NCBI GenBank assembly: GCA_021777475.1
Contig: JAJYDM010000011.1
Location: 1 to 41,910 of the forward strand
Reading direction: 5' to 3'
Source: Actinomycetes bacterium
GTDB taxonomy: Bacteria; Actinomycetota; Acidimicrobiia; Acidimicrobiales; Acidimicrobiaceae
Length of the DNA stretch: 41,910 bases
The notes beneath the pieces were generated by a model. It was not told where the DNA came from. It did no database searches and saw nothing but the letters and a program-made list of their open reading frames with translations. Position 1 is the first letter of the stretch; the number at the start of each line of letters is the position of its first letter. The position numbers and the translations under genes were made by a program. Below, piece after piece: positions 1 to 41,910 of this stretch.

Positions 1-80
1 TATAATCCGCATAAACCAGTCGGAACTAACACGCGATTTATCGGGGGTTATGAACAGCGGCTGGACAGCCGATATCTCTC
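1..80. repeat. Diverged flank of left attachment site
   Basis: These 80 bases align without gaps to 3971-4050, the stretch abutting the 3' end of the intact tRNA-Gly. I count about 52 of 80 matches, and many of the differences are transitions. Each copy immediately precedes a tRNA 3' sequence. The simplest reading is that both are ends of related integrated elements (for example integrase arm-site regions), so another element probably continues left of the window. A diverged tandem duplication of the tRNA locus is the alternative. Confidence 0.6.
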
Positions 81-128
81 GAGCGGGCGACGAGAATCGA
101 ACTCGCGTTCTCAGCTTGGGAAGCTGAT
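81..128 (-). repeat. Truncated tRNA-Gly 3' half (att-like core)
   Basis: Forty-eight bases are identical to 4051-4098. They cover the anticodon arm, variable region, T arm and 3' acceptor strand of the tRNA-Gly(CCC) gene, plus one base beyond its end. The copy stops after the anticodon stem, where the sequence diverges, so it cannot make a tRNA. A 3' tRNA fragment in direct orientation to an intact tRNA is the classic footprint of a tyrosine-integrase element, and an integrase remnant lies inside the interval. Confidence 0.8.
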
Positions 129-622
129 ACGAGCATAATTTTCGTACAATCCTGACCAGCATGTCGTAAAAAGATGTCCTGGTGGGACTGAAAATAGATA
201 GTCCACCAGTATTCGTTACGTACCGTTACAGACCACTATTTTTTGGTCTGTTTGTGGTCTGATCATGGCGGCCACTACGGAGGGCTTATCCGCGTGGCAA
301 GTCTCGCTCTGTTGTCGGAGGAATAAGAGGAAGGGTGGTTCAACGGCCACCCACAATACCTCCGGGAGCGCCCAAACCGGTGCCTGTGTCCATTCCGCTA
401 TATATAAACAGAACAGAACAGATAAAACAGAACATCCCATCCCATCCTCCCCTTCCCGATCCTCCCCTCCCATAACAGCCGGCCTCAAGGTAATGCGAGA
501 CGGCTTCACCGCCGTTGACTCGAAGTTCAATGCGAAACCTAGGTCAGCCACCACCACAAGCCTTGTTAGACTGTGCAGGTCGGCTTCGATGAACCCGATT
601 TGACGGCTGCCGTGGGGGGAAA
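129..622. other. Non-coding island segment with C-rich tract
   Basis: I see no convincing gene here. Open frames on both strands have no recognisable motifs and one is full of low-complexity peptides. Around 410-435 there are short repeats of an ACAGAAC-like unit. Between 435 and 471 the + strand carries six runs of three or four C, so the minus strand is G-rich with short loops (G-quadruplex/i-motif potential). The rest looks like decayed island DNA. Confidence 0.5.
435..471 (-). other. G-quadruplex-type motif (G-rich on minus strand)
   Basis: C-runs lie at 435-437, 441-443, 449-452, 455-457, 464-467 and 469-471. On the minus strand this gives six G-tracts of 3-4 bases separated by loops of one to six bases. 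This fits the usual G3+N1-7 pattern with tracts to spare. Whether it folds in vivo is unknown. Confidence 0.5.
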
Positions 623-1495
623 GTGGAAGAGCCCGAAGACATGGCATCAATGATTCCGATCGCCCAGGTGGAGTCCTTCCTCGAACAACGGCAGTTCGTG
701 CCCGGCTACGGTGGTCCAAGAGTTTCAGTCAGATCTGGCAGGCTGCCGGATCTAGGTTTCGCAGTGCCGCTTCCGGAAGATGCCACCGATTTGACTTCAG
801 TGCACTACAAAGATCCCGAACATGGATCGCTTGAGTTAATCTTCTCTTCAACGCTCTCAAGAAACGAGATTGAATCCTTCTACACAGCACGATTGGGTGC
901 ACGAGGCTATTCGGTAAGTGGAAACCCTATGGTACAACCACCTCTCTTCAAAGTCTCCGGAGATGCAGCGACGCAGCCACTCATACTCTGTGGTGGTCCG
1001 AAAAATCCCGCATGGTCTATCGCGGTCCGCGCAAACAACAGCCCCAACACAGTATTCATTCGAATTCACTTCGATCCAGAACACTCACCTTGTGCGCAAC
1101 ATCGTGGAGGGCCAGAATTTCACCGCGGACTCATGGCCAGAATGCCAAGCCTTTCTCTGCCTACGGGCACCAAAGTTCAAAACCTCGGTTCAAGCGCAAA
1201 CAACAGAGAAGTCAGCCAGCACGCCTCGTTGAGTGGCGACACTTCCATAGCTGAAATAGTGTCGTCATTCCTTAATTCTCTGGCCGAAACTCAGCTCTCT
1301 GTGGTCGCCAGCGAGATAGGTTCGGCCATGGGATTCGTCGAGTGGTCATCGACAGAAACTGGAGACGTGGGAATCGTAACGGTTGTTCGTTTTGGCGGTA
1401 GTGCTGGCCAGTTCGAACTTACCTCCAGGATGCGCCTCGGATCCAACTCGCCTCCAACGCAATTTGGCGGTTTTACCTCAATGCCACTTTTGTAG
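623..1495 (+). CDS. Protein of unknown function with two related halves
   Basis: The frame encodes 290 residues from a GTG start preceded by a G-rich Shine-Dalgarno-like run (614-619); an in-frame ATG at 641 is an alternative. I do not recognise the family. The halves look like diverged copies of one domain. Residues about 45-150 hold 'VPLPEDA', then a helix 'IESFYTARLGARGYSV', then a Trp-containing strand 'WSIAVRA'. Residues about 173-270 hold 'LSLPTGT', a helix 'IVSSFLNSLAETQLSV' and 'FVEWSSTE'. This resembles the 'xPLPxGA...FYxxxLxxxGW' pattern of many actinobacterial exported or lipoprotein-like hypotheticals, but no signal peptide or lipobox is visible. The 5' end may therefore have been lost in the decayed island. 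No neighbour suggests a function. Confidence 0.5.
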   Translation: MEEPEDMASMIPIAQVESFLEQRQFVPGYGGPRVSVRSGRLPDLGFAVPLPEDATDLTSVHYKDPEHGSLELIFSSTLSRNEIESFYTARLGARGYSVSGNPMVQPPLFKVSGDAATQPLILCGGPKNPAWSIAVRANNSPNTVFIRIHFDPEHSPCAQHRGGPEFHRGLMARMPSLSLPTGTKVQNLGSSANNREVSQHASLSGDTSIAEIVSSFLNSLAETQLSVVASEIGSAMGFVEWSSTETGDVGIVTVVRFGGSAGQFELTSRMRLGSNSPPTQFGGFTSMPLL

Positions 1496-1618
1496 GCAAG
1501 TTTTCCCATGCAGTGACATCAGTCTGGATTGGCAGCAACCATAGTCGAAACGACTCATCGCTTGGTCAATGCGATCATAGCTGCCGCTACTCGAAACGAA
1601 AGTGATCCAAACATCATT

Positions 1619-1680
1619 ATGCATAACTACTAGGGTCTTCACTTTCCAGAATCCGCCAAAATGTGACGCCGCGTCACATG
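1619..1680 (+). repeat. Hairpin-ended island repeat, copy 1
   Basis: This stretch is about 74% identical, without gaps, to 3431-3492. It opens with the same 12 bases (ATGCATAACTAC) and ends in a hairpin: stem 1661-1667 with 1673-1679 around a GCCGC loop. The stem sequence differs from copy 2 but pairing is kept in both. It could be the subterminal hairpin end of an insertion sequence or a non-autonomous element, or a terminator-like repeat. It sits 123 bases after the preceding + strand gene. No other gene is visible between 1496 and 1798. Confidence 0.6.
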
Positions 1681-1798
1681 TCCGTGAACATGGCAGCGTT
1701 ACCAGGTCACCATCCATCATTATGTTCTGGACACCAGGTCGGTTCGATACCCCGAAGGTTTCATCGTTACTGGTTGCCCGGTGCCCAGTTCGGCCGAT

Positions 1799-2263
1799 TT
1801 AGAGGGGAAGACCGGATTCCAGGTCCGCCAGAGCCTCGTCAATAAGTGCGACAAGATCGGTGTCGGGGTGTTCGACCCAGTAGAACGCGGTCGAGATCGC
1901 TACGCCAAGCACTGCGCCAGCGAGGGTGGCGACAACGTCGGTGAGCTGGCGGATGACCTGCGCGAACTGGTCGAGCATCGCCGCTCGCAGGGCGGGGACT
2001 ATGAGGGCCAGCTCCGCCCGCTCCTTCATGTCGGCCAAGTCCTGGTCATCCATCGTCGCGAACACCGCACGCAGCCCATGACGGATGGCCTCGACTGGGC
2101 CAAGCTGCGCTGGTTGGGTGCGGCAGGCTTCGATTATGAGCGGGTCATAGTTGTCTGTGAGCATGAGGTCTTCTTTGGACGGGAAGTAGCGGAAGAGGGT
2201 GCTGGTTGACACCAGCGCTGCCTCGGCGATCTGCTCGGTGGTCGTCTCGTGATAGCCCTGCAA
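1799..2263 (-). pseudogene. TetR-family regulator, 5'-truncated and internally deleted
   Basis: The frame from a TTG at 2263 encodes 154 residues. The first half of the protein is a clear TetR DNA-binding domain: 'TTTEQIAEAALVSTSTLFRYFPSKEDL' spans the recognition helix and the YFPSKE signature. The usual helix 1 (pattern R..A..LF...GY) is missing. In-frame sequence upstream of the TTG is unrelated, so the 5' end appears lost by recombination near 2264. In the ligand-binding domain 'VVA' runs straight into 'TLAGAVLG', where relatives have roughly a dozen more residues, so a short in-frame deletion is likely. Its GC is higher than the flanks, in keeping with transfer. It probably no longer binds DNA normally. 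Confidence 0.65.
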
Positions 2264-2647
2264 ACTATGTCGTGAATCTTTAGAAACTTGAGGCGCATTT
2301 GCCCTCCTGTTCTGGTGTTGTCTTTGGTGGATAGCTGGGTTCTTGCCGCGGTGGACTCGTAAACGCCAGCTACTAGAGTGGGCGCTTGCACGGGCTGCAT
2401 GCCTGGAAGATTCGGAGTCAGACCACTGTGCTTCGGACCGGAGCTGCGGAGCTTCAGGATTTTAAGATCAAGCCACTCTTTAAGCGGGTGGCTTCTCTTG
2501 GTCAGGAAGTGGATCGTAAATTGTTTGAACAGCTACGAGATCCAAATTGCGTCTAACAGAAAATTCCTGAGAGGACTTCAGCTTGATTTCCGGTTACAAC
2601 TACAGCTATTATAATAGGGGTTATATACGGGTTATAGGAGGATCCTG
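2264..2647. promoter_or_regulatory. Intergenic region with promoter and RBS of the RHH-ClpN gene
   Basis: No gene is visible between the TetR remnant and 2648. A good -10 box (TATAAT, 2610-2615) lies 32 bases before the ATG; no -35 at standard spacing is convincing. A strong Shine-Dalgarno (ATAGGAGG, 2634-2641) lies six bases before the ATG. The short AT-rich stretch at 2600-2640 contrasts with the GC-rich coding sequence that follows. Confidence 0.5.
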
Positions 2648-3397
2648 ATGCCAAAGATCAACGTCTACCTTCCCGACGCGCTCGCGTCGGCAGTCAAAGA
2701 CGCCGCTGTGCCAGTGTCCGCGGTGTGCCAGGCGGCGCTCTCGGAGGCGGTGGAGCGCGTAGGACGAACCCGGAGGGGCATCGCGGCGCTGCGAGACCCC
2801 ACGACTCCCGCTGCCATCCTCGACCAGATCGGGGAGGGCATCCGGAAGCGGATGACCCCACGACTCGTTGCCACGCTCAGGACCGCCGCCTTGAATGCTG
2901 AGGGTCAAGCCCGCTTCGCGGTGTCGTCACTCGACCTCTTACACGGCCTCCTCGACGACGGCGAGAACCTCGCGGTGCGCCTATTGCTGTCCCAAGGTGT
3001 TGACGTCGATGCGCTTGTCGAGGCGACCGGGGCGAGCCAGACGGACGAACCCGGCCCCCCAGCCTACGAGTCGTCTCACATGCTCCTCGGGCGGCTCACA
3101 ATGCCAGGGCGGCTCGCGTGTGCTGCCGCGCTGGAAGCGGTCGTGAAACTCGGCCACAACTACGTGGGGTGCGAACACCTTCTCGTCGGCCTTGCCACCT
3201 GCGATGGCAAGGCCCGAGACATCTTGGTCGAACACGGCGTCCAAGCCACGGCGCTCCGTCAGGCCATCAGTGCTGCCGCTGCAGGGGTCATGCTGGAGCG
3301 AAGTCGATCTGCCGACCGGAGTGATGCCACGGTTGCCGATCTCCAGCGCCGACTCGAGGCCGTCGAGCGCCAACTTGCCGGCACTCCCGGCGCGTGA
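2648..3397 (+). CDS. Ribbon-helix-helix/Clp-N domain fusion protein
   Basis: This 249-residue protein has three parts. Residues 1-38 ('KINVYLPDALASAVKDA...') have the beta-strand plus two helices of a CopG/Arc-like DNA-binding domain. Residues about 69-126 and 150-208 are two Clp-repeat units; the second is best preserved, with 'LEAVVKLGHNYVGCEHLLVGLA' and 'ILVEHGV' as in the ClpA/B/C N-domain. The last about 20 residues (near 'LQRRLEAVERQLA') look like a coiled coil. There is no Walker motif, so it is not a Clp ATPase. A regulator that uses a Clp-N fold to sense or bind a partner is possible but unproven. It is the only gene in the tRNA-Gly island that looks intact with a strong RBS. Confidence 0.75.
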   Translation: MPKINVYLPDALASAVKDAAVPVSAVCQAALSEAVERVGRTRRGIAALRDPTTPAAILDQIGEGIRKRMTPRLVATLRTAALNAEGQARFAVSSLDLLHGLLDDGENLAVRLLLSQGVDVDALVEATGASQTDEPGPPAYESSHMLLGRLTMPGRLACAAALEAVVKLGHNYVGCEHLLVGLATCDGKARDILVEHGVQATALRQAISAAAAGVMLERSRSADRSDATVADLQRRLEAVERQLAGTPGA

Positions 3398-3430
3398 TCC
3401 CTGAATCCAGCCGATAACCCAAATATAATG

Positions 3431-3496
3431 ATGCATAACTACCAGGGTTTTTGCGTGTCAGAATCAATTGAAAAGTGATGCCGCGTCACTTTTCAA
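3431..3496 (+). repeat. Hairpin-ended island repeat, copy 2
   Basis: This is the homologue of 1619-1680. It ends in a perfect 11-bp hairpin: TTGAAAAGTGA at 3468-3478 pairs with 3486-3496 around a TGCCGCG loop. It starts 34 bases after the RHH-ClpN gene and ends 25 bases before the open part of the integrase remnant, so it may mark the boundary at which that gene was broken. It could also act as a terminator for the preceding gene, although no T-run follows. Confidence 0.6.
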
Positions 3497-3520
3497 CGGG
3501 TGTGGGTTCCCCCATCTTGA

Positions 3521-3781
3521 GCGACGGTTCCGTCTTCCCTGTCACCCTGGCGTCATCAAGCTCGTCAAAGCATCGGCAGGAGCGATCTCGACCTACATGA
3601 TCTCCGTCATTCAGGAAACAGGTGGCTGGCGGCAACTGGTGCGAGTACGAGAGAATTGATGGCTCGGATGGGGCACGCCTCCCCTAGGGCGGCTTTGATT
3701 GACCAACACGCTGCTGAAGACAGGGATAGGGCGATGGCAGCCGCATTGTCGAGTCTTTTCGAATCTGCGGAGGTCTTGTAA
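3521..3781 (+). pseudogene. Tyrosine integrase, C-terminal remnant
   Basis: The frame is open from 3521 to the TAA at 3779-3781 but has no start codon before 3659. It reads as the C-terminal catalytic end of an actinobacterial phage-type integrase. 'LDLHDLRHSGNRWLAATGAS' carries the HxLR box. 'TRELMARMGHASPRAAL' carries the late catalytic His. The nucleophile position, normally Tyr in 'RYQHA', reads 'IDQHA': codon 3701-3703 is GAC, one base from TAC. Everything upstream, including the first catalytic Arg and the arm-binding domain, is gone or out of frame. It lies about 270 bp from the attachment core, as expected for the integrase of this island. It is inactive. Confidence 0.85.
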
Positions 3782-4050
3782 ATTACCCGTAACGACCCAT
3801 CAGTTGCCCAACATGTGCGAACTTGAACACAGGTTAACTCCGACGAGTTCTGGCCAAAAGCGATCTGAATCTAGCCTCTAAGGCGGCCGGTCGATTGCAA
3901 ATTCCACACCGTGACTCGTTGTTCCCCTGCACCTAATGTGCCAACAAGAATGTGCGTGTCGTGGTCGGAATGTGGTCTGCGTATAACTGTTGGAACTGAC
4001 ATGTAATTCATCGGTCATTAGAAACAGCCGTAGAACAGCCAATATACCAA
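3782..4050. other. Non-coding stretch between integrase remnant and tRNA
   Basis: No gene is visible. The last 80 bases (3971-4050) match the left flank at 1-80 at about 65% identity without gaps and are the likely attachment arm region of the element. The remainder shows nothing I can identify. Confidence 0.5.
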
Positions 4051-4051
4051 G

Positions 4052-4122
4052 AGCGGGCGACGAGAATCGAACTCGCGTTCTCAGCTTGGGAAGCTGATGT
4101 TCTGCCTCTGAACTACGCCCGC
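4052..4122 (-). tRNA. tRNA-Gly(CCC)
   Basis: Read on the minus strand, all arms fold. The acceptor GCGGGCG (4116-4122) pairs with CGCCCGC (4053-4059) and the discriminator is U. The anticodon stem TCAGC/GCTGA encloses the loop TTCCCAA, giving anticodon CCC, which reads GGG codons. The T arm contains GTTCGATTC. No CCA is encoded. The 71-nt gene starts 41 bases from the divergently oriented dcd start. Its 3' half serves as the attachment core duplicated at 81-128. The tRNA itself stays complete. Confidence 0.95.
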
Positions 4123-4163
4123 AACTGTGATTTTTACTTTTATATACACTATCGTATGTACCC

Positions 4164-4730
4164 ATGATCTTGTCGGATCGAACTATAAAAGAAGAACTTG
4201 CTAAGGGACGAATAATAATTGATCCTTTGGATGAAGGGTGTATCCAGCCGTCCTCCGTGGATCTTCACGTGGACAAATACTTTCGAGTCTTTCGAAACCA
4301 TACTGCGCGGGTAATTGACGTGAAAGAGGATCAATCTGAGCTGACTGAGTTGGTAGAAATTACAGATGGTGAAGTGTTCATCCTGCATCCAGGTGAATTT
4401 GTGCTTGGTTCAACTGTTGAGAGAATTGGCATACCTGATGATCTGGTAGGGCGATTGGAGGGAAAGTCATCATTGGGCCGTCTCGGTCTATTGATCCATA
4501 CGACAGCCGGATTTGTCGATGCCGGATTCAACGGTAACATAACCCTGGAACTGTCAAACGTGGCGAATCTTCCCATCACGGTTTATCCAAATATGAAAAT
4601 TGGTCAGATCTCGTTTCTAAGGATGACGACACCAGCAGACGTACCGTATGGATCCAGGGTGGTGGGTTCGAAATATCAGGGGCAGCGAGGTCCAACTCCC
4701 TCGAGGTACTTTGAGAACTTCAGGAGATGA
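4164..4730 (+). CDS. dcd: dCTP deaminase, probably bifunctional (dUMP-forming)
   Basis: The 188-residue protein converts dCTP to dUTP, supplying dUMP for thymidylate synthesis. It matches the actinobacterial Dcd family over its full length. It has '[14 protein letters not shown]' (residues 96-109), the active-site block '[21 protein letters not shown]' (112-132, catalytic Glu at about 129) and the C-terminal '[14 protein letters not shown]' lid (168-181). The close match to the mycobacterial enzyme suggests it also hydrolyses the phosphoanhydride, giving dUMP directly, but this is inferred from similarity. The ATG follows the tRNA promoter region by 41 bases and has no clear Shine-Dalgarno, so a short or leaderless mRNA is possible. 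Confidence 0.93.
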
Positions 4731-4888
4731 CCTGTCTGTAGCTGAAGAACTAGTACCAGAGCTGTATTGCTTGTCCTCGAATTGTGATAGTCGCCCGATT
4801 CCTGGCTAATGTAAGCTAATGCATTTTCATATTGGACCCGAGAGTAAATAAACATGGGTTTTGCCTACGATCAGCACTCGGTTTGCTA

Positions 4889-4903
4889 GGGAGGATTTCG
4901 TTG
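4889..4903 (+). promoter_or_regulatory. RBS deciding a TTG start
   Basis: GGGAGG at 4888-4893 lies seven bases before a TTG at 4901. The frame stays open further upstream to a TTG at 4832 that has no RBS. The 4901 start puts the first membrane helix at the very N-terminus, as usual in this family. Confidence 0.7.
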
Positions 4904-6931
4904 AGATTACTCATAGGTGTGGTCATTTTTGTAGTGGCTGCAGTGTTTGCAGGCAGGAGGCTCCTTTTCCTCTATGGCCTTATTTCATCTGGCAAGCCGT
5001 CCCCGGGAAGGACTGAAAACGTTGGTGGCCGGATTTGGGCCGAACTCTCCGAGGTCATTGGGCAGCGGAAGCTCCTAAAAAAGACCGTTCCCGGCATTGC
5101 GCATGCCCTGACCTTTTGGGGCTTCATTATTCTTCTCGCCACGATTATCGAGGCTTTTGGAGCGCTTTTCAGCTCCACGTTTGCGATCCCTTTGATTGGT
5201 CATGACTCCTGGCTGGGGTTTTTGGAGGATTTGTTCTCAGTTCTGATTCTCTTGTCTCTGGGCGTGTTCACGGTCTTGAGGATAAAGAATGCCCCGTCGC
5301 GCAGACAGAGGGAGTCAAGGTTCTACGGTTCGCACACCGGTGCGGCCTGGATTGTTTTGTTCGGCATCACGATGGTGATCATCACGCTGCTCCTTTACCG
5401 TGCCGCTCAGGTTAACCTCGGGCACTTTCCGTATGGCGGCGCCGCATTCGCGTCTCATGCAATAGCGTCTTGGATAAAGGGGTTTGGCACAACGGCCAAC
5501 AAGGTCATTGAGGTCACGTTCCTGGAACTCAACATAGCTGTGATCATGGGATTCCTTGTGTTCGTCACCTACTCCAAGCACCTGCACATCTTCACCGCGC
5601 CGCTGAACATCATATTTTCACGTCGCCCGAAGGCATTGGGGGCGCTTGGCAATACCCCAAACATGGATCCAGAGCAACTGAGCGAGGATGACGTTTTCGG
5701 TGTTGGGCAGATTGAGCACTTAACCTGGAAACAAAATCTCGATCTCGCAACTTGCACCGAGTGTGGAAGGTGTCAGGAGCAGTGTCCGGCCTGGAATACC
5801 GGTAAGCCGCTGTCGCCAAAGCTGCTCATTATGAATCTCCGTGACCACCTTTTCAAGTCCGCTCCATCTCTCATCGGACCCGGTGCGGCCAAGACCACTC
5901 AAGTCCCACTTGTTCCGGATGTGATCGATACCAATGTGCTCTGGTCCTGTACCACCTGCGGTGCCTGTGTAGAGGCCTGCCCGGTGGACATAGAACACAT
6001 TGACGTCATTGTCGATATGCGACGTTACAAAGTGCTGATGGACTCCGAATTCCCGACTGAGGCCAACTTGATGTTGAGGAACGTGGAGAATCAAGGCGAT
6101 CCTTGGGGTCTCGGTCAGTCCAAGAGGCTTGACTGGACCAAGAGTCTCGATTTTGAAGTCCCTGTTATCACGGGTGAGATTCCCGGAGATGTCGAGTACC
6201 TCTTCTGGGTGGGATGCGCTGGCGCACTGGATGAAAGAGCCGCAAAGACAACCCAGAGCGTGGCCAGGCTTCTCAATGCGGGCGGCGTCAAATTTGGTGT
6301 GCTTGGTCCCAAAGAGTCATGCACAGGCGACCCTGCCAGACGGTTGGGTAATGAGTACCTTTACCAGATGCAGGCAATGGCTAACATCGAGACGCTCAAT
6401 GGGGCCAAGGTGAAAAAGATCATCGCCTCTTGTCCTCATTGCGTCAATTCGTTGGCCAATGAGTACCCTTCCCTCGGCGGCAACTACGAGGTGATCCACC
6501 ATTCACAGGTTTTGGAAAGACTGGTATCTGAGAGAAAGCTTTTCCCGGTTACCCCCGTCAATGCCACGGTCACCTATCACGATCCCTGCTATCTAGGTAG
6601 GCACAACTCGGTCTACGATGAGCCACGGTCGGTTCTCAGTTCTGTGCCGGGCTTGAAGACCGTCGAAATGCACAAGCACCGCTCTAAGGGCTTTTGCTGT
6701 GGTGCTGGAGGATCACGTATGTGGCTGGAAGAAAACATTGGCAAGCGGGTAAATATGGAGCGGACCGACCAGGCGCTTGTCACTGGTGCGGACATGGTGT
6801 CGACGGCATGCCCCTATTGCATGATCATGCTTGATGACGGGGTAAAACAGCGGCAGGCGGAGGGCACAGCATCGGAAGAGATGAAGGTGATGGATGTCGC
6901 TCAGGTCTTGGAGAGGTCTTTGAGCGAATAG
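4901..6931 (+). CDS. etfD: Membrane Fe-S oxidoreductase, EtfD-like (HdrD/GlpC-type)
   Basis: The 676-residue protein couples a membrane domain to cytoplasmic iron-sulfur and CCG domains. Residues 1-250 contain about five or six hydrophobic helices of the nitrate-reductase-gamma/HdrE type. They are followed by two 4Fe-4S motifs, 'CTECGRCQEQCP' (from about 285) and 'CTTCGACVEACP' (from about 350). Two cysteine-rich CCG blocks include 'DPCYLGRH', 'GFCCGAGG' (about 597-604) and 'CPYC'. This layout matches mycobacterial EtfD (Rv0338c), which passes electrons from electron-transfer flavoprotein during fatty-acid oxidation to menaquinone. No etfAB lies in the window, so the partner is inferred. It is followed by a strong terminator hairpin. 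Confidence 0.85.
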   Translation: MRLLIGVVIFVVAAVFAGRRLLFLYGLISSGKPSPGRTENVGGRIWAELSEVIGQRKLLKKTVPGIAHALTFWGFIILLATIIEAFGALFSSTFAIPLIGHDSWLGFLEDLFSVLILLSLGVFTVLRIKNAPSRRQRESRFYGSHTGAAWIVLFGITMVIITLLLYRAAQVNLGHFPYGGAAFASHAIASWIKGFGTTANKVIEVTFLELNIAVIMGFLVFVTYSKHLHIFTAPLNIIFSRRPKALGALGNTPNMDPEQLSEDDVFGVGQIEHLTWKQNLDLATCTECGRCQEQCPAWNTGKPLSPKLLIMNLRDHLFKSAPSLIGPGAAKTTQVPLVPDVIDTNVLWSCTTCGACVEACPVDIEHIDVIVDMRRYKVLMDSEFPTEANLMLRNVENQGDPWGLGQSKRLDWTKSLDFEVPVITGEIPGDVEYLFWVGCAGALDERAAKTTQSVARLLNAGGVKFGVLGPKESCTGDPARRLGNEYLYQMQAMANIETLNGAKVKKIIASCPHCVNSLANEYPSLGGNYEVIHHSQVLERLVSERKLFPVTPVNATVTYHDPCYLGRHNSVYDEPRSVLSSVPGLKTVEMHKHRSKGFCCGAGGSRMWLEENIGKRVNMERTDQALVTGADMVSTACPYCMIMLDDGVKQRQAEGTASEEMKVMDVAQVLERSLSE

Positions 6932-6950
6932 GACCTATGAAAAGGCGAGA

Positions 6951-6987
6951 AGTAATGGCCTGGTCTCATTAGAGCCAGGCCATTACT
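6951..6987. terminator. Bidirectional terminator hairpin
   Basis: A perfect 13-bp stem (6951-6963 with 6975-6987) closes an 11-base loop. It lies between the convergent etfD-like gene and the cNMP-binding gene, 19 bases after the first stop. Only a short T-run follows on each strand, so efficiency is uncertain. Confidence 0.75.
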
Positions 6988-7035
6988 TTGGTCTAATCTG
7001 TGTCAGGATAGCGGCCGGACAAAACCTAATGGAAT

Positions 7036-7470
7036 TTAGCCAAACGCCTTATCATCGGCGTCTCGAAGTCTTTTCGACATAGTCTCAAGCAGTCGAACCG
7101 CCATGGACGGAATCTCTTCAAGGACCGAGGTAAATTCCCGTGACGGCAGGACGAGAAGATCCATTTCCGACTCCGCGGTCACTGTTGCGGATCTTGGAAG
7201 GTGGTCAAGAAGTGAAAGCTCTCCAAATCCATCGCCTGGTCCAAGTATTGCAACCTCATGGTTGTTCTTGGTTACCTTTGCTCTTCCCGTAACAATAAGG
7301 CAAAATTCTTTGCCAACCTTGCCCTCTTCGCACAACACTGAACCCGGGTGGATGGTTACCTCATCGCAGGCAGACTCCAAAAGTGCAAGTTCCTTGCGGT
7401 TGCAGTCGCTGAAAAGCCAGCTGGACCGGAGCGCATTGGCTTTTGAATCTTTAACTTCATTTTTAACCAT
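7036..7470 (-). CDS. Stand-alone cyclic-nucleotide-binding domain protein
   Basis: The 144-residue protein is essentially one CNB beta-barrel. 'GSVLCEEGKVGKEFCLIVTGRAKV' precedes the phosphate-binding cassette 'GDGFGELSLLDHLPRSATV' (about 79-97), which has the Glu that contacts the ribose and the Arg that contacts the cyclic phosphate. No HTH follows, so it is not a CRP-type activator by itself. It may be a cAMP-responsive subunit of a partner protein. A similar barrel is used by actinobacterial Crp and by CNB-acetyltransferases. It is transcribed convergently to the Fe-S gene and divergently from the antiporter. Confidence 0.85.
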   Translation of the reverse strand: MVKNEVKDSKANALRSSWLFSDCNRKELALLESACDEVTIHPGSVLCEEGKVGKEFCLIVTGRAKVTKNNHEVAILGPGDGFGELSLLDHLPRSATVTAESEMDLLVLPSREFTSVLEEIPSMAVRLLETMSKRLRDADDKAFG

Positions 7471-7689
7471 TTACAAAAGATAACACTAATTCCGGTATTC
7501 AGCGCAATGGATTGAGGCTGCTCCGAAAATTTTTCAAACGGTATGTTGACTGGGTCTGCAGTTAAGCTTTATCCCGGGTTCACTGCAGTGGTGGGCTGTT
7601 TTTGTTGCTTGAGGCTGGCTTTATGGTGGGCGGATGAGCACCTCGCACTTGTCTTGGTTTTACTGTGTCCTTTGGGACGATGGAAATAG
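7471..7689. other. Intergenic region between divergent genes
   Basis: No gene or RNA is recognised. A TTGACT with a T-rich stretch downstream (about 7543-7575) could be a weak promoter toward the antiporter. An AGGAGAGGG Shine-Dalgarno-like run lies at 7688-7696. Confidence 0.3.
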
Positions 7690-7749
7690 GAGAGGGTCAC
7701 GCAGGTAGCGTCCGCCTATCCACTAATTGAGTTTGCCGTCACTGCAGCG

Positions 7750-8805
7750 GTGGCGTTGGTGGCGAGCCGTTTCATCCGCTTCGTTCCGGCGGTCGTTTTG
7801 CAGATAATCTTCGGGATTATACTGGGAGCGGAGGCCTTTTCGCTCAGTAGCAAGGATTTTGGTATCGAACTGCTGGCAAATGTCGGTCTCTTTGCAATCT
7901 TTTTCGGAGTTGGGCTGGACTTTGACTTGACAGCTCCCGAATTGACCTCGTCAACTCCCGCGCGCTCCGCAGTGGCGGGGGTGTCGGCGTCACTGGTTCT
8001 GGTCTTTTTGGCGACACTTGCTCTTGATCACTCGGCAGGCTCGTCTTTTTTGGTTGGCATGGCAACAGTGTCTACGTCTGTATCGGTATCTGTCTACAGC
8101 TATCTCACAATTGGGCCGCTCTCCCATCTGGAGGCAAAGTTGGCTGTCCTGGCCGGGCTCTTTGATGACCTGCTTGGGCTGATTGCACTGTCGGTACTTT
8201 CAAGTTTGCTCTCGGGATCGTTGAAGGGGCTGATTTCTCTTGCCGTTAGCCTGATCGTGGTGCTGGTGAGCTACGTACTCAAGCGGAGCCCGACAGGTAA
8301 ATCGTTCCAGCTGCATCCGGCCTACCGGTATGGGCTAGCTGTGGTCGTAACTGTGGTTCTTGTCCTCTTGTGGTCCCGGTTTGGCTTGACGCTGGCCATT
8401 GGAGGCTTTGTGGCCGGGGCGTTTTCGGGCCCAATCCTGACTGAGGGAGATCAGCGGATTCTCACCAGGGTGGGCGGCGTGCTGGGAACGTTCTTTATGG
8501 TGTCATTAGGACTTTTGGTTCGGCCGGAGCACGGCATTTCGCTGGTGGAGGTGCTTGGAGTGGCTGTCCTATCCTTTGCCATGACAGTTGCCAAGTGGGC
8601 GGCGGCGTTAGCAATAGGCAAACAGGTTAAAGACAGAGTGCTCTACTGGTTCTCCATGGTGCCAAGGGCTGAGGTCGCAGGCATTGGCCTAGTGCTGATA
8701 GCTCCCCGAATCTCGTCTTCATTGGAGATGGAGGCCGTGTTGGCTGTCGTCGTCACATCTCTGATTGCCCCGCTTGTAATAATTCGGAGAGCCAGGGAGA
8801 TTTAG
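7750..8805 (+). CDS. CPA2-type cation/proton antiporter (membrane domain only)
   Basis: The protein is highly hydrophobic, with about ten or eleven helices. It has the 'LAGLFDDLLGLIALSVL' segment (about residues 133-149) whose paired Asp are typical of the CPA2 ion site, and 'FVAGAFSGP' in the C-terminal half. It likely exchanges Na+ or K+ for H+ across the cytoplasmic membrane. There is no RCK/TrkA domain. The start is uncertain. The listed GTG lies inside what should be helix 1, and the frame is open back to 7690 with family-like sequence ('AYPLIEFAVTAAVALVASR'). No ATG, GTG or TTG lies there, although a Shine-Dalgarno-like run at 7688-7696 does. A rare start (ACG 7699 or ATT) is possible. 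Its stop overlaps that of the convergent gpmA by four bases. Confidence 0.8.
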   Translation: MALVASRFIRFVPAVVLQIIFGIILGAEAFSLSSKDFGIELLANVGLFAIFFGVGLDFDLTAPELTSSTPARSAVAGVSASLVLVFLATLALDHSAGSSFLVGMATVSTSVSVSVYSYLTIGPLSHLEAKLAVLAGLFDDLLGLIALSVLSSLLSGSLKGLISLAVSLIVVLVSYVLKRSPTGKSFQLHPAYRYGLAVVVTVVLVLLWSRFGLTLAIGGFVAGAFSGPILTEGDQRILTRVGGVLGTFFMVSLGLLVRPEHGISLVEVLGVAVLSFAMTVAKWAAALAIGKQVKDRVLYWFSMVPRAEVAGIGLVLIAPRISSSLEMEAVLAVVVTSLIAPLVIIRRAREI

Positions 8806-9497
8806 TCGAGCTGATGGGTCTTGATGGCTTTGAAGTTTTCGTCGAATTCATAAACCATCGGAACCCCATTTGGCAGTTCCAGATCGAGGATCTCTTCATC
8901 ACCAATATTCTCCAAGTGCTTGATCATTGCTCTTAGTGAGTTGCCGTGTGCTGACACTAGGACGTTTCTGCCGGCAATGATATCTGGGACGATGGCATCG
9001 AAGAAGTATGGAAGCATCCGTTCGAGCACGTCCTTCAGGCATTCAGCTCTTGGAAGCAGGTCTGGAGCAAGGTTGAAGTACCTTGGATCGAACCTCGGGT
9101 GTCTTTCGTCGTCAAGGTCCAGCAGTGGTGGCCGGACATCGTAACTTCGCCGCCAGGTTCTGACCTGATCGGCACCATGTATCGATGCCATTTCGGCCCG
9201 GGTATGGCCCTGCAGGGCTCCGTAGTGCCGCTCGTTTAGCCGCCAGTGTTTGAAAATCGGTACCCAGGATCTGCCATATGCGTGAAGTGTTGCGTCGACG
9301 GTTCGGATCGCCCTGAGCAGTACGGAGGTATGGACCACATCGATCGGGATCCTCTCCTTAAGGAGCCGTCGACCGGCCTCGTATGCCTCCTCGATGCCTT
9401 TGTCGGTAAGGTCAACATCGATCCAGCCCGTGAAGCGCTCTTCGAAATTCCAGGTGCTCTGACCGTGACGGAGAAGTATCAAACTTGCCATGTTCAC
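8802..9497 (-). CDS. gpmA: 2,3-bisphosphoglycerate-dependent phosphoglycerate mutase
   Basis: This glycolytic and gluconeogenic enzyme interconverts 3- and 2-phosphoglycerate through a phosphohistidine. The 231-residue product has the signature 'LLRHGQSTWN' with the phosphorylated His, 'LNERHYGALQG' with the active-site Glu and Arg, and the second catalytic His in 'VSAHGNSLRA'. Length is typical of the dimeric or tetrameric dPGM class. The start is either GTG at 9497 or, more like relatives, the ATG two codons later (9491). It is divergent from dnaK and converges on the antiporter with overlapping stops. Confidence 0.95.
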   Translation of the reverse strand: MNMASLILLRHGQSTWNFEERFTGWIDVDLTDKGIEEAYEAGRRLLKERIPIDVVHTSVLLRAIRTVDATLHAYGRSWVPIFKHWRLNERHYGALQGHTRAEMASIHGADQVRTWRRSYDVRPPLLDLDDERHPRFDPRYFNLAPDLLPRAECLKDVLERMLPYFFDAIVPDIIAGRNVLVSAHGNSLRAMIKHLENIGDEEILDLELPNGVPMVYEFDENFKAIKTHQLD

Positions 9498-9560
9498 AAA
9501 ATAGTCCGAAAGTTCCGGTTGAGCCTAATTTTGTTAGATTGCTACTTGAAATATAGAAAA

Positions 9561-9592
9561 GTTGAGTGTAGTTATGTCAACTTAGATATAAT
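9561..9592 (+). promoter_or_regulatory. HAIR-like HspR operator and dnaK promoter
   Basis: GTTGAGT (9561-9567), seven bases, then TGTCAAC (9575-9581) fit the actinobacterial HAIR operator CTTGAGT-N7-ACTCAAG with matched changes at the outer ends. A perfect -10 TATAAT follows at 9587-9592, placing the operator over the -35 region. This is the expected site for repression by HspR, which is encoded in the same operon. A strong RBS (AAGGAGG, 9620-9626) precedes the GTG start. Confidence 0.75.
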
Positions 9593-9634
9593 GCTTTATA
9601 TAACTTTATACAAGCTTTATAAGGAGGCCTCAAA

Positions 9635-11473
9635 GTGCCAAAGGCCGTAGGCATTGACTTAGGAACTACAAACTCGGTTGTGAGCGTACTCGAGGCAGGC
9701 GAGCCTGTTGTAATTCCTAACGCAGAAGGTGGACGCACAACTCCATCCGTCGTCGGATTCGCAAAGAATGGCGAAGTGCTGGTTGGTGAAGTCGCAAAGC
9801 GTCAGGCAATTACAAACCCCGATAGGACGATCCGCTCCGTCAAACGCCATATGGGTACCAACTGGTCGGTGGATATCGATGGCAAGGGGTACACGCCCCA
9901 GGAGATTTCTGCAAGAATTTTGGCCAAGTTGAAGCGGGACGCGGAAAGCTATCTTGGTGACACCGTGAACCAGGCGGTTATCACAGTGCCGGCATACTTT
10001 GACGATGCACAGAGGACAGCCACAAAGGAAGCAGGCCAGATAGCCGGACTTGAGGTGCTGAGGATCATTAACGAACCAACCGCCGCTGCGCTGGCATACG
10101 GCCTTGACAAGGAAGGTCAAGAACAGACCGTACTGGTTTTTGACCTTGGTGGAGGTACCTTTGATGTTTCTATTCTTGAGATTGGTGAAGGCGTGTTCGA
10201 GGTCAAATCAACCTCCGGGAACACCCATCTTGGTGGAGACGACTGGGACCAGAGAGTCATTGATTGGCTCGTAAAGTCTTTTAAAGACACAGAGGGAGTT
10301 GACCTTGCCAGCGACAAGATGGCGCTTCAGCGGCTGAAGGAAGCCGGAGAGAAGGCGAAGATCGAGCTGTCCTCGGTCCAGGAGACGAATATCAACCTGC
10401 CGTTCATCACCGCCACCTCCGAGGGCCCAAAGCACCTGGATTTCAAGCTTACCAGGGCCAAGTTTCAAGAACTCACCAACGATCTCACTCAAGCATGCAA
10501 GGGACCTTTCGAGCAGGCGATCAAAGATGCCGGACTGAGCAAGGAGGAGATCGACCACGTGATCCTCGTCGGTGGCTCCACCAGGATGCCAGCCATTCAG
10601 GACCTAGTTCAGTCTCTTACGGGCAAGGAGCCGCACAAGGGCGTCAACCCGGATGAGGTTGTGGCTGTTGGTGCCGCTGTACAGGCCGGAGTTCTGAAAG
10701 GAGAGGTGAAAGACGTTCTGCTGCTGGATGTGACACCGCTGAGTCTCGGTATTGAGACCAAGGGGGGCGTTATGACCAAGCTGATCGAGAAGAACACCAC
10801 CATTCCGACCCGCCGTTCAGAGGTTTTCACCACGGCCGACGACAACCAGCCGTCTGTGGAGATCCATGTGCTTCAGGGTGAGCGCGAGATGGCGATGTAC
10901 AACAAGACCCTTGGAAAGTTCCAGCTGGTCGGACTGCCTCCGGCACCTCGCGGAGTGCCGCAGATCGAGGTCACCTTTGATATTGACGCAAATGGAATTG
11001 TACATGTATCTGCCAAGGACCGTGCGACCAACCAGGAGCAATCGATAACAATCACCGGGCAGTCTTCACTGGCCAAAGAGGACATCGAGCGAATGGTCAA
11101 GGATGCTGAGGCCCATGCTGAGGACGATCGTCGGCGCAAGGAAGAGGCTGAGACGCGAAACAATGCCGATACTTTGGTTTACCAGACCGAGAAGCTGCTC
11201 AAAGACCAGGGAGAGAAGATCTCCGGGCCCGAGAAAGAATCGGTCGAAAGTGCTCTGGCAGCTTTGAAAACAGCTCTCGAAGGCAGTGATATCGAGACCA
11301 TTAAGACCGGAACCGAAGGGCTCATGACTGCAAGCCAGACGTTCACGCAACGACTCTATGAAGAGGCATCCAAGAATGCCAGCGCAGCCCAAACTTCCGG
11401 CGATGAATCCACCACTGCCTCATCTGACGATGAGATAGTGGATGCCGAGATAGTCGATGAAGAAAAGAACTAA
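9635..11473 (+). CDS. dnaK: Chaperone DnaK (Hsp70)
   Basis: This ATP-dependent Hsp70 folds nascent and heat-damaged proteins with DnaJ and GrpE. The 612-residue protein starts at GTG with '[14 protein letters not shown]' (phosphate 1). It has '[17 protein letters not shown]' (about 168-184), the interdomain linker '[15 protein letters not shown]' (about 360), the beta-sandwich substrate domain, a helical lid and an acidic tail near '[15 protein letters not shown]'. The linker is canonical. It is the first gene of the heat-shock operon behind the HAIR-like operator. The GTG has a strong RBS eight bases upstream. Confidence 0.98.
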
Positions 11474-11492
11474 CGATATTGGCTGTTCGAGA

Positions 11493-11509
11493 GAGGCGGG
11501 AAACGCCTC
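11493..11509 (+). promoter_or_regulatory. Small hairpin between dnaK and grpE
   Basis: GAGGCG and CGCCTC form a six-bp stem around GGAAA, with no T-run, 20 bases after the dnaK stop. It could stabilise or process the upstream mRNA and favour DnaK over GrpE. This is an inference from position only. Confidence 0.35.
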
Positions 11510-11536
11510 ACTCGGACCCAACGGGGTAAAGAGATC

Positions 11537-12124
11537 ATGAGCGAATTTGACAACGACAATTCAGAGTTTCCGGATGATGGTGTTGAAATACCTGATGACC
11601 TGTCGTCTCTCGAAGAGGAAGCCGGTGTCATCGAGGCGGAACTGGTAGTCGAAGAGGAGAAGGTTGAGGGTGAAACCACATTGGAGGATCTCGTCGAGAA
11701 GCTGTCGGCAGAGCGGGATGACTACTTGAAGGCGCTTCAACAGACAGCTGCTGACTTCGATAACTATCGGAAGCGGGTTACCAAGCAGTTCCAGGATGCG
11801 GGAGATCAGAAGGTCGAGACTTTGATAGCCAAGCTTCTGCCCGCGCTGGACAATATTGAACTTGCTTTGGCCCACTCCAAGGAGAACTCAGATCTGGCTT
11901 CTGTTCTGGCTCAGATATCCAATGGACTGTTGGATATCCTGACCAAAGAGGGGTTGGAGATAATCGGCAATGCGGATGTCGATTTCGACCCGACATGCCA
12001 CGACGCGGTAATGCATGAGCCTGGTGACGGCAGTGCAAAGGTGTCGGAGGTATTTCGTTCGGGTTACAAGTGGAAGCAACGGGTGATTCGTCCGGCAATG
12101 GTGAAGGTAGTGGGACAGGGATAA
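11537..12124 (+). CDS. grpE: Nucleotide exchange factor GrpE
   Basis: GrpE dimers release ADP from DnaK. The 195-residue product has a long acidic N-terminal tail (residues 1-50, many Glu/Asp) and a coiled-coil stretch with 'LQQTAADFDNYRKR' (about 66-79). The beta-domain with 'HDAVMHEPG' and the closing 'VIRPAMVKV' forms the DnaK contact. All are family hallmarks. It lies between dnaK and dnaJ, 63 and 9 bases from each, within one operon. Confidence 0.96.
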   Translation: MSEFDNDNSEFPDDGVEIPDDLSSLEEEAGVIEAELVVEEEKVEGETTLEDLVEKLSAERDDYLKALQQTAADFDNYRKRVTKQFQDAGDQKVETLIAKLLPALDNIELALAHSKENSDLASVLAQISNGLLDILTKEGLEIIGNADVDFDPTCHDAVMHEPGDGSAKVSEVFRSGYKWKQRVIRPAMVKVVGQG

Positions 12125-12133
12125 GGCTTAGCA

Positions 12134-13258
12134 ATGGCTCCTCAGCGTGAGTGGTTTGAAAAGGATTATTACAAGGCTCTAGGTGTGTCGAAGACGGCTA
12201 CCGACAAGGAGATCACTCGTGCCTATAGGAAGTTGGCAAAGCAGTACCATCCCGACACCAATCCCGGCAAAGAGGATCAGTTCAAGGATGTGTCCGCGGC
12301 TTACGAGGTTCTGGGAGACCCCGTGAAGCGCAAAGAGTACGATGATGTCCGCTCCATGGCTGGACCCAGTGGTTTTGGTGGAACATCTGGAGCTGGTGGT
12401 TGGGGTGGCGGCGCCAGGGCGGAGGACCTTGGTGATCTCATTGGCGGCCTTTTCAATAGAAGCAGCCGGCGTTCCTCTGGTACGCGTGGTCCAATCAGAG
12501 GGTCTGACCTGGAAGTCGAGGCGCATATCGGTTTTGAAGACGCGGTTAACGGCGTCACTACGACGCTGAATATGGTCTCCGACGTCACCTGTCAGACTTG
12601 TCATGGAACAGGCAGCGCGCCCGGTACCAGCCCAGTCGTTTGTGCACGATGTCAAGGCACGGGATCTGTCTCGGATAATCAGGGATTTTTCTCTTTTTCA
12701 TTGCCGTGCCCCGCTTGTGGAGGCAGAGGAACACGTATTGAGAAGGCTTGCCCAACCTGCCGTGGCTCTGGAGTCGAGTCCAAGAATCGACAGATAAGGG
12801 TGAAGATTCCCCATGGCGTGGAAGATGGATCGAGAATACGCCTAAAGGGCAAAGGGAGCGCTGGCGCAAATGGCGGTCCAGCCGGCGACCTGTATGTGGT
12901 GATTCACGTTGCTCCACACAAGATCTTCTCAAGGAGGGGCGCGGACCTGCTGCTTACGGTGCCGGTCACATTTGCTGAAGTGGCTCTGGGGACAACTCTC
13001 ACAGTTCCAACTCTTGATGGCCAGGTGTCGTTGAGAGTTCCGGCCGGGTCAAAATCAGGACTGACCCTGCGGGCAAGGTCGAAAGGACTGCCGAAGGTTG
13101 GCAAGCCGAATGAGGTTGGAGACCTATTGGTAACGGTTGAGATCGAAGTGCCTAAGCATCTGTCGCAAGAGCAGCGAAAGGCTGTTGAGGAATTTGCCCA
13201 AGCGACAACAGAGTCTCCCAGGAAGTATCTGGAGGTTGAATCAAATGCTAGAAAATGA
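12134..13258 (+). CDS. dnaJ: Co-chaperone DnaJ (Hsp40)
   Basis: DnaJ delivers substrates to DnaK and stimulates its ATPase. The 374-residue protein is a full type-I Hsp40. The J-domain holds the HPD motif (39-41). A Gly/Phe-rich linker follows ('GPSGFGGTSGAGGWGGG', about 76-92). Four CxxCxGxG zinc repeats (CQTCHGTG, CARCQGTG, CPACGGRG, CPTCRGSG) lie at about 154-216, followed by the C-terminal beta-domains. The Arg/Gly-rich DnaJ1 style with the 'EWFEKDYYKALGV' opening is typical of the actinobacterial copy linked to hspR. The 3' end overlaps hspR by 14 bases. Confidence 0.97.
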   Translation: MAPQREWFEKDYYKALGVSKTATDKEITRAYRKLAKQYHPDTNPGKEDQFKDVSAAYEVLGDPVKRKEYDDVRSMAGPSGFGGTSGAGGWGGGARAEDLGDLIGGLFNRSSRRSSGTRGPIRGSDLEVEAHIGFEDAVNGVTTTLNMVSDVTCQTCHGTGSAPGTSPVVCARCQGTGSVSDNQGFFSFSLPCPACGGRGTRIEKACPTCRGSGVESKNRQIRVKIPHGVEDGSRIRLKGKGSAGANGGPAGDLYVVIHVAPHKIFSRRGADLLLTVPVTFAEVALGTTLTVPTLDGQVSLRVPAGSKSGLTLRARSKGLPKVGKPNEVGDLLVTVEIEVPKHLSQEQRKAVEEFAQATTESPRKYLEVESNARK

Positions 13259-13655
13259 GGGGTACCTGCAGCCGAGCAGTGGAACATTAAAGGCGGTCTA
13301 TGTAATTTCGGTTGCCGCGGAACTGGCTGGAATGCATCCCCAGACTTTGCGGATCTACGAGCGCAAGGGTCTCGTCTATCCGCTAAGGACGGATGGCGGT
13401 TCGCGCCGCTACAGCGAAGAGGATGTGCGAAGGCTTCGCCGCATCCAGGAGCTCACCAACGCCGGTCTGAACCTTGAAGGTGTGAAGAAGTTGATGGAGC
13501 TTGAGAACGAGATCACCTCGCTCAAGATGCAACTGGAGTCCACCAGGGCTGAACTGAAGAAACAGAGAGAAGAGACCGACCGTCTCTACAAGAGGGAGAT
13601 CGTTCCCTTCTCGCACGGCTTGAAGATCTTCAGCAACTACCAGAGGCGGGGCTGA
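13245..13655 (+). CDS. hspR: Heat-shock repressor HspR (MerR family)
   Basis: HspR represses the dnaK operon and clpB by binding HAIR sites, using DnaK as co-repressor. The chosen ATG (13245) has GGAGG nine bases upstream and yields about 136 residues. The frame is open further upstream inside dnaJ, but that part is not HspR-like. The protein shows the MerR winged helix 'AAELAGMHPQTLRIYERKGLV', 'GGSRRYSEEDVRRLRRIQELT' and 'GLNLEGVKKLMEL', then a coiled coil. Overlap with dnaJ implies translational coupling. The HAIR-like site upstream of dnaK closes the feedback loop. Confidence 0.95.
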   Translation: MLENEGYLQPSSGTLKAVYVISVAAELAGMHPQTLRIYERKGLVYPLRTDGGSRRYSEEDVRRLRRIQELTNAGLNLEGVKKLMELENEITSLKMQLESTRAELKKQREETDRLYKREIVPFSHGLKIFSNYQRRG

Positions 13656-13687
13656 CTGGCACGATAAGGCAGAGAAGGAGGTAACGG

Positions 13688-16186
13688 ATGGCTGGCACTG
13701 ACCCAAACAGGTGGACCATAAAAACCCAGGAGGCAATTGCGCAGGCAGCCACCAGCGCGAAGGCGATCTCCTCGTCGGAAATCACACCCGCACACCTTTT
13801 GCTGGCACTCATGGCTCAACCCGAGGGGCTAACGTTGCCCATCCTAAGCAGGGTTGGGGTGTCGCCCATGTCGCTGCGAAACACCTTGACCGACGCCACG
13901 TCCAAGATGTCCAAGGCTTACGGCACGGAACCCCAATATTCGAGATCCTTTGTCGAGGTGCTTAATGGCGCTGATTCGCTCCGCCAAGATATGGGCGACG
14001 ATTACATTTCGGTAGAGCACCTGCTGGTCAACCTGGCGGACCTGATTGGCGTGTCCAAAGAGGATTTGATGAAGGCCCTACGCGAGATCAGGGGTTCTCA
14101 CAACGTCACATCACAGAACCCGGAGGCGGCCTATCAGGCTCTTGAGAAGTATGGCCGGGACCTTACGGATCAGGCCCGCAAGGGGAAGATCGATCCTGTA
14201 ATAGGCCGTGATGACGAAATCCGGCGGATAATCCAGGTTCTTTCCAGGCGAACCAAGAACAATCCGGTGATAATTGGTGAGCCGGGGGTGGGCAAAACCG
14301 CGATCGTGGAAGGACTGGCCAAGCGGATAGTCGAAGGTGACGTACCCGAGTCGCTCCGGCACAAGAGGCTGATCGGTCTCGACCTGGCTGCGATGGTGGC
14401 GGGGGCGAAATATAGAGGGGAGTTCGAAGAGCGGCTTAAGGCCGTACTCAAGGAGATTGCCGATTCTCAGGGCGATGTCATTACTTTCATCGACGAGATG
14501 CACACAGTCGTCGGAGCCGGAGCAACGGAGGGGTCGATGGACGCCTCCAATATGTTGAAGCCGATGCTTGCCAGGGGTGAATTGCGCATGATTGGAGCAA
14601 CAACTCTGGATGAGTTCCGCAAATACATTGAGAAGGACCCTGCGCTGGAACGAAGATTCCAGAAAGTGCTTGTCGATCCACCCAGTGTCGATGCCACGGT
14701 CGCGATTCTTCGAGGTCTCAAGGAGAAATACGAAGTTCATCACGGAGTGCGGATTCAGGATTCAGCCCTCATCGCGGCAGCGGTCTTCTCTGACCGCTAC
14801 ATAACGGATAGATTCTTGCCGGACAAGGCCATAGATCTTGTTGATGAGGCAGCCTCAAGGCTGCGCATCGAGATCGACTCTATGCCTACCGAAATAGACG
14901 TAGTCAATCGCAGGATTAGGCAGCTTGAGATTGAGAAGATCTCTTTGGAAAAGGAGACTGACAGAGCCTCCGTGGAGAGGTTGGCCCGTCTCGAGAGCGA
15001 CATCGCCAACCTCAACGAAGAGTTCAACGTTCTCAAGGCCCGCTGGATTTCAGAGAAAGACGCGATCGACGCGATAAGGGCGACCAAGGAGAAACTGGAG
15101 AGCATAAAGGATGAGGCGGAGAGGTTTGAGCGCGAGGGCCATCTGGACAGGGCGGCGGAGGTGCGTTATGGTCAGATTCCAAGGCTAACCAAGGAGGTCG
15201 AGGCGGTAACCGCCAAGCTTATGGATCTGCAGGCCCATGGACGGATGCTCAAAGAAGAAGTGGACGAGGAGGACATTGCGGAAGTGGTTTCCAAAGCCAC
15301 GAATATTCCAGTGTCGAAGCTGCTTGAAAGCGAGGTGGCCCGTCTGGTCCATATGGAGGAGTACCTTCATGAGCGTGTGATCGGCCAAGATCAGGCCGCA
15401 TCAGCCGTGGCGAATGCCATCCGGCGTTCGCGGGCCGGACTTTCGGACCCTCACCGGCCGATCGGATCGTTTCTGTTCATGGGACCAACCGGTGTGGGGA
15501 AGACCGAGATGGCAAGAACCCTGGCAGACTTTCTTTTCGATGATGAGCGGGCGATGATCAGAATCGACATGAGCGAGTATCAGGAGCGCCATACTGTGTC
15601 TCGGCTGATCGGTGCCCCACCTGGTTATGTCGGTTTTGACGAGGGGGGCCAGCTTACGGAGGCCGTCAGAAGGCGGCCATACTCGGTGGTCCTTCTCGAT
15701 GAAGTTGAAAAGGCTCATCAGGATGTTTTCAATGTCTTGCTCCAAGTTTTGGAAGACGGTCGACTCACCGACTCTCAGGGAAGAACCGTCAATTTTACCA
15801 ACACCGTTCTCATAATGACCTCCAATATTTCAGGTGAGCCCTCCACGGTGTTTCGGCCGGAGTTCATCAACAGGATCGATGAGATAATTAGATTCCACAC
15901 CTTGAGTGAAGAGGACCTGTCCAAGATCGTCGACCTCGTCGTTGAATCGCTTAGGAAGCGGCTGAGTGACCGTTCAGTTGATTTGGAACTCACAGATGAT
16001 GCGAAGAGGTGGTTGGCCAAAGCCGGATATGACCCGGTTTACGGGGCACGTCCGCTCAAGAGGGTGGTGCAAAGAGAGTTGGGAGATCCAATTGCGATTG
16101 CACTCCTTGAGAATCGTTTCGGCGAAGGTTCGGTGATCAAGGTCGACGCGACTTCGATAGATGCACCTCATCTCGTTCTATCTTGA
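13688..16186 (+). CDS. clpB: Disaggregase ClpB (Hsp100)
   Basis: ClpB pulls polypeptides from aggregates with DnaK. The 832-residue protein has the double Clp-N domain (1-145) and NBD1 with Walker A 'GEPGVGKT' (about 197) and 'FIDEMHT'. The M-domain coiled coil lies at about 400-520, and NBD2 has 'GPTGVGKT' (about 599) and 'LLDEVEKA'. The C-terminal domain is complete. After 'TSN' in NBD2 the sequence 'ISGEPSTV' runs directly into '[11 protein letters not shown]', about ten residues shorter than the mycobacterial ClpB loop. The catalytic residues around it are kept. It follows hspR by 32 bases with a strong RBS (AAGGAGGT) and should be in the same HspR regulon. Confidence 0.96.
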
Positions 16187-16291
16187 GATTTGTGTCAACT
16201 AGTATTTATAGTCTGTGCCGATAAGGTGCCAATTGACTAACGAAAATAGAGTATTCAGGCGTTTCAATGTTCTGAATCAAGATGGAGGTAA

Positions 16292-17569
<1,278 letters not shown>

Positions 17570-18811
17570 GTGAGGATTGCCGTATATGGTTCCGGAGGCA
17601 GAGAGCATGCCCTTGTATCGGCTTTTGTTTCTCATGGCCATGAGGTAATTGCCTTTCCCGGTAATCCCGGGATTGCCGGAGTCGCGGCAATTTCTCCTGG
17701 GCCCTTCGAAGATATAGATGCCGATCTTTTTGTCATTGGGCCGGAGGCACCACTCGTCGACGGCTTGGCCGACGTTCTCAGAGGCCAGGGAAAGCTTGTA
17801 GTAGGTCCTGGCAAAGACGGGGCTCAGCTGGAAGGCTCCAAGGCCTGGATGAAAGAGATATTGAAAAGCGCCAAAATACCAACGGCATCGTTCAGAACCT
17901 TTACTGAGCCCGCCAAGGCGATAGAACACTTGAACTCATATGACGGGCCGTACGTGGTAAAGACCGATGGCCTGGCCGCTGGTAAAGGCGTTCTGGTGAC
18001 CAGGAACCGCGAAGAGGCAATACAAGACGTAATCGAAAAGTTGAACGGACACGCTTTTGGGTCCGCAGGGACGACGGTTGTAATTGAAGAGGCGATGGAA
18101 GGTCCTGAGCTTTCGCTTCTGGTACTGTGCGATGGGACTAAGGGTGTTGCTCTCTCGCCGGCACAAGACTTCAAGCGGATTTACGATGGCGACCAGGGTC
18201 CCAACACCGGGGGTATGGGTGCGTTCAGCCCTGTGCCAAACGTGGGTAAGGAACTGGTGGACCAGATCTTGAGCGAATCGGTTGATCCGCTAATCAAAGA
18301 GTTCAACAAGCGAGGAATCGACTACAGGGGCGTGCTCTACGCGGGTCTCATGCTAACTAAAGATGGTCCAAAGATTGTCGAGTTCAATATTCGCTTTGGT
18401 GATCCGGAAACCCAAGTGGTGATTCCGAGGGTGAAGAATGATCTGGCTCAACTTTTGTTTGAGTTGGCGTCAGGTGATCTCAAGACCGAGCCCGAGTTCA
18501 TTTCAGAATCAATGGTCACGGTTGTAATCGCTGCCGAGGGATACCCGCTTTCTCCTCGGGTTGGTGCCGTCATAACCGGAGCCGAAGACGTGATGGGCGA
18601 TGGAGTCCAGGTATTTCACGCTGGAACGAGGAGATCTTCCTCCGGCGACCTGGTGGTTGGCGGTGGAAGGGTCCTTAATGTCACCGCCAAAGGTAAAGAT
18701 CTTAAGTCAGCAAGGGGCTTGGCCTACGAGTCCGTGTCGCTGGTATCTTTCGAGAAAATGCAGTACAGGCGGGATATAGCACTGAATGCAAGTGAGTTGA
18801 GTGGCTTTTAG
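17570..18811 (+). CDS. purD: Phosphoribosylamine-glycine ligase
   Basis: PurD makes glycinamide ribonucleotide, the second step of de novo purine synthesis. The 413-residue ATP-grasp protein begins with 'GSGGREHAL' and has 'GPEAPLVDGLAD', the ATP-binding 'VVKTDGLAAGKGV', 'GPNTGGMGAFSP' and 'VEFNIRFGDPETQ' near the metal site. The GTG start follows the purA stop directly, so translation is probably coupled. Purines are made from here through the pathway scattered over the next 12 kb. Confidence 0.97.
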   Translation: MRIAVYGSGGREHALVSAFVSHGHEVIAFPGNPGIAGVAAISPGPFEDIDADLFVIGPEAPLVDGLADVLRGQGKLVVGPGKDGAQLEGSKAWMKEILKSAKIPTASFRTFTEPAKAIEHLNSYDGPYVVKTDGLAAGKGVLVTRNREEAIQDVIEKLNGHAFGSAGTTVVIEEAMEGPELSLLVLCDGTKGVALSPAQDFKRIYDGDQGPNTGGMGAFSPVPNVGKELVDQILSESVDPLIKEFNKRGIDYRGVLYAGLMLTKDGPKIVEFNIRFGDPETQVVIPRVKNDLAQLLFELASGDLKTEPEFISESMVTVVIAAEGYPLSPRVGAVITGAEDVMGDGVQVFHAGTRRSSSGDLVVGGGRVLNVTAKGKDLKSARGLAYESVSLVSFEKMQYRRDIALNASELSGF

Positions 18812-18861
18812 CCTTAATGGCGTCTGAGCCAACGTGCGTGATAGTTTGGAATGGGTTCATT

Positions 18862-20214
18862 GTGATCGATAGATACAGTCCAGTTGAGATTGCCGAAATA
18901 TTCTCCGATCAGTCAAGGTTTGCCACCTGGCTCGAGGTTGAGATCCTTTCCACGGAGGCGTGGGCGTTGATCGGAATTGTTCCGGCAGAACATGCCAAGG
19001 CGGTCAGGGACAACGCCCCCAGAATCGACGCTGCCTTCGTCGAAATGGTTAACCAGAGGGAACAGGTGACCAATCATGATGTCGCGGCATTTGTTGACGT
19101 GGTCCAGTCAATGGTCGGCTTTCCGCAGGGATCGTGGATTCACTACGGGCTCACCTCTTCCGACGTCGTGGACACCGCTCTCTGCCATTTGATGACAAGA
19201 GCCATGGATGTAGTCTTAACCGGGGTTGAACAGCTTCTGCTTACCCTGGTAGAGAGGGCGTTTTTCTATTACAGGACGCCAATGCTCGGACGAACTCACG
19301 GAATGGCAGCCGAGCCCACAACGTTTGGCAACAAGCTTGCCTTATGGGCACTTCAGGTTAACCGCGATCTATCCCGGCTGCGCAAGGCACGGGACGGCAT
19401 AGCGGTAGGCAAGCTCTCGGGGGCGGTTGGCACATATTCCAATGTGGATCCCTCAATCGAGGCCTATGTCTGCGAGCATTTGGGACTGAAGAATGTTCCT
19501 GCCACCCAGGTTATCGCCAGAGATCGCCATGCCGAGGTCCTCTACTCTCTCACCGCACTGGCGAGTTCCATCGAGACCTTCGCAACTGAGATTCGTCATC
19601 TGCAAAGAACAGAGGTGCAAGAGGTCGAGGAGCACTTCAGTCCTGGCCAAAAGGGCTCGTCCGCGATGCCGCACAAGCGTAACCCAATACTTGCAGAAAG
19701 ACTCGTTGGAATGTCGAGAGTTATGCGGGGTTATCTGATCGCAGGTCTCGAGGATATTGCGCTTTGGCACGAAAGAGATATTTCCCACTCCTCCGTGGAG
19801 AGAATCGTCATGCCGGATGCATTTTCGCTTGCGTACTACATGACCAAGAAATTTGATGGACTGATAGCCCGTCTTGTGGTCTATCCAGAGCGGATGATCG
19901 AGAACCTTGATCGAACTCTGGGTCTGGTCTTCTCTCAGCCAATCTTGCTCGCCCTGGTTGCGTCGGGTCTCAGTAGAGATGATGCATACCGGATTGTCCA
20001 GCGGTGTGCACACAAGGCTTGGGACTCGAAGACTCCGTTTGCAAAAGTACTGACTGAGGATCCCGATGTGGGCATAAGCGCGGCCGAATTGACTGCGGCA
20101 ATGGACCTAGGTGCCGCCTTGCGAAACGTGGGGAAAACATTTGAGGTCCTCTTGGCCGAGATCGAATTACCGGATGCCAAACGTCAAGAGCTTCAGGCTC
20201 TGATGGCCGACTAG
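18862..20214 (+). CDS. purB: Adenylosuccinate lyase
   Basis: PurB acts twice, cleaving SAICAR to AICAR and adenylosuccinate to AMP. The protein shows 'HYGLTSSDVVDTAL', 'LGRTHGMAAEPTTFG', the flexible signature loop 'GSSAMPHKRNPI' with the catalytic Ser, and a C-terminal helical domain. The frame extends up to an ATG at 18817, but those 15 residues do not resemble the family. The GTG at 18862 gives 'MIDRYSPVEIAEIFSD', the usual opening, and is preferred (450 residues); its RBS is weak. It sits directly after purD. Confidence 0.94.
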   Translation: MIDRYSPVEIAEIFSDQSRFATWLEVEILSTEAWALIGIVPAEHAKAVRDNAPRIDAAFVEMVNQREQVTNHDVAAFVDVVQSMVGFPQGSWIHYGLTSSDVVDTALCHLMTRAMDVVLTGVEQLLLTLVERAFFYYRTPMLGRTHGMAAEPTTFGNKLALWALQVNRDLSRLRKARDGIAVGKLSGAVGTYSNVDPSIEAYVCEHLGLKNVPATQVIARDRHAEVLYSLTALASSIETFATEIRHLQRTEVQEVEEHFSPGQKGSSAMPHKRNPILAERLVGMSRVMRGYLIAGLEDIALWHERDISHSSVERIVMPDAFSLAYYMTKKFDGLIARLVVYPERMIENLDRTLGLVFSQPILLALVASGLSRDDAYRIVQRCAHKAWDSKTPFAKVLTEDPDVGISAAELTAAMDLGAALRNVGKTFEVLLAEIELPDAKRQELQALMAD

Positions 20215-20361
20215 ATGCTTCGGTAGCCAGCCTGGGCGCTAGGAGGTTCGGCCAGGAAAGTTTGCCAATAGCTCTTTCCTTTCAGCCAACCGCTTCAGTC
20301 CCTCGGCTCGGCCTAAGCCTTTCCGGTTAGTCTTTTCTGGGTTGTCCGAAAATTGGCAAGG
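20215..20361. other. Intergenic
   Basis: No gene or clear terminator is seen between purB and the pseudogene patch. Confidence 0.4.
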
Positions 20362-20987
20362 TTATGTACAACAATCTGGTGGTCGCAAGCGCAGAATGGC
20401 GGCCGCAAGGGTCTCGGGGAGTTCCGAGGCGTCCATTGAGTGGACCTTCCCATCATTGAGCACCGTGTCCGCAACGGCAGGCTCGAGAAGATTCTCGGCG
20501 TCGCTTGAAGGTTCGTCAACCTCCTCCACGACTCCGGACGAAGGGTCTACTCTTCCCCAAACCTGTGGTCCCGCGGCGATAAGGAGAGTGTCGATGCCGC
20601 CTTCCATTTTATACGCTGCGGATGCCACCGATCTTTCCACCGTCGACACGAGCATCACCGCCTGTGTGGCAAGAGTGTCGTTGAGTCCCAGGATGCCGCT
20701 TACGCTGTTGGACCCCCCTGCCAACGCGCTGAAGGCAACAATTAGTAAAAGTTCTGGCACGAGGGTGTATTAGGCTCAGTCGGGTGGAAGCCCAACCTGG
20801 TAGAAGCATCGCCATGGCAGTGGCCACCAGAAGGCTGGTGAAGAGAGGTTCAACGCTGCCAGGGGTCGCAAAGGTTGCTTTTTGGTGCTGGCAGAATCGG
20901 GTTGACAGGGCCTATCCCCATGAACGGGGTGAGGCCTGCAATGGCGACGATCCATACGGCCTTTGGCTGACGAATGGGCCTTGGCAT
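20362..20987 (-). pseudogene. Decayed MFS transporter remnant, possibly fused to a second remnant
   Basis: Read on the minus strand, three successive frames give the N-terminus of a drug-efflux-type MFS protein. From ATG 20987 comes 'WIVAIAGLTPFMGIGPVNPILPA'. After a frameshift near 20885 comes 'ATPGSVEPLFTSLLVATAMAML' with 'GWASTRLS'. After another near 20760 comes 'LLLIVAFSALAGGSNSVSGILG'. The remaining helices are absent. The third frame continues for about 100 residues into unrelated sequence ('GGIDTLLIAAGPQVWGRVD', 'LPETLAAAILRLRPP'). That part faintly resembles the C-terminal end of actinobacterial Rv2629/eRF1-like proteins; the resemblance is weak. So the patch is a broken and probably chimeric gene sitting inside the purine block. 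Confidence 0.6.
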
Positions 20988-21369
20988 CCTCTTGCCGCTA
21001 CTTGCACGTTTGCCACCGTGCGTTGTCTGCAATTCGGAATCTCTGAGAGTTGAAATTAGAGCAGGAAAAATAACGTGGCAAAGTTCAGGGTTGTTACCTG
21101 CGATAGTAATGCTATTTAATGCGCCAACGCATTGATCAATTTTGTGTACCTGGACTTGCCTGAGTGGTGTTTGACGCATCTGGGGGCAGACAGTTGACAT
21201 GGTCGGCATTCTTTTCCCCAGGCTAGAATCAGCTTAAATGAAAGTGCCTTTCTGAGAAGCTAGAAGTGGTTTGGAGTGAAAGCTATTCTGGCATTTCAGT
21301 TGGTGCTTTTTGCATCTTGGACGATGGTGAAACTGACTCTCTGCAGTTTGTGACCGGTGTAGAGTCGCA
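20988..21369. other. Intergenic region upstream of purC
   Basis: No gene is recognised in these 380 bases. They presumably hold the promoter for purC-purS-purQ, but no box stands out. Confidence 0.35.
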
Positions 21370-22272
21370 TTGACTCGCTGGATAGATTTGGGAATAGATT
21401 TGGCACTGAAGCTGATTCACAAAGGAAAAGTAAGGGATCTCTATCGCGTAGGGAGTCCGGATGAAAAGCGGCTGCTCATGGTCGCCTCTGATCGTGTTTC
21501 TGCCTTTGATGTTGTCATGGCCGAAGAGATCAGAGACAAAGGGAAAGTGCTTACTGCGATGAGTGAATTCTGGTTCGAATTGCTCGGTGACCGGTTTCCA
21601 AATCATGTCGTTACGACTAGGCCAACATCGATTGAGTTGGGGGAGGATCTGCCAGCGGATTTCCAAGGAAGGGCCATGCTCGTCAAAGAGGCGCAAATGC
21701 TTCCAATCGAGTGCATTGTCCGTGGGTTCCTGGCTGGGTCTGCGCTGAAGGAGTATCAGGCCTCTCAAACGGTCCACGGTCAAAGACTGCCAGCCGGTCT
21801 GACCGGCGGCATGAAGTTCCCGGAGCCTATTTTTACTCCTTCCACCAAGGCGGAAAGCGGCCACGACGTCAACATAACTTTTGACCAAGCTGCTGCTATC
21901 GTTGGAACTGATGTGGCGGTCAAGGTCCGGGACATGTCTTTAGGGATATATGAAATCGGCGCGCAAAGGGCGAAGCAAGCTGGTGTGATTCTGGCCGACA
22001 CGAAGTTTGAGTTTGGATTTATCGATGGTGAAATCGCAATCTGTGATGAGGTTCTTACGCCGGACTCATCAAGGATGTGGGAAGCGAGTGAACTGTTGGC
22101 TGGCGGTGAACCCACTGCGTATGACAAGCAGCCCCTCAGAGACTGGCTGGAATCGACAGGTTGGAACAAGATGCCACCACCGCCGAGTCTTCCCAGTGCT
22201 GTCCGGGAGTCTTTGAGAAACAGGTACATTGCCGTTTATGAACGGATAAGCGGCAGGGAATTTTTAGGCTAG
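21370..22272 (+). CDS. purC: SAICAR synthetase
   Basis: PurC joins CAIR with aspartate using ATP. The protein has 'HKGKVRDLYRVG', 'LLMVASDRVSAFDVVM', 'PIECIVRGFLAGSALKEY' and 'LADTKFEFGF', all in family order, and the usual length of about 300 residues. The start is uncertain. TTG codons at 21370, 21388 and 21400 are in frame and no RBS is strong. The third start gives the more family-like 'MALKLIHKGKVRDLY'. It is followed after about 50 bases by purS and purQ. Confidence 0.95.
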   Translation: MTRWIDLGIDLALKLIHKGKVRDLYRVGSPDEKRLLMVASDRVSAFDVVMAEEIRDKGKVLTAMSEFWFELLGDRFPNHVVTTRPTSIELGEDLPADFQGRAMLVKEAQMLPIECIVRGFLAGSALKEYQASQTVHGQRLPAGLTGGMKFPEPIFTPSTKAESGHDVNITFDQAAAIVGTDVAVKVRDMSLGIYEIGAQRAKQAGVILADTKFEFGFIDGEIAICDEVLTPDSSRMWEASELLAGGEPTAYDKQPLRDWLESTGWNKMPPPPSLPSAVRESLRNRYIAVYERISGREFLG

Positions 22273-22321
22273 ATATTAGGCAGTCTGCATTTCGGAACAC
22301 ACCTAGGTGAATGGGAAGTCG

Positions 22322-22573
22322 ATGAGGTTTCAAGCAAAGGTTCAAGTCTGGCTGCGGCCCGGTATTGCCGATCCCGAAGGACATACGGTGTCCGAGGCTA
22401 TCAACGCGCTCGGCTATTCTGGGGTTTCAACTGTAAGAATGGGCAAAATAATCTCCATGATGGTTGAAGCAGAGTCTAAGGAAGGTGCAGCTGCGAAGGT
22501 CTCCGAGATTGCATCGACGTTGCTATCAAACCCGGTACTTGAGGACGCGCTTGTTCAGATTGAAGAGGCATAA
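22322..22573 (+). CDS. purS: FGAM synthase subunit PurS
   Basis: This small scaffold subunit bridges PurQ and PurL in the three-part formylglycinamidine ribonucleotide synthase. About 83 residues run from the ATG at 22322. A GTG five codons upstream also keeps the frame, but the protein should open 'MRFQAKVQV'. Typical features are 'LRPGIADPEGHTVSEAINALGY' and 'KLLSNPV'-like 'TLLSNPVLEDALV'. Its stop abuts the purQ TTG. Confidence 0.93.
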   Translation: MRFQAKVQVWLRPGIADPEGHTVSEAINALGYSGVSTVRMGKIISMMVEAESKEGAAAKVSEIASTLLSNPVLEDALVQIEEA

Positions 22574-23242
22574 TTGACCGGGAAGAGTGTTGGAATTCTG
22601 GTATTTCCAGGGTCGAACTGCGAATATGACGTAGCGTCAGTTTTGGAAAAGATGGGTGTCAGAACCCAATTGATATGGCATGGTCAAACCGATCTTGGCG
22701 GCGTCTCGGGGCTGATTCTTCCAGGTGGTTTTGCCCACGGAGATTATTTGAGGCCGGGAGCGATTGCCAGATTTTCGCCGGCCATGTCGTCAGTGATTGA
22801 GTTTGCTAAGAGCGGTCATCCGGTTCTGGGAATTTGCAATGGATTTCAGGTCCTAACCGAGGCGAAGTTGCTGCCGGGGGCCCTTCAAAAGAATGCCAGG
22901 CTGAAGTTCTTATGCCAAGAGGCGGAGTTGGAGGTGGTGTCGACGAGATCTTCAGCAACTTCGCTCGCCGAATCTGGTCAAAGGCTTTTCTTGCCGATCA
23001 ATCATTTCGAGGGCAACTATACCTGTGACAACGACACTTTGAATGAACTTGAGTCCAACAATCAGGTGGTTCTGAGATATGTTGAAAATCCGAACGGATC
23101 TATGAATTCGATTGCGGGTATTTGTTCAAAAGAGGGCAACATTGTGGGGATGATGCCACACCCCGAACGCGCATCCGACGACCTTTTGGGATCGGTCGAT
23201 GGACTCCAAATCTTCAAATCTTACGTCTCGAATCTTATGTAA
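22574..23242 (+). CDS. purQ: FGAM synthase glutaminase subunit PurQ
   Basis: PurQ releases ammonia from glutamine for PurL. The 222-residue class-I amidotransferase has 'VFPGSNCEYDV', 'LPGGFAHGDYLRPGA', the nucleophile in 'GICNGFQVL', and the His-Glu pair in 'MMPHPERA'. It starts at a TTG immediately after the purS TAA, so the two are probably coupled. A short dyad (23245-23250 with 23266-23271) lies just after the stop and might separate it from the convergent gene. Confidence 0.95.
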   Translation: MTGKSVGILVFPGSNCEYDVASVLEKMGVRTQLIWHGQTDLGGVSGLILPGGFAHGDYLRPGAIARFSPAMSSVIEFAKSGHPVLGICNGFQVLTEAKLLPGALQKNARLKFLCQEAELEVVSTRSSATSLAESGQRLFLPINHFEGNYTCDNDTLNELESNNQVVLRYVENPNGSMNSIAGICSKEGNIVGMMPHPERASDDLLGSVDGLQIFKSYVSNLM

Positions 23243-23316
23243 TTGAGCACTCTGATCAGATCATTGTGCTCCAGAAGGCGGAGTCCAACTTGCCCGCGTT
23301 AGACAGATAGAGATGT

Positions 23317-23769
23317 CTAAAATGCCCTGGCCCGTGGCCTGCGCTCCACTTTACCAATTGGAGCAATTCCGGCTTTCGCCAGGACGTCGGGACTAACTCC
23401 TAGCTCCTTCCAAGCGGGGAATGAAATTCCTTTTCGCTTTGAGTACTCCTGGGCAACACCGATGAACTCGCTTTCAAGCTCACCTATATCCGGACCGTTT
23501 TTGAGCCGCTCCAGTTCCTGGGTCAGCTCGATTTTCTTCTGAGTCAAATGGAGGCGATTTAGTGGATGAGTGTTTTTGATAACGGTGTCAATTGAGTTCA
23601 ATTGTCTTGTAATTGACTCAAGAGTTCTCTTGCGACCTCGTTTTGGTTTGGATATCTCAATGGCCTCAAGATACCTTCGAACTATCTTGCTTTGCTCTCG
23701 TCCCTCTGAAAGAGTGGACTTTTTTTCATTGGAGAAAGTCATTCGATTGTGATCAATATTTGTAACCAT
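23317..23769 (-). CDS. Small basic coiled-coil protein of unknown function
   Basis: The 150-residue product has an N-terminal helix 'LSEGREQSKIVRRYLEAI', then a basic AT-hook-like patch 'KPKRGRKRT' (about 41-49). A coiled-coil span follows (about 50-95, 'LNSIDTVIKNTHPLNRLHLTQKKIELTQELERL'). The C-terminal block 'YSKRKGISFPAWKELGVSPDVLAKAGI' looks like a small peripheral-subunit-binding or Lsr2-like helix pair. I recall similar unnamed proteins in many actinobacteria, but no function. DNA binding is suggested by the basic patch only. Start: ATG 23769 or the in-frame ATG at 23742. It is transcribed toward purQ and away from purL. Confidence 0.7.
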   Translation of the reverse strand: MVTNIDHNRMTFSNEKKSTLSEGREQSKIVRRYLEAIEISKPKRGRKRTLESITRQLNSIDTVIKNTHPLNRLHLTQKKIELTQELERLKNGPDIGELESEFIGVAQEYSKRKGISFPAWKELGVSPDVLAKAGIAPIGKVERRPRARAF

Positions 23770-24001
23770 GCTTTAAGTAGTAGCACGTAACCAACTCACT
23801 AGAAAAATCAGCTGATTACACGCGGAAAAGGATATGGCAAATGGGGACTAAAACTCATAGTCAATTTGGAGTCTCGCCGAAGCCAAATGTCAAATGCACA
23901 ATCATGTCGATTGCCAGGTCTAGACCACGGTTTTGGATTCGTATATACCCCGCGCCTGGTTAATTAGATAGGCAGGCAAAATTTGCCTCTAGTTTGTAGA
24001 T

Positions 24002-26215
24002 ATGGAAATGTCGCTGCATCGCTCCCTGGGACTCACTGATTCCGAATACGACATGATTGTCGAGGTACTGGGTCGAACGCCCAACCATTTAGAGCTCGCA
24101 ATGTATTCGGTAATGTGGAGCGAGCACTGTTCATATAAGTCATCGCGGGTACATCTTGGCAGGTTGCCGTCGAAGGGCGATAATGTTCTGGTTGGACCTG
24201 GCGAGAACGCCGGCGTAATCGACATTGGCGACGGCATAGCTATAGCTGTACGGATGGAAAGTCATAACCACCCTTCTGCAATTGAGCCGTATCAGGGTGC
24301 TGCCACCGGGGTGGGCGGAATCCTGAGGGATATTTTCACGATGGGGGCACGGCCAATTGCACTTTTTGATTCACTTAGGATGGGACCGATCGACGATCCC
24401 AAGAATCGGTGGATATTTACCGGTGTTGTCAGCGGAATATCTGGATACGGCAATGCGGTAGGTGTTCCAACTGTCGGTGGAGAAATTGTTTTTGACAAAT
24501 CGTTTAGCGCAAATCCTCTGGTTAACGTGGCGGCCGTTGGCATACTTCCGAAAGATCGGCTGGTTCTTGCCAAGGCTTCTGGCGCTGGCAACCTGGCCGT
24601 CCTCTTGGGAGCCTCTACGGGCAGAGACGGCATCGGAGGTGTTTCGGTCCTTGCTTCAAGCGGATTTGACGAATCGAGTGCGGCTAAGAGACCAAGTGTC
24701 CAGGTAGGCGATCCCTATGAGGAGAAGAAGCTAATCGAGGCATGTTTGGAGCTTCTCGACCTGAAGGTAGTGGTGGGTATCCAGGATCTTGGCGGTGCAG
24801 GTATAACCTGTGCGACATCAGAGACAGCTGCCAATGCCGGAATGGGAATGGATGTCTACGTTTCTGAGATTCCGGTGCGTGAGTCGGACATGGAGCCTTT
24901 TGAAATCATGACTTCGGAGAGCCAGGAGCGTATGCTGGCGATAGTCCAGCCTGGATCTTTGGAAAAGGTTCTGGACGTCGCCAAGAAATGGCAAATCTCT
25001 GCCTCGGTAGTCGGGGTCGTCAAGGATCCAGTCGTTCTGAAATCGGGTGTGCGGGTAGGGGTACTTCGCGTGTTTGACAGGCGTGATGGCGATCTGATCG
25101 CGGAGATGCCGGCTGCTTCCCTGGCCGATGAGGCTCCCAAATACCGCCGGGAGATGCGTGAGCCGGAGGACTTGCAGAGTCGTTTTGCGCGGGAAGCAGG
25201 GACAGACTCCGACAGGTCAGATCTCAACCGCGACCTTATGCAGATGCTTTATGATCCGAGGTGGATCTATTCCCAATACGACCATCAGCTATTTCTCAAT
25301 ACCGTTGTGAAACCGGGTCAGGATGCGACGCTGCTGAGGGCGGCCGGGCCGGGTGTCGGCTACACAGGGAAGGGTATCGGTGCCTCAGCTGACGGAAATT
25401 CCCGCTGGTGTTCTGTTGATCCCAGAGCAGGATCTGCGATGGTGGTTGCTGAGTCAGCACTTAATGTCGCCCTTGTCGGGGCCGAGCCGGCTTGTCTGGT
25501 AGATTGCCTTAATTTTGGCAACCCTGAGCATCCGGTTGTCATGTGGCAGCTATCTGAGGCTATTGACGGTATCGCTGAGGCCTGCACGGCTTTAGGCATT
25601 CCGGTCGTGGGTGGAAATGTGTCTTTCTATAACGAGGTTAATGGCTTGGACATTGACCCCACCCCGGTCGTGACGACGTTGGGTGTGGCTACCACCATTG
25701 TCAGGCGTCCACCGGGAATCGGATTCGTTGAGCCCGCCACCCTGGTCCTAATTGGCGAGACGCAGCCGAACTTGGCCGGGTCGAGATGGGCTTATCAGCT
25801 AAAGAACGACAGGTCCGGCACTCTGCCTGTAATTGATCTGCCTAACCATCGCAGACTGCTGAGTGCGATGGTGAACCTTGTGAGAAACAGTGAGCAGTAT
25901 TCGATTTCAGCCATTCATGATGTGTCTGACGGTGGCATCGCCCTCGCGTTAGCGGAGATGGTATTGGCCGGCGGTAATGGAGTGGTGACTGCTGATGGCG
26001 CAATTGGCGATTACAGGGAGCTATTTTCCGAATCTGCATCAAGAGTACTTGTTGCAACCGAGAAACCGGAGTCTGTCCTGAATTATTCCAGCGGGCTTGG
26101 CCTTGCGGCCAAGGTTATAGGCGATGTGACGGGATCGAGACTGGTTGTTCGGGGTCTTTTGGACCTTGGCCTTGATGATCTGCGGAACGCAGTCAAGCAA
26201 AACGGGCTCAGCTGA
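24002..26215 (+). CDS. purL: FGAM synthase large subunit PurL
   Basis: This is the catalytic ATP-dependent subunit of the PurLQS complex (small type, 737 residues). It shows the catalytic His region '[12 protein letters not shown]', '[24 protein letters not shown]', '[15 protein letters not shown]', and the duplicated half with '[11 protein letters not shown]' and '[11 protein letters not shown]'. The C-terminal '[16 protein letters not shown]' is also present. The ATG at 24002 gives the usual '[15 protein letters not shown]' opening; an ATG two codons later is equally possible. Its 3' end overlaps the convergent PHP gene by eight bases. The 230 bases upstream hold no gene. Confidence 0.97.
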
Positions 26216-27044
26216 GGCGGCTTTCAAGCTCCGTCAACACTGAATCAGGTACCTCCAGATCGCCTTCGCCCACGCATATTTGCAGTCCGGTCTTGTAGGT
26301 TCCATGGTAGTCCGAGCCGCCGGTTGGAACGAGGGCAAGGGACTGTGACGTTTGGACCAGGGAAATCCGTTCGTCTTTGCTATACCGTGCGTAATATGAC
26401 TCTGCTCCAACAAGGCCGTACTCCTTGAGCTCGGAAAGGATGGCCACAAGTTCGTTGTTTGAGACACCCAGAGTCAACGGATGGGCTATAACTGGGAGCG
26501 CATTTGAGGCGACGACGAGTTCAATGGCCTCTTTTGGGGTCAGCAGTACTTTTGGAACGTAAAAGGGTTTACCCTTGGCCAGGTACTTGTCGAACGCCTC
26601 TTGGATGGACGAGACAACTCCCTTTTTCAGCATTATTGCGGCAAAGTGGGGCCTTCCTAGGTTGGGTCCGCCAGCCTCTTCCATTAGCTCGTCCCATGTT
26701 ATTGGAATGCCCCCCTCGCGAAGTCTGGCGGCTAGGACCATATTGCGGTCGGATCTGGCTTTTTGGATATCGGCCAGGCGGTCTTGCAGCGGTCCCGATG
26801 TTGGCTCAAGGAAGTAGGCGAGGAGATGAAAGGTCCCGCTTTCGAAGATGCATGAGATCTCCACTCCGGGCACAAATCCAATCTCCAGCTCTTTGGCGCG
26901 ATTCCAGGCAGCCTCTATCCCATCGAGCCGGTCGTGGTCAGTCAGCGCTACGCAACTGCAGCCAGCAGCTTTTGCGAGTTCAACAATGCCTTGTGGAGAG
27001 TCCGAGCCGTCTGAGAATCGTGAATGGGTGTGTAGGTCGATCAT
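26208..27044 (-). CDS. PHP-domain phosphoesterase
   Basis: The 278-residue protein belongs to the YciV/RNase AM-like PHP family, metal-dependent phosphatases acting on nucleotide or RNA 5'/3' phosphates. Metal-binding motifs are visible: '[15 protein letters not shown]' (3-17), '[10 protein letters not shown]' (34-43), 'PGVEIS' (58-64), 'VIAHP' near 190 and 'GGSDYHG' near 247. This is the complete set for a trinuclear centre. Substrate cannot be told from sequence; 3',5'-nucleoside bisphosphates are a family precedent. It lies between purL and purF on the opposite strand. Confidence 0.88.
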
Positions 27045-27258
27045 GATGCGCTCTCGTTAGTAGTTCCATGGTTCAAAGTCCAGGGTATTGTTTTCCGGGT
27101 AAAGTAGCGACAATTCCTAATGGTTCTGCAGAAAATTCGACTAGGTTTTCTATGTGGGCGTCCGATGATCTTAGTTTGGTACATATGAGTGCTTTATAGC
27201 GCTGAACAGACGACTTGAGCCTTGTTGTTCGATTGAGACGGGGAAGACGAGCGAATTT

Positions 27259-28827
27259 ATGTCCTTTACAAAGGACCAGGAGTTAGGTTTTGAAGGTGGA
27301 CCTGGGAATGATCCCAGTGGCTCAGTGCAACCCAAATCTATATTCACAATTGTTCCGTCTGCCAACGCAGACTGGGTCGGTCGTGGGGATTCCCAAAGAC
27401 AGGATGGCCCCGCTGATTCGCCTGCAGAGGCATGTGGAGTATTCGGAATAAAGCTGGAAAACGCTTCGGTTTCCCATCTTACATTTGACGGACTGTATGC
27501 GCTTCAACATCGCGGACAGGAGTCGGCCGGAATAGCGGTCTCTGATGGCCAGGGCATAACAGTAGTCAAGAACATGGGCCTGGTCAGCAATGTTTTTGAT
27601 GAGCGGACTCTGCTTGCTCTTCCTGGTGGCATGGCCATTGGCCATACGCGTTACTCGACTACCGGAGCTTCCAACTGGAAGAATGCCCAGCCGGTTTTTA
27701 GGGCCATCGGAGAGACGGGATTTGCATTGGGCCACAATGGGAACCTGACCAATACTTCCGATCTGGTAGAAGAGGCCGGACTTCTTCCCGGTCTTGCCAT
27801 TTCAGACACTGATGCACTTGCCGAGCTCCTGTCAAGGCACTTTTCGAAAGATCCTGGTCCTGACAGTCTCAAGGATGCTCTTCTGGCGGTGCTTCCGATG
27901 CTGAAGGGGGCCTTTTCGCTGGTACTGATGGATCTGGCGAATCTGATTGCGGTCAGAGATCCCAACGGGTTTCGGCCACTTTGCCTAGGGCGCCTTGGCA
28001 CTGGATGGGTATTTGCCTCGGAGAGTCCGGCTCTGGATGTGATCGGAGCGAAATTTGTCCGAGAACTCGAGCCCGGGGAGATGGTTGTCGTTTCGGAAGG
28101 TGAACCAAAGAGCTACTTCCCATTCCCCCCCGATCGGGTGGATCCCAAGCTGTGCATCTTTGAATTTGTTTACTTTGCCCGTCCCGACTCGCGCCTGCTG
28201 GGCAGGGAAGTCCACGGCACGAGGAGGCGGATGGGCCAGTACCTTGCCTTGACTGCTCCCGTGGAGGCGGATATGGTCATGGGCGTTCCCGATTCTGGGG
28301 TGCCTGCCGCAGAAGGCTATGCTCTGCAGTCCCAGATCCCTTACGGCCAAGGGCTGGTCAAGAACCGTTATATAGGTAGGACCTTCATTACTCCAGATCC
28401 TACGCAGAGGGCAAACGGCGTTAGGCGAAAGCTCAATACCCTGACCGAGAATATCGTCGGCAAGAGGCTTGTGGTGGTGGATGATTCGATCGTTCGGGGA
28501 ACCACGACCAAGGCCATGGTTAAGCTTCTCAGGGAGGGTGGAGCTACGGAGGTCCATTTGAGGATTTCGTCCCCACCATACAAGTGGTCCTGCTTTTACG
28601 GCATTGACACTCCATCAAGGCCGGACCTTCTGGCCTCAACGCGCACTCTGGACGAGATCAGAGAGTATCTCAATGTCGATTCAATTGCCTACCTGGATCT
28701 AGCTGATCTTAGAAAGGCGATCGGTGCCGACAATGGGTTCTGTGATGCCTGTCTGACTGGCAACTATCCTGTCGAAGTTCCGGTAAGCATCCTTTCCGCG
28801 GCGGCTGTTGGCAATAGAGTCGACTGA
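27259..28827 (+). CDS. purF: Amidophosphoribosyltransferase
   Basis: PurF makes phosphoribosylamine, the committed step of purine synthesis. In the 522-residue frame 'EACGVFGI' (about 58-65) carries the Ntn-hydrolase Cys that is exposed after propeptide removal. It is followed by 'YALQHRGQESAGIAVSDG'. The phosphoribosyltransferase part has 'VVVDDSIVRGTTT' and 'GFCDACLTGNYP', the latter with two Cys of the Fe-S type. The listed ATG implies a 58-residue leader, longer than most actinobacterial PurF, so a later in-frame GTG may be the true start. The purM ATG follows the stop by one base. Confidence 0.95.
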   Translation: MSFTKDQELGFEGGPGNDPSGSVQPKSIFTIVPSANADWVGRGDSQRQDGPADSPAEACGVFGIKLENASVSHLTFDGLYALQHRGQESAGIAVSDGQGITVVKNMGLVSNVFDERTLLALPGGMAIGHTRYSTTGASNWKNAQPVFRAIGETGFALGHNGNLTNTSDLVEEAGLLPGLAISDTDALAELLSRHFSKDPGPDSLKDALLAVLPMLKGAFSLVLMDLANLIAVRDPNGFRPLCLGRLGTGWVFASESPALDVIGAKFVRELEPGEMVVVSEGEPKSYFPFPPDRVDPKLCIFEFVYFARPDSRLLGREVHGTRRRMGQYLALTAPVEADMVMGVPDSGVPAAEGYALQSQIPYGQGLVKNRYIGRTFITPDPTQRANGVRRKLNTLTENIVGKRLVVVDDSIVRGTTTKAMVKLLREGGATEVHLRISSPPYKWSCFYGIDTPSRPDLLASTRTLDEIREYLNVDSIAYLDLADLRKAIGADNGFCDACLTGNYPVEVPVSILSAAAVGNRVD

Positions 28828-28828
28828 T

Positions 28829-29893
28829 ATGGCGAATAATGCGGAAGAACCCTTGACCTACGCCTCTGCCGGTGTTGACATCGAGGCTGGGGAGACTGCA
28901 GTCTCAAAAATTCGATCAAAGGTCAAGGCCACATTCACCAAAGAGGTAGTGTCGGATATCGGTGGCTTTGCGGGAATGTTCGCACCAGATCTGTCGGGTT
29001 ACGCTGAACCAGTCTTCGTCTCATCGACAGATGGTGTAGGTACCAAAGCCATGGTGGCGACGATGGCCAATGTCTACGACACCGTAGGAATCGACCTTGT
29101 GGCAATGTGCGTGGATGACCTTGTCTGCACCGGTGCGCGCCCACTGTTTATGTTGGACTATGTCTCGATTGGCAAGCTCGATCCGGAGCAGATCGAGATG
29201 CTGGTGGGTGGCATCGCCGACGGGTGCGTCATGGCTGACACGGCTCTTGTTGGCGGTGAAATGGCTGAACATCCAGGCGCAATGGAACCAGGTGACTTCG
29301 ATTTGGCGGGATTTGCAGTGGGACTGGTTGACCGATCCAAGGTGTGGGGTGCTGATCGCGTGCGGGAGGGGCACAAACTTATCGGGCTGGCATCCCCGAA
29401 TCTTCGCTCTAACGGGTTTTCACTTGCCAGGGCTGCATTTTTTGGATCTCTGTCTGACGATGAAGTCAAGGCTGTGGGAGCAGGCCCGGCTTGGAACGGT
29501 TCAGCGAAGTCGCTTTTCGAAGTGCTCTTGGAGCCGTCGGTCGTTTACAGCCATGCGATCACCTCAATACCCGACAAGGAGTTTGTGGCCAGCTGCGCGC
29601 ACATTACGGGTGGTGGAATGCCGGGGAATCTTCCGAGATCGTTGCCAAAGGGTTTGAGCGCGATGATTGGCGCAGGCTCGTTCGAGATTCCACATATCTT
29701 CAAAGAGATTCAGAATCGCGGCGGAATCTCTGAAGAAGAGATGTTCCGTGTCTTCAACATGGGTGTAGGCATGGTATTGGTTGTTGACCCCGCTGGCGAG
29801 GTTGCCATCAGAAGCCATATCGAAAGTTGCGCGATACCCACCTATGCGCTGGGAACTGTAGTAGGCGGCGAGAGGGGTGTGATCTTTGTCTGA
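28829..29893 (+). CDS. purM: AIR synthetase
   Basis: PurM closes the imidazole ring to give aminoimidazole ribonucleotide. The protein opens 'LTYASAGVDIEAGE' and has 'STDGVGTKAMVA', 'DLVAMCVDDLVCTGARPLFMLDY', 'GGEMAEHPG' and 'HITGGGMPGNLPR', all in order. The frame is open to 28808, but the ATG at 28829, one base after the purF stop, is the sensible start (354 residues). Its end overlaps the open frame of pyrE. Confidence 0.96.
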   Translation: MANNAEEPLTYASAGVDIEAGETAVSKIRSKVKATFTKEVVSDIGGFAGMFAPDLSGYAEPVFVSSTDGVGTKAMVATMANVYDTVGIDLVAMCVDDLVCTGARPLFMLDYVSIGKLDPEQIEMLVGGIADGCVMADTALVGGEMAEHPGAMEPGDFDLAGFAVGLVDRSKVWGADRVREGHKLIGLASPNLRSNGFSLARAAFFGSLSDDEVKAVGAGPAWNGSAKSLFEVLLEPSVVYSHAITSIPDKEFVASCAHITGGGMPGNLPRSLPKGLSAMIGAGSFEIPHIFKEIQNRGGISEEEMFRVFNMGVGMVLVVDPAGEVAIRSHIESCAIPTYALGTVVGGERGVIFV

Positions 29894-29927
29894 GCATGTT
29901 GCGTACAGGTTGGAAGAGATACAGGCA

Positions 29928-30497
29928 ATGGATGACGACGTCCTGCTTGCCACACTGAAGGAGCATATCATCCAGCACTCGATTCTCACGGGTAGGTTTA
30001 TCCTCAAATCCGGTTTGGAGAGCAGGTGGTTCATCGATGCCAAGAAGACAGTTTGCTCCGCAGACGGCATGCTGCTGGTCGCGAATGCTATGTGCCGAGT
30101 GCTCCCAAGTGAAGCGACCGCCATCGGAGGGCTGACCATGGGCGCCGATCCTGTGGCGTTCTCGACCGCGGCGATCAGTGCCGCCCTTGGAAGGCCGCTT
30201 CGCAGTTTTTCCGTTAGGAAAGAGACAAAGGATCATGGAGGCGGGGGAAGAATTGCGGGCATGCTCATGGAAGGTGACAAAGTTGTCGTCACCGAAGACA
30301 CGGTAACCCGGGGGACTTCGATGTTGCAGGCCGTGACCGAGGTAAGAGATGCGGGGGCGGAGGTCATACTGGCCGTGGCACTTGTCGACAGAGGTGGTAG
30401 CGCCAAGCGGTTATTAGGAACGATGGAAGTCGAGTTCAGGGCTCTGTTCAACGCTCACGACCTTGGATTTGACTACGAAGGCGGCTTCACCTTCTGA
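29928..30497 (+). CDS. pyrE: Orotate phosphoribosyltransferase
   Basis: PyrE converts orotate and PRPP to OMP in pyrimidine synthesis. It has 'SGLESRWFIDAKKT', 'RKETKDHGGGGRIAG' (flexible loop with catalytic Lys) and the PRPP-binding 'VVVTEDTVTRGTSML'. A start at TTG 29886 inside purM is possible. The ATG at 29928 with GGAAGAG upstream fits relatives better (190 residues). Its placement after purFM ties pyrimidine and purine PRPP users together. It ends 12 bases before the convergent E1 gene. Confidence 0.9.
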   Translation: MDDDVLLATLKEHIIQHSILTGRFILKSGLESRWFIDAKKTVCSADGMLLVANAMCRVLPSEATAIGGLTMGADPVAFSTAAISAALGRPLRSFSVRKETKDHGGGGRIAGMLMEGDKVVVTEDTVTRGTSMLQAVTEVRDAGAEVILAVALVDRGGSAKRLLGTMEVEFRALFNAHDLGFDYEGGFTF

Positions 30498-30509
30498 TTG
30501 AAGGATGAG

Positions 30510-32654
30510 CTAAATCGCCAGTAGTTCCCTGGCCGCTTTGACTATTTCGTCGGTACCGATCATAAGTGCCTTTTCAATTGCCGAAGAGAATCCGAGCAGC
30601 GGAATATCAGGACTTGCGAGCCTTTTTACCGGAGCGTCCAGAGCCCAAAAGGCATGCTCTGAAATGAGGGCCGCAATCTCCGCGCCAGCTCCAAAGGAGA
30701 CGTTGTCTTCGTGGACGATTAGGACCCGTGAACACCTAGTGGCAGAGTCCAGAATTGTGGCGCGGTCAAGAGGAGAGATTGTTCTCAGATCCACCACTTC
30801 GATATCGGCCTCATCCTGCAGGGCTTCTGCTGCCGCGAGTGCGTAGTGGCGATGCAGACCGTAGGTGATGATTGTCAGGTCTTTCCCGGGCCTCACAATC
30901 TCGGCCTGTCCGATGGGCACCAGGTAGTCGGGCTCTGGAATCGGCCCGGAAATCAAACGATAAGCCTTCTTGTGCTCAAGAAACAGGACGGGGTCAGGAT
31001 CAAGATGAGCTGAGTTCAATAGCCCCACCATGTCTTTTGGTGTGCTTGGCACCACAACCTTGATCCCTGGAATGTGGGCAAATAGAGACTCTATCGCTTG
31101 GGAATGGTAAAGCGCGCCATGAACCCCACCGCCCCAAGGCGTCCGGATTATCATGGGCACATGCCAACCGCCATCCGATCGGTAGTAGGCCTTAGCGGCT
31201 TCGGAAACGATCTGATCGAAAGCAGAGTGTATAAAGTCAGCGAACTGAATCTCGACAATCGGATGCTTCCCCATGAATGCGAGACCAATTCCAAATCCTA
31301 CCAAACTGGATTCGGCCAGTGGGGTGTCCAGGACCCGATCCGGGTATTTGGCCCAAAGTCCCTCGGTCGCCTTGAAGACGCCTCCTTTACGGCCCACGTC
31401 TTCACCCAGGATGACAGATGACCCATCTGTCTCAAGGATGTGACCCAGGCTGTCTCTAAGTGCTGTGATCACGTTGCCAGTCTTCACCGCTTTGAAGTCT
31501 TGCTTTTGGTATTTGGCGGGAGAGGTGTTTTCGATCACTTTCGCGTAAACATTCGTCCCGACGGAATCCGGTGTCGGGTCGGGTACCTCCTGCGCAAGGG
31601 CGGCCTGGGTGTTTATCGCTTGTACAAGGCGGTCTTTGAGCTGCAGCAGTTCGAACTCCGACGCAACCCCGTGGGCAGTCAAATAGTCGGCGAACTTGAC
31701 AATCGGATCGGAAGCCTTGGCCGTCTCAACTTCTTCGCGGGAGCGGTAGCTCTGGTCGTCGTCGTCAGAGGTGTGGGGGCCGAAACGGTATGCGATAGCT
31801 TCGATGAATGTTGCTCCGCCTCCAGATCGGGCCTTGTCGACGGCATTCTTGACAGCCTTGTAGACCGCTAGAGGATTGTTTCCGTCGACCTGAATGCCTT
31901 CGATATCGTACGCCGCCGCTTTCTTGTAAAGCTCAGTCACCGCCGACTCCATGGCTAACGGAACTGAAATCGCGTAGCCGTTGTTCTCACATATGAAAAC
32001 AACTGGCAGGTCGTGTATCCCCGCGAAGTTGAGAGCCTCGTGGAAGTCGCCTTTGGAAGTGGCTCCATCTCCGAAATCACAAATGACAACCTCTTGAGAA
32101 CCGTCCAGCTTGAGACCGTAGGCGATCCCAGCTGCATGTGGCAGTTGCGTTGCAATTGGAGAAGATCCAGTGACGACCCGGACGCGTGGAAGTGACCAGT
32201 GGTTCGGCATCTGACGCCCTCCGGAGTTAGGATCTTCGGCTTTGGCGAAGATCCCCAGGAAAGCTTCATATGGAGTCATTCCAAGTCCCAATAGCAGGCC
32301 AAGGTCACGATAGTAAGGGAGAATCCAGTCTTCCCCCTGCTTGACGGCTTTTGAGATTCCGGCGTGGATCGCTTCATGGCCGGTGCTGGATATTGAAAAA
32401 GGTGCTTTGCCCATTCGGTTCAGGGTCCAGATCTTCTGGTCCAACAACCTGCTGGTGAGCATTATTTCGTACATGTCTCTGAGATCTCTGTCATCAAGGC
32501 CAAGATCTCTGTAATTACCCAATTCCGAAAGGTCGGTTATTGTTGTGGAATTATCGTTTGGACCCGATTGATTTCTTGTGTGGTTGCTCTCGTTACCCGG
32601 CTGCGGGATCAACTTTTTTCCCCGGTGTTTTCGAGACCATTTGAACAACGACAT
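30510..32654 (-). CDS. 2-oxoacid dehydrogenase E1, fused alpha-beta
   Basis: The 714-residue protein fuses the E1 alpha and beta subunits of a branched-chain 2-oxoacid or pyruvate dehydrogenase complex. A low-complexity basic N-terminus (1-45) is followed by the alpha part. It has 'YYRDLGLLLGLGM', 'SSPIATQLPHAAG' and the TPP motif 'GDGATSKGDFHEALNFAGIHDLPVVFICENN'. The beta part (about 385-714) has 'GEDVGRKGGVFKATEGL', 'ESSLVGFGIGLA' and 'TPWGGGVHG'. No E2 or E3 lies nearby, so the partner proteins are encoded elsewhere. Substrate is unknown; the alpha part looks closer to the branched-chain type. Confidence 0.9.
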   Translation of the reverse strand: MSLFKWSRKHRGKKLIPQPGNESNHTRNQSGPNDNSTTITDLSELGNYRDLGLDDRDLRDMYEIMLTSRLLDQKIWTLNRMGKAPFSISSTGHEAIHAGISKAVKQGEDWILPYYRDLGLLLGLGMTPYEAFLGIFAKAEDPNSGGRQMPNHWSLPRVRVVTGSSPIATQLPHAAGIAYGLKLDGSQEVVICDFGDGATSKGDFHEALNFAGIHDLPVVFICENNGYAISVPLAMESAVTELYKKAAAYDIEGIQVDGNNPLAVYKAVKNAVDKARSGGGATFIEAIAYRFGPHTSDDDDQSYRSREEVETAKASDPIVKFADYLTAHGVASEFELLQLKDRLVQAINTQAALAQEVPDPTPDSVGTNVYAKVIENTSPAKYQKQDFKAVKTGNVITALRDSLGHILETDGSSVILGEDVGRKGGVFKATEGLWAKYPDRVLDTPLAESSLVGFGIGLAFMGKHPIVEIQFADFIHSAFDQIVSEAAKAYYRSDGGWHVPMIIRTPWGGGVHGALYHSQAIESLFAHIPGIKVVVPSTPKDMVGLLNSAHLDPDPVLFLEHKKAYRLISGPIPEPDYLVPIGQAEIVRPGKDLTIITYGLHRHYALAAAEALQDEADIEVVDLRTISPLDRATILDSATRCSRVLIVHEDNVSFGAGAEIAALISEHAFWALDAPVKRLASPDIPLLGFSSAIEKALMIGTDEIVKAARELLAI

Positions 32655-32866
32655 TCCATAACCTTATGGGTTCGTAGCAATTCTCTCACTGATTATGCTA
32701 CCTCGCCTACCATTACCAAGAAATTCTGAGCCTTTTCGATCTATCCATTCAAGCAGCAGACTGTATAGACTTCTTAGAATAACCCAGAAGATTTTACATG
32801 TATAACTTTTATAGATAGGTAGCATCTGTCAAAGCTTTTGTGGCAGGTCGGCTAGGATCGGCGATT
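32655..32866. other. Divergent promoter region between E1 and malic enzyme
   Basis: About 210 bases with no gene. An AT-rich stretch around 32795-32818 (TTTTATAGATAG) could hold promoter elements for the malic enzyme. Confidence 0.3.
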
Positions 32867-34279
32867 ATGGCAACCCCAAACGTGTCTCATTCAGTGACAA
32901 TCAGAGCGGAGATTTCACACCGCCCAGGTGCTCTTGGACGCCTTACAACAGCAATTGGAGACGCTGGAGGCAACATTCTAGGCCTGGATCTGGTGGAGGT
33001 ATACACGGACCTCATTATTAGGGACATCACCATTTTAGCCACGGATGAAGATCACGTACTTAAGATTCGTGCGGCTTGTGAAGCTGTCGAAGGCGTTCAT
33101 ATCCGCAGTGTTCTCGACAGAGTCTTCAGGCTTCACCTTGGCGGGAAGATTGAAGTGCGGGGAAAAAATCCCATCAATAACAGGGATGACCTGTCGATGG
33201 CGTACACGCCCGGTGTCGCCCGCGTTTGTATGGAAATTGTTGACAGGCCGGTTCAGGTGCACACTTACACCATCAAGGCCAATACCGTCGCAATCGTAAG
33301 TGACGGAACAGCTGTTCTGGGACTTGGAAATATCGGTCCACATGCGGCAATGCCAGTTATGGAAGGCAAGGCCCAGCTTTTCAAGGAGTTTGCTGGAATC
33401 GACGGCTTCCCGATCTGCCTCAACGTCAACTCGACTGAAGAGCTGATCGAAACAATAGCCCGTCTCGAACCAACTTTTGGTGGAATCAATCTGGAGGATA
33501 TCGCGGCTCCCAGATGTTTTGAAGTCGAAGAGGCGCTGAGATCCAGGCTGGATATCCCAGTGTTTCATGACGATCAGCACGGTACAGCCGTGGTCGTCCT
33601 TGCTGCGCTCAGGAACGCCCTCAGAGTGGTGGATAAGAGGATGACCGATCTCAGGGTCGTCATAATGGGCGCAGGCGCCGCTGGCGTCGCCATTGCAAAG
33701 ATCCTGCTGAATGCTGGAGTGCCGGATGTCATCGTCGCCGATAGGCGAGGAGCGATATTTCTTGGCCGTGAAGGAGACAGTGGACCCAAGGCGTGGCTTG
33801 GTGAAAACACGAACCCTTACAAGGTGAAGGGTTCCGTTTCGGATGCAATGGTTGGAGCGGACGTTTTTGTGGGTGTTTCTGGTCCCGGATTGATAACCCG
33901 GCAGGATGTCATGGGGATGGGAAGCAAACCTATCGTGTTCGCACTTGCGAACCCGACTCCCGAGATTATGCCTGAGGAGATAGAAGGTATCGCAGCGGTC
34001 ATCGCAACGGGCAGGAGCGACTATCCCAATCAGATCAACAACGTATTGTGTTTTCCTGGAATATTTCGGGGTGCGCTGGACGCCGGGGCCATGGCTATCA
34101 CCGAGTCGATGAAGTTGGCTGCCGCCAACGCGATAGCGGCTGCGGTTCCCGAGGATGAGATCGTTCCAAGCTACATTGTTCCATCGGTCTTCAACAAGTC
34201 AGTTGTGTCGCTTGTGGCCAGTGCTGTGGCAGATGCCGCCAGGGCTGATGGAGTAATTCGACATTCCCCGAACGAGTAG
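32867..34279 (+). CDS. NAD(P)-dependent malic enzyme with N-terminal ACT domain
   Basis: This enzyme decarboxylates malate to pyruvate. Starting from the ATG at 32867 (a GTG at 32840 is the alternative) it has about 470 residues. An ACT domain comes first (about 8-85, 'ISHRPGALGRLTTAIGDAGGNI'), probably an amino-acid-binding regulatory fold. Then come 'MAYTPGVARVC', 'NTVAIVSDGTAVLGLGNIG' and the metal-binding 'FHDDQHGTAVVVLAAL'. A Rossmann motif 'GAGAAGVAIA' and 'NPTPEI' follow. The ACT fusion is known in several bacterial malic enzymes. It stands alone. Confidence 0.92.
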   Translation: MATPNVSHSVTIRAEISHRPGALGRLTTAIGDAGGNILGLDLVEVYTDLIIRDITILATDEDHVLKIRAACEAVEGVHIRSVLDRVFRLHLGGKIEVRGKNPINNRDDLSMAYTPGVARVCMEIVDRPVQVHTYTIKANTVAIVSDGTAVLGLGNIGPHAAMPVMEGKAQLFKEFAGIDGFPICLNVNSTEELIETIARLEPTFGGINLEDIAAPRCFEVEEALRSRLDIPVFHDDQHGTAVVVLAALRNALRVVDKRMTDLRVVIMGAGAAGVAIAKILLNAGVPDVIVADRRGAIFLGREGDSGPKAWLGENTNPYKVKGSVSDAMVGADVFVGVSGPGLITRQDVMGMGSKPIVFALANPTPEIMPEEIEGIAAVIATGRSDYPNQINNVLCFPGIFRGALDAGAMAITESMKLAAANAIAAAVPEDEIVPSYIVPSVFNKSVVSLVASAVADAARADGVIRHSPNE

Positions 34280-34498
34280 CTTTCTTCGCTTTTTCCGCGT
34301 TTCACGGTTCAGGCGATGCTATGGCTGCCGGAAAATGTTGGTCAAGCTGCTAAAATATTGATTTAACGTATTGCTGCACTGTGCAGCTATCTGTGATCGT
34401 CTTTTGTTCCGTTTAAACACTGCGGTTAAAGAGTCATCTTCGAGACGAACTCAGATCGCAGAAGTCGCTTTAGATAGCGCAAATGGAATAAGGAAATC
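34280..34498 (+). promoter_or_regulatory. Leader region of the DEAD-box helicase
   Basis: About 220 non-coding bases. GGAATAAGGAAATC upstream of the ATG gives a purine-rich ribosome-binding site. A long leader would fit the cold-regulated helicase class, but I see no named element. Confidence 0.35.
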
Positions 34499-35959
34499 AT
34501 GACAGTAAGTTTCGCGTCTCTTGGCGTCGATCATAGAATAATTGCGGGTCTGAACAGCCAGGGAATCACCGAACCACTACCAATTCAAGCAGTCACGTTG
34601 AAGGACGCTTTGCTTGGAAGAGATATCTGCGGCAAGGCCCAGACAGGGTCTGGCAAGACTCTGGCGTTTGGCATTGCGCTCCTCCAGCAGAATGAGCAAG
34701 GCCAACCAAAACATCCTAGGTCCTTAGTAATTGTACCTACCAGAGAACTCGCCGTTCAGGTGAGAGACGTTCTGGCCTCGGTTGCAGGGCCAAGGCAGGT
34801 TAGAGTTTCAGTTGCCTACGGCGGCGTGAGTATCGAGACGCAGATAAGGGCACTCAAGCGTGGCGTTGACATTTTGGTGGCAACTCCAGGACGTCTTATT
34901 GACCTTGTGAACCGTCGAGCTGTTTCACTATCGAGAATCACCTCGGTGGTGTTGGACGAAGCTGATCGAATGGCCGACATGGGATTCATGCCCCAGGTCG
35001 AGGAGATACTGAGTCAGACCTTCTCGGAGCGGCAGACCATGTTGTTCTCGGCCACTTTGGATGGGGATGTGGACCGATTGATCAAGCGGTATATGAATGA
35101 TCCGGTTCGCCATGAGGTTGTTTCCGAGACGGACAGTGCGCCAAAGATGACGCAGTACTTTGTGTCTGTTGACGACCGGGCAAAGGTTGAGGCGGTTGCC
35201 ACGATGGTCGCGGGTGCAGAAAGAGCGCTTGTCTTTGTAAAGACCAAGCGCGGCGCCGATGAAGTTGCTGACCACTTGGTGGAGTATGGAATCCGTGCCT
35301 CCGCCATGCATGGCGACTTGCGCCAGTCTGCACGAAATCGCGTTTTGGAGCGTTTTATCAAGGGTTCTGTAAAGGTGGTAGTGGCTACCGACGTTGCTGC
35401 GCGCGGATTGGATGTCAGCGGTTTAGATCTGGTCATCCATTTCGACCTACCTGAAGATCACAAGGCCTACATTCACCGTTCAGGGCGAACAGCACGAGGT
35501 GGAGCGGTCGGTGTTGTTGTGACTGTGCTTACACCTCGTCAGGGCGCAGAAGTGCAGGGGCTTCAGAAATCACTCGGAGTCACCGTCCCGATCTATTCAG
35601 TTGATCCCAGTGATTCGCGTTTGGGCTTGCTGGTAAAGGCTAGCCAGGCAAACGAGACCATTGAATTCGAAGACTTGCTTGAGATCCGTCCCAAGACGAT
35701 GTCTAAGGGCAGAGGCGGGTCGTCCGGTTATTCTAAGGGCGGCCGCGGATTTAGCCGTAGCGGCGCCGGTAGGTCATTCGGATCTGGTGAGCCGTCATTC
35801 CGTGGCAGTCGGAGCGGAGGCACATCACGTTCCGGGCAGGCATCGGAGGGCAACAGTCGTGAAAGGCGCGAGACCTTCGGCAACGCTGCCGAGTATGGAT
35901 CAGACTCGAGATTTAGAAGCACACATGTGAAGCCGCACAAGCGCAGCTACGCCCGCTAA
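34499..35959 (+). CDS. DEAD-box RNA helicase
   Basis: The 486-residue protein has the RecA-like core with the Q motif 'GITEPLPIQAVTL', Walker A 'AQTGSGKTLAF', 'PTRELAVQV' and 'VATPGRLIDL'. The DEAD box reads 'VLDEADRMADMGF', motif III 'LFSATLD' and motif VI 'HRSGRTARGG'. The C-terminal tail (about 405-486) is rich in Ser, Arg and Gly ('GRGGSSGYSKGGRGFSRSG'), an RGG-like RNA-binding tail. It resembles RhlE/CsdA-type helicases in ribosome biogenesis and cold adaptation. It ends before a strong terminator. Confidence 0.93.
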   Translation: MTVSFASLGVDHRIIAGLNSQGITEPLPIQAVTLKDALLGRDICGKAQTGSGKTLAFGIALLQQNEQGQPKHPRSLVIVPTRELAVQVRDVLASVAGPRQVRVSVAYGGVSIETQIRALKRGVDILVATPGRLIDLVNRRAVSLSRITSVVLDEADRMADMGFMPQVEEILSQTFSERQTMLFSATLDGDVDRLIKRYMNDPVRHEVVSETDSAPKMTQYFVSVDDRAKVEAVATMVAGAERALVFVKTKRGADEVADHLVEYGIRASAMHGDLRQSARNRVLERFIKGSVKVVVATDVAARGLDVSGLDLVIHFDLPEDHKAYIHRSGRTARGGAVGVVVTVLTPRQGAEVQGLQKSLGVTVPIYSVDPSDSRLGLLVKASQANETIEFEDLLEIRPKTMSKGRGGSSGYSKGGRGFSRSGAGRSFGSGEPSFRGSRSGGTSRSGQASEGNSRERRETFGNAAEYGSDSRFRSTHVKPHKRSYAR

Positions 35960-35971
35960 TTCTCATTAATC

Positions 35972-36018
35972 AAATCGACCGGGCAACGCGGCTCCGCCGC
36001 AATTAGCCCGGTCGATTT
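35972..36018. terminator. Bidirectional terminator
   Basis: A 13-bp perfect stem (35972-35984 with 36006-36018) contains an inner GCGG/CCGC hairpin. It lies 12 bases after the helicase stop and also serves the convergent formate dehydrogenase operon that ends at 36100. Confidence 0.85.
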
Positions 36019-36099
36019 AGTTAAAACTCGGATGCAGAGGTTGCGTTTCTGGGCTGCCTGTGGACTTTCAGGGGCCGAATGCCAAAGTGAAATCAGTAC

Positions 36100-37029
36100 C
36101 TAACCGTTGATGAATTCAAACCCGAAACGACCCTTGACGCATAGCATTCCATGAGTGACATCGTGATCAGAAGGTGAGGTCACCTTTACGATTCTGTTGT
36201 CCTGCTCGTGGATTTCCAGGTTGCAACCAACGCCGCAATATGGGCAGATTGTGCGGGTGATTGACTGTTTCGACTCGTCCCACCCGCCTACTTGGCGCAG
36301 GTCGTATTCAATCTTGGACATCAGAGCATTTGTGGGACAGACTGCGACACAGTTGCCACAATAGACACAGGCTGACTCGGGTAGAGCGACCCCAAACTCA
36401 GTTGTAATGTGAGCTTCAAATCCGCGCCCGCCAAGTGCGATCGCGAAGGTGTTTTGTGCATCGGTTCCGCAGGCTTCAACGCACCTGTAGCAAAGGACGC
36501 AGCGCGAATAGTCCCTCACATACTGGTTATTGTCCACCTTTGTTGGCTCTGCAACCGTCGCCGCCGAAGTCCCGTCGTTCTTGTGATGGTGCCCGGCACG
36601 GGTTTTCTCCCGACCCCCAATTTGGCCAGGGGCGGCCGGCGGTCCGAATCTTTCTTTGTCTACCTGGTATCGTTCCATCCAGCCGGCAAGTTCCGGAGAG
36701 ACGATGGACATGTCCACCGAGGAAGCAAGAAGTTCAAGCACCATCTTGCGGCTGTCGGACACTCTTTGGGACTCAGTTTGAATGACCATTCCGGATTCAA
36801 TCTTGCGAGAGCATGAAGGAACCAAAGTTCGCGAGCCCTCGACCTCCACCATGCATAGGCGGCAGGTGTTTACTGGCGTCAGGTTTTCGAGGTAGCAAAG
36901 AGTGGGTATGTCGATCCCATTGGTTCGACATGTTTGAAGGATGGTTGAACCCTCTGGCGCAGCGACTTCTTTACCATCTACCGTGATTTTTATCGATCTG
37001 CGGATTGCTAGCGCTATACCGTCATTCAT
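36100..37029 (-). CDS. Formate dehydrogenase alpha, N-terminal Fe-S fragment (split gene)
   Basis: The 309-residue product corresponds to the N-terminal third of a NAD-linked formate dehydrogenase alpha subunit. It has a [2Fe-2S] ferredoxin domain (Cys45, 56, 59, 73) and two 4Fe-4S sites (Cys177/180/183/187 and 221/224/227/231). The molybdopterin-enzyme 4Fe-4S motif 'CPYCGVGC' is present (Cys262/265/269 and 297). It ends 'KGRFGFEFING' exactly where the molybdenum domain would continue. The usual HxxxCxxC cluster block after the ferredoxin domain is replaced by 'LLASSVDMSIVSPELAGWMERY', so one cluster is missing. The rest of the protein is at 38896-40839, upstream in the same operon. Start ATG is ten bases after the previous stop. 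Confidence 0.85.
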   Translation of the reverse strand: MNDGIALAIRRSIKITVDGKEVAAPEGSTILQTCRTNGIDIPTLCYLENLTPVNTCRLCMVEVEGSRTLVPSCSRKIESGMVIQTESQRVSDSRKMVLELLASSVDMSIVSPELAGWMERYQVDKERFGPPAAPGQIGGREKTRAGHHHKNDGTSAATVAEPTKVDNNQYVRDYSRCVLCYRCVEACGTDAQNTFAIALGGRGFEAHITTEFGVALPESACVYCGNCVAVCPTNALMSKIEYDLRQVGGWDESKQSITRTICPYCGVGCNLEIHEQDNRIVKVTSPSDHDVTHGMLCVKGRFGFEFING

Positions 37030-37039
37030 TTTGAGTTCC

Positions 37040-38896
37040 CTATCCCCCTACGAGTCCAAGCCTGAAGGCAGATTCGACCGCGTTGGCGGCGGTTTGGCCG
37101 AGCCCACAGATCGACGACTCTCTCATCACCGTTGACACCTTCCCCAACAATGCGAGTTCGTCATTTCTACTGCCAATGGTGGTGCCATTGACAATTCTGG
37201 TGAGCAACTCCTCCAGACGTGCGGTGCCCACCCTGCAGGGCACGCACTGCCCGCATGATTCCTCACGGAAGAACTGTGCAATTCGTAGGACGACCTGGTC
37301 CATATCGGCGCCTTGGTCAAAAACCATGATTACCCCGGAGCCCAAGGTCACGCCTGCCGCGCGGACTCCCTCGAATGAGAGGCGAATGTCAAGCTGATCT
37401 GGCCCAACGAATGATCCAGCCGCACCACCCAACAGTATGGTCTTGAGAGACTTCCCGGTCGTGATGCCTCCAGCCATTTTGAGCAACTCTCCCAGCTGGA
37501 TGCCAAAAGGCGCTTCGTAAAGGCCCGGCTTGTTTACGCTTCCGGAAAGACAAAACAGCCTGGTTCCTGTGGAATCTGGAGTTCCAATTTGTGCAAATTC
37601 GGGTCCGCCGATTGACAGTATCTCTAGCACATTGATTAGAGTCTCCACGTTGTTGACACCCGTTGGCTTGTTGAACAAACCTGCCTGGGCGGGGAACGGG
37701 GGCTTGTTTCGTGGCTCGGCGCGCTTTCCCTCAATTGAGTTGAACAGAGCAGTCTCTTCTCCGGCGATATAGGCACCGGCTCCTCTGCGGACTTCAATGT
37801 CAAAATCAAAGCCGCGGCCCATGATGTCTCTTCCGAGCAGTCCCTTTTTCTTTGCCATTGAAACGGCGTTGGAGATTCTTTCTTCGCCCAATGGATATTC
37901 GCCGCGGATGTATATGTAGCCCTTTTCGCATCCAGTTGCAAAGCCTGCAACCGTGAGGCCTTCGACAATGGAAAACGGATCCTGTTCCATGATCACCCTG
38001 TCTTTGAAGGTGCCGGGTTCGGACTCGTCGGCATTGCAGACGAAGTAGTGGGGCCTGACGGAGTTCCCGGCAACGGATCCCCACTTGACAGCGGTTGGAA
38101 ATGCCGCTCCTCCCCGACCCATCAGCTTCGCGTCCTTTATCTCCCTAATGACGTTTTCAGGACCTATGTCAAGGGCTCTCCTAAGAGGCCCATAGCCTCC
38201 GTGGCTTCTGTAGGAGTCGATCGACAACGGATCAGTCACGCCAACCCTCTTCAGCAGCCTTAGGGACGACTGGTCGGTTTCCCTCTGCGGCACTCTTGCC
38301 GAGTCCGTGCCGATCCACTGGTCTGAAGGCCTACTTATTCCGTCTGAAAGAGAATTGGCATTGACCGGGGCGAGGAGTATCCGCCGATTCGCTTCCCCGG
38401 CCCTTTGAACCAGCGCGGCTGATCCCTCTTCGCAGCGGCCGAGACATGGGCTCCTTATCCACATGAGGCCGTTTACGTCGATGTCAGGCTGTCCGTACTC
38501 GTCGTTCATGAATGCCGCAGGGTCTGCATTCTTCGCGGCTCTGCAGGCAATGTCGTCGCAGACATGGATAACTGTTGCCGGGGCCTCTTCAAGAGAAAAC
38601 ATGGCGTAGAAGCTGGCCACTCCGTAAGTCTCTGCTGGTGGCACCCCGAGTTGAAGGCTGAGGTAGTCCAACGCCCCGTGGCTGATCCAGCCGATTCGTT
38701 CCTGGATCGCGTGGAGGGCAGGCAAAAGCAAGTCCCGCGGACCCATCTTGTTGTAAAACGGAATTTCATACGCAACGTGAGCACTCTTTCCGTTGGTCTC
38801 CACGACGCCACTTGGCTTCTCCAGTTGGGAAATTACGCTGTCTACAGCCTCCTTTTCCTTAGGGGAGGCCGGTCTGCCCGACGTTTTCAAATCCAT
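37040..38896 (-). CDS. Formate dehydrogenase NuoE/NuoF fusion (diaphorase) subunit
   Basis: The 618-residue protein transfers electrons to NAD+. Residues 40-175 are a NuoE-type domain with the [2Fe-2S] cysteines 113, 118, 151 and 155. Residues about 205-618 are NuoF. They include the FMN loop 'LMGRGGAAFPTAVKW', the NADH-site region 'NADESEPGTFKDR' and the 4Fe-4S ligands 'ESCGQCVPC' (548, 551, 554) plus Cys597. The fusion replaces the separate FdsG and FdsB of other bacteria. Its ATG overlaps the TAA of the catalytic gene by one base (TAATG), so coupling is likely. It sits between the two halves of the alpha subunit. Confidence 0.92.
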   Translation of the reverse strand: MDLKTSGRPASPKEKEAVDSVISQLEKPSGVVETNGKSAHVAYEIPFYNKMGPRDLLLPALHAIQERIGWISHGALDYLSLQLGVPPAETYGVASFYAMFSLEEAPATVIHVCDDIACRAAKNADPAAFMNDEYGQPDIDVNGLMWIRSPCLGRCEEGSAALVQRAGEANRRILLAPVNANSLSDGISRPSDQWIGTDSARVPQRETDQSSLRLLKRVGVTDPLSIDSYRSHGGYGPLRRALDIGPENVIREIKDAKLMGRGGAAFPTAVKWGSVAGNSVRPHYFVCNADESEPGTFKDRVIMEQDPFSIVEGLTVAGFATGCEKGYIYIRGEYPLGEERISNAVSMAKKKGLLGRDIMGRGFDFDIEVRRGAGAYIAGEETALFNSIEGKRAEPRNKPPFPAQAGLFNKPTGVNNVETLINVLEILSIGGPEFAQIGTPDSTGTRLFCLSGSVNKPGLYEAPFGIQLGELLKMAGGITTGKSLKTILLGGAAGSFVGPDQLDIRLSFEGVRAAGVTLGSGVIMVFDQGADMDQVVLRIAQFFREESCGQCVPCRVGTARLEELLTRIVNGTTIGSRNDELALLGKVSTVMRESSICGLGQTAANAVESAFRLGLVGG

Positions 38897-40839
38897 TATG
38901 TCAAAGCCTCCGCTCTTGATGAGGATTTCGCTTTGTCTTGTATGCCTGTAATCTTTTCAATTCTGATTGCTGTCGCCTTGAACTCAGCGGTTCCTGATTT
39001 TGGATCCCATGCGTCAATAGTCAGAGAATTTGTGTCGACTTCGTCGGGGAAGTGGAATGTCATGAACGCCAGTCCTGGCCTGAGAGTTGCGTCCTTCAGC
39101 ACCGGAGCGTGAATGGAGCCGCGCCTGGAAGTAACCGAGACTACCTCACCGTCTACAAGGCCAAATTTGTCCATGTCCTGCGGAGAGATGTTTAGTGTTT
39201 CCGGCTTGCGCAATGGCGACGTGAAGCCACCTGACTGGACACCGGTGTTGAACGAATCAAGCCGTCTCCCTGTGGTTAGCCGTATCGGAAACTCGTCACT
39301 CAAGGTGTCAAGGGCCGGTATGTGCTCTACGGGCGTAAACGGGGCCAGCGGTCCAACTACTGGATATTGCCAAAGTCTTCCGTGCAGGAATGGCGATCCG
39401 GGGTCGTTTTCGTCAAGACAAGGCCACTGGATCCCTCCCAGTTCCTCCAGTCTCTTGTAGCTCATCCCAGCATGTATCGGCGAGAGGCTTCGAAGCTCGT
39501 CCCAGACCTCCTCGGCAGTTGGGTGGCCCCAGTCATGACCGAGTCTCTTGGCGATGTCGCAAATGATCTCGATGTCATTTCTGGCCATCCCAGGAGGGTT
39601 CAGGGCCTTTCGCACCCTCTGAACGCGTCTTTCACTGGAGGTGACCGTGCCTTCAGCCTCAACCCAGTTTGCCGACGCTGGAAGTACCACAGTGGCAAGT
39701 TCAGCGGTCTTTGTCAAGAAGATATCTTGCACAACCAGGTGTTCGAGTCCCTGGAGAAGGCTGATGGCGTGACTGACATTGGCTTCCGACTGGGCCGGGT
39801 TCTCCCCGATCACGTAAAGGGTGCGCAACTCTCCCCGCTCCATGGCTTCAAACATCTGAGAAAGGTGCCACCCTCTCTTGGCTGGAATGCTCGTGCCCCA
39901 CCTGGCTTCGAATCTCAGGCGGGCCTTAGCATCGGTTTCGACGTCCTGGAAGCCCGGCAGCTTATTTGGAAGCGCACCCATATCACCGCCACCTTGGACG
40001 TTGTTCTGGCCTCTTAGAGGAACAATTCCGGACCCGTATCTGCCAACGTGGCCAGTTAGAAGGGCGAGATTGATTAGTGAGAATACGTTGTCGGTGCCGT
40101 TGTGGTGCTCGGTTATCCCAAGGGTCCAGCAGAGCTGGGCTCGGTCAGCCTTGGCGTAACTGTGTGCCAGCTTTCTTATTAGTTCGGCTGGAACGCCGGT
40201 TAATTTTTCCCCTTTTTCCAGAGTGAATGGTTCGACGGACTTGGCATACTCATCAAAACCCGAAGTGGATCGGTTGATGAATTCAGAATTTGCAAGTCCA
40301 GCTTGGATTATTTCCCGCGCAACCGTGTTCGCCAGTGCAATGTCTGTTCCAACGTCCAATCCGAGCCATGTGTCCGCCCACTGGGCCGACGTTGTCTTCC
40401 GCGGGTCAACCACGAAGAGCCTGGCTCCGTTGTGGATTCCTTTGAGCACGTGGTGGAAAAATATTGGGTGAGCCTCTCTGGCGTTGGAACCCCAAAGAAT
40501 AATAAGGTCGGTGTCTTCCGCCTCTTTGTACGAACTGGTGCCGCCACCCGCTCCAAACACTGTCGCCAGACCGACGACGCTGGGAGCATGTCAGGTGCGG
40601 TTACAACTGTCGATATTGTTGCTTCCAATGACGGATCGGATGAATTTTTGCGCAATGAAGTTCAGCTCGTTTGTTGCCTTTGAGCAACTGAATATGCCAA
40701 AGGAATTGGTTGCGCCCTGCTCAATTGCCCTTTGGAAACCTTTGGATGCAACGTCGAGTGCTTCATCCCAGGTCGCTGGTCGCAGCTTTCCCGATTCGCG
40801 AACGAGAGGCTCGGTTAGCCGACTGTAATGCTTTCCCAT
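38896..40839 (-). CDS. fdhA: Formate dehydrogenase catalytic fragment with selenocysteine
   Basis: The frame runs from ATG 40839 to 38896 with one internal UGA at 40591-40593, giving 647 residues if read as selenocysteine (residue 83). Context 'NNIDSCNRT-U-HAPSVVGLA' matches the Sec/Cys-His active site of formate dehydrogenases, and a SECIS hairpin follows. Downstream are the bis-MGD-binding domains ('GSNAREAHPIF', 'CWTLGITEHHNG', 'LRGQNNVQGGGDMG') and the C-terminal beta domain ('LTTGRRLDSFNTG'). The protein begins 'MGKHYSRLTEPLVRE', the point following the N-terminal Fe-S domain, which is encoded separately at 36100-37029. RBS-like GGTGGTGG precedes the ATG. It oxidises formate to CO2 in the cytoplasm. 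Confidence 0.88.
40562..40578 (-). promoter_or_regulatory. Bacterial SECIS element for fdhA
   Basis: Twelve bases after the UGA, the mRNA folds GUCG-U-C / GGUCUG / G-CGAC: a four-bp stem, a bulged U, one more pair and an apical GGUCU loop. The E. coli fdhF SECIS has the same spacing (11 bases), bulged U and GGUCU loop. This strongly supports selenocysteine insertion rather than termination. Confidence 0.85.
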
Positions 40840-41180
40840 TGCACCACCACCTATAGACAGAGGGATTGTTTGGACATATCTTCAAACTCTAGGAATTGCT
40901 TGTAACGCTAGCAGAGATCGAATTCTGTCATCAACGGATTTCTTGGCCAAAAATCGCCGATGCTCCAAAGTCAAGCACGAACGACTTCTTGTCGTCCAAG
41001 TTTCCCTAAACAATGTCAAGTCAAAGCTGTTACTACTTCGGGAACCATGACATCTGCCAGAGTAGTGATTTACCGTTCGGACGCTTCTCGGTTGGGCGAA
41101 AGTTAGCCCTCGATGGGAGCTGGACCGGAATGTGCTCGTTGAACCGGCCATCTGGGGCACTCCGGTATGGCGATCTGTTG
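40840..41180. other. Intergenic between fdh operon and HTH/ClpN pair
   Basis: No gene is convincing. Open frames on the minus strand have no motifs. It must contain the fdh promoter, but no boxes stand out. The boundary between ordinary and GC-rich accessory sequence lies near its right end. Confidence 0.4.
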
Positions 41181-41225
41181 TGTCAGTTTAGGTTGACACA
41201 ACGATAGTGTCAACCTAAACTGACA
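41181..41225. promoter_or_regulatory. Perfect palindromic operator with symmetrical promoters
   Basis: A 19-bp arm (41181-41199) is perfectly inverted at 41207-41225 around AACGATA. On the + strand it contains TTGACA (41193-41198), a 17-base spacer and TAAACT (41216-41221), with the predicted start of transcription at about the ATG of the next gene (41229). By symmetry the minus strand carries the identical -35/17/-10 set pointing left. No ribosome-binding site separates it from the ATG, so the transcript should be leaderless. Autoregulation by the adjacent HTH protein is the natural reading. Confidence 0.8.
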
Positions 41226-41228
41226 GGC

Positions 41229-41441
41229 ATGGACACCGAGAACTTCAGCGTGAATCTCTCGTCGGATGACCCGGCAATTGGGCTTCGCGCCTCGTTGGCG
41301 CTCCATCGCCTGGCTGAGAGAGTCGAAGCGCACCACGTCGCGTCGGCCCGGGAAAAGGGCTGGTCGTGGCAGCAGATCGGAGACGCCTTGGGCGTCACGC
41401 GGCAATCCGTGCACACCAAATACAACAAGGAGTCATCATGA
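41229..41441 (+). CDS. Small helix-turn-helix protein
   Basis: The 70-residue protein has a single C-terminal HTH, 'SWQQIGDALGVTRQSVHTKY' (about 47-66), of the sigma-4/AsnC-like kind. It follows a helical dimerisation-like segment 'LRASLALHRLAERVEAHHVASAREKG'. It probably binds the palindrome that ends three bases upstream of its start. Its TGA overlaps the ATG of the Clp-N gene (ATGA), so the two are translated as a unit. GC-rich codons suggest acquisition. Small HTH proteins paired with Clp-N proteins are found in actinobacteria, but their role is not established to my knowledge. Confidence 0.8.
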   Translation: MDTENFSVNLSSDDPAIGLRASLALHRLAERVEAHHVASAREKGWSWQQIGDALGVTRQSVHTKYNKESS

Positions 41442-41910
41442 CCACCGAGCCCGTTACGCCAGAGTCGCTTCACGCCTGGGCCATCTATCTTCAAGCCAGC
41501 GAGGAGGCTCGCCGCCGAGGTGATCGGCGAACTGGCACCGACCACATTTTGCTCGCCTTGTTTGAAGATCCCTCGATCGAAGCTGTGCTGGGCGTCAACC
41601 TGCGACAAGCTCGCGAGGCTCTCGAGTCGCTCGATGGCGAAGCTCTGGGCGCCCTGGGCCTGGGGTCCGGCGCCGACGCTCCCGCACTGCCGATGCACGC
41701 CGTGCCGAAGAAGCCCAGGATCAGAGACGTCGCCAAAAAAGATCGCTTGCGCATGACGCCCGCGGCAAAGAAGGTGCTGGAGCAAGCGTACAAGCCCAAG
41801 GGTCATCGGAAGTTCCAGGTCACCGGCCCCGAGGTGCTGGCCCAGATCCTCGCTCTCCAACCACCAGATCCTGCGGCGGTGCTGCTGGGCGCTCTCGGCG
41901 TGAACACGTC
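41438..41910 (+). CDS. Clp-N domain protein without ATPase (partial, runs off window)
   Basis: At least 157 residues are visible. Two Clp-repeat-like units occur. One is at about 9-65, with 'WAIYLQASEEARRRGDRRTGTDHILLALFEDPSI'. The other is at about 106-157, with 'MTPAAKKVLEQAYKPKGHRKFQVTGPEVLAQILALQPP', joined by a Pro/Lys-rich linker. There is no Walker motif in the visible part. The frame is open to the end, so the C-terminus is unknown. Its ATG overlaps the HTH stop. Together they resemble the RHH-ClpN fusion at 2648-3397 in domain logic, with the DNA-binding part as a separate chain. Confidence 0.75.
   Translation, partial: MTTEPVTPESLHAWAIYLQASEEARRRGDRRTGTDHILLALFEDPSIEAVLGVNLRQAREALESLDGEALGALGLGSGADAPALPMHAVPKKPRIRDVAKKDRLRMTPAAKKVLEQAYKPKGHRKFQVTGPEVLAQILALQPPDPAAVLLGALGVNT

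Follow-up and report, generated by a model that had tools for sequence, protein, structure and literature searches.

Three adjacent genes in the window (that is, the whole 41,910-nucleotide stretch of DNA analysed here, from a contig of a member of the Acidimicrobiaceae) very probably encode a soluble NAD+-linked formate dehydrogenase (FDH) whose alpha subunit is made as two polypeptides, with electrons crossing a chain interface on their way from the bis-MGD to the first cluster. As we envision it, the 647-aa chain would oxidise formate at a bis-MGD centre that binds Mo (or W) and includes Sec83, His84 and Arg276; the 309-aa chain, placed between the catalytic chain and a NuoE–NuoF fusion, would supply one [2Fe-2S] cluster, two [4Fe-4S] clusters and, in addition, the proximal [4Fe-4S] domain and its lysine; and the fusion would carry FMN and reduce NAD+. 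A first-pass annotation of this DNA had already held that the alpha subunit must assemble from two chains, as the sequence suggests; we infer this physical assembly, along with NAD+ as the acceptor, the metal and the direction of the reaction in the cell.

An open-frame search placed all three genes on the minus strand (Table 1), a point that the first-pass annotation, which had located both alpha pieces correctly, left unstated. Transcription runs from the catalytic protein through the NuoE–NuoF fusion to the Fe-S protein, and the stop codon of the catalytic gene overlaps the start of the fusion gene (TAATG). The fusion comprises a thioredoxin-like 2Fe-2S domain (residues 52–164), an FMN/NADH 51K domain (253–424), an SLBB domain and an NADH_4Fe-4S domain (535–612).

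Table 1. Features of the split formate dehydrogenase locus in the window
Feature	Coordinates	Strand	Remarks
Catalytic half, 647-aa bis-MGD formate dehydrogenase chain	38896..40839	-	PF00384 residues 7-432, PF01568 520-623
In-frame TGA, codon 83, read as selenocysteine	40591..40593	-	TGA in 70/92 split loci, TGC/TGT in 22/92
Bacterial SECIS-like hairpin 3' of the TGA; apical loop GGTCT at 40572-40568	40550..40587	-	
NuoE-NuoF fusion, 618 aa	37040..38896	-	Domain search
Fe-S half, 309 aa	36100..37029	-	Domain search and alignment to FdsA
Molybdop_Fe4S4 domain (PF04879), residues 257-308 of the Fe-S half	36106..36261	-	

The two alpha pieces are consecutive parts of one subunit, as had been proposed: against Rhodobacter capsulatus FdsA (phmmer, 6tg9_A), residues 13–306 of the Fe-S half align to 25–302 and residues 3–636 of the catalytic half to 304–940, so that the pieces meet at 302/304 without overlap. 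The Fe-S protein does end, as claimed, in KGRFGFEFING directly after its Molybdop_Fe4S4 domain, the part that is fused ahead of the catalytic domain in FdsA, and no Fe-S domain was found in the catalytic chain by domain search. The TIGR01591 Fdh-alpha model is divided between the chains (positions 1–49 on the Fe-S chain, 53.2 bits; positions 50–672 on the catalytic chain, 642.3 bits), and because it spans both, neither chain alone passes its curated cut-off of 666.25. When structures were predicted separately for single chains, the catalytic chain alone was modelled confidently as an FDH body (pLDDT 85.6) that matched formate dehydrogenases at Z 40–43, its residues 4–633 superposing on FdsA 305–937 (Z 40.0, rmsd 2.3, 619 aligned). 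The model of the Fe-S half was mediocre (pLDDT 69.3); Foldseek ranked 6tg9 third (TM 0.54 on the query, rmsd 6.7), and the best 50 matches listed in a second comparison were chains of NfnA, of [FeFe]-hydrogenase, of complex I and of bifurcating enzymes, with no FdsA chain among them.

This arrangement is no curiosity of a single genome. The suggestion that similar splits exist in other actinobacteria was borne out by a conserved group of 92 split loci (91 distinct, as L060 and L192 are one record), and the permuted order read in the window (catalytic, NuoEF, Fe-S) recurs in 92/92 split loci for which the retrieved stretch contained the catalytic gene at full length, with the NuoE and NuoF domains sharing one open frame in every case. 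The 92 do not include loci whose catalytic gene is partial, broken or missing or whose contig is cut (for example, L054, L059, L061, L077, L079, L085, L086, L094, L108, L120 and L126–L128). We give virtually no credence to a sequencing or assembly error, or to a recent break of a normal fused alpha gene, as the NuoEF gene sits between the pieces and the arrangement is repeated across the 92 loci, 21 of which come from records without a MAG label; nothing was found in favour of such an error or break, and frame damage or assembly error is ruled out by this census. The earlier claim of undamaged frames holds in that the same break is found in 92 loci, and needs one qualification, that the 647-aa frame is open only with a single in-frame TGA (40593–40591) read as selenocysteine.

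All three proteins group in common, with one branch separating the split loci in the catalytic tree (SH-aLRT 100; 43 split and 19 other rows), the Fe-S tree (99; 43 and 17) and the NuoEF tree (96; 43 and 14). The catalytic tree took in 43 of the 92 split loci and 19 of 23 other rows (L218, L219, L223 and L228 were dropped as short or distant), and two of these 19 (L230 and L234) are FdhF-like, their Fe-S part being unclassified. Compared with G005, dN/dS was 0.116 for the Fe-S half and 0.167 for NuoEF, dS having been obtained in 4 of 11 comparisons, two of them near saturation and none from the catalytic half. Viral contigs gave 67 pattern matches without a confirmed relative, and every match in plasmid records was below 60% identity. 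A seeming second type of split with canonical order (L215, L217, L225 and L226) proved to be fused genes mislabelled by our rule, with no stop between the parts.

Ligands are complete on both halves. In the Fe-S half, using alignment and motifs that we take to apply here, we assign C45, C56, C59 and C73 to the 2Fe-2S cluster, C177, C180, C183, C187, C221, C224, C227 and C231 to two 4Fe-4S clusters, and C262, C265, C269 and C297 to the proximal 4Fe-4S cluster, beside the conserved K299, for which we presume the same role as in relatives. These ligands and the lysine are kept in 91/91 other split loci, as are Cys/Sec, His, Arg and Gln at positions 83, 84, 276 and 278 of the catalytic half, Arg276 being presumably the catalytic arginine, as in relatives. 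The bis-MGD body with active-site Cys/Sec, His and Arg that defines the FdsA/FdhA type is thus present, and the cluster wire (A1, A2, A3 and A5, the NuoF cluster and the FMN site) appears unbroken, judging by ligand presence and domains. The His-Cys3 motif of cluster A4 was found in 0/92 split loci versus 18/21 fused relatives when the same stretch was searched; in R. capsulatus FdsA, which has this cluster, A4 lies outside the path of the electrons, where the two halves of the dimer meet, according to the accessible text of PMC7171172.

Another complete alpha subunit had been named as a possible true partner of either half; a search of the window's genome with the catalytic half found none. 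The matches there were an 895-aa frame (37% over residues 272–468, plus a further weak piece), which is NuoG-like and is matched by the Fe-S half too, and a 950-aa frame (26% over residues 14–201).

In some genomes the halves lie apart. In Halopolyspora algeriensis they are ~14 kb from each other on opposite strands, each with an open frame, and are therefore separate polypeptides, as had been supposed of the Fe-S and active-site halves in the window. Eight genomes with a contig end or without an adjacent catalytic gene were searched further, yielding a full catalytic half (64–71% identity) in four (G431, G433, G434 and G437, the gene not being adjacent in G434) and a contig-end piece in a fifth (G432); in G438 (L085), NuoEF-FeS is present and the catalytic half was not found in the assembly. 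In two Streptomyces genomes (L127 and L128) the Fe-S half stands alone, the genome search giving no match for the catalytic half above 36%. The Fe-S half and NuoEF might then constitute a general NADH-linked hub for other donors, with the catalytic chain being one of several partners or using another Fe-S protein. Such a hub would suit these lone Fe-S halves, the NuoEF-FeS pair of L085, the non-adjacent catalytic genes in Halopolyspora and G434 and the resemblance of the Fe-S half to HoxU and to HydA-type N-terminal regions, but we consider it improbable, given that the terminal Molybdop_Fe4S4 domain of the Fe-S half runs on into the FDH body in relatives, that catalytic halves were recovered in the searched genomes as above, and that the order is invariant across the 92 loci with the genes together. 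HoxU-type diaphorase subunits and HydA-type N-terminal regions likewise combine one 2Fe-2S with two 4Fe-4S clusters on a small chain next to NuoEF, whereas the Fe-S half of the window has an additional molybdopterin Fe4S4 domain and scores 142 bits against the HoxU model (NF005745), below the 333-bit cut-off.

Taking the genes as a two-chain formate dehydrogenase, one may speculate further that an Fe-S-free catalytic module docks reversibly on an Fe-S/NuoEF adaptor, with separate regulation and with catalytic modules exchangeable on one NADH hub. The catalytic chain and the adaptor could be regulated apart because the adaptor would own the proximal cluster, and the Halopolyspora layout would allow this; we nevertheless hold such docking to be rather unlikely. 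Oxalate-degradation-like genes lie around the Halopolyspora layout.

The catalytic gene is probably that of a selenoprotein. Translation table 11 splits its frame into 82 aa and a frame of 554 aa listed from its first start, and an in-frame UGA aligned with Cys of homologues and accompanied by a SECIS-like hairpin, the hallmark of bacterial selenoproteins, is present. Among the 92 split loci, the position of codon 83 holds UGA in 70 and Cys in 22; a GGTC in a hairpin loop 8–34 nt after the codon occurs in 68/70 TGA loci (the window's own included) versus 2/22 Cys loci, and a looser GGY loop in 68/70 versus 9/22. The folding energy alone of the window's hairpin is ordinary (z -0.76). The window's genome (G000) contains tRNA-Sec and encodes FdhD; selA and selB were found neither in G000 (139 contigs, 96% complete) nor in G002, and SelB-family matches in G000 were all below the cut-off and were rejected as SelB, being read as EF-Tu and EF-G by eye and, for the others, as translation GTPases by frame length only. 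A rival reading is that the window's strain is missing the Sec machinery, so that its TGA is a stop and the catalytic gene dead or truncated. The failure to find selA and selB agrees with this, but we judge it highly improbable in view of the tRNA-Sec, the 70 loci with TGA at the Cys position, the 68 SECIS-like loops, the state of the assembly and the selA and selB genes that lie side by side in 7/8 congeners. In fused Sec genes, short frames of ~360 aa that end at the Sec TGA mimic Fe-S halves; these were told apart by joining frames across the TGA.

Among known systems, the beta subunit of Methylorubrum extorquens FDH1 is presumably a fused NuoE–NuoF, and in formylmethanofuran dehydrogenase FwdB it is presumably the C-terminal domain, not the Fe-S domain, that resides on another chain. 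FwdB (5t5i) belongs to the same pterin superfamily and its catalytic chain is likewise short (432 aa). M. extorquens FDH1 (7vw6, 8j83) tied for the best structural match to the catalytic model (8j83, Z 43.0), yet its alpha subunit is a single chain in these entries (913 and 911 residues listed). R. capsulatus FdsABG (6tg9; accessible text of PMC7171172) offers a counterpart for the bis-MGD body, A1, A2, A3, A5 and the NuoF and NuoE partners, whereas its alpha subunit is one chain and its NuoE and NuoF are not fused. The accessible text of PMC7176365 describes FDH3 of Actinomycetospora chiangmaiensis DSM 45062 (FdhA3, 640 aa; FdhB3, 614 aa; FdhC3, 316 aa), termed cytoplasmic and NAD+-dependent by its authors, with Sec in the alpha chain and all three proteins detected in the proteome; formate removal in this organism is selenium-dependent, a dependence shared by two further Sec-FDHs. 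The three subunit sizes match those of the window's operon, a likeness drawn from sizes and description only, and that text handles FdhA3 as the alpha subunit with no remark on an Fe-S domain elsewhere. A Chloroflexi MAG has fdhA beside nuoG, hoxF and hoxE (accessible text of PMC7117926), which may be the same operon. The split is not described in the accessible text of PMC13397495, PMC7171172, PMC7117926, PMC7176365, PMC7325909, PMC2702500 or PMC3543383, and none of five terms sought in PMC10385643 occurred there.

Fused relatives in this comparison carry the proximal cluster and the lysine as a covalent part of the bis-MGD chain, whereas the split group keeps them apart from it. This natural two-piece system (that is, a cluster-free catalytic chain and a separate wire) enables direct tests of how tightly the enzyme has to hold the molybdopterin and the first cluster, of the order of cofactor insertion, and of whether a diaphorase would accept exchanged FDH bodies for CO2 reduction. 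Annotation would be mended as well, as the lone Fe-S gene resembles a NuoG or HoxU fragment and the lone catalytic gene an alpha subunit without its first domain.

The order catalytic-NuoEF-FeS is a circularly permuted form of NuoE-NuoF-FdhA(FeS-cat) and may have arisen by tandem duplication if the outer parts were then lost. A duplication remnant in the C-terminal tails of Fe-S proteins (for example, LPDPMTTPIDEVLAAAR, which resembles the catalytic start by eye) was unsupported by shuffles. A first run (12 tails, 1000 shuffles each) returned 1 for L198, 24 for L200, 27 for L184, 58 for L206, 194–569 for L066, L072, L075 and L208, and 476–849 for four other tails; a second, with scripted heads and the L129 head omitted, returned 64 for L206, 272–820 for the other seven and 427–711 for the four others. 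Five of the eight tails (L066, L072, L184, L198 and L200) are represented in the catalytic tree, where they form one group.

That the 309- and 647-residue proteins are consecutive pieces of one formate dehydrogenase alpha subunit, as the first-pass annotation proposed, was borne out by alignment: the Fe-S chain aligns to FdsA (the one-chain alpha subunit of Rhodobacter capsulatus formate dehydrogenase) up to residue 302 and the catalytic chain from residue 304 onward, and the Fdh-alpha model TIGR01591 is covered at positions 1–49 by the former and 50–672 by the latter. In the operon, the catalytic stop and the start of NuoEF (the NuoE–NuoF fusion) overlap by one base (TAATG), 10 bases separate the NuoEF stop from the Fe-S chain start, and codon 83 is the sole TGA of the catalytic frame, within the motif NRT-U-HAP. 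A complete alternative alpha subunit that could partner either half was not found in the window's own genome (G000; 2.28 Mb, 139 contigs), where the only full match to the catalytic chain is the chain itself; the other hits consist of fragments within a NuoG-like frame (C86) and one partial hit at 26% (C31). We conclude that the split of the alpha subunit into two genes is real and conserved, and that the product is probably functional.

Coordinates of the operon, of the separated genes on the Halopolyspora algeriensis contig (L258) and of other features
Feature	Location	Strand	Remarks
Catalytic chain	window 40839-38896	minus	647 aa; PF00384, PF01568
NuoEF	window 38896-37040	minus	618 aa; 2Fe-2S thioredoxin-like, 51K, SLBB, NADH_4Fe-4S
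Fe-S chain	window 37029-36100	minus	309 aa; Fer2, ferredoxin-like, Molybdop_Fe4S4
Halopolyspora catalytic half	L258:913-2985	minus	Sec TGA between
Halopolyspora NuoEF	L258:15277-17217	plus
Halopolyspora Fe-S half	L258, to 18182	plus
Halopolyspora halves and genes between	L258:913-18185
Lone Fe-S half, Streptomyces	L127:7001-7822
Lone Fe-S half, Streptomyces	L128:7016-7615
Catalytic frame, Geodermatophilaceae MAG	L059:3154-5030
NuoF frame, Streptomyces altiplanensis	L121:191-1508
Fe-S half fragment, G000	L147:4791-5126		G000:C51, matching place 87796-88071
Fe-S half fragment, G005	L148:3921-4166		G005:C104
699-aa frame	window 4832-6931
tRNA-Gly (CCC)	window 4051-4122	minus

The suspicion that similar splits exist in other actinobacteria proved correct. 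With the Fe-S chain as query against 40 relatives and a sample of 396 genomes from the phylum, the best E value was below 1e-60 in 41 of the 396, and a frame stop shortly past the Fe4S4 domain was confirmed in the 37 of these that were checked (30 + 7; all but G198, G229, G370 and G405); seven of eight other genomes of the genus carry the Fe-S half, the exception (G007) being 69% complete. Among the best 80 of 452 confirmed stretches are Pseudonocardia, Amycolatopsis, Umezawaea, Kutzneria, Nonomuraea, Herbidospora, Streptosporangium and many Streptomyces, together with MAGs labelled Acidobacteria, Chloroflexi, Gemmatimonadetes, Chthonomonas, Bacillota and others; the labels from outside Actinomycetota may include misbinned contigs.

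The Fe-S half is separate in 117 and fused in 10 of 127 loci examined, a count that holds a few records twice (L054/L176, L060/L192). In a census of full-length catalytic genes, covering 115 loci that matched the catalytic chain, 92 loci are split, and the three-gene order catalytic > NuoEF > Fe-S recurs in all 92, as does a single open frame for NuoE and NuoF; the active-site codon is TGA in 70 and TGC or TGT in 22. The other 23 comprise 17 fused by rule, 4 that proved fused on re-examination and 2 unclassified; where NuoF lies beside the fused gene it mostly precedes it, and follows it in L130, L225 and L226. Exceptional loci include NuoEF–Fe-S pairs that no catalytic gene adjoins (L061, L077, L079, L085, L094), short contigs with the Fe-S half alone (L126, L090) and two lone Streptomyces Fe-S halves (L127, L128), perhaps relics or put to a new use, whose fetched stretches contain neither NuoEF nor the catalytic half and whose genomes gave no catalytic match above 36%; several more end at contig ends. 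Locus L170 of a congener (G001:C117) is cut upstream, and its partial catalytic-like match downstream of the Fe-S half is possibly another molybdopterin oxidoreductase. Frames that seem broken in two, by sequencing error or decay, were seen in L059 and L121.

A search of eight of the genomes with exceptional loci showed that G431 (Halopolyspora algeriensis, L077), G433, G434 and G437 carry the catalytic half at another place, and gave a 103-residue catalytic match at a contig end in G432; G435, G436 and G438 gave no catalytic match above 36%. In G434 the catalytic half lies about 7 kb from NuoEF on one strand; in G437 it adjoins NuoEF with the Fe-S half on another contig, and in G433 the halves are on different contigs, separations that contig ends may explain. 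The two halves of H. algeriensis occupy opposite strands of one 43.5-kb contig, an arrangement that rules out translational fusion or frameshifting there. Between them we recognised by eye an MFS transporter, an acyl-CoA synthetase, and formyl-CoA-transferase-like and oxalyl-CoA-decarboxylase-like enzymes; the halves flank a cluster that looks oxalate-degrading, which suggests oxalate as a source of formate in this species.

All 91 other split loci keep the full complement of twelve [4Fe-4S] cysteines and four 2Fe-2S cysteines as well as the LC.KGRFG lysine. Among the 21 fused loci, 19 have a complete set of A2/A3 ligands and 20 have the lysine. The His-Cys3 motif occurs in 0 of 92 split versus 18 of 21 fused loci. 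In FdsA, according to PMC7171172, the His-Cys3 cluster (A4) lies off the path A1-A2-A3-A5-B6, at the dimer interface; given this position, loss of A4 should leave the wire intact and remove the suggested protomer link.

Single chains were modelled with AlphaFold2 (catalytic chain on input A2, 26 rows; Fe-S chain on input A3, 31 rows). Structural alignment of the catalytic model (pLDDT 85.6) gave Z 43.0 and rmsd 2.2 over 620 positions with Methylorubrum extorquens FDH1 (8j83), and Z 40.0 and rmsd 2.3 over 619 positions with FdsA (6tg9), model residues 4–633 falling on FdsA 305–937. For the Fe-S model (pLDDT 69.3; residues 184–226 and the C terminus uncertain), Foldseek ranked FdsA third, over 300 columns at rmsd 6.7; HydA and NuoG chains were matched as well.

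A GGTC hairpin loop, which we take to be the SelB-binding loop, lies 8–34 nt past the codon in 68 of 70 TGA versus 2 of 22 Cys loci (looser GGY loop, 68/70 versus 9/22). G000 has tRNA-Sec and FdhD; SelA and SelB, side by side by coordinates in seven of eight congeners, were not found in searches of G000 and G002. Because both genomes keep the TGA and the loop, an assembly gap would seem likelier than loss.

Judged by subunit sizes and description, the operon resembles FDH3 of Actinomycetospora chiangmaiensis, for which the part of PMC7176365 available to us lists three subunits (640, 614 and 316 aa, the first containing Sec), each of them detected and 2.2- to 3.1-fold up on 2-hydroxyisobutyrate versus acetone; therefore, the operon type is probably already documented and expressed. 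Formate accumulates in that strain, which has two further Sec-FDHs, when selenite is omitted; the same part of the paper does not discuss the two-chain nature of the FDH3 alpha subunit.

In short tree searches without bootstrap, with long branches flagged and the root for drawing only, split rows form one side of a branch for the catalytic half (43 split and 19 other rows, LG+C20; SH-aLRT 100), the Fe-S half (43 and 17; 99) and NuoEF (43 and 14; 96). The split order corresponds to NuoE-NuoF-FdhA or FdhA-NuoE-NuoF circularly permuted, and a tandem duplication followed by loss of the outer parts would produce it; a duplication-remnant test gave no support for this route. In the superfamily, Molybdop_Fe4S4 precedes the catalytic body, and this order, together with the fused rows here, is the basis for taking fusion as the ancestral state. 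Against congeners, dN is 0.04–0.18; dS was obtained in 4 of 11 comparisons, none for the catalytic half (identity 0.856–0.865 to three congeners), giving dN/dS of 0.167 (NuoEF–G005, dS 0.26), 0.116 (FeS–G005, dS 0.36) and, with dS near saturation, 0.046 (FeS–G002, dS 2.94) and 0.055 (NuoEF–G008, dS 2.75).

Decayed-looking fragments of a second Fe-S half occur in G000 and a congener, G005; both hold the ferredoxin end and the Fe4S4 domain, have lost several cluster cysteines and lie near an MFS-transporter-like gene. Outside the operon, the 699-aa frame carries two cysteine-rich CCG stretches and a 4Fe-4S dicluster domain, and Pfam also identifies in the window HSP70, Clp ATPase, AIRS-domain (purL-like), glutamine amidotransferase-phosphoribosyltransferase and 2-oxoacid dehydrogenase E1 genes.
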